Below, in pieces: positions 1-64,000 of a DNA stretch of 64,000 nt. The stretch lies in the NCBI RefSeq assembly GCF_001202025.1, contig NZ_LGHS01000076.1, positions 124,001-188,000 on the forward strand, read 5' to 3'. Below the pieces are notes generated by a model. That model made no database searches and had not been told where the DNA came from. It was given only the letters and a program-made list of their open reading frames with translations. The number at the start of each line of letters is the position of its first letter. Within the stretch, counting starts at the first letter, position 1. The position numbers and the translations under genes are program-made. The DNA is from Pseudorhodobacter aquimaris (GTDB taxonomy: Bacteria; Pseudomonadota; Alphaproteobacteria; Rhodobacterales; Rhodobacteraceae).

Positions 1-269
1 AGTAACCACATGCTGAAGCAATCCTTATACGTAAAATCTGTGCGACTCAGATACCCGAGGCAGGCGTTTTCTTATAGGGAGGGGGGCGCGCAAGGGAAAG
101 GGCCATGGTTTACGCAATGGGCGTCTTCCTGCCACCCCGAGGCTTTGTCGGCTGGGGGTAACTCTGTGGACAGGTTCGTTTGTGAATAGTTTGAGGCAAT
201 TCGGCGGCACGCATATGCCGCCGATGTTTGATTTCTGTCAGTTTACCGGAGTCGCAATAAATCTGAAAA
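1..269. other. non-coding left edge, downstream of leuA
   Basis: I see no convincing gene here. A 9-bp perfect inverted repeat (arms 201-209 and 216-224, loop of 6) lies about 46 bases beyond the leuA stop in the direction of leuA transcription. It may help end the transcript, although no T-run follows it. A 16-base motif that recurs twice more in the first 3.7 kb lies at 88-103. The one open frame on the minus strand has no ribosome site and no recognisable family. Confidence 0.5.
88..103 (-). repeat. copy 1 of a 16-base repeat (GCCCTTTCCCTTGCGC on the minus strand)
   Basis: This is an exact copy of the 16-mer also found at 1950-1965 (minus) and 3624-3639 (plus). All three copies lie in untranslated or leader regions. 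Their function is unknown. Confidence 0.5.
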
Positions 270-1846
270 TCAGGACTGATCCTTGTAGCTTACGCCCTTG
301 GTATCATAGCCCGGATCCGTCTTTTCACGGCGCAGGATCAGGCGGTTGAGTGCGGTCACATAGGCCCGTACCGAGGCTACAATCGTATCGGTATCAGCTG
401 ATTGGCCGGTTGCGATCATGCCGTTTTCTTCCAGCCGGACAAAGACTGTGGCCTGTGCGTCGGTGCCTTCGGTCACAGCCTGAACCTGATACAGCTCCAG
501 ATGGGCCTTATGCGGGTAGAGCATCTTGATCGCGTTGAAAGCGGCATCGACGGGACCGTCGCCGGTGGCATCGGTGCTGTGATCCTTGCCGTCGATGGTC
601 AGGGTCAGCTCTGCCTCTTGCGGGCCATCGGTGCCGCAGACGACGCGCAGGCGTTTGACCTGCAGGCTTTCATTGGCGGCCGTGGCGACGCTGTCTTGGA
701 CCAAGGCGATCAGGTCATCGTCAAAGACTTCCTTCTTGCGGTCGGCCAGCGCCTTGAACCGTACAAAGGTATCGCTCAACTCGTTGTCGGCCATATCGAA
801 ACCGAGATCCCTGAGCTTGGCCCGCAAGGCCGCGCGCCCAGAATGTTTGCCCAAAGGCAGGGAGGTGCCCGCCAGCCCCACGTCCTCTGGGCGCATCACC
901 TCAAAGGTTTCGCGGTTTTTCAGCATGCCGTCCTGATGGATACCGGATTCGTGGGCAAAGGCGTTTTTGCCAACGATGGCCTTATTGAACTGTACGGCAA
1001 AGCCGGAAACCGTGGCAACCCGGCGGCTGATCGCCATGATCTTGGTGGTGTCGATCCCGGTCTGATACGGCATGATGTCATTGCGCACCTTGAGCGCCAT
1101 CACCACCTCTTCCAAGGCGGTATTGCCGGCCCGTTCGCCCAGACCATTGATGGTGCATTCCACCTGACGCGCGCCCGCTTCAACCGCCGCCAAGGAGTTG
1201 GCTGTCGCCATGCCAAGGTCGTTGTGGCAATGGGTGGCGAAAATAACGCTGTCGGCCCCCGGCACACGTTCCAAGAGCATGCGGATCAGATCGGCACTTT
1301 CGCGCGGCGCGGTATAGCCCACGGTGTCGGGGATATTGATCGTGGTCGCACCGGCCTTGATCGCGATTTCCACCACACGGCACAGATAATCATGCTCGGT
1401 GCGGGTGGCATCCATCGGGGACCATTGCACATTGTCGCACAGGTTGCGGGCATGGCTGACGGTCTCGAAAATCCGCTCGGCCATCTGGTCCATGGTCAGA
1501 TCGGGGATGGCGCGTGCAGGGGCGAGGTGCCGATAAATGTGTGGATGCGCGGGGCGCGGGCGTGTTTTACCGCCTCCCAGCAGCGGTCGATATCCTTGTA
1601 GTTGGCCCGTGCCAGCCCGCAAATCTGCGAGGTTTGCGCCAGTTTGGCGATCTCGGACACGGCAGCGAAATCGCCTTCGGAGGCGATGGGGAAACCCGCC
1701 TCGATAATATCGACGCCCATCTCGTCCAGTGACGCCGCGATCTCCAGCTTTTCGTCATGGGTCATGGTCGCGCCGGGGCTTTGTTCGCCATCGCGCAATG
1801 TGGTGTCAAAAATCAATACGCGGGGTTGCGAGCTTGTGTCGTTCAT
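270..1846 (-). CDS. leuA: 2-isopropylmalate synthase, interrupted by a single-base frameshift
   Basis: LeuA condenses acetyl-CoA with 2-oxoisovalerate, the first committed step of leucine synthesis. The N-terminal part starts at 1846 and shows the [12 protein letters not shown] metal- and substrate-binding motif. It reads in one frame to about 1515 (ending in GTSPLH). The rest of the enzyme, from [10 protein letters not shown] to the C-terminal regulatory domain, continues in another frame to the stop at 270. Adding one C on the coding strand between 1514 and 1515 restores a continuous protein of about 525 residues, the normal family length. The HCHNDLG and NGLGERAGN motifs of the TIM barrel and the HESGIHQDG motif are intact. 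The lesion could be a sequencing error or a true leucine-auxotrophy mutation. The gene sits behind a leucine-rich leader peptide. Confidence 0.9.
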
Positions 1847-1870
1847 CAGAAATCTCTCAAATTTGTGCTG

Positions 1871-1930
1871 TTAGCCTAGCTGGTTCGGGTGCTGTTCCAT
1901 CTGAGCGGTCGCACCCGAGGGCACGCTCAG
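1871..1930 (-). promoter_or_regulatory. leucine attenuator: alternative hairpins between leader peptide and leuA
   Basis: In transcript order the RNA carries TTAGCCT (1940-1934, inside the leader ORF), CTGAGCG (1930-1924, overlapping its stop), TCGGGTGC (1918-1911), CGCTCAG (1907-1901), GCACCCGA (1892-1885) and AGGCTAA (1877-1871). CTGAGCG pairs perfectly with CGCTCAG, and TCGGGTGC pairs perfectly with GCACCCGA. These two pairings interlock, so they exclude each other. TTAGCCT can pair with AGGCTAA. A ribosome stalled on the leucine codons would cover the first segments and change the fold. No clear U-run follows, so termination might need Rho or act on translation. Confidence 0.6.
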
Positions 1931-2013
1931 CGGAGGCTAAGAAGAAGCAGCGCAAGGGAAAGGGCAGCGCCGCGCGCTGCCGGGTCACGTGATATGATGG
2001 GTCCCATTGCCAT
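1927..2013 (-). CDS. leucine-rich leader peptide of leuA
   Basis: This 28-codon ORF starts at ATG 2013 (or in-frame ATG 2007) and stops at 1927-1929, about 80 bases before leuA. Its C-terminal half is leucine-rich: the last 13 residues read ALSLALLLLSLR after AA, with four consecutive leucine codons (CTG CTT CTT CTT). That composition, the position, and the overlap of its stop with the first arm of a mutually exclusive hairpin set are the hallmarks of ribosome-mediated attenuation. It is known in principle for leucine and branched-chain operons of proteobacteria. Translation is not proven, and the Shine-Dalgarno sequence is weak. Confidence 0.65.
   Translation of the reverse strand: MAMGPIISRDPAARGAALSLALLLLSLR
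1950..1965 (-). repeat. copy 2 of the 16-base repeat
   Basis: This copy is identical to those at 88-103 and 3624-3639. Here it lies inside the leader peptide and encodes part of the leucine-rich run (Ala-Leu-Ser-Leu-Ala). Confidence 0.5.
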
Positions 2014-2082
2014 AGGGTGACTATAGCCATGCTGTTGCGAATGAAAACCCTAAAAATGGCGCGGCGTTTGTGCCGGAACGGA

Positions 2083-3531
2083 TTAGTTCGCGACCTCTTC
2101 TGGGACGGTTTCGGGCTCCGGTTCTGCGGGGCTGGTCAGGATGCCATTGGTCCAGCCTCCGGCCACCACCTCTCCGGTGGAATAGCGCAAGACCCCTTGG
2201 CCCTGACGCGTGCCGTCGACAAAGGCGCCCTCATAGATGTCGCCATTGGCATAGGTGGCAATGCCCTGTCCTTCAATCTCACCGGCATTCCAGTCACCTG
2301 TGTAGGTAAAGCCATCGGCCATTTCTACTGTGCCCTTGCCGTGGCGTTCGCCCGCCGCAAAGCTACCGGTATAGGTTGAGCCGTCGGGATAGGTGGCGAT
2401 ACCTTCGCCCTCCCGTTGGCCCGTGGCCCAATCCCCTTCATAGCGGTAGCCGTTGGGATAGGTCACAACACCTTTTCCATGATGTTGCCCGCCGACAAAG
2501 CCGCCCTCATAGATCTGGCCATTGGCATAGGTCGCGCGGCCGTTGCCTTCAATCACACCACCGACCCATGCGCCGTTATAGGTGGCACCATCTGCATAGG
2601 TGATCTTGCCCACGCCTTCTGGTTTGTCATTTAAGAAAGCGCCGGTATAGGTGGACCCATCGGGATAGGTAACCGTGCCATTGCCCTCAATCCGGCCTTC
2701 GACCCAATCCCCCTCATAAACGTAACTGTCGGGGCCGTGAAAAATGCCTTTGCCGTGGCGCATATCGGCGAGGAAATCGCCCTCATAGCTGTCGCCATTG
2801 GCATAGGTGACGCGGCCCTTGCCAAGGCGCTGCCCGTCGCGCAGCTCCCCCTCATAGATATCGCCATTGGGTTGCGTCAACTTGCCGGTGCCATTGATCT
2901 GCCCGCCGGACCATTCGCCCGCATAGATCAGACCGTCTGGCATGGTCAGCGTGCCGACCCCCTCGCGCTGACCCTGAACCAATTCCCCTTCATAGACCGT
3001 GCCATCTGGATAAGTGATCGTGGCGCGGCCCTGTTTTTCACCCTCTATCCAATCACCGTCATAGCGGTAGCCGGTCGGATCCTCCAGCACGCCCTTGCCG
3101 TGGTGGACCGCCTCGGAAAACTCACCAGTATAGACCGATCCATCGGCATAGGTGGCCACGCCTTCGCCCGCCATCTTGCCCGCGAACCACTGGCCCTCAT
3201 AGGTGCCGCCATCGGGATAGGTGATCTTGCCGCGCCCTTCGGGTTTGCCGGCCTCAAAGCTGCCCTCATAAACAGAGCCGTTGGGGAACCGCGCGACACC
3301 CTCGCCCTTGATCTCGCCGTCTTCCCAGTCCCCTTCATACATGTAGCCATTTGGCAGGGTGTAGGTGCCGGTGCCATGCTGGCGCCCGTCCTTGAACGTC
3401 CCCTCATAAAGCGAGCCGTCGTCATATTGTTTGGCGATCACGCCATCCTGCGCCCAAGCGGGGCTTGCCAGCAGGCCCGCGGTTAATGTTGCGGCCATGG
3501 CCCATCCCGAAAGTGCTTTGCTCACCATCAT
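2083..3531 (-). CDS. exported MORN-repeat protein
   Basis: The protein has 482 residues. An N-terminal signal peptide (about residues 1-27, ending at an AWA-Q type site) sends it to the periplasm or outside. After it come about 19 head-to-tail MORN units of 23 residues with the core Y-E/T-G-x-F/W...G-x-G...Y-x-x-G, filling the chain to about residue 465. A short proline- and glutamate-rich tail follows. MORN proteins usually act as scaffolds or lipid- and membrane-associated rods, but no enzymatic domain is attached here, so the role is unknown. The gene is divergent from nadE. The repeats are also visible at DNA level (recurrent GGCxTAGGT-like blocks), so copy number may vary between strains. 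Confidence 0.85.
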   Translation of the reverse strand: MMVSKALSGWAMAATLTAGLLASPAWAQDGVIAKQYDDGSLYEGTFKDGRQHGTGTYTLPNGYMYEGDWEDGEIKGEGVARFPNGSVYEGSFEAGKPEGRGKITYPDGGTYEGQWFAGKMAGEGVATYADGSVYTGEFSEAVHHGKGVLEDPTGYRYDGDWIEGEKQGRATITYPDGTVYEGELVQGQREGVGTLTMPDGLIYAGEWSGGQINGTGKLTQPNGDIYEGELRDGQRLGKGRVTYANGDSYEGDFLADMRHGKGIFHGPDSYVYEGDWVEGRIEGNGTVTYPDGSTYTGAFLNDKPEGVGKITYADGATYNGAWVGGVIEGNGRATYANGQIYEGGFVGGQHHGKGVVTYPNGYRYEGDWATGQREGEGIATYPDGSTYTGSFAAGERHGKGTVEMADGFTYTGDWNAGEIEGQGIATYANGDIYEGAFVDGTRQGQGVLRYSTGEVVAGGWTNGILTSPAEPEPETVPEEVAN

Positions 3532-3623
3532 ATTCCCTTATCGCTTCGCAGGTCATACCGGCCCGCCGCTTTTTGCGAATCCTACCCGCCGAGACCTGTC
3601 ATGACAAGTTTGCAAAACGCACA

Positions 3624-3639
3624 GCCCTTTCCCTTGCGC
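3624..3639 (+). repeat. copy 3 of the 16-base repeat
   Basis: This copy lies in the short region upstream of nadE, 46 bases before its start codon, in the same orientation relative to transcription as copy 2 has to leuA. Confidence 0.5.
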
Positions 3640-3684
3640 GTCAGTCTGCTAATGCTGGGCGCGAACAAGGAAAGGATGCCGCAT

Positions 3685-5343
3685 ATGGCCAACCGTTTTC
3701 GCCTGACTTTGGCACAGCTGAACCCGACGGTGGGCGCGATCGCCGCCAATGCGGATGCCGCCCGCGAGGCCTGGGCCGCAGGCAAGGCAGCCGATGCCGA
3801 TATGGTCGCCCTGCCGGAAATGTTCATCACCGGCTATCAGGTGCAGGATCTGGTGCAGCGCCCGCGTTTTATCGAGGATGCGCAAAACGCGGTTGAGGCC
3901 TTGGCCCGTGATCTGGCCGATGGGCCTGCGCTGGGGGTCGGGGGGCCGTGGTTTGATGCAGGGCGCCTTTATAACGCTTATTTCATCTTGAAAGGCGGCA
4001 AAATCGCGACCCGCGTGTTGAAACACCATCTGCCGAATGTCAGTGTTTTCGACGAAAAGCGCCTTTATTCCCCGGCCGAGGTGAGCGGTCCCTATGTTGT
4101 TGGTCCCCTGCGCATCGGCAGCCCGATCTGCGAGGATGCGTGGTTCCATGATGTCGCCGAAACCCACGCCGAGACCGGCGCCGAGATTTTGCTGGTGCCC
4201 AACGGTTCGCCCTATTACCGCGAAAAGCTGGCGGTGCGGCAAAATATAATGGTGTCGCGTGTGGTGGAAACGGGGCTGCCGCTGGTCTATCTGAATATGG
4301 TGGGTGGTCAGGACGATCAGGTCTTTGACGGCGCGTCCTTTGTGCTTAACCCCGGCGGCAAGCTGGCCGTGCAGATGCCCGCGTTCGAGACCGCGATCAC
4401 CCATGTCGATTTCGTCGAAACGCCGGACGGCTGGCGCGCAGAGCAGGGCGATCTAGCCAAGCAGCCCGACACATGGGAGGCGGATTACCATGCGATGGTC
4501 CTGTCCTTGCGCGATTATCTGGGCAAGTCGGGATTCAAACGTGTCCTTTTGGGGATGTCGGGCGGGATTGATTCGGCCATCGTCGCCACGATTGCCGCCG
4601 ATGCGATCGGCCCGCAGAATGTGCGCTGTGTGATGCTGCCCTCGGAATATACCAGTGCTGACAGCCTTGAGGATGCCAAAGAATGTGCCACGCGTCTGGG
4701 CTGTCACTATGATTTTGTGCCGATCTCTCAGGGGCGCGATGCGATCACCGACACGCTGGCCCCGCTGTTTGAGGGGCGTAAGCCGGATCTGACCGAGGAA
4801 AACATCCAGTCGCGCCTGCGCGGGGTCTTGCTTATGGCGCTGTCGAATAAATTTGGCGAGATGCTGCTGACGACGGGCAATAAATCCGAGGTGGCGGTGG
4901 GGTATTCCACAATCTACGGCGATATGGCGGGGGGCTATAACCCGATCAAGGATCTGTACAAAACCCGCGTGTTCGAGACCTGCCGCTGGCGCAACGCCAA
5001 TCACCGCGACTGGATGATGGGCAAGGCGGGAGAGGTGATCCCGACCCGCATCATCGACAAGCCCCCATCGGCCGAGCTTCGCCCCGACCAGCGCGATGAT
5101 GACAGCCTGCCTCCCTATCCGGTGCTGGATGCGATTTTGGAGGGGCTGGTGGACAATGATGTCTCTATTGATGAGCTGGTCGCTGCGGGGTTTGACCGCG
5201 CCGTGGTCGAGAAGGTCGAGGGGCTGATCTATTTGTCAGAATACAAACGCTTTCAGGCCGCACCGGGAACGCGGCTTACCCGCCGTGCCTTCTGGTTGGA
5301 CCGCCGCTATCCGATTGTGAACCGTTGGCGCGACCGGCGCTGA
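3685..5343 (+). CDS. nadE: glutamine-dependent NAD+ synthetase
   Basis: NadE makes NAD+ from deamido-NAD+, ATP and glutamine, the last step of NAD biosynthesis. It is a two-domain protein of 552 residues. The N-terminal nitrilase-type glutaminase has its Glu-Lys-Cys triad in LPEMFITGYQ (E45), the LKHHLPN segment and GSPICEDAW. The C-terminal synthetase carries the P-loop LLGMSGGIDSA and the TTGNKSEVAVGY motif. I chose ATG 3685 because AGGAAAGGA lies 9 bases upstream. An in-frame ATG at 3601 would add 28 unsupported residues. The gene stands alone: the MORN gene is divergent upstream and a gene-poor stretch follows. Confidence 0.95.
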   Translation: MANRFRLTLAQLNPTVGAIAANADAAREAWAAGKAADADMVALPEMFITGYQVQDLVQRPRFIEDAQNAVEALARDLADGPALGVGGPWFDAGRLYNAYFILKGGKIATRVLKHHLPNVSVFDEKRLYSPAEVSGPYVVGPLRIGSPICEDAWFHDVAETHAETGAEILLVPNGSPYYREKLAVRQNIMVSRVVETGLPLVYLNMVGGQDDQVFDGASFVLNPGGKLAVQMPAFETAITHVDFVETPDGWRAEQGDLAKQPDTWEADYHAMVLSLRDYLGKSGFKRVLLGMSGGIDSAIVATIAADAIGPQNVRCVMLPSEYTSADSLEDAKECATRLGCHYDFVPISQGRDAITDTLAPLFEGRKPDLTEENIQSRLRGVLLMALSNKFGEMLLTTGNKSEVAVGYSTIYGDMAGGYNPIKDLYKTRVFETCRWRNANHRDWMMGKAGEVIPTRIIDKPPSAELRPDQRDDDSLPPYPVLDAILEGLVDNDVSIDELVAAGFDRAVVEKVEGLIYLSEYKRFQAAPGTRLTRRAFWLDRRYPIVNRWRDRR

Positions 5344-6180
5344 TCAAAAAACGCAAAGCCGATGTGGCAAAAAAAGCCAACCAAGTTGGGGGCCATTCTG
5401 TTCTTTTGGGCATAAACCTACAAAACCTTGAGTTTTCAGCCGCACCACCAGAATTCCCCATGAGTGGGATCACTACATGTGATCAAAGCCTCCCGCTTAC
5501 CCCCGAGAAAAAGTAGATCTCAGCGCAAAGTACTAAGCGAGATTGTCGATAGGAGGGGCGGATAGTTTGTGGCGGCAAGGGCGGAATGCGGTTCGGACTT
5601 GATTGTGGACAGACAAAATGAGCGCTGCTTGGCTAGGCGATCCGAATCGGGCCTTCAGATCTGTTGTTTGGGCCCTTATGCCTGCGTTGGTTGATACTGG
5701 CCGCGAGGTTTTTCAAAGCCGCACTATAGCTGCGGAACTAAGGCCAGTGGTTAACCCGTCTTTTTTGGTGCCGCACAGCAACAACCAACGCTACGCCCTG
5801 CTGGAAAGACCGCGTAAGTGAGTTGGGAGATCGGAACGTAAGCGTGACCGGTCCAAATGTCGCGAAAGCACAGAAAGAAAAGGATAGGACGCGACCTTGC
5901 ACATCGGTGGTGTATGGCGCCAACAAAGCTGCCCGACATTTATGATCGCACGGCAGAAGCCTCTGTCCGCGTGGAGGGTGTGGGTGCTGAGATGCAAAAG
6001 CTGAACGAACAGGACCGGAAAGGTGAAAGTCTTCGATATGCGCGTCAGCGTGACGTGATGCGGACGCTCAGCATTTTTTGCCCCGCCAAACGGTTAACGG
6101 GCGCCGAGTGAACTCAACGCCCGTGTCCTGTAACCCGCAGTGGCCTAACAGGTGGTGAAGTTTGATTTTGACGCCAAGGA
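5344..6180. other. 837-base stretch without a supported gene
   Basis: The sequence is less GC-rich than its neighbours. It has several short open frames on both strands (for example plus 5857-6111, 84 codons, basic and charged), but none has both a ribosome site and a recognisable family. A small dyad (GGGCG...CGCCC, 6100-6123) sits beyond the end of the phosphodiesterase gene. The stretch may be decayed coding DNA. Confidence 0.4.
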
Positions 6181-7248
6181 TCAGGCGGCTTTGCGGCGGC
6201 GCAGCAGGGCCAGACCACCCAGACCGGCAAACAAGAGCGGCAAACCAGCCGGAAGCGGTACAGCAGCCGGGGCATTTGCATCGACAACCGTGCGGCCAAA
6301 ATCGGTGTAATCGGTAAAGAAGCCATCAAGCCCCCAGTCGAGCATCGGCTGGATCATGGCAAAAGCCGCCTCTTCGCTCAGCGGGCGGAAGGTATAGGCA
6401 TGTACGATCAAACCAAGATCATGGGCCGCTGTAATGAAATCTTCGGTAATGCCACCGGCGCTGACGCCTACGCCATCGGCAATATCGGCAATATCGGCCA
6501 AGCTAAAGAAACCATCCGAACCGTTCACACCGTAAACACCGTCAACCAAACGCACACCGCCAAGCTGTGCAAGGCTTGCACTGACACCTTGTTCGATCAG
6601 GGCTTCACCCATTTCGATGATGGATTCGCGCACAAAGGACTGCAAGATGACCTTGTCGGAAGGCTCATCATAGCCTTTGTCCTTCAAGGTTGCGACGATT
6701 GCCTGGTTTTGCGGCGAGTTATAGGGCGTCTTGGACTCAGGGTAGATGCCGATCTCGGTGCCATTGGCTGTGTTGTACTCGGTCAGCAAATCAAGCACTT
6801 CGCCCAGCGTTGGCACCTTATAGGGGTCGGCCATGCTGGGGGTGAAACCTGCATAGGTGGAATCAGGAGCAGACAGCGCGCCCGTAGGCTTGACGGTCAG
6901 GGTTTTGATTTCTTCCAAAGTGAAATCCGAAACCTTGTAGCCACCGTCGCGCGCTTCGAACAGATCGGCGACATTGGTGGTGCGGGTCAGCGTGCTGTCA
7001 TGCATGGCAACCAACTGACCATCCGCGGTCATCTGGACATCCGGCTCGATATAGTCGGCACCCATCTGCATCGCCAGCTCATAGCTGCCAAGGGTTTCTT
7101 CGGGCAAATAGCCGCTGGCACCACGGTGGGCCACGACAAGCGGCGCCTCGCCGGTCAGGGTGTTATAGGCGGTCGCAGCCTCAAGCATCGGGGTTGAGAA
7201 TGCGGTGGCCATAGCAGCAACAGCGGCCAGCTTCATCTTCGATTTCAT
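6181..7248 (-). CDS. glycerophosphodiester phosphodiesterase with VPLPA-CTERM sorting tail
   Basis: This 355-residue GDPD-family enzyme would hydrolyse deacylated phospholipids to glycerol-3-phosphate and an alcohol. A signal peptide (residues 1-25) is followed by the catalytic start HRGASGYLPEETL, then ADYIEPDVQMTADGQLVAMHD, which supplies the Glu, Asp and His ligands of the TIM barrel. The C-terminus is a sorting signal: VPLPAGLPLLFAGLGG, then LALLRRRKAA, meaning motif, hydrophobic helix and basic tail. This matches the VPLPA-CTERM class handled by a dedicated exosortase in Rhodobacterales, so the enzyme is probably processed and surface-attached. Upstream, GTGACAG (7342-7348) and GAGACAA (7329-7335) hint at Pho-type half-sites, but their spacing is wrong. 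Confidence 0.9.
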   Translation of the reverse strand: MKSKMKLAAVAAMATAFSTPMLEAATAYNTLTGEAPLVVAHRGASGYLPEETLGSYELAMQMGADYIEPDVQMTADGQLVAMHDSTLTRTTNVADLFEARDGGYKVSDFTLEEIKTLTVKPTGALSAPDSTYAGFTPSMADPYKVPTLGEVLDLLTEYNTANGTEIGIYPESKTPYNSPQNQAIVATLKDKGYDEPSDKVILQSFVRESIIEMGEALIEQGVSASLAQLGGVRLVDGVYGVNGSDGFFSLADIADIADGVGVSAGGITEDFITAAHDLGLIVHAYTFRPLSEEAAFAMIQPMLDWGLDGFFTDYTDFGRTVVDANAPAAVPLPAGLPLLFAGLGGLALLRRRKAA

Positions 7249-7512
7249 CAGTGGGTCTCCTTCGGTTTACGTCACAACCCGCAATCTCGGGTGGATCACG
7301 GTTAATCTGGGCAACGAAGGTAACAATGAGACAACGGCTTTGTGACAGTTTGGTAATCATACTCGGGGTTTGACGGGCAACTGACATCGCGATGAGGGCG
7401 ATAAATAACACTCCGGGCATCGTGGCACGCCTTGCCTGCTTCGGTCAAGCGTTGGTGACTGGGGCCTTGGCGTGTTTCCCCCGCCAGGATTTAATGGCGG
7501 GGGAGGGCGTGG

Positions 7513-8478
7513 TTACAGGCAGCCTGCAAGGTTTGACGCAAGGTTGCGGATCATCTGGGGATAGAGTGCGGGGCCAGTCTCCAGTTCAGAACCCAAGGGG
7601 TCAATCACGGCGGTTTTGGCATCCGAACCTTCCAGCACCGTCGCCACAAGACCGGGGTTGAACTGCGGCTCGGCGAGAACGCAATCGATGCCCTCGCTGA
7701 CAATCCGCTCGCGGATCTGCGAGATGCGGGAGGGGCTGGGGTCGGTTGCATCGCTGACCGAGATGGCGCCAGATGCGGCAAAGTCGAAATCGTTCTCAAA
7801 ATACTGGTAAGCGTCATGGAAAACGATGAAACGGCCGCCGCGAACGGGTTTGAGCATGGCGTTGATTTCAGATGTCAGGGCGGCCAGTTCTGTGCGCCCT
7901 GCGGCGGCATTGGCAAAATAGGTGCCTGCGTTTTCAGGATCGGCGGCCGAAAGCTGGGCTGCGATCACATTGAGCCAGTTGGACGCGTTTTGCAGTGAAA
8001 GCCATGCGTGGGAATCATATTTGCCGTGATCATGCCCGTCATGTTCATCGTGGTCGTGTTCCTCGTGGTCTTGATGTTCCGCCTCGTCATGTTCTTCAGC
8101 GCCATGCGAATGCTTTTCAAACAAGGCGTCTTCGCGGAAATCCAGGGTGATGGTCCCATCGGTTTCCAAAAGCTCGGTTACCGTGGCGTCGGCAGCCAGT
8201 GTGGTCATGGCGCTTTCCAGCCAGGGCGACAGGCCTGCACTGACCCAAAAGACCAGATCGGCTTCTTGCAGTGCGCGCGCCTCGGACGGGCGCAGCGCAT
8301 ATTCATGCGGGCTGGCGCCGGATTGAACAATCAACTCGGGGGTGCCCACGCCGTCCATGACGCGGGCAACCAGTGAATGCACCGGCGCGATGTCGGTGGC
8401 GACGCGTGGCGCTTGGGCAAGCGCGGTGCTGGTGATCAGGGCAAAAGCGAGCGAAACGGGCAGGAGTGATCTGGACAT
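7513..8478 (-). CDS. znuA: zinc ABC transporter, periplasmic zinc-binding protein
   Basis: ZnuA captures zinc in the periplasm for ZnuBC. The product has 321 residues with a signal peptide (MSRSLLPVSLAFALITSTALA) at its start. It carries the family's metal-binding histidines (ASPHEYALRPSEA, the HAW segment, FHDAYQYF) and a long histidine- and acid-rich loop (about residues 120-150: HGAEEHDEAEHQDHEEHDHD and on), typical of zinc rather than manganese binders. ATG 8478 is preferred because the signal peptide starts there; the frame is open 36 codons further upstream, through the operator region and into zur. It is divergent from zur-znuCB. Confidence 0.93.
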   Translation of the reverse strand: MSRSLLPVSLAFALITSTALAQAPRVATDIAPVHSLVARVMDGVGTPELIVQSGASPHEYALRPSEARALQEADLVFWVSAGLSPWLESAMTTLAADATVTELLETDGTITLDFREDALFEKHSHGAEEHDEAEHQDHEEHDHDEHDGHDHGKYDSHAWLSLQNASNWLNVIAAQLSAADPENAGTYFANAAAGRTELAALTSEINAMLKPVRGGRFIVFHDAYQYFENDFDFAASGAISVSDATDPSPSRISQIRERIVSEGIDCVLAEPQFNPGLVATVLEGSDAKTAVIDPLGSELETGPALYPQMIRNLASNLAGCL

Positions 8479-8490
8479 AATGGCTCTCGT

Positions 8491-8538
8491 GTGATTATAT
8501 AACATTACGGACCAGTAAGGGAAATGTAATAACATGAC
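8491..8538. promoter_or_regulatory. candidate Zur operators between znuA and zur
   Basis: An AT-rich block separates the divergent znuA and zur genes. It holds an imperfect palindrome at 8491-8508 (GTGATTATATAACATTAC) and a related element at 8524-8533 (ATGTAATAAC), which share GTAAT/ATAACAT words in inverted orientation. Fur-family zinc regulators bind AT-rich dyads of this kind. The position would let Zur repress both transcripts. The sequence supports the dyads; binding by Zur is inference. Confidence 0.5.
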
Positions 8539-9046
8539 AAGTGGTGCGCAGGACATTTCTGCCCAAAGCCCGATCGGCTTTGCCAAACACGATCATGCTG
8601 CCTGTGTCGAGGGTGGCCTGTCGGCTGCTGAAACACGCTGTCTGGATGAAGGCCTTCGGTTTACGCCCGTGCGCCGTAAGGTGCTGGAGATATTGTTGCA
8701 AGAACACAGGGCACTTGGGGCCTATGCTGTGCTGGACCGTTTGCGCGATGACGGGTTCGGCTCTCAGCCGCCGGTAGCCTATCGCGCGCTTGATTTTCTG
8801 GTGACCCACGGGCTTGCCCATAAGATAGAGCGGCTGAATGCCTTCATCGCCTGTGCGCATCCTGATGAGGTCCACGCCCCCGCCTTCATGATTTGCCGCC
8901 TGTGCGATTCCGTGGCCGAGGCGCAATCCGAACCCGCCCGAAGCGCCCTTGCCGAAGCCGCAAAAGCAACCGGTTTTAAGGTTGAACGGACGGTTGTCGA
9001 GGCTGAGGGCGTCTGCCCCGGCTGTGCCCAAAAGGCCGAAGCATGA
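8534..9046 (+). CDS. zur: zinc uptake regulator, Fur family
   Basis: The product is a 170-residue Fur-type repressor. A winged-helix domain (about residues 30-105: LRFTPVRRKVLEILL, VAYRALDFLVTHGLAHKIE) is followed by a metal-binding and dimerisation region with a CRLC pair and a C-terminal CPGC pair, the four-cysteine structural zinc site. The N-terminal KHDHAAC adds possible ligands. It is divergent from znuA and overlaps znuC by 4 bases (ATGA), so co-transcription with the transporter is expected, and the context fits zinc sensing rather than iron. It probably represses znuA and its own operon when zinc is plentiful. Confidence 0.93.
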   Translation: MTSGAQDISAQSPIGFAKHDHAACVEGGLSAAETRCLDEGLRFTPVRRKVLEILLQEHRALGAYAVLDRLRDDGFGSQPPVAYRALDFLVTHGLAHKIERLNAFIACAHPDEVHAPAFMICRLCDSVAEAQSEPARSALAEAAKATGFKVERTVVEAEGVCPGCAQKAEA

Positions 9047-9786
9047 GCCTTGTTGACGTTGATAACATCAGCATCCGCTATGGTGCCAATACAGTGCTGT
9101 CCAATGTATCCCTGCGCATCGAGGCTGGGGAAATCCTGACCATCGTGGGCCCGAACGGATCGGGAAAAACCAGCCTCTTGCGGGCGATTATCGGGGCGGT
9201 AAAGCCGAGCAAAGGGCGCGTGACGCGCAGCGCGGGTGTCCGTTTGGGCTATGTTCCGCAAAAGCTCCATATCGACCCGACCTTGCCGATGACGGTCGCG
9301 CGCTTTTTGTCATTGCCGCAGGCGGTGCCGGTCGCTGACATTGAGGCGGCCCTGAAACAGGCAGGGGTGCCGGATCTGGCAAAGGCACAGATGTCGCGGC
9401 TGTCAGGCGGGCAGTTCCAGCGGGTTTTGCTGGCGCGGGCGCTGATCGGCAAGCCGCAGCTATTGCTTCTGGATGAGGCGACGCAGGGCCTCGATCAGCC
9501 CGGATCGGCGGCATTTTACCGCCAGATTGAAACCGTGCGCCGCCAGACAGGCTGTGCGGTTTTGATGATCAGCCATGAGCTGCATGTGGTGATGAGTGCG
9601 TCGGATCGGGTTATCTGCCTGAATGGGCATGTCTGCTGTGAGGGCACGCCCGAGGTTGTGGCCTCGGCCCCTGAATACCGCGCGTTGTTTGGCTCTGGCA
9701 CGATGGGGGCTTTGGCGCTTTACCGGCATGACCATGATCACGATCATCACGCTTGTGAGCATAATAAAACAGAGGCCGCCGAATGA
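9043..9786 (+). CDS. znuC: zinc ABC transporter, ATP-binding protein
   Basis: ZnuC is the ATPase that powers zinc import with ZnuB. The protein has 247 residues with Walker A GPNGSGKTS (about residue 37), signature LSGGQFQR, Walker B LLLLDEA and the switch histidine in ISHEL. An unusual C-terminal tail, HDHDHDHH followed by ACEHN, is histidine-rich and lies beyond the ATPase core. It could sense or buffer cytoplasmic zinc. The gene overlaps zur and znuB by 4 bases each. Confidence 0.95.
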   Translation: MSLVDVDNISIRYGANTVLSNVSLRIEAGEILTIVGPNGSGKTSLLRAIIGAVKPSKGRVTRSAGVRLGYVPQKLHIDPTLPMTVARFLSLPQAVPVADIEAALKQAGVPDLAKAQMSRLSGGQFQRVLLARALIGKPQLLLLDEATQGLDQPGSAAFYRQIETVRRQTGCAVLMISHELHVVMSASDRVICLNGHVCCEGTPEVVASAPEYRALFGSGTMGALALYRHDHDHDHHACEHNKTEAAE

Positions 9787-10583
9787 TGCTGGACGATTTC
9801 ATGATGCGCGCCACCCTTGCCGGGATTGGAGTGGCTTTTGCTGCGGCGCCTTTGGGCTGCTTTGTGGTCTGGCGGCGTATGGCCTATTTTGGGGATGCAA
9901 CGGCCCATGCGGCGATTCTGGGCGTGGCTTTGTCCTTGGCGCTGTCGATCTCTGTCTTTGCAGGGGCGCTGGTGGTGGCGCTGATGATGGCTTTGACGGT
10001 GAACCTCTTGTCGGGGCGTGGCTATGCGATGGATACGCTTTTGGGGGTGCTGGCGCATTCGGCTCTGGCCTTTGGGCTGGTGGCGGTCTCGTTCCTTTCG
10101 GGGGTACGGATCGATCTGATGGCCTATCTGTTTGGGGATATTCTGGCTGTTTCGCGTGTAGACCTCATGGTGATCTGGGGCGGGGCCGCATTGGTGGTGG
10201 CGCTGATCTGGTGGCGCTGGTCGGCGCTTTTGACCGCCACGCTGAACGAAGATCTTGCCTATGCCTGCGGGATCGACCCCAAGCGCGAACAGCTGGTGCT
10301 GACGCTTGCGCTGGCGGTTACAGTTGCCGTAGCGATAAAGGTTGTAGGCGTGTTGCTGATCGCGGCCTTGCTGATCATCCCGGCAGCGGCCGCCAGATCC
10401 CTAAGCCGCACGCCCGAGGGAATGGCGATGGTGGCGGCCTGTATCGGGGGGGCTGCAACCATTATCGGGCTGCGCCTGGCCTATGTTCTGGATACGCCTG
10501 CAGGCCCGTCGATTGTCTGTGTCGCCGCCCTGATTTTTGCCGCGCTCAGCGTTTTGGCCAAGCTTCGCGGCGCTTCCGCCTGA
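9783..10583 (+). CDS. znuB: zinc ABC transporter, permease
   Basis: ZnuB is the inner-membrane channel of the zinc importer (ABC-3 family). Its 266 residues form about seven to eight hydrophobic segments. It starts with an ATGATG overlap on the znuC stop. The family motif region around YFGDATAHAAILG and the loop ACGIDPKREQ are present. It closes the zur-znuC-znuB operon. A GGCCGC/GCGGCC dyad follows at about 10640, before the convergent gene. Confidence 0.95.
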   Translation: MMLDDFMMRATLAGIGVAFAAAPLGCFVVWRRMAYFGDATAHAAILGVALSLALSISVFAGALVVALMMALTVNLLSGRGYAMDTLLGVLAHSALAFGLVAVSFLSGVRIDLMAYLFGDILAVSRVDLMVIWGGAALVVALIWWRWSALLTATLNEDLAYACGIDPKREQLVLTLALAVTVAVAIKVVGVLLIAALLIIPAAAARSLSRTPEGMAMVAACIGGAATIIGLRLAYVLDTPAGPSIVCVAALIFAALSVLAKLRGASA

Positions 10584-10710
10584 CGGTCGACATGCGGGCG
10601 GCCTGCACAATGTGGCGTTTTTTGCCAGTTGGCCGCACCCTTGGGCGCGGCCGGTGTCATGGGCGATTTCCCTGTCAGCGCAACGTGCCATCACGCTGTT
10701 GGATGGCTAT

Positions 10711-12669
10711 CTAGCTGCGTGTCGCTTTGCGCGCCTCGGCATAGATCGGCGAATTTGCCGAGAGGGTGTAGCGGCCGCGCCGAGTTTTCTCTATCCGGCC
10801 TTCACGCAACAAAGTGCCGAAGCTGCGCAGGATTGCCTCGCGGTCGTCTTCCAGTTCCGGCTGCAACACCAGCACATGACCGACCATTTGCAGGCGGGAA
10901 ACATCGGGATGCTCCTCGACATGGGTGGCATAGGCGGCCGCTGCCTCCAACAAAGCGGGCAGGGATTGCGCGCCCAAACGATCGACATAGACGGCAAACC
11001 CGACGACATCGCCAAAGATATTGCGCGCGTCGGTGCTGTCCAGCGCAGGGTCGAACGCGGGGTCGTTTTCGTCAAGCGATGCGGCCAGATGGCTGCCGGT
11101 TACACTGACAGAGGAAAGCTGGCTTTGCTCAACCGAGGGCCGTACCCGCGGCGTATCGATGCGCTGTTCGGACACGAGCATAAGAGGTGCTGGCCGTTTT
11201 GCCGGTTTGGCAGGCGCGCCCGGCGCGTTGGGATCGCGCGGGCGGACAGCACGCTCCAGATCGCTGCGATAGGGGTTCTTGCGCATCTCTTCGGTCGGGC
11301 CGGTCTTGCCGCCAGACTGGCGATCAGCAACGGTGGCCGCAACGGCAGCTTTGAGGTGGGAAATCGCGGACAGGCGGCGGCGGTTGTCGGGGCCATCCAG
11401 TTCAGAGTTGGTTTGGTCCAGCAGCCGCTTGACAGAGGCGTCATCGTCAGAGCCAGCCAGCTCAGCGCCGCGTCGGCGGTTCGAGGTCGGACGTGTCGGG
11501 CGCACTGGGCCGGTTTTGGCCTCGGTGGTTTCGGTCGCTGCGGGTTCGGCTTCTTCGCGCAGCGCGTCCAGCTCGCGCATCAGGTCTGCTTCGGCCTCGG
11601 GGCTTAGGGTCGGCTCGCTTGCGGTTTCGGGTGAAGGTTCTGACGTATCGGGGTTTTCCGCGACACGGCGAATTTTGATAACCCGGGCGCGTGCGCGCTC
11701 TAGAGTTGGGTTTACCTCGGCCTCGGCTTTGACTTCTTGCTCATCGTCGGATTGCGGTTCTGTGACAGCTTCGGCCTCTGGCACAGTATCACTATCTTGT
11801 TCGGCTTGGACCGGGCTGTCCGCGGACGGCATGTCAAGCACACCTGAATCGGTCGCAAAATTGGTCCCGAAAGATGTCGGCACAGTCATTTCAGTGGGCA
11901 TATCGGCGGCGACGGGATCATCCGTCAAAGGGGCGCTGTCTGGCTGTGTGGTCTCGGCAACGGTTTCTTGAGGGACGGAGGTCTCTTCTGTTTCGGCCAG
12001 TGCAGCACTGAGAGAGGCGAGCAGATTATCATCATCGGCCTCTGCTTTGGGGTCCGCTTTGGCTGGGGGGTCAGCGGCCGCATCCTTGGCACTATCTGGC
12101 GCTTCTGCCACCGCCTCTGGACGATCCACGCCCTTGGCTGTGGTGGGCTCGGTCGGTGCAATCTTTGCTTCTGGCTTTGCCTCAGGCTCAGCCTTGATCG
12201 GCGGGCGGGTCATCTCGCCCGAGGCGCGGCCCTCGGCCATTGCGCTGCGAATACGAGACAGTTTTTCGACAACACTGTTTGAAATGGTGCCGTTTGCGGG
12301 CGCATTTTCGGCGGCTTCTTTCAACATTGTGTCGGGCTTGGCGGCAGGCGGGACCTGTTCCGACACTAAGGCAGGGGCGACATAATTTGGTGCGGGACCT
12401 GCATCGGGTCGCGAATCGGCTGCGCGCAAGACGACACCGTTTTCCTGAACCCGCGATTCCACGCGTCGCTGCATCTCACGTTCTGCGATTCTATGCAGCA
12501 TGGCCGTGTCTGGCGTGGGTGGTTCTGCCCCGAAATAACGGTCATCTGCGGCCAAATCACGGAAATATTCCGCAATCGCCTTCATCGTGTTGAAAGGCTC
12601 GTCGAACCCCTCCAGTGTGCAAGAGAAGGTTCCGTAAGAAACCGTAAGTATTTTGCTCGCCCCGACCAT
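10711..12669 (-). CDS. large acidic low-complexity protein of unknown function
   Basis: I do not recognise a named family. The protein has 652 residues from ATG 12669; an upstream TTG at 12693 is possible but AAGGG sits before the ATG. Three parts are visible. An ordered N-terminal block (about 1-85: ILTVSYGTFSCTLEGFDEPF, then MKAIAEYFRDLAADDRYFGA) comes first. A long linker of about 350 residues follows, rich in Ala, Glu, Pro, Ser and Thr. The ordered C-terminal block (about 480-652) is basic at its end and reads FGDVVGFAVYVDRLGAQSLP...LRSFGTLLREGRIEKTRRGRYTL, like a small winged-helix or regulatory domain. There is no signal peptide or membrane segment. It is convergent with znuB and divergent from thiN. 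Confidence 0.75.
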   Translation of the reverse strand: MVGASKILTVSYGTFSCTLEGFDEPFNTMKAIAEYFRDLAADDRYFGAEPPTPDTAMLHRIAEREMQRRVESRVQENGVVLRAADSRPDAGPAPNYVAPALVSEQVPPAAKPDTMLKEAAENAPANGTISNSVVEKLSRIRSAMAEGRASGEMTRPPIKAEPEAKPEAKIAPTEPTTAKGVDRPEAVAEAPDSAKDAAADPPAKADPKAEADDDNLLASLSAALAETEETSVPQETVAETTQPDSAPLTDDPVAADMPTEMTVPTSFGTNFATDSGVLDMPSADSPVQAEQDSDTVPEAEAVTEPQSDDEQEVKAEAEVNPTLERARARVIKIRRVAENPDTSEPSPETASEPTLSPEAEADLMRELDALREEAEPAATETTEAKTGPVRPTRPTSNRRRGAELAGSDDDASVKRLLDQTNSELDGPDNRRRLSAISHLKAAVAATVADRQSGGKTGPTEEMRKNPYRSDLERAVRPRDPNAPGAPAKPAKRPAPLMLVSEQRIDTPRVRPSVEQSQLSSVSVTGSHLAASLDENDPAFDPALDSTDARNIFGDVVGFAVYVDRLGAQSLPALLEAAAAYATHVEEHPDVSRLQMVGHVLVLQPELEDDREAILRSFGTLLREGRIEKTRRGRYTLSANSPIYAEARKATRS

Positions 12670-12807
12670 TGGATGCTCGCCCTTTTTTGCCAATTCCCAG
12701 CATAGTTAACAGCAAAGGATGTTCAATTTCGTGAATTAATTGGGGTAACATTATGGAATAAATGTGTTCAAAGAACAGAATTCTGCCTTATTTGAGGAAA
12801 CAGTTTT

Positions 12808-13485
12808 GTGACAAAAAGCGCTATTGTCGACTCTCGGGGCGGGGTAACCTTGATCGCGGGCGGGCCGGTAAGACGAAAAGATTTGATTGCGGCGCAAGGG
12901 CTTGCACCCTGTCTGGTGGCCGCTGACGGTGGTGCGGACCGGGCGCTGGCGCTGGGGGCGCACCCTGCGGCGGTGATCGGCGATCTTGACAGCATAACGC
13001 AAGCTGCTCGTACAGAGTTGGGCACCGCCGTGCACCACATTGCGGAACAAGACAGCACCGATTTTGACAAGGCCCTGCGCAATATCAACGCGCCTTTTGT
13101 GCTGGGCCTCGGGCTGCTTGGCGGGCGTGTGGATCATGAGTTGTCGGCGCTTGCCGTTCTGGCGCGCAGGGCTGCCGCTGCCTGTTTGCTGATCGGGCCG
13201 CAGGATGTGATCTTTGCGGCCCCGCCGCTGTTGACTATTGCGATGCGCGCGGGCGACCGGTTCAGCCTGTTTCCCTTCGCGCCGGTCACGGGGCGCAGCG
13301 AGGGGTTGCAGTGGCCGATTGAGGGTATCGGTTTTTCGCCAAGCGGGCGAGGCGGCACGTCGAATATGGCGCTTGGTCCGGTGCGGTTGGAAATGGACGC
13401 GCCGGGGATGCTGGTGATCGTCCCGCGCGCGCGGTTGCGCGAGGCGCTGGAGGCGCGGCTGGTGGCGGAGCCATGGAAATGCTGA
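12808..13485 (+). CDS. thiN: thiamine pyrophosphokinase
   Basis: The enzyme transfers pyrophosphate from ATP to thiamine, giving the cofactor thiamine diphosphate. The 225-residue protein shows the family motifs: AADGGADRAL, VIGDLDSI (metal-binding aspartates), DSTDFDKAL and GLGLLGGRVDHEL, then the thiamine-binding half with SPSGRGGTSNMA. The GTG start at 12808 is supported by GAGGA 9 bases upstream. Its 3' end overlaps the following gene by 13 bases. Confidence 0.9.
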   Translation: MTKSAIVDSRGGVTLIAGGPVRRKDLIAAQGLAPCLVAADGGADRALALGAHPAAVIGDLDSITQAARTELGTAVHHIAEQDSTDFDKALRNINAPFVLGLGLLGGRVDHELSALAVLARRAAAACLLIGPQDVIFAAPPLLTIAMRAGDRFSLFPFAPVTGRSEGLQWPIEGIGFSPSGRGGTSNMALGPVRLEMDAPGMLVIVPRARLREALEARLVAEPWKC

Positions 13486-14132
13486 TCCTGCCGGTGCATC
13501 AAACAGTGGTGCTGGAAACGCCCAAGACCGGCTCCCTGGCCCTGCGCGCGATGCTTGCCCCCTATACCGTGCCACAATCGGACAAGGCACCGCGCCACAT
13601 TGGCCATGACGCGTTTCGCCGTAATTTCGCGCCCGATCTGGTCATGGGGTTTGGCAGGCTGCCACAAACCGTGGCCGTGGTCCGCGCGCCGTTGGAGCGG
13701 ATGCAAAGCTGGTATCGTTATCGCCGCCGCCCGCAGCTAAAAGGTCTGCCTGCCAGCACCCTTGGCGTCAGCTTTGAGGGATTCATGCTGGCCTATCTGG
13801 AGGGGGGGCGGCCGGAAATGGCGAATGTCGGCCGTCAAGACCGTTTTGTCGGCTGGGATGGCGTGCATGCGCGGGTGGACCATCTGTTCGACTATGCGCA
13901 GCTTAGCCTGTTGGAGCAATTCTTTTCCGCGCTGACAGGCGATGCTCTGACCCTGCCGGAAAGAAATAAGACCCCGAAAAGGGTGAGGGCGGATTATACC
14001 ATAAGCGCCGAGGTGCTGGAGCGGTTTACCACAGATAACAGCGCGGAACTGGCCATGTATGGTGCCGTTGCGGCGGCGGGCCATCTGATGCGCCCCGGTT
14101 CAGGGGCGAAATTTAGCAGTTGGGCACATTGA
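13473..14132 (+). CDS. sulfotransferase-like protein
   Basis: The product has 219 residues. The early segment HQTVVLETPKTGSLALRAML resembles the PAPS-binding 5'-phosphosulfate loop of sulfotransferases (here PKTGS). AVVRAPLERMQSWYRYR matches the conserved 3'-phosphate-binding Arg/Ser region in position and pattern. The acceptor substrate cannot be inferred. It starts inside the end of thiN, and its last 20 bases overlap the convergent sdaA. I judge it a divergent small sulfotransferase, moderately sure. Confidence 0.65.
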   Translation: MEMLILPVHQTVVLETPKTGSLALRAMLAPYTVPQSDKAPRHIGHDAFRRNFAPDLVMGFGRLPQTVAVVRAPLERMQSWYRYRRRPQLKGLPASTLGVSFEGFMLAYLEGGRPEMANVGRQDRFVGWDGVHARVDHLFDYAQLSLLEQFFSALTGDALTLPERNKTPKRVRADYTISAEVLERFTTDNSAELAMYGAVAAAGHLMRPGSGAKFSSWAH

Positions 14133-15492
14133 CGGCCAACCCGCCCAATGAGGTTTCCTTGTATTTCTCATGCATGTCCTGCCCTGTCTGGCGCATGGTT
14201 TCGATACAGGCATCAAGGCTGACCAGATGCACCCCGTCACCGCGCAGCGCCAATGAGGCCGCCGAGACCGCCTTGATCGCGCCCAGACCGTTGCGCTCGA
14301 TACAGGGCACCTGCACCAACCCTTTGACCGGATCGCAGGTCATGCCGAGGTGATGCTCCAGCGCGATTTCGGCGGCATTTTCGATTTGCTCGGGGCTGCC
14401 ACCCAATACAGCACAAAGCCCCGCCGCCGCCATGGCCGCGGCACTGCCAACCTCGGCCTGACAGCCTGATTCCGCGCCCGAGATGCTGGCGTTATGTTTG
14501 CACAGCCCGCCGATTGCCGCCGCTGTCAGCAGGAAGTCCGGCACCCTGGAGGCGCTCGCCCCCGGCACATGATCCAGATAATAGCGGATCACCGCAGGCA
14601 CCACGCCCGCCGCCCCGTTGGTCGGCGCGGTCACAACCTGCCCACCGGCGGCATTTTCCTCATTCACCGCCATGGCATATAGCGACATCCAGTCGTTGAT
14701 CACATGCGGCGCGGTCATATTCAGGCCGCGCTCGGCCAGAAGCGCCTCATGTATCGCCTTGGCGCGCCGCCGCACCTTGAGGCCGCCGGGCAGGATCCCC
14801 GTGCCTTCCATGCCGCGGTTGATGCAATCATTCATCACCTCCCATACCCGCGCAAGACCTTTGTCCAGGTCTTGTGGAGTGCGAAAACGCAGCTCGTTCT
14901 TGCGTTTCATCTGGGCGATGGTCAGCCCCGAGGATTGCGCCATCTCCAGCATCTCGGCCGCGTTTTGAAAGGGGTAGGGCACATCTGACCGGCTGTCGGT
15001 CTTGGTGGTGCCAGCGGCGGCATGTTCATCAGCCGTCAGAACAAAACCGCCCCCGATGGAATAATAGGTCTCGGAGAGGATCACATCGCCCTGCGCATCC
15101 GTGGCTTGGATCACCATACCGTTGGCATGGCCGGGCAGGCTTGGGCCGTAATCAAACAGCAAATCCTTGGTTAGGTCAAACTGCAACACGCCAAGGCCGG
15201 GCGCGTCGATGGTTTTGGTGTCCTTGATCGCGGTAAGGGCGGATTCGGCACGGGCCGCGTCATAGGATTGCGGCGCAAACCCTGCCAGTCCAAGGATGGT
15301 CGCCCGGTCGGTGGCATGGCCGACGCCGGTAAAGGCAAGGCTGCCATGAAGCGTGGCCTTTAGCCCATGGGCGGCAAAGGGGCTGTGGCGCAGGGTGTCC
15401 AGAAACCGCCCCGCCGCGACCATCGGGCCCATCGTGTGCGAAGAGGACGGGCCGATGCCCAATTTGAACATATCGAGGACAGAAAGAAACAT
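14113..15492 (-). CDS. sdaA: L-serine ammonia-lyase (iron-sulfur type)
   Basis: SdaA deaminates L-serine to pyruvate. The 459-residue single-chain enzyme has the beta domain first (MFLSVLDMFKLGIGPSSSHTMGP) and the catalytic alpha domain after it. The cluster cysteines lie in GGLCKHNASISGAESGCQAE, GMTCDP and the following VPCIERN. The ATG at 15492 has GAAGGG just upstream; a GTG two codons earlier is possible. It is convergent with the sulfotransferase-like gene and divergent from rpiA. Confidence 0.95.
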   Translation of the reverse strand: MFLSVLDMFKLGIGPSSSHTMGPMVAAGRFLDTLRHSPFAAHGLKATLHGSLAFTGVGHATDRATILGLAGFAPQSYDAARAESALTAIKDTKTIDAPGLGVLQFDLTKDLLFDYGPSLPGHANGMVIQATDAQGDVILSETYYSIGGGFVLTADEHAAAGTTKTDSRSDVPYPFQNAAEMLEMAQSSGLTIAQMKRKNELRFRTPQDLDKGLARVWEVMNDCINRGMEGTGILPGGLKVRRRAKAIHEALLAERGLNMTAPHVINDWMSLYAMAVNEENAAGGQVVTAPTNGAAGVVPAVIRYYLDHVPGASASRVPDFLLTAAAIGGLCKHNASISGAESGCQAEVGSAAAMAAAGLCAVLGGSPEQIENAAEIALEHHLGMTCDPVKGLVQVPCIERNGLGAIKAVSAASLALRGDGVHLVSLDACIETMRQTGQDMHEKYKETSLGGLAVNVPNC

Positions 15493-15720
15493 AAGCACCC
15501 TTCATTTCATCTGCGCGGACGGCAGGCTTCAACCTCTAACGCCCCTGCGTGCCATACTATATCTTGAAAACGACATTTCCAACGGCTTCGCGCCACGCGG
15601 CCCGGATGTATCCGATTTTCGGCAGTCCTGCCGCTCCACAGGGGCAAAAGGCGCAATTGCCCCCTCGCACCGCGCGGCTGCCTCGCCTATAAGTGCCCAA
15701 CAACAGTGAATGAGGACATT

Positions 15721-16509
15721 ATGGCGGTAGAGCTTTCCCCGATCGAAAAGGCCAAATTCGTCGCCGCCAAACGGGCGGTTGATTGTATCGAAGATGGTAT
15801 GAAGCTGGGGCTTGGTACCGGGTCCACCGCGGCATGGATGGTGCGCTGTCTGGCCGACCGTATCCGCGAAGAGGGGTTGCAGGTGCGCGGCGTTCCCACC
15901 TCTACCCGCACGGCGGAACTGGCGCGCAGCCTTGGCGTGCCGATCACCACGCTGGATGAGGTGCGCTGGCTTGATCTGACAATCGACGGGGCGGATGAAT
16001 TCGACCCCGAGTTGAACCTGATCAAAGGTGGCGGTGCCGCGCTTTTGCAAGAGAAAATTGTCGCCACCGCCAGCGACCAGATGATCGTGATCACCGATGC
16101 CGCCAAAGAGGTGCGTCAGCTGGGCGCCTTCCCCTTGCCGGTGGAGGTGATCCCCTTTGGCTGGAAATCCACACAGGCCCTGATCGAGGAATTGTTGGGC
16201 AGCATGAATGTGCTGTCATGCGAATGTGCCTTGCGGATGAAGGACGGCGCGCCTTTGTTGACGGATGAGGCAAATTACATCATCGACCTGCATCTGAAAC
16301 GGATTAACGAGCCGCGGCAACTGTCGATGGCGCTGAACCAGATCCCCGGCGTGGTAGAAAACGGGCTGTTTATTGATATCTGTGACATGGTGATTATCGG
16401 TCACGGCGATGGCCGTGTGGTCGTGCGCGACATCAATTCGGGCGAAATCAAGGGTGAGCGGGTAGAGTTCGAGCCAAGCGACAACGTCTTTGCCAACCCC
16501 GAGGATTGA
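15721..16509 (+). CDS. rpiA: ribose-5-phosphate isomerase A
   Basis: RpiA interconverts ribose-5-phosphate and ribulose-5-phosphate in the pentose phosphate pathway. The 262-residue product carries the phosphate loop LGTGSTAAW, the catalytic DGADEFDPELNLIKGGGAAL motif and KEVRQLGAFPLPVEVIPFG. ATG 15721 follows TGAGGA by 4-5 bases and is preferred over a GTG at 15706. It is followed 46 bases later by glutathione reductase, a neighbour often found with it in this order, probably in one operon. Confidence 0.96.
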   Translation: MAVELSPIEKAKFVAAKRAVDCIEDGMKLGLGTGSTAAWMVRCLADRIREEGLQVRGVPTSTRTAELARSLGVPITTLDEVRWLDLTIDGADEFDPELNLIKGGGAALLQEKIVATASDQMIVITDAAKEVRQLGAFPLPVEVIPFGWKSTQALIEELLGSMNVLSCECALRMKDGAPLLTDEANYIIDLHLKRINEPRQLSMALNQIPGVVENGLFIDICDMVIIGHGDGRVVVRDINSGEIKGERVEFEPSDNVFANPED

Positions 16510-16555
16510 TCAGAAACCCCAACCCCTTTTTTCTATTTTCAAGGAGCCATGAAAC

Positions 16556-17914
16556 ATGAGTTTTGACTACGATCTTTTCGTCATTGGCGGTGGCTCTGGC
16601 GGGGTGCGTGCCGCGCGGATCGCTGCCGGAACCCATGGTGCCAAAGTGGCGCTGGCCGAGGAATTCCGCATGGGCGGCACCTGCGTCATTCGCGGCTGTG
16701 TGCCCAAAAAGCTGATGGTCTATGCCTCCAGCTATCCGGGGATGGTGGATGAGGCGCGGGCCTACGGTTGGGAGGCAAGCATTGGCCGGTTTGAGTGGTC
16801 CGATTTTCGCACCAAGTTGGAGACAGAGCTGACGCGGCTGGAGACGGCATATCGTTCCGGATTGACCAACGCAGGGGTGACGGTCTTTGACAGCCGCGCT
16901 GTGCTGGTTGATGCGCATACCGTCAAACTGGCCGACGGCAAAACCGTCAGCGCCAAACACATTCTTGTGGCCACGGGGGGTACGCCTTTCGTGCCAGATT
17001 TCCCGGGCCGTGAGATGGCGATCACCTCTGACGAGATTTTCAACGTCAAGGTCTTGCCCAAACGCGTTTTGATCGTCGGCGGCGGCTATATCGCGTCCGA
17101 ATTTGCTTGTATCCTCAATGGTTTGGGCTGTGAGGTTGCGCAGTATTACCGCGGGGCGCAAATCCTGCGCGGATTTGATGAGGAGGCCCGCGGCCATGTG
17201 GCCGAGGCCATGCGCGAAAACGGTGTGGATATCCATTGCGGCACCACTGTGATGCGGCTGGAAAAAGCCGATGACGGTATCCGCGCGGTGGCAACCGATG
17301 GGTCGGAAAACGTTTTCGATGCGGTGCTTTATGCGACGGGCCGTATCCCCAATTCCAAAGGGTTGGGTCTTGAGGATCTTGGCGTCAAGCTGGGCCGTGG
17401 TGGGCAGATCGAGGTTGATGACTATAGCCAGACAGCGGTGCCTTCCATTTTTGCCGTGGGCGATGTGACCGACCGCATTAACCTGACGCCGGTCGCCATC
17501 CGCGAGGGTCACGCCTTTGCCGATACGGTTTTTGGCGGCCAGCGGCGCTGCGTCGACCACAGTCTTTTTGCTTCGGCTGTGTTTACCCAGCCCGAAATGG
17601 GCACCATCGGCATGACCGAAGAGGCCGCCCGCGCGCAAGAACCGATCGAAGTTTATGCAACCGCTTTCCGGCCTATGCAATCGGCTTTTGCCGGTGAGCA
17701 GGACCGCGTGTTGATGAAATTGATCGTGTCACAGGAAAGCCGCAAGGTTCTGGGCTGTCATATCGTCGCACCCGGCGCCGGTGAAATGATCCAGCTCGTG
17801 GGCATTGCGATGACAATGGGTGTCACCAAAGAGCAATTTGACGCGACAATCGCGGTTCACCCGACAATGTCCGAGGAGCTGGTTACGATGCGCAGCCCGG
17901 TTCGGACCGGCTAG
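16556..17914 (+). CDS. gor: glutathione-disulfide reductase
   Basis: Gor reduces oxidised glutathione with NADPH in the cytoplasm. The 452-residue flavoprotein has the FAD-binding GGGSGGVRAAR loop at the N-terminus and the redox-active disulfide in GGTCVIRGCVPKKL. A second nucleotide loop, IVGGGYIASEFA, is followed by arginines (YYRGAQILRGF) expected for NADPH. The C-terminal dimer motif, AVHPTMSEELVTMR, carries the His-Glu pair. An AAGGAG ribosome site lies 9 bases before the ATG. Confidence 0.95.
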   Translation: MSFDYDLFVIGGGSGGVRAARIAAGTHGAKVALAEEFRMGGTCVIRGCVPKKLMVYASSYPGMVDEARAYGWEASIGRFEWSDFRTKLETELTRLETAYRSGLTNAGVTVFDSRAVLVDAHTVKLADGKTVSAKHILVATGGTPFVPDFPGREMAITSDEIFNVKVLPKRVLIVGGGYIASEFACILNGLGCEVAQYYRGAQILRGFDEEARGHVAEAMRENGVDIHCGTTVMRLEKADDGIRAVATDGSENVFDAVLYATGRIPNSKGLGLEDLGVKLGRGGQIEVDDYSQTAVPSIFAVGDVTDRINLTPVAIREGHAFADTVFGGQRRCVDHSLFASAVFTQPEMGTIGMTEEAARAQEPIEVYATAFRPMQSAFAGEQDRVLMKLIVSQESRKVLGCHIVAPGAGEMIQLVGIAMTMGVTKEQFDATIAVHPTMSEELVTMRSPVRTG

Positions 17915-17974
17915 GCTTGAATTTCTGGTAATAAACACCAGTTTAAACGGAATGTAAGAAGATAGGGAAAGATA

Positions 17975-19141
17975 ATGGCAGGAAGCGGAGGACCTTGGGG
18001 CGGCGGTGGCGGCAACCGGGGCGATGATGGCAAGGACGAGGGCGGACGTCCCAATGGCGGGCGACGCCCCGGCAATGACGGGCCGCAAATTCCCGAAATT
18101 GACGAGATCATGAAAAAAGGGCAGGAACAGCTTCGCGTCCTGATGGGGGGTCGTGGCGGCAATCGGGGCGGCGGTTCCGGCGGCAGCGGCGGCGGGGCAG
18201 GGCCTTTGTTTTCCAAACAGGGGCTGGCGCTTGGCGGGATCGTGGCGCTTGGCCTTTGGGCCTTCGCGTCTTTCTATACCGTAAAGCCCGAGGAACGCTC
18301 GGTAGAGCTGTTTCTGGGCGAATTTTCATCCATCGGCAATCCGGGCCTGAATTTTGCGCCTTGGCCCTTTGTGACGGCTGAAATTGTGCAGGTGACGGGT
18401 GAACGTCAGACCGACATCGGCACGGGCCGGACAGGTGTGCTTGATGGCGGCTTGATGCTGACGCGCGACCAGAATATCGTCGATATCGAATTCCAGATCG
18501 TCTGGAATGTTTCCAATCCGGCGAACTACCTGTTCAATCTGGCCGATCCTGCCGACACTTTGCGCGCGGTTTCTGAATCCGCGATGCGCGATATTATCGC
18601 CCGGTCGGAACTGGCTCCGGTCCTGAACCGGGACCGCGGAGTTATTGCCTCGGATCTTCGGACCGCCGTGCAAAGCACGCTGGACAGCTATGAGGCAGGC
18701 ATCAACGTGGTGCGAGTGAACTTTGACAAGGCCGACCCGCCGCGCGAAGTTATCGACAGCTTCCGTGAGGTGCAGGCCGCACAGCAACAACGTGACCGTC
18801 TGGAAAAAGAGGCCGATGCCTATGCCAACCGCGTCACTGCGGCGGCACGTGGTGCCTCTGCCCAGTTGACCGAAGAGGCCGAAGGTTACCGTGCCAGGGT
18901 GGTCAATGACGCGGAAGGTGAGGCAAGCCGCTTCCTTTCGGTCTATTCCGAATATGTCAAAGCGCCGGAAGTTACCCGCCGCCGGATGTATCTGGAAACC
19001 ATGGAAGGTGTGCTTGGCGGTATGAACAAGGTCATCCTCGACGGTGTTTCGGGAGAGGGCGCAGCACAGGGCGTTGTGCCATATCTGCCGCTTAACAATC
19101 TGACGCCTGCCAGCAATACGACCGGCGGAGGGAGCAACTGA
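17975..19141 (+). CDS. hflK: FtsH protease modulator HflK
   Basis: HflK and HflC form a membrane-anchored SPFH/prohibitin ring that encloses FtsH and regulates membrane protein degradation. The 388-residue product opens with a Gly- and Arg-rich disordered tail (about 1-70). One transmembrane segment follows (LALGGIVALGLWAFASFYTV), then the SPFH domain and a coiled-coil region (about 260-310: REVQAAQQQRDRLEKEADAY). Its last base is the first base of the hflC ATG (TGATG overlap), and a degP gene follows, forming the usual quality-control operon. Confidence 0.95.
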   Translation: MAGSGGPWGGGGGNRGDDGKDEGGRPNGGRRPGNDGPQIPEIDEIMKKGQEQLRVLMGGRGGNRGGGSGGSGGGAGPLFSKQGLALGGIVALGLWAFASFYTVKPEERSVELFLGEFSSIGNPGLNFAPWPFVTAEIVQVTGERQTDIGTGRTGVLDGGLMLTRDQNIVDIEFQIVWNVSNPANYLFNLADPADTLRAVSESAMRDIIARSELAPVLNRDRGVIASDLRTAVQSTLDSYEAGINVVRVNFDKADPPREVIDSFREVQAAQQQRDRLEKEADAYANRVTAAARGASAQLTEEAEGYRARVVNDAEGEASRFLSVYSEYVKAPEVTRRRMYLETMEGVLGGMNKVILDGVSGEGAAQGVVPYLPLNNLTPASNTTGGGSN

Positions 19142-20022
19142 TGAATAAATCTGCAATGATCCTACCCGCCTTGGTGCTTGTCGTCGCGGGTGTCCTGTCC
19201 TCGGTCTTTATCGTGGATGAACGGGAAAAAGCATTGGTCCTGCAATTTGGTCAGGTCAAAGCCGTCAAGGAAGAGCCGGGACTTGGGTTCAAAGTGCCGC
19301 TTATTCAGAACGTCGTGCGTTACGATGGCCGGATTCTGGGCCTGTTGACCCAACCGTTGGAGGTGACGCCTCTGGATGACCGCCGCCTTGTGGTTGATGC
19401 TTTCGCGCGCTGGCGTATCGTCGATCTGGTGAACTTCCGGGAATCGGTGGGCACCGAGGGCGTCCGCGCCGCACAGGTCCGTATCGAGCGTATCCTGAAC
19501 GCCGCCATCCGTGAGGTTCTGGGCTCCGTGCCATCGCAGCGCGTGCTGTCCGAGGACCGGACCAGCCTGATGAACCTGATCCGTGATCAGGCCCGCCGTC
19601 AGGCGCTTAGCCTTGGGGTGGATGTGGTTGACGTGCGTTTGACCCGCACCGACTTGCCCGAACAGAACCTTGCCGCCACCTTTGCACGGATGCGTGCCGA
19701 ACGTGAACGTGAGGCCGCCGATGAGATCGCCCGTGGTAATGAGGCCGCACAACGCGTTCGTGCCTCGGCCGACCGGACCGTGGTGGAGCTGACATCGCAG
19801 GCCCGCAAGGAATCCGAGGTGATCCGTGGTGAGGCTGACGCCGCCCGTAACGCGATCTATGCCGATGCCTTCGGCCGTGATCCCGAATTCTTTGCCTTCA
19901 CCCGCTCTCTGACCAGCTACCAGCGGGCGTTGAAGGGGGAAAACTCCTCGATCGTGATGCAGCCGGATAGCCAGTTCTTCGACTATCTGCGCAGTGATGC
20001 GGGTCCCGAAACCGCTGAGTAA
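19141..20022 (+). CDS. hflC: FtsH protease modulator HflC
   Basis: This is the partner of HflK, a 293-residue SPFH protein. An N-terminal membrane anchor (ALVLVVAGVLSSVFIVDERE) precedes the SPFH domain and a coiled-coil rich in Ala, Arg and Glu (RMRAEREREAADEIARGNEA). The C-terminal helix YADAFGRDPEFFAFTRSL is typical of the HflC family. Translation is coupled to hflK by the overlapping stop and start. Confidence 0.95.
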   Translation: MNKSAMILPALVLVVAGVLSSVFIVDEREKALVLQFGQVKAVKEEPGLGFKVPLIQNVVRYDGRILGLLTQPLEVTPLDDRRLVVDAFARWRIVDLVNFRESVGTEGVRAAQVRIERILNAAIREVLGSVPSQRVLSEDRTSLMNLIRDQARRQALSLGVDVVDVRLTRTDLPEQNLAATFARMRAEREREAADEIARGNEAAQRVRASADRTVVELTSQARKESEVIRGEADAARNAIYADAFGRDPEFFAFTRSLTSYQRALKGENSSIVMQPDSQFFDYLRSDAGPETAE

Positions 20023-20254
20023 GGTTTCTGGACGACAAAAGGGCGCGGCGTTTGGTCGGGGGTATAAGGATGCCCCTTGCCGAAGGTCGCGCCTTTGCTT
20101 TTTTGGCATTGGGTGTTCACGTCCTGTTGACGGCTTTGGGATTCAGTTTGAATTGCGCCGCACCGCGACTAAGTAGATGATACCCTTGCAATGGCCGCCG
20201 TGCAGCTTAACGTGGCAGGGCGCAGAACTGATAACCGTGAAAAAGGAGCATCGA

Positions 20255-21733
20255 GTGCAATCGAGAAGCATTTCAACCGTCCGGTCTGCAGAAGCGCCGC
20301 AGCGATCGGCGATGGTGCGCGGCTTGACCGCGTTGGTTTTGGGCGCCGCATTGGTTCTATCACAGGTGACATGGGTGGAGGCGCGCGGCGCGCCAGAGAG
20401 TTTTGCCGATCTTGCGCAAAGCGTCAGCCCGTCGGTCGTCAACATCACAACCTCGACCACAGTTGCGGCGCGCGCCGATGGTATCCCGCAAGTGCCGCCC
20501 GGATCGCCCTTTCAGGACTTCTTTCAGGATTTTCTGGACCGCAACGGCAATGGCCGCAATGCCCCGCGCAGGTCTGAGGCACTCGGCTCGGGGTTCGTGA
20601 TTTCCGAGGACGGCTATATCGTCACCAATAACCATGTGATTGATAAAGCCGATGAGATCGAGATCGAGTTTTTCTCGGGCCAGCGGCTTGAGGCCACATT
20701 GATCGGGACCGATCCGAAAACCGATATCGCCCTGTTGAAAGTGGAAAGCGACACCCCGCTGCCTTTTGTCCCGTTCGGTAATTCCGATCTGGCGCGTGTT
20801 GGTGACTGGGTGATGGCGATGGGCAACCCCTTGGGACAGGGATTTTCGGTTTCGGCAGGGATCATATCGGCCCGCGGTCGTGCGCTTTCGGGCACCTATG
20901 ATGATTATTTGCAAACTGATGCTGCAATCAACCGCGGCAACTCGGGCGGGCCTTTGTTCAATATGGACGGGCAGGTCGTGGGCGTGAATACCGCCATTTT
21001 GTCCCCGACTGGCGGCTCTATCGGAATCGGGTTTTCGATGGCGTCCAATGTCGTCGATAAAGTCGTCAAACAGCTCAAAGAGTTTGGCGAGACACGTCGC
21101 GGCTGGCTTGGGGTACGCATTCAGGATGTAACGCCGGATGTGGCTGAGGCGATGGGCCTGAAAGAGGCCAAAGGCGCGCTGATCACCGATGTGCCCGAAG
21201 GCCCGGCGCGTGAGGCAGGGGTGCTTGCAGGTGATATCATCACCTCTTTTGACGGGGCCAATGTGGCCGATACACGGGAGCTGGTGCGTCGTGTTGCCGA
21301 TGCCCCTGTGGGCGAGGCCGTGCGCGTGGTCGTCCTGCGCGATGGTAAAACCCAAACGTTATCCGTCACCTTGGGACGCCGCGAAACAGCCGAAGCGGAA
21401 CCTGCGACAAGCGGGCCGGATGCCGAGCCGAGCAGCGCCGATGTCATGGGACTTAGTGTGAAACCGTTGACGCCGGATGTCGCGGGCGAATTGGGTCTGT
21501 CTGCGGATGCTTCGGGTTTGGCCGTGGTTGCGGTGGATGAAACATCCGAAGCCTATACCAAGGGGTTGCGCGTAGGCGACGTGATCACCGAGGCTGGGCA
21601 GCAAAAGGTTGTGCGGGTTCAAGATCTGCAGGACCGCGTGGCCGAGGCGCGTGATGCGGGGCGTAAATCCTTGCTGCTATTGGTGCGTCGCGCCGGTGAT
21701 CCTCGCTTTGTCGCGATCAATATTGAAAAATAG
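20255..21733 (+). CDS. degP: periplasmic Do-family serine protease with two PDZ domains
   Basis: This DegP/DegQ-type protease degrades or refolds damaged envelope proteins. The 492-residue precursor has a signal sequence (about 20-47: MVRGLTALVLGAALVLSQ). The trypsin-like domain has its triad in TNNHVI (His), TDIALLKV (Asp) and GNSGGPLF (Ser). Two PDZ domains occupy about 290-385 and 400-490. I chose GTG 20255 because AAGGAG lies 6 bases upstream; an in-frame ATG at 20177 would add 26 residues with no ribosome site. It follows hflKC by 230 bases and ends at a strong terminator. Confidence 0.93.
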   Translation: MQSRSISTVRSAEAPQRSAMVRGLTALVLGAALVLSQVTWVEARGAPESFADLAQSVSPSVVNITTSTTVAARADGIPQVPPGSPFQDFFQDFLDRNGNGRNAPRRSEALGSGFVISEDGYIVTNNHVIDKADEIEIEFFSGQRLEATLIGTDPKTDIALLKVESDTPLPFVPFGNSDLARVGDWVMAMGNPLGQGFSVSAGIISARGRALSGTYDDYLQTDAAINRGNSGGPLFNMDGQVVGVNTAILSPTGGSIGIGFSMASNVVDKVVKQLKEFGETRRGWLGVRIQDVTPDVAEAMGLKEAKGALITDVPEGPAREAGVLAGDIITSFDGANVADTRELVRRVADAPVGEAVRVVVLRDGKTQTLSVTLGRRETAEAEPATSGPDAEPSSADVMGLSVKPLTPDVAGELGLSADASGLAVVAVDETSEAYTKGLRVGDVITEAGQQKVVRVQDLQDRVAEARDAGRKSLLLLVRRAGDPRFVAINIEK

Positions 21734-21759
21734 CCAAGGTATATTTGGTTTCTGCTACG

Positions 21760-21790
21760 AAAGGCCCGGGGTGAAATCCGGGCCTTTTTC
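21760..21790 (+). terminator. Rho-independent terminator after degP
   Basis: AAAGGCCCGG pairs with CCGGGCCTTT across a GGTGAAAT loop and runs into TTTTT. It lies 27 bases beyond the degP stop. Confidence 0.9.
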
Positions 21791-21858
21791 GCTTTGGCTT
21801 AATTGCCAATTGAGCCGCCTTTCGCCGGTTCAGTCAAACCAAACTGGTCCTGGCGGAT

Positions 21859-22386
21859 TTAGCGTTCGAACTCGCCGACTGTGATGCCAAGCCGACGAGC
21901 TGCGGCAAGCGACAGCTTGTCCGAGCCAAGGCCCAAGGGCTCTTGATAGAGGCGGATCGCGCGTCGGGTTTGCGCATCAAGCCGCCCGGTAAGGCCGCCC
22001 GTGTAATAACCGCGCGCCTTGAAGGCACGTTGTAAACTGGACAAGAAGTCCACCGTCATCTCGTCAGTGCAAGGCGTGCGAAACCAAATCTCGCGCCGGT
22101 CCTGTATGATATGCTGTGCAGTTTTTGTTTCAAAAACCGCTGTTTGGGTCACATTGCCCTGCGCATCCAGTACCTCGGGACGGATTTGAACCTGCTCGGT
22201 CACGGTTTCGATGATGGCAGGGGTCACATCATCGGCCCAGCATATACCGGCACCCTTGCTCGGGGGCGTTGCCGCGGTCTTGGTAACCAGCTCATTTGTC
22301 AGGTTAACGGCCTCGACCGCGGTCGGCAGGGGCTGACAGCCCAACATGACAATCGCCAGTAACGTGAAAGTAGCGGTGCGATGCAT
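21859..22386 (-). CDS. lipoprotein with a peptidoglycan-binding domain
   Basis: The product has 175 residues from ATG 22386. The first 16 residues end in a lipobox-like AIVMLGC, so it is probably lipidated at that cysteine and sent to the outer membrane. The C-terminal half (about 115-170) reads VDFLSSLQRAFKARGYYTGG, then DAQTRRAIRLYQ, the repeat-like PG-binding-1 fold. The middle contains a pair of cysteines (GAGICWAD, RTPCTDE) that may form a disulfide. It lies alone between two convergent or divergent neighbours and probably tethers the membrane to the wall. Confidence 0.75.
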   Translation of the reverse strand: MHRTATFTLLAIVMLGCQPLPTAVEAVNLTNELVTKTAATPPSKGAGICWADDVTPAIIETVTEQVQIRPEVLDAQGNVTQTAVFETKTAQHIIQDRREIWFRTPCTDEMTVDFLSSLQRAFKARGYYTGGLTGRLDAQTRRAIRLYQEPLGLGSDKLSLAAARRLGITVGEFER

Positions 22387-22561
22387 GGTGGTGCTTTTGA
22401 TTGTTGACCCTAGCCACAAGCATAGACAAAATTGCCGCAATGTGAAGCGCAGCTCTGTTCGGGTTGCGCGGCATTTTGTGCCCTATGACCGTCTGGCAAA
22501 TCCTTACGTATTGCCGTAAAACTGCACAATAGGGCCTCAAGCGGGCCATAGTATGGGATAA

Positions 22562-22894
<333 letters not shown>

Positions 22895-22937
22895 TACCGG
22901 TCAAAAGTTTCACGCTGCCGGTTTCGACTGTCGCCCA

Positions 22938-22972
22938 CGGTTTGGCAGGGGCTCGATGTCCCTGCCAAACCG
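22938..22972. terminator. perfect 13-bp inverted repeat between convergent genes
   Basis: CGGTTTGGCAGGG (22938-22950) pairs fully with CCCTGCCAAACCG (22960-22972) around a 9-base loop. It sits between the stops of the ferredoxin and the polyamine-binding protein and could end both transcripts, although neither side has a long T-run. Confidence 0.6.
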
Positions 22973-22978
22973 TTCATC

Positions 22979-24004
22979 TTACTTTTGCAATTCGGTCCAG
23001 ATCGCAGTCAGATATTCTTGCGATTTCGCCCCGCAGGTTGGCAAAAACCGTCCCGCTTTGGCGTGTTCCGCAGGGGCAACCACTTCTGGCGCGGTTTTCA
23101 TATCTTCGGGCATAAATGCCTCTGATCCTGCAATCCCATTGGCATAGCGTGCAAAGGCGGAAATCATGGCCGCATGTTCCGGCTCCATGATATAGTTGAT
23201 GAACGTATAGGCATTGTCCACATTCTTGGCATCCGACAACAGCGCCACTGAATCCATGAATAACGGATAGCCCTCTCTGGGATAGCCGAAGGCCACATCC
23301 GGGTTCGCAACCCGCGCCCGCATGCTGGATCCGTTCCAGTTTACCGAGGCCGCCCAGTCGTTATTCGACAGCTTCTCGGTCGCGCCGTAATCCATCGACA
23401 GCCAGTCCTCTTTGGCCGCCAGCACCAGATCGCGCACCTTCTTCAGCACCTCGACATCTTCGGTACAGGCCTCACCGCCGACGTTGAAGATCGCCATATT
23501 CAGCACATCGGTCATTTCCGGCACGACGTTGATCTTGCCCTTCAGCTCATCAGGAACGCGCAAGAAGATGTCGGATGTGTTGATATCCCCGTCATAGACC
23601 GAGGTATTGACCGCAACGCCAACCGATCCCCATTGCCACGGAACCGAATATTTACGCCCTTCATCCCAAGGGACATTCACCCATTCGGGGGCAATATTGC
23701 CTTTGTTCGGCAGCTTGCTGTCATCCAGTTCTTGGATAAGGCCCTTGCTGACCCAGATCGGGATATAATTGGCCGAGGGCACCACAAGGTCAAAGCCTGA
23801 TCCGCCCGCCTCTACCTTGGCGAGGGCGGCGGTGTTGCTGTCGTAATCGGTCACGGTGACCTTGATGCCGGTATCGGCCTCGAATTTCTTGATCAACTCG
23901 GGTGAGGTATAATTCCCCCAATTATAAAGCTGCAACTCGCCCTCGGCCGCGGCAAGCGATGTGCTTGCCAGTAAAACTGCGGTTGCCGTTATTATTGTTT
24001 TCAT
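22979..24004 (-). CDS. potF: polyamine-type ABC transporter, substrate-binding protein
   Basis: The 341-residue periplasmic protein has a signal peptide (MKTIITATAVLLASTSLAAA). The mature start ELQLYNWGNYTSPELIKKFE is typical of the PotD/PotF family, and SGFDLVVPSANY and the NGSS-type polyamine-pocket segment follow. It is the last gene of a four-gene transporter operon. The family makes putrescine or spermidine the likely ligand, but specificity is not certain from sequence, and the symbol is a family label. Confidence 0.85.
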   Translation of the reverse strand: MKTIITATAVLLASTSLAAAEGELQLYNWGNYTSPELIKKFEADTGIKVTVTDYDSNTAALAKVEAGGSGFDLVVPSANYIPIWVSKGLIQELDDSKLPNKGNIAPEWVNVPWDEGRKYSVPWQWGSVGVAVNTSVYDGDINTSDIFLRVPDELKGKINVVPEMTDVLNMAIFNVGGEACTEDVEVLKKVRDLVLAAKEDWLSMDYGATEKLSNNDWAASVNWNGSSMRARVANPDVAFGYPREGYPLFMDSVALLSDAKNVDNAYTFINYIMEPEHAAMISAFARYANGIAGSEAFMPEDMKTAPEVVAPAEHAKAGRFLPTCGAKSQEYLTAIWTELQK

Positions 24005-24022
24005 GGCTCTCTCCGTTGGTTG

Positions 24023-24829
24023 TTACTTGTCATTTTTGCGTGTCAGCAGGAAAAACGCGGTCAGCAGCGCCACCGTCAGCGCCAGCAGCACCGTCGAGAT
24101 CGCATTGACCTCTGGCGTGATGGCGCGGCGCATCTGGCCCAGCATATAGGTGGGCAAGGTGTCTTGCCCGCCGGATTTGACGAACTCGGTGATCACCACA
24201 TCATCAAGGCTGATGACAAAGGCCAGCATCGCCCCCGCGATGATCCCCGGCAGCATCAAGGGCAGGGTGACATAGCGAAAGGTCTGCCAATGGCTTGCAT
24301 AAAGATCACCGGCGGCGGTCTCCAACGTCAGGTCCATCCCCTCCAGCCGCGCGCGGATCGGCAGATAGGCAAAGGGAACGCAAAAGGCGGCATGGGCGAT
24401 GATCAGATACCAAAGCCCGGTATAGCCGGTCGCAACCTTGATCGAGGCAAAGAAGATCAAAAGCGCCACGGCGGTGACGATCTCGGGGACCATCAGCGGC
24501 TGGTTGATCATCACATATATCGCCGTCTGACCCTTGAATGCCTTGCGGCGCGTGGTGCCAAGGGCGGCCATGGTCGCCACCGTGGTCGCAATTGCCGAGG
24601 CCGTCGCGGCGATAATCAGGGATCGGTAGGTCGCCCCCTTCACCGCCTCATTTTCCCAAGCCTTGGCGTACCAGTCGAGCGAGAAACCCTCCCAGACGGC
24701 AACCGACTGGCCTGCGTTGAAGCTGTAAATCACCAGTGTAATGATCGGCAGATAGAGCAGCACAAAAGCCGTCAGTGCGATGGTGCGAAAGCCGGGCAGG
24801 CGGGCAACCTCAAAGGCGCGATTAGCCAT
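24023..24829 (-). CDS. potI: polyamine-type ABC transporter, permease (PotC/PotI)
   Basis: The product is a 268-residue inner-membrane subunit with six predicted segments, beginning TIALTAFVLLYLPIITLVIY. The EAA loop, which contacts the ATPase, reads ETAAGDLYASHWQTFRYVTLP. ATG 24829 overlaps the end of the upstream permease by 8 bases, which fits translational coupling; a start 11 codons upstream is less likely. It works with the adjacent permease, ATPase and binding protein. Confidence 0.9.
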   Translation of the reverse strand: MANRAFEVARLPGFRTIALTAFVLLYLPIITLVIYSFNAGQSVAVWEGFSLDWYAKAWENEAVKGATYRSLIIAATASAIATTVATMAALGTTRRKAFKGQTAIYVMINQPLMVPEIVTAVALLIFFASIKVATGYTGLWYLIIAHAAFCVPFAYLPIRARLEGMDLTLETAAGDLYASHWQTFRYVTLPLMLPGIIAGAMLAFVISLDDVVITEFVKSGGQDTLPTYMLGQMRRAITPEVNAISTVLLALTVALLTAFFLLTRKNDK

Positions 24830-25730
24830 TTTGATTATCCCCCTTATTTGCCGCGCGCACATATATCAGCAGCGCCACCATCACCACACAAAGCAATGTC
24901 ATCGAAAGCGCAGCCCCCAAGGGCCAGTTGCGCCCCTGTCCGAATTGCAGCTCGATGAAGTTGCCGATCATCATATTCTTGCCGCCGCCCAAGACGCGCG
25001 GCGTAACATAGGCCCCGAGCGAGGGCACGAACACAAGAATAGAACCCGCAACAATCCCCGGCTTTACAATCGGCAAGATCACCCGGCGCAGCACTTGGCC
25101 CCGGCTGGCATAAAGATCATACCCCGCCTCCAACAGTCGCATGTCAAAGCGGTCAATGGCGGCGTAAAGCGGCAAGACCATCAAGGGCAGATAGACATAG
25201 GCCATGCCGATCAGCACGGCGGTATCGGTATAGATGATGCGGATCGGCTCTGCGATCACGCCCAGCCAGATCAGGAAGGTGTTCAGCAGCCCCTCGTTGC
25301 GGATCACCTCATTGATCGCCACTGTGCGGATCAAGAGGTTGGTCCAGAACGGAATGGTGATCAGAAACAGCCAGAAGGCGCGCTGTGCGGGCGGGCGTGT
25401 CGCGATGAACCATGCCGTCGGAAAGCCGATGGCAAAGGTGACGGCGGTGGTCATCAAGGACAGTTTGACAGATCGCCAAAAGATCGACAGATGCGCATCG
25501 GCCAGATGGTAGGTGCCGTCAAATATATCCTTGGTATAGAGGATCGAAATCCAGCCGCGCAGGTCGAAATCCCAGACCACATTGCCATATTCCCCCGGTG
25601 CAAGGAAGGAATAGGTCAGCACGATCAACAAGGGCCCCGAGGCGGCAAAAAGCAACAGCACCAGCGCAGGCGTGGACAAAAGCCATGCGTTGCGGGTCTT
25701 GCGGGTTTCGGCGTCGGTTTCGGCTGACAT
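24822..25730 (-). CDS. potH: polyamine-type ABC transporter, permease (PotB/PotH)
   Basis: This 302-residue permease is the partner of the one downstream. A cytoplasmic N-terminus (SAETDAETRKTRNAW) is followed by six hydrophobic segments and the EAA loop EAGYDLYASRGQVLRRVILP. The ATG at 25730 comes one base after the ATPase stop codon, so the two are coupled. Confidence 0.9.
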   Translation of the reverse strand: MSAETDAETRKTRNAWLLSTPALVLLLFAASGPLLIVLTYSFLAPGEYGNVVWDFDLRGWISILYTKDIFDGTYHLADAHLSIFWRSVKLSLMTTAVTFAIGFPTAWFIATRPPAQRAFWLFLITIPFWTNLLIRTVAINEVIRNEGLLNTFLIWLGVIAEPIRIIYTDTAVLIGMAYVYLPLMVLPLYAAIDRFDMRLLEAGYDLYASRGQVLRRVILPIVKPGIVAGSILVFVPSLGAYVTPRVLGGGKNMMIGNFIELQFGQGRNWPLGAALSMTLLCVVMVALLIYVRAANKGDNQNG

Positions 25731-25731
25731 A

Positions 25732-26796
25732 TCAATCCTCCAGAGCGAGAAGGGCGCCTTCGGCAAAGAGGACACCGACAGGGGTGCCCTCTTTCATGGC
25801 CTCACCGCCCTGTGCCGGGCTTTGCTGACGGGCGACGATATCTATGCCCCCTTCAAGATGCAGATGCAGATGGGTGTCGGTCCCGAAATAGACGGTAGAG
25901 GCCACATGCGCGGGCATCGCCCCTTCTGTTCCAAGCGGGACCACCCGCAGCTGTTCTGGCCGGATGGTAAGGTTAACCCGCCCCTGCGGGGCGCTCATCG
26001 GCAGTCTGGCGCCATTGGCGAGGGTGACGCTGGTGCCGTCACTTTGCCCGCTCAGGAAATTGGTTTCCCCGATAAAGCTGGCCACAAAACGGTTGGCGGG
26101 ACGGGTGTAGATATCGCGCGGGGTGCCGATCTGCTGGACATGGCCCGCGCTCATCACGGCGATGCGGTCGGACATGGTCAGGGCCTCTTCCTGGTCATGG
26201 GTGACAAAGACAAAGGTGATGCCGGTTTCCTGTTGCAGCCGTTTCAACTCGATCTGCATTTCCTTGCGCAGTTTCAAATCCAGCGCCGACAGGGGTTCAT
26301 CCAGCAACAAGACCTTGGGGGTGGGGGCCAAGGCACGGGCCAGTGCCACGCGCTGTTGCTGACCGCCCGAAAGCTGGCTGGTCTTGCGGTTGGCCATCGG
26401 TTCCAACTGAACGAGGGCCAGCATGCGGGCCACGCTCTCGGTCACCTCGGCCTTGGGACGGCCCTGCATTTGCAACCCGAAGCCGATGTTTTCGGCAACT
26501 GTCAGATGTGGAAACAGCGCATAGCTTTGAAACACCGTGTTCACGGGGCGTTTGTTCGGCGGCAGATGGGTGATGTCGTCACCATTCAGCAGGATCTTGC
26601 CCGAGGTGGGCGTATCAAACCCCGCAATCAGCCGTAAAAGCGTGGTCTTGCCACATCCCGAAGGCCCCAGCAGGGTAAAGAACTCACCCTGCTTTATCTC
26701 TATTGAAACGTTGTCCAATGCCTTGATCGCCACGGCACCCTGCCCAAAGGCCTTGACGATACTCTTGGCCTCAACGGCGGTTGGGATTGTGGTCAT
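25732..26796 (-). CDS. potA: polyamine-type ABC transporter, ATP-binding protein
   Basis: The product is a 354-residue importer ATPase. It has Walker [17 protein letters not shown], the Q-loop, signature [15 protein letters not shown], Walker [13 protein letters not shown] and the His switch VTHDQEEAL, then a TOBE-type C-terminal domain (about 275-350). It is the first gene of the four-gene transport operon on the minus strand. The 118 bases upstream of it hold the likely promoter. Confidence 0.92.
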
Positions 26797-26914
26797 TGGC
26801 TGCTCCGGCTTGAATTATCCCACCACCCTAAGCCGCAGGTTTCGGATATGGCAAGAAAGATTGTTAGCGGGAACATCACAGGGGTGGCGTTTTGCAGGCG
26901 GCGGCGCCTGTTGC

Positions 26915-28660
26915 TTACACAGGGATGGTTTTGCCCAAAACTGCGGCAACTTCTGCCTCGATCCGCGTGGGGGTGATGGGTTTGGCCAAATAGCCGTCAA
27001 GCCCGCTGGCAAGATAATATGCACGATGCTCTGCCATCGCGTCGGCGGTCATGGCGATGACGGGCAAAGAGGCAATGTCACCGGGCAGGGTCCTGATCTT
27101 GGCCAGCGTTTCCAATCCGCTCATATCCGGCATATTCATGTCCAAAAGCACAAGGTCGGGGTTGCTTCGTTCCAAAATTTCCAAGGCCTCGGCGCCGCTT
27201 GCCGCCTCCAGCATTTTGGCCCCCAGCATGCGCAGATAGGTGGCGGCAACCAGCCGGTTGGTGGTGACGTCGTCAACCACCAGAACGGTCAGACCGGCGG
27301 TGGTGGCCGGAAGCGGGGCGGGGGCGGCGGGTTGTACCTCTGCGTGGGTCATCCTGAGTGTGAGGGCAAGATGGGCGCCGCGCTGTTCCGCTCTATTGGG
27401 CACGATCACCAGATCACCACCCATTTGCCGTGCCAGCGTGCGGGTGATGGACAGGCCAAGCCCGCTGCCCGAGACCCCCGCCGGGGACGGGTGGTTTGTG
27501 CAAAAGGGCTCGAACACCTTATCGTGCAGGTGTGGCGGTATGCCCGGGCCGCTGTCGTATATATCGATGCGCAACACGGCCATGCCGTCTGCATCTGTTT
27601 CGGTTACGGCGAAGATCTGGATACCGCCCTGTTTGGTGCTTTTGAGCGCATTGGACAAAAGGTTAGACAGACATTGGCGCAGTCGCTGCGGGTCCAGCTG
27701 CCAGAACTTATCCAAGCTTTTATCGATGCTCTGACCCAGCGTCAGACCCGCCTCGGAAATGGCAGGTTGATAGAGAGCAAGGGTCGAGGTGATCTCTTGA
27801 CTTGGGCAAACGGTTTCGGGGCGGATGGGCAGGCTGCCCGCCTCGATCGCGGACATATCCAGAATGTCGTCAAGCAGTGTCGAAAGCCCCTCGGCCGAGG
27901 CGATTAGCACCGAGAGCCGGGTCTTGCCAAGAGCGTCACGGTTGCGGCGCAGCTCTGCATGGCCCATGCCCAAGATCGCATTCAGCGGGGTGCGCAACTC
28001 ATGGCTGACCTGTGCCAGAAAACGGCTTTTGGCGCTATTGCTGTCTAGTGCTGCCTGACGGTCCAGCGCGGAATCCCGGTGTAGGCGGTGGCTGGTATGC
28101 ATCGCAAATAAGGTATAAGCGCCGCCACAAAAAATCGCCAGCGAGGTTAGGCCCAGCCCATAGAAATCCCGCAGCTGGAGCCAGTAATAGGTATTGCCAA
28201 AGACGGTTGACAGCACAACAGCCCACAAACCGGTGTAGCCAAAAGGCAGATGCACAGTGCGCGCCGAGATAAGCTGCATCAGCGTGGCCATGACCAGCCC
28301 CACGGAAAAAGCCTTGGCATTATGGACATTTTGTTGCCAGATCAGGGCGCTTGGCAGGCAAAAGCTGAAATGTACCAAGAACATACAGCCTATGACAAAG
28401 GCATAGCGTCTGGGTTGGCGCGCAGGATCCAGTCCGCGCATAAAGGACATTGACAGGAACTCTGCGCCAAGGTTGATAACAATCGCCAGAATGGAAAACC
28501 AGGCCGGCAAATAGATGATCGTCAACAACAGCGCCATGACCGGCAGCGCCATCCTGACCCATCGCTCACGCCACAAATGGTCAAGCTGGCGCTTGATCTC
28601 ATCTGTTGTGCTATAGGCTTGCGACGCGTTTTGCAGGGGTTCGTTCCTTTGGGCAATCAT
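26915..28660 (-). CDS. membrane hybrid histidine kinase with receiver domain
   Basis: The protein has 581 residues from ATG 28660. The N-terminal sensor consists of about five or six transmembrane helices (residues 30-190) and no large periplasmic domain. The kinase core follows: H-box RFLAQVSHELRTPLNAILG (phospho-His), N-box LRQCLSNLLSNAL, G1 DIYDSGPGIPP and G2 SGSGLGLSI. A C-terminal receiver (about 455-575) has VLVVDDVTTNRL, the phospho-Asp in LVLLDMNMPDMSG and the Lys in GYLAKPITP. No Hpt domain or DNA-binding regulator is adjacent, so the signal and output are unknown. Confidence 0.9.
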   Translation of the reverse strand: MIAQRNEPLQNASQAYSTTDEIKRQLDHLWRERWVRMALPVMALLLTIIYLPAWFSILAIVINLGAEFLSMSFMRGLDPARQPRRYAFVIGCMFLVHFSFCLPSALIWQQNVHNAKAFSVGLVMATLMQLISARTVHLPFGYTGLWAVVLSTVFGNTYYWLQLRDFYGLGLTSLAIFCGGAYTLFAMHTSHRLHRDSALDRQAALDSNSAKSRFLAQVSHELRTPLNAILGMGHAELRRNRDALGKTRLSVLIASAEGLSTLLDDILDMSAIEAGSLPIRPETVCPSQEITSTLALYQPAISEAGLTLGQSIDKSLDKFWQLDPQRLRQCLSNLLSNALKSTKQGGIQIFAVTETDADGMAVLRIDIYDSGPGIPPHLHDKVFEPFCTNHPSPAGVSGSGLGLSITRTLARQMGGDLVIVPNRAEQRGAHLALTLRMTHAEVQPAAPAPLPATTAGLTVLVVDDVTTNRLVAATYLRMLGAKMLEAASGAEALEILERSNPDLVLLDMNMPDMSGLETLAKIRTLPGDIASLPVIAMTADAMAEHRAYYLASGLDGYLAKPITPTRIEAEVAAVLGKTIPV

Positions 28661-28711
28661 CGGCGCTTGGGGCGTTGGACAGGAGGGGGGTGCGGTCAGT
28701 AAAGCCCGCAA

Positions 28712-29032
28712 CTAGCGCATAAGTAAAGCGATCTCTTGTTGCAAACTACCTTGAGGTGAGTAGATCAAAATGCGGTTGTCATCGGTGACAACGGCAATCC
28801 AGCCCTCGCCAAAGGTTGCGGCCTGCGCGTTGACCCCCTCGGGCAGGGTGATGGCGTCCGGCAATTGAGGCAAGCTGGCAGGTTGTGATGTAAAGCTTTG
28901 CGGCATGCGGGTGACAATCACCGCCGTCACGGTTATGACCGCGACAATCATGGTGATCATCAGTGCGATCACCAATCCTTTTAGAAACCTGAGGCTGGGC
29001 GGAAGCCCTTCCGGTGCCGGAGCCTGTTCCAT
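28712..29032 (-). CDS. small single-pass membrane protein (DUF6476-like)
   Basis: The product has 106 residues. A short cytoplasmic N-terminus (EQAPAPEGLPPSLRFLKG) is followed by one strong transmembrane helix (VIALMITMIVAVITVTAVIV). An extracytoplasmic tail of about 60 residues carries a beta-like WIAVVTDDNRILIYSPQG repeat. I believe it belongs to DUF6476, a family usually next to rluD in Rhodobacterales; this is from memory. Its ATG (29032-29030) overlaps the ATG of divergent rluD in a CATG palindrome. AAGGA before the ATG supports the start. Confidence 0.75.
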   Translation of the reverse strand: MEQAPAPEGLPPSLRFLKGLVIALMITMIVAVITVTAVIVTRMPQSFTSQPASLPQLPDAITLPEGVNAQAATFGEGWIAVVTDDNRILIYSPQGSLQQEIALLMR

Positions 29033-30074
29033 GGCCAATTCATCCTTGCCTGTTTTGCATGTCACCATCGGGGAGGCCCCGCCTGACCGTCTTGATAAGG
29101 CGCTTGCGCGTGATGTGCCAGAAGAAGCGTCGCTGTCGCGGTCGCGATTGGTAAAGATGATCGGGCAGGGGTTGGTGGCGCTGGAGGGCGCGCCCGTCAC
29201 CAACCCCAAGGCGCGGGTCGAGGAGGGGCAGGTCTATGCGCTGACGCTGGAGGCGGCGGTGGATGTGGATACATTGGCCGAGGATATCCCCCTGAACGTG
29301 GTCTGGGAGGATGCCGATCTGATCGTGGTCGATAAACCGGCGGGCATGGTGGTGCATCCGGCACCGGGGTCATGGACCGGCACGTTGGTGAATGCGCTCT
29401 TGCATCATTTTGGCGGCAACCTTTCGGGTGTGGGCGGTGAAAAACGTCCCGGTATCGTCCACCGGATCGACAAGGAAACCAGCGGCCTGTTGGTCGTCGC
29501 CAAATCGGATCGCGCGCATCACGGCCTGGCCGCACAGTTTGAGGCGCATAGCGTCAACCGCCGCTATCTGGCGGTGGTGAACGGGGCGCCTGATGCCGCC
29601 GATCCGCGCCTGCGGGGGATCAAGGGGGCCAGTTTCGAGCCGGGGAATATCCTGCGTATCGCAACCAATCTGGCGCGCCACCGCACCGACCGCCAAAAAC
29701 AGGCGGTTTATTTCGACGGGGTGGGGCGCCATGCCGTGACCCGGTCGCGCACGCTTGAAACCTTTGGTACGCCACCTGTGGCCGCTCTTGTGGAGTGTTG
29801 GCTGGAAACCGGCCGCACCCATCAGATCCGCGTTCATATGGCCTATGCAGGTCACGGGTTGATCGGGGATCCGACCTATGGCGGCAAACGCAAGGTGAGT
29901 GAAAAGGCGCTTGGCGCGTCGGCTGTTGCGGCGGTCGAGGGCTTTGGCCGTCAGGCACTACATGCCGCGACCTTGGGCTTTGCGCATCCCGTGACCGGTG
30001 AGATGCTGGAGTTTTCCTCGGAACTGCCCGAAGATATGAAGAATTTGTTAACCGCGCTTGGTCATGTTATCTGA
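29031..30074 (+). CDS. rluD: 23S rRNA pseudouridine synthase, RluA/RluD family
   Basis: RluD modifies uridines in helix 69 of 23S rRNA. The 347-residue product begins with an S4 RNA-binding domain (about 18-80: RLDKALARDVP...SRSRLVKMIGQG). The synthase domain follows, with the catalytic motif GIVHRIDKETSGLLVVAKSD (Asp) and the later family segment LVECWLETGRTHQIRVHMA. I chose ATG 29031; a longer frame upstream would run antisense through the neighbouring membrane protein. Because both start codons share CATG, its ribosome site and promoter lie inside the neighbouring coding sequence. Confidence 0.92.
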   Translation: MANSSLPVLHVTIGEAPPDRLDKALARDVPEEASLSRSRLVKMIGQGLVALEGAPVTNPKARVEEGQVYALTLEAAVDVDTLAEDIPLNVVWEDADLIVVDKPAGMVVHPAPGSWTGTLVNALLHHFGGNLSGVGGEKRPGIVHRIDKETSGLLVVAKSDRAHHGLAAQFEAHSVNRRYLAVVNGAPDAADPRLRGIKGASFEPGNILRIATNLARHRTDRQKQAVYFDGVGRHAVTRSRTLETFGTPPVAALVECWLETGRTHQIRVHMAYAGHGLIGDPTYGGKRKVSEKALGASAVAAVEGFGRQALHAATLGFAHPVTGEMLEFSSELPEDMKNLLTALGHVI

Positions 30075-30231
30075 CATATACGTGATCTGACGGACACATC
30101 TCTGGAAAAGCGACGGAACCTGACACATCTTGAGTTTAACGCAGGTAACAGGGCGCAACCGCCCTTGTGCGTTGCTTAATTTTGCCAAGCCCGGGCACGG
30201 CACAGACCAAATGCGGGACGGAGGACATTGA

Positions 30232-31128
30232 ATGAGTACCTATGCAAATCTGCCAGCCCCAAGTCCGGAACAGGGCCTGAACCGCTATATGCAGGAAATC
30301 CGCAAGTTTCCCCTGTTGGAGCCTGAAGAGGAATACATGCTTGCCAAACGCTGGGTGGACCACCAAGACAGCACGGCGGCGCATAAGATGGTGACCTCTC
30401 ATTTGCGTTTGGCGGCGAAAATCGCAATGGGGTATCGCGGTTATGGCTTGCCGCAGGCCGAGGTGATCTCGGAGGCGAATGTAGGCCTGATGCAGGCGGT
30501 TAAACGCTTTGACCCCGAAAAAGGTTTCCGCTTGGCGACCTATGCCATGTGGTGGATCCGTGCCAGCATTCAGGAATATATCCTGCGGTCATGGTCCTTG
30601 GTGAAACTGGGCACGACCTCGGCCCAGAAAAAGCTGTTTTTCAACCTGCGTAAGGCCAAGGCGAAACTCGGCGCGCTGGAAGAGGGTGATTTGCGCCCCG
30701 AAAACGTCGCCCGGATTGCCACAGAATTGAACGTGACTGAGGCAGAGGTCATCTCAATGAACCGGCGTATGTCGGGGGGGGATGCCTCACTGAATGTCAC
30801 GGTCGGATCTGATGGTGAAGGGTCGACGCAATGGCAGGACTGGCTTGAGGATGAAGACAGCGATCAGGCCAATGATTATGCTGAAAAGGACGAGATGGAC
30901 ACCCGCCGCGAGATGATGATCGAGGCGATGTCCGTCCTGAATGATCGCGAAAAGGACATTCTGGTGCAGCGCCGTTTGAACGAGGTGCCTGTCACATTGG
31001 AAGAGCTTTCGGAGACCTATAGCGTTTCGCGTGAACGTATCCGGCAGATTGAGGTGCGGGCGTTTGAAAAGCTGCAAGACAAGATGCGGGAGCTTGCGCG
31101 CCAAAAGGGGATGGCGATCCCCGCCTAG
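30232..31128 (+). CDS. rpoH: RNA polymerase heat-shock sigma factor sigma-32
   Basis: This is a 298-residue RpoH. Region 2 contains EANVGLMQAVKRFDPEKGFRLATYAMWWIRASIQEYIL. The diagnostic RpoH box is QKKLFFNLRK, and region 4.2 ends in VSRERIRQIEVRAFEKLQ. It directs transcription of chaperone, protease and, in this order, oxidative-stress genes. Many Rhodobacterales carry two RpoH paralogues, and I cannot say which one this is. A stem-loop (AGGGCG/CGCCCT, 30149-30164) lies upstream, after rluD. Its TAG stop overlaps the stop of the convergent gene in the palindrome CTAG. Confidence 0.95.
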   Translation: MSTYANLPAPSPEQGLNRYMQEIRKFPLLEPEEEYMLAKRWVDHQDSTAAHKMVTSHLRLAAKIAMGYRGYGLPQAEVISEANVGLMQAVKRFDPEKGFRLATYAMWWIRASIQEYILRSWSLVKLGTTSAQKKLFFNLRKAKAKLGALEEGDLRPENVARIATELNVTEAEVISMNRRMSGGDASLNVTVGSDGEGSTQWQDWLEDEDSDQANDYAEKDEMDTRREMMIEAMSVLNDREKDILVQRRLNEVPVTLEELSETYSVSRERIRQIEVRAFEKLQDKMRELARQKGMAIPA

Positions 31129-31469
31129 ATCCGCAATTCGGTGCGTTTCTTGCGCGGCAAGGCGTCGCGGATCATTGCATAGGACGCCTCAATTGCTTGG
31201 CCCAGCTCGGCGTCGGATAATCCGCCGGGCGGGCCATAGTGCTGCAACCATTTGAACCCGCGTGAGGCCAGATAGGGGGCAGGGCGAATGCCCTCTTCTT
31301 GGCCAAGCACTTCGAACAGCAGGTCCGAGGTCTTGAACGATACCCCGTCATTGCTGACGATGGCAAAGACCTTGCCGCCGATCTTCCACACGTCCGCCGC
31401 GGCCCATTGCACGACATGGGTCGTGGCCGGAAGGGCGCAGCAAAAGGCATTGATCTGGTCGCGCTGCAT
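31125..31469 (-). CDS. MmcQ/YjbR family protein
   Basis: The 114-residue protein shows the CyaY-like MmcQ/YjbR fold signature: an N-terminal INAFCCALPATTH, then DVWKIGGKVFAIV, VSFKTSDLLFEVL and the C-terminal YAMIRDALPRKKR. Members are small DNA-binding-like proteins of unclear role. Its last four bases are shared with the rpoH stop. The nrd terminator lies just upstream of its start, so it probably has its own promoter. Confidence 0.85.
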   Translation of the reverse strand: MQRDQINAFCCALPATTHVVQWAAADVWKIGGKVFAIVSNDGVSFKTSDLLFEVLGQEEGIRPAPYLASRGFKWLQHYGPPGGLSDAELGQAIEASYAMIRDALPRKKRTELRI

Positions 31470-31481
31470 CTGTTCCCCAAT

Positions 31482-31522
31482 AAAAAGCCCCTACCGCGAC
31501 TTTACACACGGTAGGGGGCATA
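31482..31522 (-). terminator. Rho-independent terminator of the nrdHIEF operon
   Basis: On the minus strand GCCCCCTACCG and CGGTAGGGGC form a stem of about 10 bp, followed directly by TTTTT (31486-31482). It lies 22 bases beyond the nrdF stop. Confidence 0.88.
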
Positions 31523-31543
31523 AGATAGCCTGTTTGCCTGCAC

Positions 31544-32527
<984 letters not shown>

Positions 32528-34651
32528 TTACAGCGAGCAAGAGACGCAGCCTTCAACCTCTGTCCCCTCAAGGACGGTTTGGCGCAAGCGAATGTAATAA
32601 ATGGTTTTAATGCCCTTTTTCCAGGCATAGATCTGGGCGCGGTTGATATCGCGCGTCGTGGCCTCGGCGGGGAAGAACAGCGTCAGCGACAGGCCTTGAT
32701 CCACATGTTCGGTCGCGGCGGCATAGGTGTCGATGATCGCATCCGGCCCGATTTCATAGGCATCGCGGTAATATTCGAGGTTCTCGTTGTTCATGTAGGC
32801 CGCCGGGTAATAGACGCGGCCGATCTTGCCTTCCTTGCGCACCTCGATCTTGGAGACAATCGGATGGATCGAGGAGGTGGAGTTGTTGATATAGCTGATC
32901 GAACCGGTCGGCGGCACCGCTTGCAGGTTACGATTGTAAAGCCCGTGGGCCATGACGTCAGCCTTGAGCGCCTGCCAATCGGCGCGGTTCGGCAGGGTGA
33001 TGTTGGTGAACACACGGGTCACATCTTGGGAAGTGGGCAGCCAGTCGCGGGTGGTATATTTGTCAAAGAACGACCCATCCGCATAGGTGGAATCCTCAAA
33101 CCCCACAAAGGTCTTGCCGCGTTCCTGCGCCAGAAGGTTGGAGGCACGGATTGCATGAAAGGCCACGGCGGCAAAGTACACGGAGGTGAATTCAATGCCT
33201 TCCGGGCTGCCGTAGTGGATATGTTCGCGCGCAAGGAAGCCGTGCAGGTTCATCTGGCCAAGGCCGATGGCGTGGGCCTCGTCATTCCCATGCCGCACCG
33301 AAGGCACGGAATCGATCGCAGACATTTCGGATACGGCTGTCAGGGCGCGTACTGCGGCCTCGATCGTGGCGCCGAAATCGGGACCGTCCATTGTGCGCGC
33401 AATGTTCAGGCTGCCAAGGTTGCACGAAATATCGGTGCCCATTTTGGCATAGCTGAGGTCATCGTTGAATTCGGACGCGCGGTTGACCTGCAAAATTTCC
33501 GAACACAGGTTCGACATGCTGATCCGCCCCGCAATCGGGTTGGCGCGGTTCACCGTGTCCTCAAACATCACATAAGGATAGCCGGATTCGAACTGGATCT
33601 CGGCGATTGTCTGGAAAAACTCACGCGCGTTGATCTTTTTCTTGCGGATCCGCTTGTCGTCCACCATCTCGGCGTATTTCTCGGTGACCGAGATTTCCGA
33701 GAAGGGAACGCCGTAAACTTTGGCCACGTCATGCGGCGAAAAGAGGTACATATCCTCATTCTTTTTGGCCAGTTCAAAGGTGATATCGGGGATCACCACG
33801 CCAAGCGAGAGTGTCTTGATGCGGATCTTTTCATCGGCATTTTCGCGCTTGGTATCAAGGAACTGATAAATATCGGGGTGGTGGGCATTGAGGTAAACCG
33901 CCCCCGCCCCCTGACGCGCGCCCAATTGGTTGGCATAGCTAAAGCTGTCTTCCAGTAGTTTCATTACCGGAATAACGCCCGAGGATTGATTCTCGATCCC
34001 TTTGATCGGCGCGCCCGCCTCACGCAGGTTGGTCAGCATCAAGGCCACGCCGCCGCCACGTTTCGACAGTTGCAGCGCCGAGTTGATGCCGCGTCCAATA
34101 CTTTCCATATTGTCTTCGAGGCGCAGCAGGAAACAGGAAATCAGCTCTCCGCGCGACGCTTTGCCCGCGTTCAGAAATGTTGGCGTGGCGGGCTGGAAAC
34201 GGCCTGCGATGATCTCTTCCATAAAGCGCATGGCCTGGGTTTCATCACCGCGGGCCAGTGCAAGCGCGACCATGACCACACGATCCTCATAACGCTCCAA
34301 ATAGCGCTGCCCGTCACGGGTCTTCAGCGTATAGCTTGTGTAATATTTGAACGCCCCAAGGAAGGTCGGAAAGCGGAACTTGGCACCAAATGCAGCCTCC
34401 CAGATCTTGCGCTGGAAGTTCTTGGAATATTGATCCAGAACTTCGGCCTCATAATAGCCTTCCTCGACCAGATAGCCGAGTTTTTCGTCAAGGCTATGAA
34501 AGAAAACGGTATTTTGATTGACATGCTGCAAGAAATACTCGCGTGCGGCCTTGCGGTCAGCATCAAAGCGAATTTTCCCCTCATTATCATAGAGGTTCAG
34601 CATGGCATTCAATGCGTGGTAGTCCAGCGCAGGCTTTACGACGTCGAGCAT
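32528..34651 (-). CDS. nrdE: class Ib ribonucleotide reductase, alpha subunit
   Basis: NrdE is the catalytic subunit that reduces ribonucleoside diphosphates. It has 707 residues, the usual NrdE length, without an ATP-cone at the N-terminus. Active-site pieces are visible: [29 protein letters not shown] (Asn, Cys, Glu radical site) and the C-terminal redox pair [24 protein letters not shown] is the conserved phosphate-binding stretch. It overlaps nrdI by 16 bases. Confidence 0.96.
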
Positions 34652-35070
34652 TCAGTCCCCCAGAATTCGGCAAGGCCCGTTCGAACACGGGTGATATCGG
34701 TTTCGGTTCCCGCCAGCTCAAACCGGTAGAGCACGGGGATATTACATTTTGCGGAGATCACGTCGGCAGCACAAGCATAGGTTGTGCCGAAGTTACGATT
34801 TCCGGCGCCAATAACGCCACGCAAGCCCGCGCGGCGAGATGGATCATTCAAAAAGCGGATCACTTGTTTTGGCACTGCCCCACGCCCCGCGCCATCGGCG
34901 AAGGTCGGGCAGATCAACACATAGGGTGTAACAAGATCCGGCATAGGATCGTTCGGGCGAATAGGGATTCGCGCAGCAGCTAGACCCAATTGTGCAATGA
35001 AACGCGCCGTATTTCCAGAGGTCGACGAGTAATAGACAAGCCGGGTCACATCATCAGGCCAATTGGCCAA
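34636..35070 (-). CDS. nrdI: flavodoxin-like NrdI
   Basis: NrdI supplies the oxidant that activates the manganese cofactor of NrdF. The 144-residue flavoprotein shows [13 protein letters not shown], the FMN phosphate loop, then [20 protein letters not shown] and [21 protein letters not shown], which surrounds the flavin. It overlaps nrdH by 17 bases and nrdE by 16, a tightly coupled operon. Confidence 0.95.
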
Positions 35071-35275
35071 TCATATCAGGGCGAAAGCCCGCCCAATGCG
35101 CATCACCGGCGATCACAACGGGGGCTTGGCGGTATCCCAACGAGGTAACGCGGTCCATCGCGTCTGCGTCTTCGGTCAGGTCTACCACAGTGTAGGTGAT
35201 CCCCTTCGCATCCAAAGCGCGGGTGGTGGCGGTGCATTGCACGCAAGCGGGTTTGGAGTAAACGGTGATGGTCAT
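35054..35275 (-). CDS. nrdH: glutaredoxin-like NrdH redoxin
   Basis: NrdH is the electron donor of NrdEF, reduced by thioredoxin reductase. The 73-residue protein has the CxxC motif as KPACVQCTAT, and GYRQAPVVI follows with the cis-proline. ATG 35275 has AAGGA 8 bases upstream. It is the first gene of the operon, and the leader between it and the promoter carries a cobalamin riboswitch. Confidence 0.93.
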   Translation of the reverse strand: MTITVYSKPACVQCTATTRALDAKGITYTVVDLTEDADAMDRVTSLGYRQAPVVIAGDAHWAGFRPDMIGQLA

Positions 35276-35385
35276 GCCTGTGATCCTTATCAGTGTTTTT
35301 AGCGCGAGGATGAGACACGTGATTAAAGCAGGTTTTACGCCCGCTTCCAATACACGTATTCGCGCCCGCCGCGCGGTTTCGCCTA

Positions 35386-35565
35386 TGATGTCAGGGCAGG
35401 TTTCCTGGCTTCGTGGTTCATCGCGCGGCTGCCTTCCCAAGGATCGCCCCTCAGTGACATATTAGCCTTGCGAACCACTTACAGTTGCGGGGGCAGCGCT
35501 GGATTAGGTTATCTGACGACACTAGCTTCCCTTTTTCACCCCGAGTCGCCCCGAGGACCATGACA
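35386..35565 (-). promoter_or_regulatory. cobalamin (B12) riboswitch upstream of nrdHIEF
   Basis: Read on the minus strand, the leader contains the conserved elements in order: GGGGTGAAAAAGGGAAGC at about 35545, GCTGCCCCCGCAACTGT (35504-35488), the P5-P6 region with GTCACTGAGG and GGGAAGGC, and the B12 box AGCCAGGAAACCTGCC (35410-35395). About 110 bases separate it from the nrdH ATG. B12 riboswitches normally turn genes off when adenosylcobalamin is plentiful. Placed before a B12-independent reductase, this one implies that a B12-dependent class II enzyme is used instead under those conditions. Confidence 0.95.
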
Positions 35566-35596
35566 CCAGCAGTGGTGGATGAGAGGGGGCTCTTTG

Positions 35597-35626
35597 TCAA
35601 TATATTGTGGTGCTAAATGGTGTCAA
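35597..35626 (-). promoter_or_regulatory. nrd promoter with overlapping NrdR-like box
   Basis: A near-consensus sigma-70 promoter reads TTGACA (35626-35621), a 16-base spacer, then TATATT (35604-35599), with the start expected near 35592, just before the riboswitch. The palindrome CAATATATTG (35598-35607), within CCACAATATATTGACA, matches about 12 of 16 positions of the NrdR box ACACWATATATWGTGT and covers the -10 element. A second box at the usual three-helical-turn spacing was not found. Confidence 0.65.
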
Positions 35627-35686
35627 AATTAGGACTGTTGCCGAAATGCGCTGCGGATCGCAGTGTCGCCCGCTGTGCGGCACCGT

Positions 35687-36574
35687 TTACAGGGCAATTC
35701 CATGACGGGCAGCCAAGTCTATTTCTGCCTGTAAGACGGGCCTATAAGAGATGAATTCACTGGCTGAGCATAAGGGTAGGTTCAATGCTGAAATCAGTGG
35801 TGCGTCATAATGGCCTGACAACAGCAAGATCCCCTCGCGCGCCAGATGGTCCCGCGTGCCCCGACCATTGTCGGAGCGGATGCGGCGCATGAAATCCTGT
35901 TGTTTGGCGACGGCCTCAACCACATCGCGGGTGATGGGGGTGCCTTGCACCTCGCGGAACAGGTTGGCCATACGCTGGTTGCCCGATTGCCCGGCAAAGA
36001 TGCGCTCGACCACCTCGGGCGCGACGGTGCGCCAGAAATTCGGCGGATAGGGATGGTCCTGCAGCAGCCAGAGGATATTGGCAAAGCCGGGGGCTGAGAT
36101 GCTTTTCTTGGCGTCCTTGTTCTGGCCAAGCGTCAGATAGTCGGGGCGCGTCACGATCAGCCCCAGATAGCACAACGCCCGCGCCTCATCCGCGGCGACC
36201 AGAATACAGGGGTGGCCTTGGGCCTCGGTCGGGATCATCCAATTGCTGCCCATGGTGTTCTTGATATCGACATCATACCCCAGAATCACCGTATCCAGCT
36301 TGCCCTTGGGCAGGCGCAGCATGGCGCGCAGCTCTATCTCTACCCGCGTGCCGATATAGGTCTTTTCGGTCTTTTCCAGCTCGTCATAAGATCGCCGCCC
36401 GGTTTTGGGCGTCATGATCACATCATCGATGCATTGGCGCAGCATCGCCGGAAATTCCGCAGCCAAGGCCGTTTCGCCACCGGCGCGGTCCGATATCTCA
36501 TCGGCAATGGCCGTCAGCAGGCCATGATCGGGATGGCTTGGGGTGATGATGCTTGGGGGAATAGTCGTTTTCAA
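35687..36574 (-). CDS. NaeI-type type II restriction endonuclease
   Basis: The 295-residue product resembles NaeI. The catalytic region lies in the first half: GTRVEIELRAML gives the Glu, KLDTVILGYDVDIK gives the Asp and the D-x-K pair, followed by SNWMIPTEAQGHPCIL. The second half (about 180-290: WRTVAPEVVERIFAGQSGNQRMANLF...REGILLLSG) fits the winged-helix effector-binding domain by which NaeI binds a second site. NaeI cuts GCCGGC; the same target here is inference. It starts 12 bases after the methyltransferase stop, so the two form one operon with the protective methylase first. Confidence 0.8.
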   Translation of the reverse strand: MKTTIPPSIITPSHPDHGLLTAIADEISDRAGGETALAAEFPAMLRQCIDDVIMTPKTGRRSYDELEKTEKTYIGTRVEIELRAMLRLPKGKLDTVILGYDVDIKNTMGSNWMIPTEAQGHPCILVAADEARALCYLGLIVTRPDYLTLGQNKDAKKSISAPGFANILWLLQDHPYPPNFWRTVAPEVVERIFAGQSGNQRMANLFREVQGTPITRDVVEAVAKQQDFMRRIRSDNGRGTRDHLAREGILLLSGHYDAPLISALNLPLCSASEFISYRPVLQAEIDLAARHGIAL

Positions 36575-36586
36575 AACCGCAGCAGC

Positions 36587-37546
36587 TCAGCCATTAACGG
36601 CGCGCAGAACGCGCTTGCGCAGTGTTTTGCTGATTTGCGTTGATACCGCCTGTGCGACCGGCGGCGGAAAGGCGTTGCCGACCTGCCGGTAGGCGCTGGT
36701 CTTGGAGCCGGTGAAATGCCAGTCATCGGGAAAGCCCTGAATGCGGGCGACCATGGGCACGGTCAGCCGCGGCATGCCGCTGTGAAAGGGATCGGGGGCC
36801 TCAGGGGCGACGGTGCGCCCCTCGACGCCCAAGGTGGCCCATGCGGCGCGCGCGCGGGTCGGGCCAAGATCGGGGCCGCCGTGCTTTTTGGAGCCGCCAA
36901 CGATGGTCGGCGCAATCTCATCCGCCTTTGCAGCCCAGTCATCAGCCCCGCGCCAGCCGCCCGCCGCCATCAAATCACGCAGGGTTTCGCCAACGGTGGG
37001 CGGGTTATGCGGATTGGGTTCCGGCCAGTCAAAGAATTCGGCGCGCTCTTTGGGAATCGCGACGATCACAACGCGGGGCCGCAGTTGTGGCACCCCGTAA
37101 TCCGAGGCATTCAACAGCCGCCAGTCCGTCTTGTAGCCCAGCTTATCAAGCTGCGTTTTCAGGCGTTCGCGGTAGTCATGGAAAACCGCGCCCAAAAAGC
37201 CGCGCACGTTCTCGATCATCACGGCGCGGGGGCGGGCGGCATCGATAATATCAATGGCATCGTTAAAGAGGTTACGCTCGTCCAATTCGCCAAGCTGTTT
37301 GCCCGCTACGGAAAACGGCGGGCAAGGCAGACCGCCGGCCAAAAGATCCATCCCCCTGAAATCCGCCGCCCGTTCCTTGAAGATACGCATATCTTCTTCC
37401 AGCACATTCCATTCAGGACGGTTATGGCGCAGGGTGGCACAGCAATGTTTGTCGATCTCGACCAGCGCGGTGTGGGCGAACCCGGCTTGCTCCAGCCCAA
37501 GGGCCTGGCCGCCAGCTCCAGCGCAGAGTTCTACAGATGTCAGCAT
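36587..37546 (-). CDS. DNA (cytosine-5)-methyltransferase of the NaeI-like system
   Basis: The 319-residue C5 methyltransferase has motifs in canonical order: I ELCAGAGGQALGLEQAG, IV GGLPCPPFSVAGKQ with the catalytic Cys, VI MIENVRG, VIII LRPRVVIVAI, a target-recognition region at about 190-270, and X YRQVGNAFPPPVA. ATG 37546 has GAGGG upstream; the frame stays open 17 codons further. It protects host DNA from the adjacent endonuclease. An SOS-like box lies 76 bases upstream. Confidence 0.9.
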   Translation of the reverse strand: MLTSVELCAGAGGQALGLEQAGFAHTALVEIDKHCCATLRHNRPEWNVLEEDMRIFKERAADFRGMDLLAGGLPCPPFSVAGKQLGELDERNLFNDAIDIIDAARPRAVMIENVRGFLGAVFHDYRERLKTQLDKLGYKTDWRLLNASDYGVPQLRPRVVIVAIPKERAEFFDWPEPNPHNPPTVGETLRDLMAAGGWRGADDWAAKADEIAPTIVGGSKKHGGPDLGPTRARAAWATLGVEGRTVAPEAPDPFHSGMPRLTVPMVARIQGFPDDWHFTGSKTSAYRQVGNAFPPPVAQAVSTQISKTLRKRVLRAVNG

Positions 37547-37621
37547 ATTGCTCGCCCTCTTTTCGCACATACAAGCTGTTGTGGTTGACAAGGTCAACAG
37601 TCGAACTGATGTCAGATAGTT

Positions 37622-37636
37622 GTTCTCAATTCGTTC
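37622..37636. promoter_or_regulatory. LexA-type SOS box (GTTC-N7-GTTC) upstream of the R-M operon
   Basis: The sequence GTTCTCAATTCGTTC fits the alphaproteobacterial LexA operator exactly. It is 76 bases before the methylase start. A short plus-strand frame (GTG about 37687, after GAGGA, about 21 codons) could be the alternative target. Confidence 0.45.
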
Positions 37637-37750
37637 TTACCGGTTCCGCCGCATGTGGGCAAGTATGATTAGACGAGGAAAACGCCGTGGCGCTGAACGC
37701 AAAAAGGCCGCCAGTGGGTGACTTTTTGAATGCTGCATCTTGGTCGTCCT

Positions 37751-37800
37751 GAAATTAGAGCGGGCGAGGTGATACTTGTGTCCGACCCTAACCTTGGCAA
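37751..37800 (-). repeat. degenerate copy of the tRNA-Gly 3' half (att-like)
   Basis: This copy aligns without gaps to 40114-40163 with about 8 mismatches in 50. It covers the acceptor 3' strand, the T arm (scrambled) and the anticodon-loop bases TTGCCAA. Orientation is the same as the tRNA, as expected for attL/attR. Confidence 0.65.
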
Positions 37801-37956
37801 TCCTTCGATTTGATTGGTGTCTCGTAAGTGTTTCAAATTGTTATTGGTGAGTAAAGAGGCTTGGCAAAAATGTGCCTTAAACGGGTGTGAATTGGGGTAA
37901 TTTTCCTGAAGGTTTGGCAAATTTGGCAACGAATTGGCGGGAAGGTAGTAAATAAA

Positions 37957-38171
37957 GTGATCATAATTGCTCAACAAGAATACATGATGAGCATGTCGGA
38001 TGAAGATGCCAAGAACCAGTTGGGAATGCTTCTTGATACAGCACTGCAAGCCCCCGATCCCCTTGACAAGCACAGTCGGTCATCTGCTCGGTGGAAGAGT
38101 TCGAGCGTCTTACAACCGGGCGCAAAGATGAAATATTTTGCATGAGGGGGTGTGATGACATAGCCGCCTGA
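37957..38171 (+). pseudogene. Phd/YefM-type antitoxin, frameshifted
   Basis: The first frame gives a typical antitoxin start, DEDAKNQLGMLLDTALQAP then DKHSRSSA, which is the N-terminal DNA-binding part. The expected continuation VEEFERLTTGRKDEIF lies in another frame (38091-38171), after a small deletion around 38085. It stops at 38169-38171, overlapping the next frame by 17 bases, as toxin-antitoxin pairs often do. It is probably non-functional. Confidence 0.65.
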
Positions 38172-38412
38172 TAAGCTACGACCCTACCATATTTTTCACG
38201 TTGATCGCCTTCAGTCTATCATGGCGGATGGTTGTTTGTGGTCTGACGCTGAGGCGAGACAAATGGGGGCGAAGGGCACAACTGTCGGTGTGTCCACAAT
38301 CACAGATCGCACTCTCCATTGTCATGGCATCCCGATGTCAGGGACGATCCTAGCTTTTCGACCAGTTGGCGGGCTTGTTAAGATGGATCAGAATTTCATT
38401 TCGGGCTGCTAA
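38155..38412 (+). pseudogene. DarT-like (DUF4433) ADP-ribosyltransferase toxin remnant
   Basis: From ATG 38155 the frame reads ATG ACA TAG, so codon 3 is a stop. The downstream frame RPYHIFHVDRLQSIMADGC, then LWSDAEARQMGAKGTTVGVS, matches the N-terminal NAD-binding region of DarT/DUF4433 toxins (YHI-x-H-x-D-x-L-x-x-I, SDAE). DarT enzymes ADP-ribosylate thymidine in single-stranded DNA. The C-terminal half, with the catalytic Glu, is missing after about residue 70. It is broken twice, by a nonsense codon and by truncation. Confidence 0.6.
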
Positions 38413-38684
38413 TCGCATTGGTTCTGGTTTGCTGGCGTCAGCCTCGTCAGGGGTTAATATTTCATGCGTCGGCTGCAGGCATTCGCCGTTCTAAGAGGCC
38501 AGCGACCTGCCGATGCCGGCATTGGCCTCTGAACTTTGCGTCGGTTAGTGGATCACTCCGGTCGCCACTGGTGAATTGCCCTGCCTGATCCGTGTTAAAT
38601 ATTTTCGGTGTGGCGTGGCGTGGTTGGCCACCCATTATGAAAGTTCATGATCAAGCATGTCGGTTTATGTGATTACCAGCACCC

Positions 38685-39193
38685 TTGGCGAAGGGGTTCA
38701 TGGGGGCATCCGACTTTTCATCGGCCCCCGCGCTGCACCGCAAATTGGCAAAGCAGATTTCGTTCTCGTCGATCATTAATGAGTTTGGTGAACTGCTTGG
38801 GCTGTTGTTCGACAAGCTAAACATGAACATGCGAACGCTTCGAAAAATGATCGTGCAGTTTATGAAAAGTCGAAGCGGGGCGCTACGCTTGGCGCTGCGG
38901 CGTATGCCGACATTGACAAGGACATTGTCGAACTGCTTTCCCCGGCGTTGTCGATACTTGCCGAAAGTGTGCCCGGTTCGGTGTATGGCGCGGTTAATGA
39001 ATGCGCCGTAACTTCGGGCTTTCTTACCGGCTTCACCATTGCCGAATATGACGGCAAGGCAACAAAGCGAACTTCAATCGGAATTGTTGTGCTTGTTCGC
39101 CGACGACGCCCCACAGCCGCAAGACATCCCCGCTATTTTGGCCACCGTAGCCAACAACCCCGCGCCGCTAAAGCCGAGGCAGAAACAACGTAA
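38685..39193 (+). pseudogene. DUF3987-like primase/helicase remnant, frameshifted
   Basis: One frame (38685 to about 38870) reads GASDFSSAPALHRKLAKQ, then IINEFGELLGLLFDKLN, resembling the middle of the DUF3987 P-loop family with its IDEFG Walker B. A second frame continues with ADIDKDIVELLSPALSILAE, then TSGFLTGFTIAEYDG, matching the family's next conserved block. The Walker A part is absent upstream. Such proteins are common in integrative elements and satellites. Both the frame change near 38870 and the missing N-terminus show decay. Confidence 0.5.
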
Positions 39194-39242
39194 CTTTGTT
39201 CACCTTGCCGACGGCACCGAAATCAAAATCAAAAGGAACTGA
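39048..39242 (+). CDS. small unknown protein of the island
   Basis: The 64-residue product starts TARQQSELQSELLCLFADDA and ends in a lysine-rich ADGTEIKIKRN. It overlaps the tail of the DUF3987 remnant and stops 4 bases before the next ATG, so it was probably part of a compact element operon. I do not recognise a family. Confidence 0.4.
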   Translation: MTARQQSELQSELLCLFADDAPQPQDIPAILATVANNPAPLKPRQKQRNFVHLADGTEIKIKRN

Positions 39243-39246
39243 CTAA

Positions 39247-39621
39247 ATGGTCTTTGTTAACACCCCTCACGCGCAACAAACCATGCAATCCCTTGCAACG
39301 GACGCGGGGTGCAAAGCCCTAATGGGCGATTGGAAGAAATACGACGCGACAGCTGCAACGAAACTTGCAAAAGTGCATCATGCCGCTTTCGCTGGGGGAA
39401 TGACCATGCCCACAATTGCCGAAACCCAATTGAAAAAACGGTCGGCTTGGCTTGCCGCGTCAAGCGCTGGCGAAAAGCCACCTATGGGCTACAGGATCGT
39501 TTACGGCCCCTATGGGCAGCTTGTGACCTGCGGGCTGGACGATTTGCCGCCCGGTCCGTCGGGTGGTTCGGGTCAGGCAAGGACAAACCCTGCGCCAAGC
39601 GGTTGCTTCTGCGGGCCTTAA
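39247..39621 (+). CDS. unknown protein of the island, C-terminus possibly shifted
   Basis: The frame has 124 codons. The first 95 residues (VNTPHAQQTMQSLATDAGCK to GYRIVYGPYGQLVTCGLDDL) look coding. After about 39555 a different frame gives TLRQAVASAGLNPDADRLIV followed by a stop at about 39680. That is more protein-like than the Gly/Pro-rich tail in the first frame, so a frameshift is likely. No family is recognised. Confidence 0.35.
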   Translation: MVFVNTPHAQQTMQSLATDAGCKALMGDWKKYDATAATKLAKVHHAAFAGGMTMPTIAETQLKKRSAWLAASSAGEKPPMGYRIVYGPYGQLVTCGLDDLPPGPSGGSGQARTNPAPSGCFCGP

Positions 39622-39709
39622 CCCCGACGCTGACCGCTTGATTGTGGGCAGTCCCGAAGCCTGTTTCTGAAATCCAAGGGCCAACTTGGACCGACTGCCC
39701 CGGTTGCTG

Positions 39710-39935
39710 CTAAGTGCCGGTTTTATTAATTGCGAAGGCACGTCGTCGGGATGGGGCGCTTCTGACATCCTGTGACACCAAGGCGGCGGGTCTTTTGCGT
39801 CGGCTTCACCCGCTTCATCCCATGTCTATCCGGTCCACATCCAAACTTGCCAATTGTCGCCGCGTGTCTTCACGCGATAGAACTGCAAGCAGCCAAGTGG
39901 TGTTTCAGGTCGCCTAGCGTAAATGTATGCGACAT
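39710..39935 (-). pseudogene. degraded SOS-box-associated small gene
   Basis: The ATG at 39935 has AAGGGGG 5 to 6 bases upstream and opens SHTFTLGDLKHHLAAC, but stops after 21 codons. The next frame continues FYRVKTRGDNWQVWMWTG, a TAG codon, then TWDEAGEADAKDPPPWCHRM and MSEAPHPDD. That is a plausible small protein broken by one frameshift and one nonsense codon. Its true end is uncertain. Confidence 0.35.
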
Positions 39936-39952
39936 TTGTAACCCCCTTCTAA

Positions 39953-39967
39953 GTTCGCGTTTAGTTC
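39953..39967. promoter_or_regulatory. LexA-type SOS box in the island
   Basis: The sequence GTTCGCGTTTAGTTC lies 18 bases upstream of the start codon of the broken minus-strand gene. It fits the GTTC-N7-GTTC operator exactly. Confidence 0.4.
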
Positions 39968-40063
39968 GTATTCTGGCGTTGAACTGGCCGCGAAGCAACG
40001 GTCGGACTTTTCGTTGCGGTCGCTTGGTTCCGCGTGATGCCTATGTGATACCCGTAGACGCAA

Positions 40064-40092
40064 CAAAAAAGCCGCCCAAGGGCGGCTTTTTG
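40064..40092 (-). terminator. terminator of tRNA-Gly
   Basis: AAAAAAGCCGCCC pairs with GGGCGGCTTTTT around AA. The T-run is in the right place on the minus strand, 27 bases beyond the tRNA 3' end. It is symmetric and could act in both directions. Confidence 0.9.
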
Positions 40093-40118
40093 TAGGTCTT
40101 GTTAAAGACCACCGAAAT

Positions 40119-40193
40119 TGGAGCGGGCGAGGCGATTCGAACGCCCGACCCTAACCTTGGCAAGGTTATGCTCTACCCCTGAGCTACGCCCGC
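40119..40193 (-). tRNA. tRNA-Gly (anticodon GCC)
   Basis: The 75-base gene encodes its CCA end (40121-40119). The acceptor stem is GCGGGCG/CGCCCGC, the D arm has AGCTCAGGGGTAGAGC, the anticodon loop is TTGCCAA with anticodon GCC, and the T arm carries GTTCGAATC. Its 3' half is duplicated at 37751-37800, marking it as an integration site. Confidence 0.97.
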
Positions 40194-40410
40194 ACTCCCT
40201 TTCGGTGAGGCAGGGTTTACAAAGCAGGCGCGGCGGCTGCAAGAGGGAAAACGCATCGCCGGTAACTTTTTTGCATTTTTTTCCAAATTTCTTCTGAGCG
40301 GCGGGGCGGGCAGTGATGCTTTGACTTGTTTTACAGGGCGTTAGGGGGGCGGGATTGCAATTATCTGCGGCGCTGCCTATGCCAAAGGGAACCAGTAAAG
40401 GATCTGTCTG

Positions 40411-40932
40411 ATGACACTTGATGAATTGTTGGCGCGCAGCGGTGGCGTTTGCGAGTTTTGTGGCGATGAGACCCGCCTTGAGGGGGTCGAGGTGGACCCT
40501 GTCGGGCCCGTGGTGCTTTGCGCTGTGTGTCGCGGGGAGCGTCCGGATACGCCCGGGCACTGGCGTTGCCTTGAAGGGGCCGCATGGTCAGGCGTGCCTG
40601 CGGTGCAATATGCGGTCTGGCGCCGTTTGCGCGCGCTGGAAGAGGATTGGGCCGCCGAGCTTTTGGACGGTATGATCTTGTTGCCGGAGGTGCAGGCGGT
40701 GGTTGACGCGCCCGAGGCCGTAGAGCACCGCGACAGCAACGGCACCTTGCTGGCAACCGGGGATACGGTGGTCTTGATCAAGGATCTGCCGGTCAAGGGC
40801 GGTGGTTTCACCGCCAAGCGAGGCACAGCCGTGCGGGGAATTTCGCTTGTGGCTGACAATGCCGCCCATATCGAGGGGCGCGTTGATGGCCAGCGTATCG
40901 TCATTCTGACGGAGTTCGTGAAGAAGAAATAA
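40411..40932 (+). CDS. phnA: PhnA/YjdM domain protein
   Basis: The 173-residue protein has an N-terminal zinc-ribbon-like part with CEFCG and CAVC pairs (residues 14-44). The C-terminal PhnA domain (about 105-170) reads DSNGTLLATGDTVVLIKDLP, then VKGGGFTAKRGTAVRGI. The family was first linked to phosphonate use but its role remains unclear. No phosphonate genes are nearby. Confidence 0.88.
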   Translation: MTLDELLARSGGVCEFCGDETRLEGVEVDPVGPVVLCAVCRGERPDTPGHWRCLEGAAWSGVPAVQYAVWRRLRALEEDWAAELLDGMILLPEVQAVVDAPEAVEHRDSNGTLLATGDTVVLIKDLPVKGGGFTAKRGTAVRGISLVADNAAHIEGRVDGQRIVILTEFVKKK

Positions 40933-41019
40933 GTGTTTTCATCTTGGGGGCAGGAAACTATATCCTACGCTTGTAATTTGCTGTTCCGTGATCCCTGGGC
41001 AGTTCGATGGAGATTTCCG

Positions 41020-41250
41020 ATGAAGAGTTTCATTCTGGCCTTGGCTGCCGTTTCGGTTTTTGCGGTGGCGCATGCGCAAACCGTTGTCGAGGACCTTGAC
41101 GGCGACGGCGCCTTTTCTATGTCAGAACTGTCAGCAGCCTATCCGGCGATGACCGCGACGCAATTTGCTTCGGCTGATCGCAACACCGATGGCACGGTTG
41201 ATATGGGTGAACTGGCCAAGGCCGTTTCGGCCGGAACCATTTCCGAATAA
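41020..41250 (+). CDS. exported EF-hand calcium-binding protein
   Basis: The 76-residue precursor has a signal peptide (MKSFILALAAVSVFAVAHAQ). Two EF-hand loops follow, DLDGDGAFSMSEL and DRNTDGTVDMGEL, both with acidic ligands at positions 1, 3, 5 and 12. The start at 41020 has GGAGA 6 bases upstream. Stem-loop GCAGGGGCA/TGCCCCTGC (41254-41276) follows, before the convergent pyc gene. Confidence 0.85.
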   Translation: MKSFILALAAVSVFAVAHAQTVVEDLDGDGAFSMSELSAAYPAMTATQFASADRNTDGTVDMGELAKAVSAGTISE

Positions 41251-41297
41251 AAGGCAGGGGCAGCGGTTGCCCCTGCAGTTCCCTTGATAGGGCTGGA

Positions 41298-44200
41298 TCA
41301 CTCCAGCTCTATCAACAGGTCTTTGGCGTCGATTTGTGCGCCGGGGGCGATATGGATGGCCTTGACGGTTGCGGCGCGCTCGGCATGCAGGCCCGTTTCC
41401 ATCTTCATCGCCTCGATCGTCAGCAACAGATCGCCCGCATTCACCTTTTGCCCGACACTGACCCCGAGGCTGGCAATAGAGCCGGGCATCGGTGCGCCGA
41501 TGTGGTTTGCGTTGCCCTCTTCGGCTTTGGGTTTGGCGGCGGTCTTGGCCTTGATTGCGCGGTTCGGCACGCGGATCACACGCGGCTGGCCGTTCAATTC
41601 AAAGAACACCTTTACCTCGCCGTCGTCGCCGGTTTCGCTGACCGCTTGCAGGCGGATTTCAAGCGTTTTACCCTCGGCGATCTCGGCCGAGATTTCCTCG
41701 CCTGCGTCCATCCCGTAAAAGAAGGTGCGGGTGGGCAGGCTGCGCACCGGCCCGTACAGGCGGTGGCGGGTGCGGTAATCCATGAACACCTTGGGGTACA
41801 TCAGATAGCCGTTCAGATCCTCGTCATCGACGGTTTCCTCATCGGGTTCCTCGGCCCCTGCGGCCAGTTCGGCGGCCAGCTTGGCGCGGGTCGCATCCAT
41901 GTCGACGGGCGGCAGGTTCGCGCCGGGGCGCTCGGTCGATGGGGCCTCTCCTTTCAGCACCTTTTGCACGATCGCTTCCGGCCAGCCACCATGCGGCTGG
42001 CCCAGATTGCCGCGCAGCATATCGACGACCGAGTCAGGGAACACCACCTCGACCGCCGGATCCTCAACCTGCGCGCGGTTAAGTCCTTGGGCAACCATCA
42101 TCAGGGCCATATCGCCCACGACCTTGGATGAGGGCGTAACCTTGACGATATCGCCGAACATCTGGTTCACATCGGCATAGGTCTGCGCCACCTCATGCCA
42201 GCGCTCCTCCAGCCCCAATGACCGCGCTTGGGCCTTGAGGTTGGTGAACTGGCCGCCGGGCATCTCGTGCAGGTAAACCTCCGACGCAGGCGCTTGCAGA
42301 CCGGATTCGAAGGCCGCGTAATGCGCGCGCACCCCTTCCCAATAGTTCGAAATCTCGCGGATCGCCCCGATATCAAGGCCGGTGTCGCGGTCGGTATGGG
42401 CCAGCGCCTCGACGATCGTGCCCAAAGTGGCCTGACTGGTGTTCCCCGAGAGCGCATCCATCGCGCAATCCACCGCATCGACGCCCGCATCGGCGGCGGC
42501 AAGGATGGTCGCACAGGCAATGCCTGCGGTATCATGGGTGTGGAAATGGATCGGCAGGCCGACCTCTTCTTTCAGCGCCTTGATCAACACACGGGCGGCG
42601 GCAGGTTTCAACAGGCCCGCCATATCCTTCAACCCCAGCACATGCGCGCCGGCGGCCTTCAGCTCCTGCCCCATGGTGACATAATATTTCAGGTCATATT
42701 TGGCCCGATCCGGGTTCAGCATATCGCCGGTATAGCAGATCGTGCCCTCACAGACCTTATCGGCCGCAACCACCGCATCCATCGCCACACGCATGTTTTC
42801 GACCCAGTTCAGGCTGTCAAACACGCGGAACACATCGACGCCGGTTTCGGCTGCCTGGGTCACAAATCCCTGCACCACATTGTCGGGGTAATTGGTATAT
42901 CCAACCCCGTTAGAGGCACGCAGCAGCATTTGCGTCATCACATTGGGCATCGCCGCACGAATATCGCGCAGCCGTTGCCATGGGCATTCCTGCAAGAAAC
43001 GATAGGCCACGTCAAAAGTCGCACCCCCCCAACATTCCACACTGAACAGCCCACCCAGATTGGCCGCATAGGTTGGCGCCACGCGGATCATATCGATGGA
43101 CCGCATCCGGGTGGCCAAAAGCGACTGGTGCCCGTCGCGCATTGTGGTGTCGGTAATCAAAAGCTTGGTCTGCGCGCGCATCCAGTCGGCGACCGCTTGG
43201 GGGCCTTTTTGTTCCAGCAGGTTGCGGGTGCCCATTGGCGGGGCGTTGCGCAGGGCGGGCGGCTTGGGCTCGCGGATCTCGGTCATCGGGATGGGGCGTC
43301 CCGCGGTTTCGGGATGCCCGTTGACGGTGATATCCGCGATATAGGTCAGGATTTTCGTGGCCCGGTCCCGGCGTTTCTTGAAATCCATCAGTTCCGGCGT
43401 GGTGTCGATGAATTTGGTCGTATAGGTATTATCCAGAAATGTCGGATGTTTCAGCAGGTTCTCGACAAAGGCGATATTGGTGGAGACCCCCCTGATCCGA
43501 AACTCGCGCAGGGCGCGGTCCATCCGTTTGATCGCGGCTTCGGGGGTTTGGGCCCAAGCGGTCACCTTGACCAAAAGGCTGTCGTAATACCGCGTAATCA
43601 CCCCGCCGGCATAGGCGGTGCCACCATCCAGACGGATCCCCATGCCGGTGGCCGAACGGTAGGCCGTGATGCGCCCGTAATCGGGGATGAAGTTGTTTTG
43701 CGGGTCCTCGGTCGTGACACGGCATTGCAGCGCGTGCCCCGAGAGCGTGATATCGCCCTGGCTTGCCGCGCCCGTCGCCTCGGCGAGGGTCTTGCCTTCG
43801 GCGATGCGGATCTGGGCCTGCACGATGTCGATACCGGTGACCTCTTCGGTCACGGTATGTTCGACCTGAACGCGGGGGTTTACCTCGATGAAATAGAATT
43901 TCCCGTCATCCATATCCATCAGGAATTCGACGGTGCCCGCACATTCATAGCCGACATGGGCGCAAATCTTGCGGCCCAGCTCGCAAACCTCGGCACGTTG
44001 GGCATCGGTCAGATAGGGGGCCGGCGCACGTTCCACCACCTTTTGGTTGCGGCGCTGTACGGAGCAATCACGTTCGTACAAATGGTAAATCTGCCCGTGT
44101 TTGTCGCCAAGGATCTGTACCTCGACATGGCGGGCGCGCTGGATCATCTTTTCGAGATAGCCTTCGCCATTGCCAAAGGCGGCCTCGGCTTCACGGCGGC

Positions 44201-44759
44201 CTTCCTTGATCTTGTCGATCAGCTCATCCTCGGACAGGATCGGGCGCATGCCGCGACCGCCGCCGCCCCATGACGCCTTGAGCATCAAGGGATAGCCGAC
44301 CGTGGCCGCCTCGGCCTTGATCGCGTCAAAATCATCGCCCAGAACTTCGGTTGCGGGGATCACCGGTACGTCGGCCTCAATCGCGACACGGCGGGCAGAT
44401 GCCTTGTCGCCCAAGGCCCGCATCGTTGCGGCTTTCGGCCCGATAAAGGTGATACCCGCCTTGTCACAGGCATCAACGAAATCAGGATTTTCCGAGAGCA
44501 GCCCGTAGCCGGGATGGATCGCATCGGCGCCCGACATCTTGGCCACACGAATGATCTCGGGGATGCTGAGATAGGCGCCGACTGGCGACAGTCCCTCACC
44601 GATGCGGTAGGCCTCATCCGCCTTGAAACGGTGGAGGCCAAGCTTGTCTTCCTCGGCGTAAACCGCCACGGTTTTCTTGCCCATCTCATTGGCGGCCCGC
44701 ATGATGCGGATGGCAATTTCCCCTCGGTTTGCGATCAGGATTTTGCGAAACTCAGCCAT
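41298..44759 (-). CDS. pyc: pyruvate carboxylase
   Basis: Pyc makes oxaloacetate from pyruvate and bicarbonate with ATP, feeding the TCA cycle. The single 1153-residue chain has all parts. Biotin carboxylase comes first (1-460: KILIANRGEIAIRI, the ATP-grasp loop KASWGGGGRGMRP, EVNPRVQVEHTVTEE). The carboxyltransferase (about 535-830) has TTMRDGHQSLLATRMR and HFHTHDTAGI, then the allosteric linker. The C-terminal biotinyl domain has the biotinylated lysine in EAMKMETG. ATG 44759 is preferred to the upstream TTG. Confidence 0.97.
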   Translation of the reverse strand: MAEFRKILIANRGEIAIRIMRAANEMGKKTVAVYAEEDKLGLHRFKADEAYRIGEGLSPVGAYLSIPEIIRVAKMSGADAIHPGYGLLSENPDFVDACDKAGITFIGPKAATMRALGDKASARRVAIEADVPVIPATEVLGDDFDAIKAEAATVGYPLMLKASWGGGGRGMRPILSEDELIDKIKEGRREAEAAFGNGEGYLEKMIQRARHVEVQILGDKHGQIYHLYERDCSVQRRNQKVVERAPAPYLTDAQRAEVCELGRKICAHVGYECAGTVEFLMDMDDGKFYFIEVNPRVQVEHTVTEEVTGIDIVQAQIRIAEGKTLAEATGAASQGDITLSGHALQCRVTTEDPQNNFIPDYGRITAYRSATGMGIRLDGGTAYAGGVITRYYDSLLVKVTAWAQTPEAAIKRMDRALREFRIRGVSTNIAFVENLLKHPTFLDNTYTTKFIDTTPELMDFKKRRDRATKILTYIADITVNGHPETAGRPIPMTEIREPKPPALRNAPPMGTRNLLEQKGPQAVADWMRAQTKLLITDTTMRDGHQSLLATRMRSIDMIRVAPTYAANLGGLFSVECWGGATFDVAYRFLQECPWQRLRDIRAAMPNVMTQMLLRASNGVGYTNYPDNVVQGFVTQAAETGVDVFRVFDSLNWVENMRVAMDAVVAADKVCEGTICYTGDMLNPDRAKYDLKYYVTMGQELKAAGAHVLGLKDMAGLLKPAAARVLIKALKEEVGLPIHFHTHDTAGIACATILAAADAGVDAVDCAMDALSGNTSQATLGTIVEALAHTDRDTGLDIGAIREISNYWEGVRAHYAAFESGLQAPASEVYLHEMPGGQFTNLKAQARSLGLEERWHEVAQTYADVNQMFGDIVKVTPSSKVVGDMALMMVAQGLNRAQVEDPAVEVVFPDSVVDMLRGNLGQPHGGWPEAIVQKVLKGEAPSTERPGANLPPVDMDATRAKLAAELAAGAEEPDEETVDDEDLNGYLMYPKVFMDYRTRHRLYGPVRSLPTRTFFYGMDAGEEISAEIAEGKTLEIRLQAVSETGDDGEVKVFFELNGQPRVIRVPNRAIKAKTAAKPKAEEGNANHIGAPMPGSIASLGVSVGQKVNAGDLLLTIEAMKMETGLHAERAATVKAIHIAPGAQIDAKDLLIELE

Positions 44760-44920
44760 GGCGGGATCCAATATGTTGGTGAATTTGGCCGCAGTTTATG
44801 CACGCCGCACCGCAGCGCAATAGACTATTTGCCTTTTTTTGAAACATTTCTGCAATAATTGGCATAATGAATGAGCGCCATATGCTTTCAAACGTATGCG
44901 TCAGGCCTGTGTGTCTTGCA

Positions 44921-44935
44921 GAACATTGTGCGAAC
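44921..44935 (+). promoter_or_regulatory. LexA-type SOS box upstream of uvrD
   Basis: The sequence GAACATTGTGCGAAC is the GAAC-N7-GAAC form of the alphaproteobacterial operator, 41 bases before the uvrD start. uvrD is a classical SOS gene, so function is likely. Confidence 0.7.
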
Positions 44936-44975
44936 AGGGCTTTTCGTGGCCGCGCAAACTGGCTAAGCTGGCCGA

Positions 44976-47348
44976 ATGAACGGATTTGATGAAAATGATG
45001 CCTTTGAGGCTGCCGCCGCACCCGCCCCGCAGGTGCCCTTGTCGCAGCGTGCAATGGCCGCGCGGCCGGCACCCTATCTGGACGACCTCAACCCCGCGCA
45101 GCGCGCCGCGGTAGAGGCGCTGGACGGCCCTGTATTGATGCTTGCGGGGGCGGGAACGGGCAAAACCAAGGCGCTGACCACGCGGATTGTGCATCTGCTC
45201 AATACCGCCCGTGCCAACCCGCATGAGATTTTGGCCGTGACCTTTACCAATAAGGCCGCGCGCGAGATGAAGCTGCGCGTGGGGCGGCTGATGGGGCAAT
45301 CGGCGGATGGCATGAAGTGGATGGGGACGTTCCATTCCATCTCGGTCAAAATCCTGCGCCGTCATGCCGAATTGGTCGGGCTGAAATCAAATTTCACGAT
45401 TCTGGATAGTGATGACCAGCTCAGGCTTTTGAAACAGCTTATCGCCGCCAGCAATATTGACGAAAAACGCTGGCCTGCCCGCATGTTGGCCGGCGTGATC
45501 GACAGCTGGAAAAACCGGGCCTGGACGCCGCAAAAGGTGCCGTCTTCCGAGGCATCGGCCTATAACGGCCGCGGGACCGAGCTTTATGAACAATATCAGG
45601 ACCGTTTGCGCAGCCTGAACGCCACAGACTTCGGTGACTTGCTCTTGCACACCGTTACCCTGTTTCAGGCGCATCCCGATATTCTGGCGCAGTATCAGCG
45701 CTGGTTCAAATATATCCTCGTGGACGAATATCAGGATACCAACGTCGCCCAATACCTCTGGCTGCGGCTGTTGGCGCAAGCGCATAAAAATATCTGCTGT
45801 GTGGGCGATGACGATCAGTCGATCTATGGCTGGCGCGGGGCCGAGGTCGGCAATATCCTGCGGTTTGAAACCGATTTCCCCGGCGCCGAGGTGGTCCGGC
45901 TGGAACAAAACTACCGCTCCACCCCGCATATTCTTGCGGCGGCCTCGGCGGTGATTGCGGCCAACTCGGGGCGCTTGGGCAAGACCCTATGGACCGACCG
46001 CGAAGAGGGCGAGAAGCTGCGGCTGATCGGTCATTGGGACGGTGAGGAAGAAGCCCGCTGGATCGGGGATGAGGTCGAAAGCCTGCAACGTGGCACCCGG
46101 GCAATGGAGGCGCAGAGCCTTGATAATATGGCTATTCTGGTCCGCGCCTCGCATCAGATGCGCGCGTTTGAGGATCGTTTCCTGACCATTGGCCTGCCGT
46201 ACCGCGTGATCGGCGGTCCGCGATTCTATGAGCGGTTGGAGATTCGCGACGCGATGGCCTATTTCCGCCTGGCTGTTTCCCCCGAGGATGATCTGGCCTT
46301 TGAGCGGGTAATCAATACCCCCAAACGCGGGCTGGGCGATAAGGCGCGCCAAAACATCCAACGGCGCGCGCGCGAAGGCGGGTTGACGCTTTTGGAGGGC
46401 GCACGGGCCTTGTTGGCCGAGGGCGGGATTTCCGGCAAAGGGGCAGGGCAGCTGCGCGCCTTTACTGATGGGATGGCGCGTTGGCATGACGCCACGCTGG
46501 TGCCCAATTACGACCATATCGAGCTGGCCGAGGCGATGCTGGAGGAATCCGGCTATACCGCCATGTGGCAAAACGACAAATCCCCCGAGGCGCCGGGCCG
46601 GTTGGAGAACCTCAAAGAGCTGGTCAAGGCGCTGGATAACTTTGAGAACCTGCAAGGGTTTTTGGAACACGTCAGCCTGATCATGGAAAATGAGACCGAA
46701 GAGCAGGGTGCCAAGGTCAGCATCATGACGCTCCACGCCGCCAAAGGTCTGGAATTTCCGGTGGTGTTCTTGCCGGGGTGGGAGGATGGTCTGTTCCCCT
46801 CACAGCGCAGCATGGACGAAAGCGGTGCCAAAGGCTTGGAAGAAGAGCGCCGTCTGGCCTATGTCGGCATCACCCGGGCCGAGGCGCTTTGCACCATTTC
46901 TTTTGCCGCCAATCGCAGAGTTTACGGGCAATGGCAAAGCCAGCTTCCCAGCCGGTTCATTGATGAGCTTCCGGCGGATCATGTCGACATCCTCACCCCG
47001 CCCGGCCTTTATGGCGGGGGGTACGGTGCCGCGGCCCCTGCGCCCAAGATCGAGGAACGTGCGGCCAGTGCCGATGTCTATAACTCTCCGGGGTGGCGGC
47101 GGATGCAGGAACGCTCTGCGCAACGCGGCACCAGCCAGCCCCGAGAGGCGAAAGGCAGCGTGATTGACCTTGCGGCGGTATCGTCCTTTACCCAAGGTGA
47201 CCGCGTGTTCCACCAGAAATTCGGCTATGGCACCATTAAGGCGATCGAGGGTGACAAGCTGAGCGTGGCCTTTGACAAGGCCGGAAACAAGCATGTCGTC
47301 GCGGGATTCGTCGTGGCTGCTGATCAGGCGCATGACCTGCCGTTTTAA
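44976..47348 (+). CDS. uvrD: DNA helicase II, UvrD/PcrA family
   Basis: The 790-residue SF1A helicase acts in nucleotide-excision and mismatch repair. It has the Q motif LNPAQRAAVEAL, Walker A LAGAGTGKTKALT, motif Ia VTFTNKAAREM, motif II ILVDEYQDTN, motif III VGDDDQSIYGWRGA, motif IV EQNYRST, motif V IMTLHAAKGLEFPVVFLPG and motif VI RRLAYVGITRA. The C-terminal Tudor-like part (about 735-785: RVFHQKFGYGTIKAIEGDKL) binds RNA polymerase in relatives. An SOS box precedes it. Confidence 0.96.
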   Translation: MNGFDENDAFEAAAAPAPQVPLSQRAMAARPAPYLDDLNPAQRAAVEALDGPVLMLAGAGTGKTKALTTRIVHLLNTARANPHEILAVTFTNKAAREMKLRVGRLMGQSADGMKWMGTFHSISVKILRRHAELVGLKSNFTILDSDDQLRLLKQLIAASNIDEKRWPARMLAGVIDSWKNRAWTPQKVPSSEASAYNGRGTELYEQYQDRLRSLNATDFGDLLLHTVTLFQAHPDILAQYQRWFKYILVDEYQDTNVAQYLWLRLLAQAHKNICCVGDDDQSIYGWRGAEVGNILRFETDFPGAEVVRLEQNYRSTPHILAAASAVIAANSGRLGKTLWTDREEGEKLRLIGHWDGEEEARWIGDEVESLQRGTRAMEAQSLDNMAILVRASHQMRAFEDRFLTIGLPYRVIGGPRFYERLEIRDAMAYFRLAVSPEDDLAFERVINTPKRGLGDKARQNIQRRAREGGLTLLEGARALLAEGGISGKGAGQLRAFTDGMARWHDATLVPNYDHIELAEAMLEESGYTAMWQNDKSPEAPGRLENLKELVKALDNFENLQGFLEHVSLIMENETEEQGAKVSIMTLHAAKGLEFPVVFLPGWEDGLFPSQRSMDESGAKGLEEERRLAYVGITRAEALCTISFAANRRVYGQWQSQLPSRFIDELPADHVDILTPPGLYGGGYGAAAPAPKIEERAASADVYNSPGWRRMQERSAQRGTSQPREAKGSVIDLAAVSSFTQGDRVFHQKFGYGTIKAIEGDKLSVAFDKAGNKHVVAGFVVAADQAHDLPF

Positions 47349-47451
47349 GGCATAAGGTTTTTCAAAATCCGAACTGCATTTTGCGCCTGTGAACATGGTT
47401 CATCGGCGTAAAAATGGTGTCCAAGATAAAGTCTGGGAGGGGAGGGAAACA

Positions 47452-47850
47452 GGCGGCGCGCAGGGAGGAGGAGCGCGCCGCCGTTCCATCTTGTCCGTAC
47501 CCTCGAGGGAGGAGGAAGGGACGGACAATGGCAGTAGGGTCATGCAACGCGCGACCCAAAGGTTTCGTAGCGGCCCCCGGGAGGAGGATAGGGACCGCCA
47601 CGCTTACGTCCGGCCAGGGAGGAGGAGAGGCCGGGCATCTGCATCGGGGAGGTCGCATGGACCTACACCCTGAAACTTTGCGCAGCGACCCCCGGGAGGA
47701 GGATAGGGGCCGCTGCATATCCCATCCGGCTCAGGGAGGAGGAGCCGATTGGTATTCATGAAGGCCGAGCCTTCGTATAAGGTCGGCGACACAAGGGAGG
47801 AGGAGTGTCGCCGTTTTCAAACAAGCGCCCGAGGGAGGAGGAGGGCCCTT
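47452..47850 (-). ncRNA. array of eight CcsR/cuckoo-type sRNA hairpins
   Basis: On the minus strand, directly downstream of the DUF1127 gene, TCCTCCTCCC occurs eight times. The cores are at 47463, 47507, 47579, 47617, 47694, 47734, 47795 and 47833. Each sits in the loop of a separate GC-rich hairpin. Examples of arms are 47452-47461/47473-47482 (10 bp), 47491-47498/47521-47528 (8 bp), 47610-47615/47629-47634 (6 bp) and 47784-47792/47805-47813 (9 bp). The arms differ between units while the loop is constant. This matches the CcsR1-4 RNAs of Rhodobacter sphaeroides (CCUCCUCCC loops, processed from the mRNA of the DUF1127 protein CcaF1), but with twice as many units. Confidence 0.88.
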
Positions 47851-47865
47851 GTCCGAATTCTGTTG

Positions 47866-48081
47866 TTACTTCCCGTAGGCTGCCTCAAGGGCGATACGGG
47901 TGATCATGCTGCGGGAGATACCCAGATCATTCAATTCGCGTGTCGACAGACCGCGCATCTCCGACACGGTCTGGTTATAGACGCGGCGGCTGTGCATTGC
48001 TTCTTTGGTGGACTTCACAAGGCTTGTGATCCGGTCCATCAGGCCCAGGTTGCCAGCAGATGTTGTGCTTGTATAAGCCAT
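47866..48081 (-). CDS. ccaF1: DUF1127 small RNA-binding-type protein, CcaF1-like
   Basis: The 71-residue protein starts AYTSTTSAGNLGLMDRITSL and contains the DUF1127 core (about 30-60: RRVYNQTVSEMRGLSTRELN, then DLGISRSMI). In Rhodobacter, CcaF1 is a small RNA-binding protein encoded at the head of the CcsR sRNA transcript. Gene order and strand are the same here. The frame stays open upstream, but ATG 48081 matches the family start. The RpoH-like promoter 56 bases upstream fits heat- and oxidative-stress induction. Confidence 0.85.
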   Translation of the reverse strand: MAYTSTTSAGNLGLMDRITSLVKSTKEAMHSRRVYNQTVSEMRGLSTRELNDLGISRSMITRIALEAAYGK

Positions 48082-48136
48082 TTTTATGTCTCGCTTCTTT
48101 TCTTTCAAAGCGCGTCTTGTTGCGCTGTTGAAACTA

Positions 48137-48164
48137 AGATGGGGCATATGCTGCAATTGCACAA
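48137..48164 (-). promoter_or_regulatory. heat-shock sigma-type promoter of the ccaF1-CcsR unit
   Basis: On the minus strand TTGTGC (48164-48159), a 14-base spacer and CCCCATCT (48144-48137) fit the RpoH pattern; the -10 element matches CCCCATNT exactly. The start would lie near 48130, about 50 bases before the ATG. Confidence 0.5.
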
Positions 48165-48337
48165 CGCCCATTGCTGCATTGCAGCTATGCGTTTTGGGAA
48201 TGGCAGGTTAAGGAATTAACGTAAGGTAAACAAAGGGTAATCCAGCGCCTTTTGGGTTTTATCGGGAAATATAGCAGTGGCCCTTGCCCTTCGTCAGCAA
48301 AGTGACATTCTGCAAGGGAACATTTGGAGTGGATTTT

Positions 48338-49405
48338 ATGGCTTTGGATAAAGAAACGGTACTGGCGGCACTGGACGGCGTGGCTTTGCCCGACGGCGGA
48401 ACGCTGGTTTCGCGGGATCTGATCAGGGCGCTGACGGTCGAGGCGGGCACCGTCCGTTTCGTGATCGAGGCACCAACACCCGAGGAGGCCCGCGCGCTCG
48501 CTCCGGCCCAGACCACGGCCGAGGCTGCGGTGCGGGCGCTGCCGGGGGTGACATCGGTGCAGGCGGTGACAACCGCCCATGGTCCTGCGGCCAATCCGCC
48601 CAGCCTGAAAATCGGCCAGCACCCCAAGCCGCAGCAGGGCGGCCCGGCACCGATAAGCGGGATTGACCGGATTGTAGTGGTTGGTTCGGGCAAGGGAGGG
48701 GTAGGGAAATCCACCGTCTCCTCCAACCTGGCGGTCGCCTTGGCAAAACAGGGTCGGCGTGTGGGGCTATTGGATGCTGATATCTATGGGCCGTCACAGC
48801 CGCGGATGATGGGGGTGTCCAAGCGCCCGGCCTCGCCGGACGGCAAGACGATCATCCCGCTTCAGGCGCATGGTGTGACCGTGATGTCGATCGGCTTGAT
48901 GCTCAAAGAGGATGAGGCGGTGGTCTGGCGCGGCCCGATGATCATGGGGGCGTTGCAGCAGCTGCTCTCGCAGGTGGAATGGGGCAAGCTGGATATTCTG
49001 ATCGTGGATCTGCCGCCGGGCACAGGGGATATCCAGTTGACGTTGTGCCAGCGGACCAAGCTGACGGGCGCGATTGTTGTGTCTACGCCGCAGGATGTGG
49101 CGATGCTGGATGCACGCCGGGCGCTGGATATGTTCGAAAAGCTGAAAACGCCGGTGCTGGGGCTGATCGAAAACATGTCCACCTATATCTGTCCCAATTG
49201 CGGCCATGAAGCGCATTTGTTCGGCCATGGCGGCGTGGCGGCCGAGGCGGCCAAGATCGGTGTACCTTTCCTGGGGGAACTGCCGTTGGAGCTTGATACC
49301 CGCTTGGCCGGGGATGCAGGTACGCCGATTGCCTTGGGGGATGGCCCGGCCGCCAAGGCCTATGCCGCCTTGGCTGCGCGGTTGATTGCAGGCGGTATGG
49401 CCTGA
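48338..49405 (+). CDS. mrp: Mrp/ApbC-type iron-sulfur cluster carrier ATPase
   Basis: The 355-residue P-loop protein carries Fe-S clusters to apo-enzymes. An N-terminal MIP18-like domain (about 1-80) is followed by the deviant Walker A GSGKGGVGKSTVSSNLA, DADIYGPSQPRMMG, DLPPGTGDIQLTL and the cluster-binding pair YICPNCG near the C-terminus. ATG 48338 has GGAG 8 bases upstream. Confidence 0.93.
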   Translation: MALDKETVLAALDGVALPDGGTLVSRDLIRALTVEAGTVRFVIEAPTPEEARALAPAQTTAEAAVRALPGVTSVQAVTTAHGPAANPPSLKIGQHPKPQQGGPAPISGIDRIVVVGSGKGGVGKSTVSSNLAVALAKQGRRVGLLDADIYGPSQPRMMGVSKRPASPDGKTIIPLQAHGVTVMSIGLMLKEDEAVVWRGPMIMGALQQLLSQVEWGKLDILIVDLPPGTGDIQLTLCQRTKLTGAIVVSTPQDVAMLDARRALDMFEKLKTPVLGLIENMSTYICPNCGHEAHLFGHGGVAAEAAKIGVPFLGELPLELDTRLAGDAGTPIALGDGPAAKAYAALAARLIAGGMA

Positions 49406-49475
49406 CATTCACCTTCAAAGATCCGGCGAAGGGCCGCGCAGGAATAGCCCTGCGCGGCCCTTCGTTGTCAGGCGT

Positions 49476-49522
49476 TGGGATTTTATGGGACAAGTGGCAA
49501 GCCCGAATGGGATGGTTTGGGA
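49476..49522 (+). promoter_or_regulatory. MraZ-type TGGGA repeats, group 1
   Basis: TGGGA occurs at 49476, 49486, 49508 and 49518, with TGGCA at 49495. Pairs are exactly 10 bp apart, one helical turn, as in the TGGGN-N5 repeats bound by MraZ in E. coli. Confidence 0.55.
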
Positions 49523-49652
49523 TTTACGTCGTTCCCATCCAGATTTCCGAATCAAATTCGTTTTTGGCGAGCAGCTTTGGGGCCGCTGTCTTATACTGGG
49601 CGCTGTGTCATCCCTGAAAACTGCGGGTTTCCGGAAATATTTTTGAAAATAA

Positions 49653-49667
49653 TGGGATTATTTGGGA
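49653..49667 (+). promoter_or_regulatory. MraZ-type TGGGA repeats, group 2
   Basis: TGGGA at 49653 and 49663 is separated by TTATT, a 10-bp period. Confidence 0.55.
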
Positions 49668-49823
49668 ATTAGTTGTTTTGATGGGCAGCCCCCATATGTT
49701 GTGTGTCTGTCGCCGCCTTGCAGTACAGTTAGCTTAGATTGATACAGTTTTTGCACCAAATGCTGTTTTTGAGCCTGGTCGGAAACAAGATCTGCCCTGT
49801 CGCGCCCAAAATTTTCCATTGCG

Positions 49824-49838
49824 TCCCATGAAATCCCA
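49824..49838 (-). promoter_or_regulatory. MraZ-type TGGGA repeats, group 3 (inverted)
   Basis: On the minus strand TGGGA occurs at 49838 and 49828 with TTTCA between, the same 10-bp period as groups 1 and 2 but opposite orientation. Confidence 0.5.
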
Positions 49839-50034
49839 TGGCATTCATTGTTCACGGAAGCAAAGAACGGGCAAAACAAATAGGGGCGATTCAAAAGACT
49901 CCGAATAGGCAGAAAAAGCAGGCTCATACAGGCAACCGCTTTTTTGCTTCCGACGAACAACTGATCCGGCGCGCGAGCGAGCAGACATCCCCCAGGTGGC
50001 GCGCGCAGTCGGTTTCCCCGCAAGCGGGATAGGG

Positions 50035-50070
50035 CGGCGGATTGGGCAGTGGCAGCAGCTCAATCCGCCG
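50035..50070 (+). promoter_or_regulatory. stem-loop in the mraZ leader
   Basis: CGGCGGATTG (50035-50044) pairs perfectly with CAATCCGCCG (50061-50070) around 16 bases. GCGGGA and TCCCGT flank it and can extend the stem. It ends 53 bases before the mraZ start. It could be a terminator-like attenuator or a stability element; no T-run follows. Confidence 0.5.
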
Positions 50071-50123
50071 TTTCCCGTTCAAGGGGCAGTTATTGGGACG
50101 AGGGCGCAAGGGGCAAACAAACC

Positions 50124-50633
50124 GTGTCGGAAGACTTTAGAGGCGAATACTACCAGAAGGTAGATAGCAAGGCGCGGGTCTCTATTCCTGCGGCCTTTCG
50201 CCGTGTCCTCGACGCAGGTGACCCGCCAAGCGCCGATTACCCCCGCACCCGTATCGTGATCGTCTATGGCGGCAAATCGCGCCAGTTCGTTGAATGCTAT
50301 ACCGTGCGCGATGCCGACCTTCTGGCCGCGCGCGTACGCAAGCTTCCCATAGGCTCCAAACAGCGCGAGATCGCAGAGCGTGATCTGATCACCCGCTCTC
50401 TCACCGTGGAAATTGATGAAAACGGCCGTATTGTCCTGCCGCAAAAGGTGCGTGACAAGATCGCATTTGACGATGGCGGCGAGACGGCCTTTGCCGGTGC
50501 GCTGGACCGGTTCAAGATCTGGAAGCGCGAGACCTATGATTTTGTCAACGGCAATCTGGATGACGAAGAAGATGAGTTGCCAGAAGGTGTGGATGTGTTG
50601 TCGCTGCTCAGCGGCGTAGATCAGGGGGAATAG
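50124..50633 (+). CDS. mraZ: transcriptional regulator MraZ
   Basis: MraZ binds and usually represses the dcw promoter. The 169-residue product has two AbrB-like SpoVT repeats: GEYYQKVDSKARVSIPAAFR and TVEIDENGRIVLPQKVRDKI. The GTG start at 50124 (VSEDFRGEYY) fits the family start; AAGGGG lies 11 bases upstream. It is the first gene of the division cluster. TGGGA direct repeats upstream suggest autoregulation. Confidence 0.92.
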   Translation: MSEDFRGEYYQKVDSKARVSIPAAFRRVLDAGDPPSADYPRTRIVIVYGGKSRQFVECYTVRDADLLAARVRKLPIGSKQREIAERDLITRSLTVEIDENGRIVLPQKVRDKIAFDDGGETAFAGALDRFKIWKRETYDFVNGNLDDEEDELPEGVDVLSLLSGVDQGE

Positions 50634-50636
50634 GCC

Positions 50637-51683
50637 TTGGAACCCTGCGATCCCACAGGTCGCCCGCATATTCCGGTTCTGATCGGCCCGTTGGTGGATG
50701 CTGTTGGCCCGGTCACAGGTCATTGGCTTGACGGTACGTTCGGGGCGGGTGGCTATACGCGCGCCTTGCTTGCGGCGGGGGCCGATAGCGTAACCGGCGT
50801 GGACCGCGACCCGCTGGCGCTGGAGATGGCTGCCGCTTGGGCCCCTGAATATGGCGACAGGTTGCGGCTTGTTGCGGGTACGTTTTCACAACTCGATCAT
50901 TATGCGGATGCGCCGCTGGACGGGATCGTGCTGGACCTTGGCGTATCGTCGATGCAGTTGGACCAGGCCGCGCGGGGGTTCTCCTTTGCCAAGGAGGGCC
51001 CTTTGGATATGCGCATGGCGCAAGACGGTGAAAGCGCGGCCGATCTGGTCAATACTGCCTCTGAGGAAACCCTTGCCGATATCCTGTATCACTATGGCGA
51101 GGAGCGCGCCTCGCGCCGGATTGCACGGGCAATTGTGGCCGCGCGCACGGCCCAGCCGATCACCACCACGCTGCAATTGGCCGCGATTGCGGCGGGCTGC
51201 TTGCCGCGCCCGAAACCCGGCCAATCGCACCCCGCCACCCGCAGTTTTCAGGCGATCCGTATTGCGGTAAACACCGAATTCAATGAGCTGATCGAAGGGC
51301 TTATGGCCGCCGAACGCGCGCTCAAACCCGGTGGTATGCTGGCGGTTGTGACCTTTCACAGCCTTGAGGACCGGATCGTCAAACGGTTTTTCCAGAACCG
51401 CGCGGGCAAGGATGCCCAGACCAACCGCTATGCCCCCGCGCGGGATGAGGCCGTGCCACGGTTTACGCTTGTGACCAAAGGCGCGGTGGCCCCTGATGCC
51501 GAGGAAATCGCGGCCAACCCGCGCGCGCGGTCGTCCAAATTGCGCGTGGGCAAGCGGACCGATGCCCCTTCGGCAAAGGTTGATCCTGCCGTACTTGGTG
51601 TGCCGATGCTGCCCACGTCCTCCGGTTCGAAAAGACCTCCGAAATCCAGACCACCGACCAGACCAGCGAAAGGACATCGTTGA
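50637..51683 (+). CDS. rsmH: 16S rRNA (cytosine-1402-N4)-methyltransferase
   Basis: The 348-residue product has motif [45 protein letters not shown] and the late [19 protein letters not shown] start at 50637, 3 bases after the mraZ stop, is the only plausible beginning ([14 protein letters not shown]). The C-terminal 35 residues are basic and proline-rich ([17 protein letters not shown]), beyond the enzyme core. It overlaps ftsL. Confidence 0.94.
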
Positions 51684-52048
51684 TGCGCCCCCTGCTTTTT
51701 ATCCTCTCTGCCGTGGTTCTGATGTCGCTTGCCTTTTGGGCCTACCGCGAAAACTATGCCACACAGCGCGCGCAAAAGGATGTGACCGCCCTGACCCGCG
51801 AAATCGCCCATCTACGAGAGGCGCTCTCGCAGCAGCGCGCGGAATGGGCCTATCTTAACCGTCCGTCGCGGCTGCGCGATCTTGTGGTGCTCAACTTTGA
51901 CAGCCTGGGCCTTTTGCCGATGGAGCCAGAGCAATTCGGCCGGGTAGAGCAGGTCGCCTATCCGCTGCCGCCGCTGTCGCTGCCGGAGCTGGGCATGCCT
52001 GTGGATACGATGGGACTGATTTCTGATGAGATGGAGGATACGCCATGA
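51683..52048 (+). CDS. ftsL: cell division protein FtsL
   Basis: The 121-residue bitopic protein has a transmembrane helix at the very start (RPLLFILSAVVLMSLAFWAY). A coiled coil follows (QRAQKDVTALTREIAHLREALSQQ), then the EWAYLNRPSRLRDL motif of FtsL in this order. With FtsB and FtsQ it activates FtsWI. ATG overlaps the rsmH stop (TGATG), with AAAGGA upstream. Confidence 0.9.
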   Translation: MRPLLFILSAVVLMSLAFWAYRENYATQRAQKDVTALTREIAHLREALSQQRAEWAYLNRPSRLRDLVVLNFDSLGLLPMEPEQFGRVEQVAYPLPPLSLPELGMPVDTMGLISDEMEDTP

Positions 52049-53832
52049 TCCGCACCCCCCTTCGCCCGCTTGCGCGTATTCTGTCTGCGCGTGCAAAGGG
52101 TGAAAACCCTGATTATATTGAACGTGAGAACATCCGCCTGCGGGCCGAGACTACCCGGGCGCGCGCCCAAAACCGGGCCGAGGGGCGGTTGCTTTTGCTT
52201 GGCTTGGCCTTTTTTGCCGCCTTTATGGTGGTTGGTGCGCGCATGGGGCTTTTGGCGGCAAGTGAGCCGATGGAACCGCGCTCAGCCGGGTTGGGGGCGG
52301 AAATCAGCGGCAGGCGGGCTGATATTACCGATCGCAACGGTCGGATTCTGGCGACGAATTTCTCCACCCATGCGCTTTATGCCCACCCCAAACAGATGAT
52401 TGACCCCGCCCGTGTCGCGCTGGAACTGTCGGCCCTGTTCCCCGAGATGAAGGCGGAGGATCTGGAGCGGCGCTTTACCGATGGGCGTTCCTTCCTGTGG
52501 TTGCGCAAGAAGTTGAGCCCCGAGCAGATGCAGGCCGTCCATGACATCGGCGATCCGGGGCTGTTGTTTGGTCCGCGCGACATGCGGCTTTATCCCAATG
52601 GCAAGCTGGCCTCGCATATCCTTGGCGGGGCGTCCTTTGGGGCCGAAGGCGTGCATTCCGCCGAGGTGATCGGCATTGCCGGTGTCGAACGCGCGTTGGA
52701 TTCGCGGCTACGTGACCCGGCACAGGCCGCAACCCCGCTGGCGCTGTCCATCGATATGACGGTGCAAACCGCCATGCATGAGGTGCTTGAGACCGGCATG
52801 TTAATGATGAACGCCAAGGCGGCAGCGGGTGTGTTGATGGATGTGCACACCGGAGAGGTGCTCTCTTTGGTGTCCTTGCCCGATTTTGATCCCAACGACC
52901 GCCCCACACCCTTACTGAAGGGCGATCCCGCTGACAGCCCTTTGTTCAACCACGCCGTTCAGGGCGTGTATGAGCTGGGCTCTACCTTCAAGATTTTCAC
53001 CACCTCGCAGGCGATGGAACTGGGGCTGGTCAATGCCAATACGATGGTGGATGCCGATGCGCCGCTGCGCTGGGGTAAGCACCGGATCGGTGAGTATGAG
53101 GGCAAGAACTATGGCCCGCTGTTGTCGGTAACGGATGTGATTGTGAAATCCTCCAACGTAGGCACCGCGAATCTGGCGTTGAAAATCGGCGGAGAGCGCC
53201 AGCAGGAATTTTTCAAATCCCTCGGGTTGTTCGATCCTGTTCCGCTGGAGCTGTCCGAGGCATCGGGGGCCGCACCCCTTTTGCCCAAGCGTTGGGCGGA
53301 TATCGTGACGATCACCTCTTCTTACGGGCACGGCATGTCGGCCAGCCCGATGCATCTTGCCACCGCCTATTCCGCGATTGCAAATGACGGGGTGATGTTG
53401 ACGCCCACATTGTTGCGCCGTGACAGCCCGCCTGCAGGAAAACGCATTCTGTCGTCCGAGAACGCCCGGGCTGCGGCCTTGATGTTGCGTCAGGTGGTGA
53501 CCCGCGGCACCGCCAGCTTTGGCGAGGTTGACGGCTATGAGGTTGCCGGCAAAACCGGCACTGCCGATAAGGTGAAACGTGGTGGCGGCTATGATAAGGG
53601 TAAGAATATCAATACGTTTGCTGCAATGTTTCCGGCCTCGGATCCACAATATGTGCTTGTGGTGACGCTGGATGAAGCCTCGGATAATTCCAGCACCCGC
53701 CCGCGCCGTACCGCCGGTTGGACCGCCGTGCCCGTCGCCGCCGAGGTGATCCGCCGCACAGCGCCCTTGTTGGGGCTAAGACCACAGATTGAATATGCCC
53801 CCCTGAATGCGGTATCAGCCTCCGTACAGTAA
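52045..53832 (+). CDS. ftsI: septal peptidoglycan transpeptidase FtsI (PBP3)
   Basis: The 595-residue penicillin-binding protein has a membrane anchor at about 50-70 (LLLLGLAFFAAFMVVGARMG). A dimerisation/pedestal domain follows with SGRRADITDRNGRILA. The transpeptidase has the nucleophile in GSTFKIF (SxxK), SSN in VKSSNVG and KTG in GKTGTADK. It crosslinks the septal wall with FtsW. It overlaps ftsL by 4 bases. Confidence 0.96.
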   Translation: MIRTPLRPLARILSARAKGENPDYIERENIRLRAETTRARAQNRAEGRLLLLGLAFFAAFMVVGARMGLLAASEPMEPRSAGLGAEISGRRADITDRNGRILATNFSTHALYAHPKQMIDPARVALELSALFPEMKAEDLERRFTDGRSFLWLRKKLSPEQMQAVHDIGDPGLLFGPRDMRLYPNGKLASHILGGASFGAEGVHSAEVIGIAGVERALDSRLRDPAQAATPLALSIDMTVQTAMHEVLETGMLMMNAKAAAGVLMDVHTGEVLSLVSLPDFDPNDRPTPLLKGDPADSPLFNHAVQGVYELGSTFKIFTTSQAMELGLVNANTMVDADAPLRWGKHRIGEYEGKNYGPLLSVTDVIVKSSNVGTANLALKIGGERQQEFFKSLGLFDPVPLELSEASGAAPLLPKRWADIVTITSSYGHGMSASPMHLATAYSAIANDGVMLTPTLLRRDSPPAGKRILSSENARAAALMLRQVVTRGTASFGEVDGYEVAGKTGTADKVKRGGGYDKGKNINTFAAMFPASDPQYVLVVTLDEASDNSSTRPRRTAGWTAVPVAAEVIRRTAPLLGLRPQIEYAPLNAVSASVQ

Positions 53833-53840
53833 CGGTAAAA

Positions 53841-55325
53841 ATGGACAAGGCGATGACACAGGCCACAAAACTCTCTGATCTTGGCCTGACGGCACGTGGC
53901 GGCGCCAACCCCGATATCACGGGGCTTTGTGTTGATAGCCGCGCGGTGCGCGACGGTGTGCTGTTTGCCGCCTTGCCCGGATCTGTGGTCCATGGGGCGG
54001 AATATATCCGTGCGGCTGTCACCCGCGGGGCCTCGGCCATTTTGACCGATGCCGAGGGGGCCGCGATTGCGCGTGATGATCTGGGCGATGCGGCCTTGAT
54101 CGTGACCGAGGATGCACGTCAGGCGCTGGCCTATGCGGCGGCCCTCTGGTCGGGCGCACAACCTGAAACCATTGTCGCGGTGACGGGGACCAACGGCAAA
54201 ACCTCGGTTGCGACCTTTACTCGTCAGATCTGGATGGGGCTGGACCATGCCGCCATCAACATCGGCACCACGGGGGTTGAGGGGGCTTGGCACGCGCCCT
54301 GCGCCCATACCACGCCCGAACCGATCACCCTGCACCGGCTTTTGGCAGATGCCTCGGGGGCGGGGATCACCCATGCCGCGATGGAGGCCTCATCCCACGG
54401 GCTGGACCAGCGCCGCCTTGACGGGGTGCGGCTTGATGCAGCGGGCTTTACCAATTTCACCCAAGATCACCTTGATTATCACCACAGCTTTGACGCCTAT
54501 TTTGACGCCAAAGCGGGGCTTTTCACACGGATTTTGCCCGAAGACGGTGTCGCCGTCATTAATATCGATGATCCGCGCGGTGAGGATATGGCCGCCCTTG
54601 CCGAGGATCGCGGGCAGGATGTGCTGCGCGTGGGGCGCAACGCTGCGGCCGATCTGCGTATTCTGGGCCAGCGTTTTGATGCGACGGGTCAGGACGTGCG
54701 CATCGAATGGCTGGGCGAGGCGCACCAGATCCGGCTTTCGCTGATCGGCGGGTTTCAGGCGGATAATGTCGTGCTGGCCGCAGGGCTTGTGATTGCGGGC
54801 GGTGATGATCCGGCACGGGTATTTGCGGCCCTGCCACAGTTGACGGGCGTGCGCGGCCGGATGGAGCTGGCCGCCACCCGTGAAAATGGCGCCAGCGTCT
54901 TTGTCGATTATGCCCATACGCCCGATGCGTTGAAGACCGCGCTGAAGGCGCTGCGCCCGCATGTTATGGGGCGTATCGTCGTGGTCTTCGGGGCAGGTGG
55001 CGACCGTGACACCACCAAGCGCCCCTTGATGGGCAAGGCCGCGGCCGAACATGCCGATGTCTTGATCGTCACCGATGATAACCCCAGATCCGAAGATCCG
55101 GCCGAGATCCGCGCCGCGATCATGGCCGCATGTCCTGATGCCAGCAATGTCGGTGACCGGGCCGAGGCGATCTTGCGCGGGGTCGACAGCCTTGGCCCCG
55201 GCGATGCCTTGCTGATCGCGGGCAAGGGCCACGAATCCGGTCAGACGGTCAAAGGGCAGGTTTACCCCTTTGATGATGTCGAGCAGGCCTCGATCGCGGT
55301 GGCCGCCCTTGACGGCATGATTTGA
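53841..55325 (+). CDS. murE: UDP-MurNAc-L-Ala-D-Glu:meso-diaminopimelate ligase
   Basis: MurE adds the third residue of the stem peptide. The 494-residue ligase has the P-loop AVTGTNGKTSVATF, EASSHGLDQ and the DNPR motif (TDDNPRSEDP) that indicates meso-diaminopimelate rather than lysine. The start is either ATG 53841 or the in-frame ATG 53853. It lies 8 bases after ftsI. Confidence 0.96.
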   Translation: MDKAMTQATKLSDLGLTARGGANPDITGLCVDSRAVRDGVLFAALPGSVVHGAEYIRAAVTRGASAILTDAEGAAIARDDLGDAALIVTEDARQALAYAAALWSGAQPETIVAVTGTNGKTSVATFTRQIWMGLDHAAINIGTTGVEGAWHAPCAHTTPEPITLHRLLADASGAGITHAAMEASSHGLDQRRLDGVRLDAAGFTNFTQDHLDYHHSFDAYFDAKAGLFTRILPEDGVAVINIDDPRGEDMAALAEDRGQDVLRVGRNAAADLRILGQRFDATGQDVRIEWLGEAHQIRLSLIGGFQADNVVLAAGLVIAGGDDPARVFAALPQLTGVRGRMELAATRENGASVFVDYAHTPDALKTALKALRPHVMGRIVVVFGAGGDRDTTKRPLMGKAAAEHADVLIVTDDNPRSEDPAEIRAAIMAACPDASNVGDRAEAILRGVDSLGPGDALLIAGKGHESGQTVKGQVYPFDDVEQASIAVAALDGMI

Positions 55326-55392
55326 CGCAGGCCGCTTGATAAACCTGGCGCGGGGCAGTGAACCGGCCATTTGATACCAAAAGGATACCACC

Positions 55393-56835
55393 ATGACGTC
55401 GCTCTGGACCGCCCAAGATGCCATCGCAGCCACAGGGGGCAGCTCTCCCACCGGCTGGGTTGCAAGCGGGGTTTCCATTGATACGCGCAGCTTGCAAAAG
55501 GGTGATCTGTTTGTCGCGCTAAAGGATGTCCGCGACGGGCATGATTTTGTCGCTGACGCCCTGGCCAAAGGGGCGGCCGCAGCCCTTGTCAGCCGGATCC
55601 CCGAAGGGGTGGCCGAGGATGCGCCCCTGCTGGTGGTTCCCGATGTTCTGAAGGCGTTGGAGGACCTGGGCCGCGCCGCGCGTGCGCGAACCTCGGCGCG
55701 GGTGATCGGGGTGACGGGCTCGGTCGGGAAAACCTCGACCAAGGATATGTTGCGCGCAGGTTTTGCGGGGCAGGGAACGGTGCATGCAGCCGAGGCCAGC
55801 TATAACAACCATTGGGGTGTGCCGCTGACACTGGCGCGGATGCCTGCGGATGCCGATATTGCGGTGATAGAGATCGGCATGAACCACCCTGGCGAAATCG
55901 CGCCCCTGTCGCAAATGGCGCGCCCGCATGTGGCGATCATCACCACCGTTACCTCGGCGCATCTTGAGGCCTTTGAGAATGTCGAGGGTATTGCCCATGA
56001 AAAAGCCGCGATCTTTGACGGGCTGGAGGAGGGGGGGACCGCGATCCTACCGGCCGATTTGACGGTGACGCCGATCCTGACGGCGCGGGCGTCATTGGCC
56101 GGTGTGCGCACGGTGCTGTTTGGCACCCATGCGCAGGCTGATTACCGGTTGACGGATGTGCAGATCACTGAATTTGCCACCATCGCGCGGGCACGCCATG
56201 CGGGGCAGGATATGCTGTTTAAACTTGCGACACCGGGAAAACATTTTGCGGCCAATGCGCTGGCCGTTCTGGCGGCCTCGGATGCGCTGGATCTGGACCG
56301 CGCGATAACCACAACCGACCTTGGCCATTGGGCACCACCCGCAGGGCGCGGCACGCGTGAGGTTATCATGCTGGATGAGGTCGAAGGACTCTCTGTCGGG
56401 TTGATAGACGATGCGTTCAACGCCAATCCGGCCTCGGTTTCGGCCGCGCTTGATCTGCTGGCGGCCTGTCAGCCGACCGACCGCGTTGGCCGCATCAGCA
56501 AGGGCCGCCGTATCGCGGTTCTGGGCGATATGCTGGAACTTGGCCCGACCGAAGACGCGCTGCACACTGCCCTCGCGGGCCATCCCGCCTTGGCGCATAT
56601 CACCCTTGTCCATTGCGTTGGTCCCCGTATGCGTGTGTTGCACTCTGCCTTGCCTAAATCCAAACGTGGTCACTGGGTGGAAACAGCCGAGGAATTGTTG
56701 CCCAAGGTGTCACAATTGGTCGATGCGGGCGATATTGTGCTGGTTAAAGGGTCCAAGGGCATCAAGGTCAGCAGGGTGGTTGACGCCTTGCGCAAATTGG
56801 GGCAACCCAGCGCCCTACATCAAGGAAACGCATGA
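55393..56835 (+). CDS. murF: UDP-MurNAc-tripeptide D-Ala-D-Ala ligase
   Basis: MurF completes the pentapeptide. The 480-residue protein has the P-loop GVTGSVGKTSTKDML, NYNNHWGVP-like ASYNNHWGVPLTL, EIGMNHPGEI and the C-terminal segment VLGDMLELG. A 67-base gap separates it from murE, and its stop abuts the mraY start directly. Confidence 0.95.
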   Translation: MTSLWTAQDAIAATGGSSPTGWVASGVSIDTRSLQKGDLFVALKDVRDGHDFVADALAKGAAAALVSRIPEGVAEDAPLLVVPDVLKALEDLGRAARARTSARVIGVTGSVGKTSTKDMLRAGFAGQGTVHAAEASYNNHWGVPLTLARMPADADIAVIEIGMNHPGEIAPLSQMARPHVAIITTVTSAHLEAFENVEGIAHEKAAIFDGLEEGGTAILPADLTVTPILTARASLAGVRTVLFGTHAQADYRLTDVQITEFATIARARHAGQDMLFKLATPGKHFAANALAVLAASDALDLDRAITTTDLGHWAPPAGRGTREVIMLDEVEGLSVGLIDDAFNANPASVSAALDLLAACQPTDRVGRISKGRRIAVLGDMLELGPTEDALHTALAGHPALAHITLVHCVGPRMRVLHSALPKSKRGHWVETAEELLPKVSQLVDAGDIVLVKGSKGIKVSRVVDALRKLGQPSALHQGNA

Positions 56836-57918
56836 ATGCTCTATTGGCTTACTGAATTTTCGGACGGCGGCGATGTTTTCAACTTGTTTCGCTATATCAC
56901 CTTCCGGGCAGGCATGGCGTTTTTCACATCACTTGTGTTCGGATTCATCTTTGGCAAACCGCTGATCAATCTGCTGCGGCGTCGTCAGGGTAAGGGTCAG
57001 CCGATCCGCGATGACGGCCCGCAGGGGCATCTTGCCAAAGTGGGCACACCGACGATGGGCGGCTTGCTGATCCTGTCGGCACTATTGTTTTCGACCCTGC
57101 TTTGGGCGCGGCTGGATAATGCTTATGTCTGGATCGTGCTGGGGGTGACCTTTTCCTTTGGCATGATCGGTTTTGCCGACGATTACGCCAAAGTGTCCAA
57201 GCAAAACACCAAGGGTGTGTCGTCACGGGTGCGTTTTGGCCTTGGGCTGATCATTGCCGTTCTGGCAACGACGGCGGCGGCGCATTACCACCCCGAGGGG
57301 CTTTCCTATAATCTCGCCTTGCCGGTGTTCAAGAATGTGCTGCTTGATCTTGGCTGGTTCTTTGTGCCCTTCGGGATGATCGTGATCGTCGGTGCGGCCA
57401 ATGCGGTCAACCTGACGGACGGGCTGGACGGGCTGGCGATTATGCCGGTGATGATCGCGGCCTCTACTTTGGGTGTGATTTCCTATATCGTCGGCAACTA
57501 TAACTATACCGATTATCTGGGCGTCCATTTCATTCCCGGCACGGGGGAGCTGTTTATCTTTACTGCTGCCCTGTTCGGTGGTGGGCTGGGGTTCTTGTGG
57601 TATAACGCCCCACCTGCGGCTGTGTTCATGGGCGATACCGGATCGCTGGCTTTGGGCGGTGCGCTTGGCGCCATTGCGGTTTGCACCAAGCATGAGATCG
57701 TTTTGGCGATCGTTGGTGGTTTGTTTGTGGTGGAGGCGCTGTCGGTCATCATTCAGGTGCTTTACTTCAAACGTACGGGGCGGCGGGTGTTTTTGATGGC
57801 CCCGATCCATCACCACTTTGAAAAGAAGGGCTGGGCAGAGCCGCAGATCGTCATCCGCTTCTGGATCATCTCTTTGATCCTTGCGCTGATCGGGCTGGCC
57901 ACGTTGAAACTGCGTTAA
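56836..57918 (+). CDS. mraY: phospho-MurNAc-pentapeptide transferase
   Basis: MraY transfers phospho-MurNAc-pentapeptide to undecaprenyl phosphate, giving lipid I. The 360-residue protein has ten membrane segments. The conserved acidic loops are [19 protein letters not shown] and [12 protein letters not shown], with the HHHFE-type [12 protein letters not shown] near the C-terminus. It follows murF without a gap. Confidence 0.96.
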
Positions 57919-57993
57919 CCTTGCGTGATGGGGGCTTGAACCCCCCCGCCTTGCGCGCCCATTGTGCGGGGAAACCTGTTTGAAAGGCGCGCC

Positions 57994-59397
57994 ATGATTC
58001 CCGTTATCTGTTTTGCTGACCAGAGGGTTGCTGTTCTCGGGCTTGGCCGCTCCGGCCTTGCGACGGCGCGGGCCTTGCGTGCCGGTGGTGCGGTGCCGGT
58101 CGTCTGGGATGACAGCGCCGAGGCACGCGAGGCCGCACAGGTTGAGGGGTTCGAATGCACCGATCTGGGACGTAACGGGGCGTTTGACGGGGTGGCAGCC
58201 CTGATCACCTCGCCGGGTATCCCGCATCTTTATCCTGAACCCAACCGCGTGATCGAGGCCGCCCTGAAGGTCGGCGTTCCGGTGGACAATGACATTGGCT
58301 TGTTCTTTCGCAGCTTTGCCAATGACGATTGGGACGGGTTTGACACCACGCCCCGCGTTATCGCCGTGACGGGTTCAAATGGCAAATCCACCACGACCGC
58401 ATTGATCCATCATATTCTGGAGGTGGCAGGCAGGCCGTGCCAGATGGCGGGCAATATCGGGCGCGGGGTCTTGGACATTGATCCGGGCGTCGACGGTGAG
58501 GTGGTGGTGCTGGAGCTGTCGAGCTACCAGACAGAGCTTGCGCGTTCATTGACCCCCGACATTGCCGTTTTCACCAACCTCTCGCCCGATCATCTGGATC
58601 GTCACCACGGCATGGGGGGCTATTTCGCCGCCAAGCGCCGCTTGTTTGCCGAGGGCGGGCCGGACCGTGCCGTGATCGGTGTGGATGAGGTGGAGGGGCA
58701 GTTCCTTGCCGGGCAAATGGCCGAAGGGCCGCAGGATGATCGGGTGATCCGGATTTCCGCGGGGCAAAAGCTTGAAGGCTTTGGCTGGTCGGTTTTTGTG
58801 CGCAAAGGGTTCCTGAGTGAATGGCGCAAGGGGCGGCAGGTGGCCTCGATCGATCTGCGTGCCATTGCGGGGCTGCCGGGGGCGCATAACCATCAAAACG
58901 CCTGCGCGGCCTATGCGGCGGTGCGCAGCCTCGGGATCGGACCGAAGCTGATCGAGCAGGCATTTCACAGCTTTGGCGGCTTGCCGCACCGTAGTCAACT
59001 GGTGGGCGAACGCGGCGGCGTGCGTTTTGTCAACGACAGCAAGGCCACCAATGTCGATAGCGCGGCCAAGGCCTTGCAGGCCTTTGCGCGGATCCGCTGG
59101 ATCGCGGGGGGCATGGGCAAAGAGGGGGGCATCAAGGGGCTGGTCCCCCATTTGGGCGCGGTGACCAAAGCCTATCTGATCGGCCATTCCGCCCGCGATT
59201 TCGCGCTGGAGCTGGGCGATACCCCTTATGAGCTGTGCGAAACCATGGCCGTCGCGGTAGAGCGCGCCGCCGCCGAGGCCGAGGCGGGCGAGGTGGTTTT
59301 GCTTGCCCCGGCGGCGGCCTCTTTTGACCAATATCCGAATTTCGAGAAGCGCGGGGATGATTTCTGCGCCTGTGTCAAAGCAGCACTTGACGGGTAG
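57994..59397 (+). CDS. murD: UDP-MurNAc-L-alanine:D-glutamate ligase
   Basis: MurD adds D-glutamate to UDP-MurNAc-Ala. The 467-residue ligase has [15 protein letters not shown] (UDP-binding), the P-loop [37 protein letters not shown], then [16 protein letters not shown] and the C-terminal [21 protein letters not shown] chose ATG 57994 with AAAGG upstream over a GTG ten codons earlier. Confidence 0.95.
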
Positions 59398-59593
59398 CTG
59401 CCACCGGCAGCTTTACCTAAGGGCGACTGAGGCGCGCAGGGGCACAAAGACAGGCTTTGGAAAATGCCCGTTTTGGCGGCATCCGGGCCGCTTCCCTCTA
59501 GCCATGGGCTGCGTTCTTCGCTAAACTTTATGCAAGATCCGGGGAAACATCCGGACACTAAGGCAGTATACAGGCAAAATCAGGCGGTACCCC
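59398..59593. other. murD-ftsW intergenic region
   Basis: GCTGCCACCGGCAGC right after the murD stop forms a 6-bp hairpin, and GTCCGGATG-type dyads occur at 59537-59556. The gap of 196 bases is the largest inside the cluster and may hold an internal promoter for ftsW-murGC. Confidence 0.4.
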
Positions 59594-60760
59594 ATGACTG
59601 AGATGGTCTATGGTTCCTCACCCAGTCGGGTGGTGGACCCCGTTATTCCCCGTTGGTGGCGCAGCATTGACCGCTGGTCCCTGACTGCTGTTTTCATGCT
59701 TTTCGGTATCGGGCTCTTGCTGGGGCTGGCGGCCTCGGTTCCGCTGGCGCAGCGCAACGGGCTTGACGGGTTCTACTACGTAAAACGACAGGCGTTTTTC
59801 GGCACTCTGGGGTTGGCGGCGATGCTGGGGGTATCGATGATGCCGCCGGTGATGGTGCGCCGCTTGGGGGTCTTGGGCTTTTTGGGCGCCTTTGCTGCGC
59901 TGGCGGCCTTGCCCGTGATCGGGACGGATTTCGGCAAGGGGGCGGTGCGCTGGATCAGCTTTGGTTTTGCATCGGTGCAGCCATCGGAATTCCTGAAACC
60001 GGGTTTCATCGTTTTGACCGCATGGTTGATGGCCGCCGCGCAAGAGATAAATGGCCCGCGTGGTAAATCCATGTCCTTTCTGATCACCTTTATCGTGGTG
60101 CTGTTGCTGGCAATGCAGCCTGATTTTGGACAGGCGGCGCTAATCATCTTTGGCTGGTCTGTGGTCTATTTCATCGCCGGTGCGCCGATGGTGCTTATTG
60201 CCACCGTTTTGGGCCTTGTCGGGGCGGGGGCGATGTTTGCCTATCAAAGCTCTGAGCATTTCGCGCGCCGGATCAACGGCTTTTTGTCGCCCGATATCGA
60301 TCCGCGGACCCAGATCGGCTATGCCACCAATGCCATTCAAGAGGGTGGCTTTTTCGGCGTTGGCGTGGGCGAGGGGCAGGTGAAATGGTCGCTTCCCGAT
60401 GCGCATACCGATTTCATCATCGCCGTTGCCGCCGAGGAATACGGGTTGTTGCTGGTGCTGTGCATCATCGCGCTTTACGCCACGATTGTGGTGCTGTCGC
60501 TGTTCCGACTGATGCGGGAGCGTGATCCCTTTATCAGGCTTGCGGGTTCAGGGCTGGCTTGCATTTTTGCGGTACAGGCGATGGTGAATATGGGCGTGGC
60601 GGTGCGCTTGTTGCCCTCCAAGGGGATGACGTTGCCGTTTGTATCCTATGGCGGATCATCCTTGATTGCAGCCGGTATTACGGTGGGGATGTTGCTGGCG
60701 CTGACCCGTACGCGACCACAAGGGCAGATCGGGGAAATCCTGTTCCGCCGCGGGCGGTAA
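59594..60760 (+). CDS. ftsW: septal peptidoglycan polymerase FtsW
   Basis: FtsW is a SEDS glycosyltransferase that builds septal glycan with FtsI. The 388-residue protein has about ten membrane segments. Conserved motifs are [22 protein letters not shown], then [12 protein letters not shown] (catalytic Asp region) and [13 protein letters not shown] near the end. A 14-base gap leads to murG. Confidence 0.95.
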
Positions 60761-60774
60761 GGGGGGCTGGGCGC

Positions 60775-61869
60775 ATGGCACCACTTTTGTTGATCGCAGC
60801 CGGTGGCACCGGCGGGCATATGTTCCCCGCACAGGCTTTGGCCGAGGCGATGGTTGCACGCGGTTGGCGCGTGAAGCTTTCCACCGATGCGCGGGGTGCG
60901 CGCTATGCCGGTGGTTTCCCGCAAGAGGTCGTGGTCGAACAGGTCCCATCGGCCACCTTTGCGCGGGGCGGCGTTCTGGCCAAGGCTGCCGTGCCGTTTC
61001 GCATCGCGAGTGGCGTGTTGGGAGCGCTTTGGGGGATGGTTCGTGACAGGCCCGCGGTGGTCGTGGGCTTTGGCGGTTATCCTTCCATTCCGGCACTGGC
61101 GGCGGCGACCATGTTGCGTCTGCCGCGGATGATCCATGAACAAAACGGCGTGTTGGGTCGTGTGAACCGGATCTTTGCGCCGCGTGTTATGGCGGTGGCC
61201 TGTGGCACATGGCCTACGGATCTGCCCGAAGGTGTGTCGGGCATCCATACCGGAAATCCGGTGCGCGCCAGCGTGCTGGAACGTGCAGGCGCGGGCTATA
61301 TTGCGCCCGGCGATTACCCGATGTCGCTGGTGGTGATCGGTGGCAGCCAGGGCGCGCGCATCCTGTCAGATGTGGTGCCCGCCGCGGTGGCACGTTTGCC
61401 CGATGGGTTACGCGCCAACTTGCGTGTGGCCCATCAGGCGCGGGCCGAGGATCTGGAACGTGTCGACGCCACCTATGCGCAGGCCGGTATCCATGCCGAT
61501 GTGCAGCCGTTTTTCGATGATATTCCAAGACGGCTGAGCGAGGCGCAGCTTGTCATCTCGCGTTCGGGCGCGTCATCGGTTGCAGATATTTCGGTGATCG
61601 GGCGGCCTGCGATCTTTATTCCCTATGCCGCCGCCACCGGCGATCACCAAACCGCCAATGCACGCGGGCTTGTCGGTGCTGATGCCGCGATCCTGATCCC
61701 GGAATCGGCGCTTGACCCCGAAAGCCTGAGCGCGCAAATGGCGGCTGTATTCGAAAATCCGCAAGCCGCACAAGCCATGGCGCGCAATGCGCTGGGGTTG
61801 GGGCGTGCGGATGCGACGGACCGCCTTGTAGACCTTGTGACAAGCCTGACAGAAAGAGTGCCTTCATGA
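60775..61869 (+). CDS. murG: lipid II synthase MurG
   Basis: MurG adds GlcNAc to lipid I at the membrane face. The 364-residue GT-B enzyme has the glycine loop [42 protein letters not shown], the second glycine loop [11 protein letters not shown] and the donor site [23 protein letters not shown] 60775 lies 14 bases after ftsW. It overlaps murC by 4 bases. Confidence 0.96.
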
Positions 61870-63290
61870 TCGCCGCGACCAAACTCCCCGTTGCCTTGGG
61901 ACCGATCCATTTTGTCGGCATCGGGGGTATCGGCATGTCGGGTATCGCCGAAGTGTTGATGACGCTTGGCTATACCGTGCAGGGCTCCGACGCCAAGGCC
62001 TCGAAAATCACCGACCGTCTGGTGACGCTTGGCGCGACCGTGTTTGAGGGGCAGCGCGCCGAAAACATCGGTGAGGCGGCGGTGGTTGTGATTTCCACTG
62101 CGATCAAAAAGGGCAACCCCGAGCTGGAGGAAGCGCGCCGTCTGGGTCTTCCGGTGGTGCGCCGCGCCGAGATGCTGGCCGAGCTGATGCGTCTGAAATC
62201 CAACATCGCGATTGGTGGCACGCATGGCAAGACCACCACGACCACCATGGTTGCGACCCTTATGGACAAGGGCGGGTTTGACCCGACGGTTATCAATGGC
62301 GGCGTGATCCACGCATATGGTTCCAACGCGCGGGCGGGGGCCGGTGAATGGATGGTGGTGGAGGCCGACGAGAGCGACGGTTCCTTTAACCGTTTGCCCG
62401 CGACCATTGCGATCGTCACCAACATCGACCCCGAGCATATGGAGCATTGGGGCAGCTTTGACGCGCTGCGCCAGGGGTTTTACGACTTTGTGTCCAATAT
62501 TCCCTTTTACGGGTTGGCTGTTTGCTGCACCGATCACCCCGAGGTACAGAGTTTGGTGGGCAAGATCACCGACCGCCGCGTGGTGACATTCGGGTTTAAC
62601 CCGCAGGCCGATGTGCGGGCGATCAACCTGACCTATGAAGATGGGATCGCGCATTTCGATGTGGCCTTGCAAGGCGAATCCCGTGAGGCGGGCCGCACCA
62701 TCGTGATCGAAGGGTGTACCCTGCCGATGCCCGGCGATCATAACGTGTCCAACGCCTTGTCCGCGATTGCCGTATGCCGTTTCCTTGGGATGCGCATGGA
62801 TGAGATCCGCGAAGCGCTTGCCGCATTTGGCGGGGTCAACCGCCGCTTTACCCGTGTGGGTGTCGTGAACGATGTGACCATCATCGACGATTACGGCCAC
62901 CATCCGGTTGAAATTGCCGCCGTTCTGCGTGCCGCGCGTCAGGCTACCAAAGGCCGTGTGATTGCTGTCCATCAACCGCACCGCTATTCGCGCCTGTCAA
63001 GTTTGTTTGAAGATTTCTGCACCTGTTTCAACGAGGCCGATGTTGTCGCCATTGCCGAAGTTTACGGTGCGGGTGAAGACCCCATCCCGGGGGCAGAGCG
63101 TGATGATCTGGTCGCGGGGTTGATCGCCCATGGCCACCGCCATGCCCGCGCCATTTTGAACGAACAGGATTTGGCACGGCTGGTGCGCGAGCAGGCCCGT
63201 CCCGGTGATATGGTGGTGTGCCTTGGGGCGGGAACGATCTCAACCTGGGCCACCGGCCTGCCTGCATTGTTGCAAGACGGGGGTACATAA
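61866..63290 (+). CDS. murC: UDP-MurNAc:L-alanine ligase
   Basis: MurC adds the first amino acid of the stem peptide. The 474-residue ligase has [14 protein letters not shown] (UDP-binding), the P-loop [46 protein letters not shown] and the C-terminal [13 protein letters not shown] and HQPHRYSR. It starts in ATGA overlap with murG. Confidence 0.96.
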
Positions 63291-63292
63291 GG

Positions 63293-63544
63293 GTGGCGCT
63301 TGCGGCGGCATTCCTTTGGCTGGTGGCGGCCAATGTGACCGGGTTTTTTCCCAGTCGGGACAATCATTGGCGGGCGGCCTATGTATTGATCGCGGTGGGT
63401 ATTCCGATTTTGGGCTGGGTGACCTGGATCAACGGGCCGGTGGTCGGCTTGATCATTTTGGCGATGGGGACTTCGGTCCTGCGCTGGCCGGTGATCTATC
63501 TGTGGCGCTGGTTGAAATCCAAAACCGCGCATCCCGCGGAATAG
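63293..63544 (+). CDS. small membrane protein, DUF2484 family
   Basis: The 83-residue protein has two or three hydrophobic helices ([53 protein letters not shown]) and a basic C-terminus. It is wedged between murC (stop 3 bases upstream) and murB (10 bases downstream), an arrangement I recall from other Rhodobacterales. The GTG start follows GGGGG weakly. Co-location suggests a role in, or at least co-expression with, wall synthesis, but none is known. Confidence 0.7.
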
Positions 63545-63554
63545 GGGGCTCTCT

Positions 63555-64000
63555 ATGGTTGAAAATCCCGCTTTCCCGATGCCCTCGACGCGCGGTAGGC
63601 TGACCCAAAACCGGGTGTTGGCTGATCTGACATGGTTGCGTGTGGGCGGGCCTGCGGATTGGTTGTTCCAGCCTGCGGATCTGGATGACTTGTGCCAGTT
63701 TCTGGCCGCGCTTGCGCCCGAGGTGCCTGTGTTCCCGATGGGGGTCGGCTCCAACCTGATCGTGCGGGATGGGGGACTTCGGGCCGTTGTGATCCGCCTT
63801 GGGCGCGGGTTCAATGCGATCACGATTGAGGGTGATACCGTCACCGCAGGGGCCGCCGCATTGGACAGCCATGTGGCGCGCAAGGCGGCGGATGCGGGGC
63901 TGGACCTGACGTTTTTGCGCACCATTCCGGGCAGCATCGGCGGCGCTGTTCGGATGAATGCGGGGTGCTACGGACAGTATACGGCCGACTTCATACAGAA
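63555..64000 (+). CDS. murB: UDP-N-acetylenolpyruvoylglucosamine reductase (cut by window edge)
   Basis: MurB reduces UDP-GlcNAc-enolpyruvate to UDP-MurNAc with FAD and NADPH. The first 148 residues are present: [41 protein letters not shown] (FAD binding), and [21 protein letters not shown]. The catalytic C-terminal part lies outside the window. ATG 63555 is the family start. Confidence 0.93.

Follow-up and report, generated by a model that had tools for sequence, protein, structure and literature searches.

The window, meaning the whole 64,000-nucleotide stretch of DNA analysed here, comes from a 3.8 Mb Rhodobacteraceae genome (G000), and carries on its minus strand a small gene of the CcaF1 type (47866..48081; 71 aa plus stop) whose product, of RNA-binding type, matches DUF1127 above cut-off (PF06568, E 4e-10). 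Judged by this gene, the closest named loci are five Pseudorhodobacter loci with 66-82% protein identity. A plus-strand ORF at 44976-47348, UvrD/PcrA-like by eye, converges on the operon, and the ORF at 48284-49405, Mrp-like by eye, diverges from it and is followed by mraZ- and rsmH-like ORFs, also recognized by eye. Upstream of the mraZ-like ORF we noticed a hairpin-forming stretch (window 50033-50072, by eye), at the place that the UpsM sRNA terminator occupies in R. sphaeroides, and a cobalamin riboswitch lies on the minus strand at window 35378-35577.

The DUF1127 gene stands directly upstream of a hairpin array on the same strand, an arrangement typical of the cuckoo RNA family. The array contains eight exact copies of CCTCCTCCC on the minus strand (lowest bases 47463, 47507, 47579, 47617, 47694, 47734, 47795 and 47833), for an expected mean of 0.63 and a maximum of 3 in 100 shuffles of the 64-kb window. 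All eight hairpins present CCUCCUCCC, the loop that defines members of the CIN1/cuckoo family. Folding the whole array gave strong hairpins with seven of the eight motifs fully unpaired in the loop, the motif at 47734 having its first C paired, and each of the eight is stable when folded on its own. Their stem scores range from 7.5 to 13; shuffled window flanks average 3.95, with 508/4000 scoring at least 6, and nine motif copies elsewhere in the same genome score 1 to 4. The Rfam scan placed no family over the array at gathering score. A sequence-only reading of this DNA had proposed eight same-motif hairpins behind a DUF1127 gene on one strand, which the motif count, the folds and the PF06568 match confirm; it was likewise right to call the locus a CcsR/cuckoo array that follows a ccaF1-like gene.

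From low to high coordinate, the motif spacings are 44, 72, 38, 77, 40, 61 and 38. Because they alternate, the eight hairpins resolve into four pairs, with 38/40/38/44 within pairs and 61/77/72 between them. Spacing and fold together thus give four two-hairpin units, within the two to four adjacent hairpins per RNA of the CIN1/cuckoo family. All are on the minus strand: unit 1 (47785..47857; hairpins 47816-47857 and 47785-47812; fold z-score -6.1), unit 2 (47682..47752; hairpins 47722-47752 and 47682-47716; z -3.5 for fragment 47676-47762), unit 3 (47566..47638; hairpins 47606-47638 and 47566-47602; z -3.3 for fragment 47564-47640, matched by 1/200 shuffles) and unit 4 (47446..47528; hairpins 47491-47528 and 47446-47487; z -7.2 for fragment 47445-47533). 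In R. sphaeroides, the available passages describe four CcsRs co-transcribed with ccaF1 (PMC10253847) and, for RSs0680a (CcsR1), two stem-loops with the motif in each (PMC3927594). The eight loops of the window therefore follow the same plan, provided that RSs0680a, the one transcript described with two loops, typifies all four CcsRs. The locus had been called an expanded eight-unit array by setting hairpins against sRNAs; counted as pairs it matches R. sphaeroides, and it is an ordinary CIN1/cuckoo locus, one more of a known type, with no expansion.

The number of units does vary among relatives, as had been expected, both in the fetched loci and in a census of 295 Rhodobacteraceae genomes. 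Among the loci found through their DUF1127 protein (L009-L038), the motif is present in 27/30 and absent in three. The census took one genome per genus, defined a pair as motifs with 22-50 nt between them, and pooled paired and evenly spaced arrays with or without an adjoining DUF1127 gene; at least one motif pair occurs in 217/295 genomes, four or more in 104/295 and more than four in 78/295, while the reversed pattern used as control reached up to 4 in one genome. That 78 genomes exceed the four motif pairs of the window also speaks against calling it expanded. In the sister species G006, copies of a 117-bp pair unit continue until the contig ends; a member of another genus (G197) has 26 motifs, some of them in 6.5 tandem copies of a 140-bp triplet (97%); and a third genome (G123, L226) has 12 motifs forming six pairs. 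Hairpins are about evenly spaced in several genera (e.g., L034, L059), and this, together with the triplets of G197, means that the pair plan is not universal. The G197 array (L224, G197:C1:333800-337600) carries its 26 copies of CCTCCTCCC behind a DUF1127-like ORF; with its three-hairpin 140-bp unit repeated at 97% identity, its amplification is very recent. Tandem copying of whole sRNA-sized units, of two or three hairpins, offers a route by which sRNA dose could change quickly between species.

Birth and death of units had also been suggested at this locus. G006 and G197 clearly show birth, through tandem duplication. Death had been read from two "degenerate cores", which are present as letters and have a better explanation than dying loops. 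In the fold, each of the seven bases of 47646-47652 has a pairing partner, and three contribute to the 3' arm of a short linker hairpin (AGGUC-N5-GACCU, 47650..47664, minus strand), whose pairing is preserved in the nearest relative via G-U. The other core, 47435-47446, belongs to the pyrimidine tail after the last hairpin, most of it falling within the C/T-rich stretch 47427..47445 (minus strand). We therefore do not retain the dying-unit reading; paired linker bases and a pyrimidine tail fit better. The array ends in a GC-rich last hairpin plus this C/T tail, which is T-rich in G003, and the last hairpin of unit 4 may double as a terminator stem. A consensus scan for terminators found none on the minus strand, all three terminator-like sites being on the plus strand.

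The proposal that the arms diverge while loop and pairing stay was borne out by an arm swap and by covariation. In the window array, the mean stem score is 10.4 for own arms vs. 4.8 with arms from sister hairpins. The same holds for 426 hairpins in 67 arrays, a set that left out repeated arrays and motif clusters with fewer than three motifs: own arms average 9.65 and swapped arms 5.06, and a score of at least 6 is reached by 380/426 own pairings vs. 867/2898 swapped ones. The 46/426 array hairpins scoring below 6 count against our explanation. In the closest relative (G007), unit 1 is altered in both arms and most of the array is identical. Covariation was assessed on second-of-pair hairpins within the genus, 11 distinct ones drawn from seven genomes, the second hairpins of units 2 and 3 included. 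Double-sided changes occur at 7/12 base pairs and 99.2% of cells are paired, values each reached by 0/500 shuffles, although the latter share is flattered, since rows were selected for a single loop geometry in which they had been seen to pair. These rows comprise 9/18 distinct extracted rows plus two G008 hairpins with C after the motif; the nine omitted rows are first-of-pair or of other loop geometry, with only 4-8/12 positions pairing in register, and all other hairpins without G after the motif were also omitted. Further pair types did not rise above shuffles in this set (105/500 reach the count). The covariation expected from the sequence-only reading was thus found as double-sided changes in one hairpin class, and not as an excess of pair types. 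Taken together, arm swap and covariation describe stems that vary in sequence yet remain paired, as in the cuckoo family.

Two other accounts of the array have to be set against these data. Eight independent single-hairpin sRNAs, which would make the array genuinely larger than the four-unit one of R. sphaeroides, would accord with the stability of each hairpin alone and with the roughly even hairpin spacing in some genera; however, spacing alternates in the window, G006 duplicates whole pairs, RSs0680a has two stem-loops in the passages available (PMC3927594), and the range extends well beyond the window, with more motif pairs in 78/295 genomes. We consider this account improbable. Still less credible, to the point of being nearly dismissed, is that the array is a DNA-level repeat (transposon-borne, REP-like or recombinational) and not RNA. 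DNA-level tandem duplication does take place in G006 and G197, but the stems carry compensatory changes, the arrays of the fetched Rhodobacteraceae loci share the strand of the DUF1127 match and mostly lie directly behind it, and motif copies elsewhere in the same genome lack pairing.

We thus regard it as very likely that the locus is a CIN1-type operon, consisting of a DUF1127 gene and a 3' UTR with four two-hairpin CcsR/cuckoo sRNAs presenting CCUCCUCCC, and that it is transcribed, processed and directed at targets as in R. sphaeroides. The sequence itself, the pairing, the pair organisation, the conservation and the co-occurrence with the DUF1127 gene were all observed here. For transcription, processing and targets we reason by analogy with R. 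sphaeroides, where ccaF1 and CcsR1-4 share a transcript, driven by an RpoHI/II promoter, that is cut by RNase E, destabilised by PNPase and Hfq-dependent, CcaF1 affects maturation, and the flhR mRNA is a CcsR target (PMC10253847, PMC8625941, PMC7866481, PMC8307010). In rhizobia, the same loops are described as anti-Shine-Dalgarno motifs, and those of NfeR1 have been shown to act redundantly (PMC3927594, PMC7143759). By this analogy, gene and array would form a single transcript from a stress promoter, RNase E would cut it between pairs with the participation of the DUF1127 protein, and the loops would pair with Shine-Dalgarno sequences of target mRNAs, leading to translation block or decay. 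The stems would act as variable scaffolds, and tandem duplication of whole units would let arrays grow and shrink.

Candidate targets were sought in the same genome, where we found 47 sites of the form GGGAGGA-N4..10-ATG and one for the reversed pattern, which is no fair control for Shine-Dalgarno sequences. One full complement of the 9-nt loop, GGGAGGAGG, was seen, as the Shine-Dalgarno sequence of a GAF/Fis-type regulator gene (L197 / L006, G000:C41:7481-7497) adjoined by an aldehyde-dehydrogenase-like ORF (by eye). Homologues of this regulator gene do not keep the full loop complement (best 7/9, L218). We considered whether the regulator could be FlhR, the known CcsR target, and dropped this identity because matches at E 1e-30 occur in only 8/61 genomes and the complement is not kept in homologues.

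Upstream of the operon, an alignment of nine promoters from the genus contains conserved blocks, which would go beyond what a sigma factor alone would explain. One is CCATCTT (48136..48142, minus strand), a putative -10 that may be of RpoH type by its consensus, and whose CCAT-N-TT is conserved across the nine aligned genomes; this element and the TTG of a putative -35 are conserved in the genus, although letters alone cannot assign the sigma factor. A consensus scan found no sigma-70-like match at the conserved promoter block and two weak ones elsewhere on the minus strand (48297-48268 and 48108-48080; 0.7 expected).

The other blocks form a bipartite element. Site 1, CGCATAGCTGCAATG (48177..48191, minus strand), is a VtlR-type box with three mismatches to the published motif; read in reverse complement, the VtlR motif reported in print, CAATGCAGCCATGCA (PMC12595884), lies within its consensus across loci, TGCATRGCNGCATTG. 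Site 2, TTGTGCAATTGCAGCA followed by T (48149..48164, minus strand; an exact site), overlaps the putative -35 (TTG) and holds TGCA-N6-GCAT, the LsrB box described for the NfeR1 promoter (PMC10746234); its consensus is ATTGTGCANNYGCAGCA, and most loci have TGCA-N6-GCAT, the last T being kept in 71% of 42. Among 51 distinct motif-bearing loci, site 1 is present at up to three mismatches in 43 and missing in 8, and 37/51 have it at 1-2 mismatches; in 42/43, site 2, identified by TTGTGCR, begins 27 or 28 nt beyond the point where site 1 begins. This set was drawn from L009-L036, L044-L069 and L076, leaving aside L033, which lacks the motif, the short L056, and repeated blocks; L019, L050 and L062 of the input have fewer than three motifs, and L039-L043, duplicates of genus loci, stand outside it. 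Within L009-L036 alone, 25/27 motif-bearing loci have site 1 at up to three mismatches and the other two have four. The motif-less DUF1127 loci L033, L037 and L038 are at 5-6. Of 31 named loci, 30 were scored (L056 was dropped for its short upstream region), with site 1 at up to two mismatches in 22/30 and up to three in 24/30, the 24 lying at -99 to -148.

Both sites were also counted genome-wide. Exact TGCATRGCDGCATTG occurs at 19 places in 23 Rhodobacteraceae genomes, and at 14 of these a DUF1127 match lies downstream; 14 other genomes together contain two, and the reversed pattern gave 0. Exact TTGTGCANNYGCAGCA occurs at 31 places in the same 23 genomes, 18 of them beside a DUF1127 match; for the remaining 13, the 60 nt upstream contain no site 1, the best candidates there having 6-9 mismatches. 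The window's own genome lacks an exact site 1; it matches TGCATRGCNGCAWTG with at most one mismatch at 11 places, one of them in the window, and with at most two at 212 (reversed pattern 28 at two), so site 1 says little in this genome alone. Outside Rhodobacteraceae, where start codons were guessed, site 1 at up to three mismatches is found in 16/48 loci and lacking in 10/17 motif-bearing ones; loci L070-L118 except L076 entered the promoter-box analysis only in this comparison. Its orientation is opposite in most loci outside Rhodobacteraceae, Brucellaceae and Mesorhizobium included. We also considered the palindrome GCTGCAWTGCAGC as a separate operator and rejected it, as it occurs at two places in the same genome, the other without clear meaning. 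Single site-2 matches lie shortly upstream of five ORFs (L228, L231, L229, L233, L235), by eye a 3-hydroxybutyrate dehydrogenase in each of two genomes, RuvC, a patatin-like protein and a small protein rich in Lys and Ala; the regulator may act on these genes too, or the matches may be due to chance. Site 2 is also found upstream of the second DUF1127 matches of two genomes (G018:C8:77207 and G008:C58:16183).

A regulator that could bind these boxes was searched for with LsrB. As query we used the Sinorhizobium LysR ORF flanked by a TrxB-like ORF on one side and by tandem AbcR-type (suhB family) sRNAs on the other, taken as LsrB because this gene order matches published lsrB/vtlR. One match below E 1e-40 is found in 22/23 Rhodobacteraceae genomes, and at least one in 8/14 others. 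The protein of G000 (G000:C72:136487-137344) is a reciprocal best hit of Sinorhizobium LsrB (E 7.6e-70, next 2.2e-39), has the LysR HTH and substrate domains, and is identical to LsrB at 49/67 positions of the DNA-binding domain and 65/226 of the rest. The 22 Rhodobacteraceae loci have no trxB match within 1.5 kb, and we therefore call the regulator LsrB-like only; trxB stands beside the lsrB-like gene in 6/8 loci from other families. In the LsrB tree, long-branched paralogues are present in both groups and long branches disturb the grouping.

We consider the chances slightly better than even that an LsrB/VtlR-type LysR regulator controls the operon in Rhodobacteraceae through the bipartite element. 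Activation is the most likely mode, either alongside the RpoH promoter described for R. sphaeroides or in its place, and such control would supplement the CIN1-type operon reading without replacing it. It is favoured by the likeness of both sites to published VtlR and LsrB boxes, by site 1 in 43/51 motif-bearing loci with site 2 at fixed distance in 42/43, by 24/30 named loci within three mismatches and 14/19 exact TGCATRGCDGCATTG places upstream of a DUF1127 match, by the 5-6 mismatches of the motif-less loci, by the LsrB-like protein of 22/23 genomes with its reciprocal best hit in G000, and by the report, in the available part of the paper, of VtlR/LsrB in many Alphaproteobacteria (PMC7486931). 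Against it stand the three mismatches of the window site in a genome without an exact site 1, the 8/51 loci lacking site 1 and the 13/31 site 2 places without a DUF1127 match, the absence of site 1 from 10/17 motif-bearing loci outside Rhodobacteraceae and its mostly opposite orientation there, the missing trxB neighbour with a tree unable to settle orthology, and the description of LsrB, in the passages available, as unique to Rhizobiales (PMC11975290).

If this promoter reading is true, the stress sRNAs of Rhodobacter gain a second, possibly redox-linked regulator, and the CcsR literature on Rhodobacter is joined to the VtlR/LsrB literature on rhizobia, two fields that the passages seen do not connect. 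More tentatively, and falling somewhat short of even chances, the DUF1127 protein, the anti-Shine-Dalgarno array and the LsrB/VtlR-type regulator may form one module predating the Rhodobacterales/Rhizobiales split; as the bipartite operator stands almost only before this operon in Rhodobacteraceae, the main job of the regulator there would be array dose, and the array would be a tunable set of ribosome-binding-site blockers. The bipartite element is possibly new: our literature search returned no paper combining CcsR with LysR, and for LsrB and Rhodobacter none of the titles listed dealt with the operon besides the CcaF1/DUF1127 work. The key CIN1 and CcaF1 papers were outside the reach of this search, so the element may already be known. 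The promoter finding is the part of the locus that deserves a bench test.

Among known systems, the Brucella VtlR regulon, as far as the available passages describe it, includes three DUF1127 genes controlled by VtlR, together with AbcR2 (PMC12595884), and shares with the window the VtlR motif CAATGCAGCCATGCA and DUF1127 genes; the box of Rhodobacteraceae is reversed relative to the gene when compared with Brucellaceae loci, and the second site at a fixed distance was seen in Rhodobacteraceae loci. The Sinorhizobium NfeR1 / alpha-r14 sRNAs, in the passages available, have the same loop motif, variable stems and the upstream LsrB box TGCA-N6-GCAT, as in the window; unlike the window array, they are described as a three-hairpin sRNA with a sigma-70 promoter, and those passages give no processing from a DUF1127 mRNA. 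The ccaF1-CcsR1-4 operon of R. sphaeroides (RSP_6037, RSs0680a-d) is likewise described as a 71-aa DUF1127 gene followed by four sRNAs, with two motif stem-loops (stated for RSs0680a) and RpoH-like promoter letters that also occur in the window; control by RpoHI/II, cleavage by RNase E and binding of Hfq are features of that operon which would extend to the window by analogy. The cuckoo RNA/CIN1 family (Reinkensmeier and Giegerich 2015), as other papers summarize it, combines 2-4 hairpins, variable stems, a CCUCCUCCC loop and a short DUF1127 gene; in the testable features so described the window array does not differ from it, and belongs to this family as a member.
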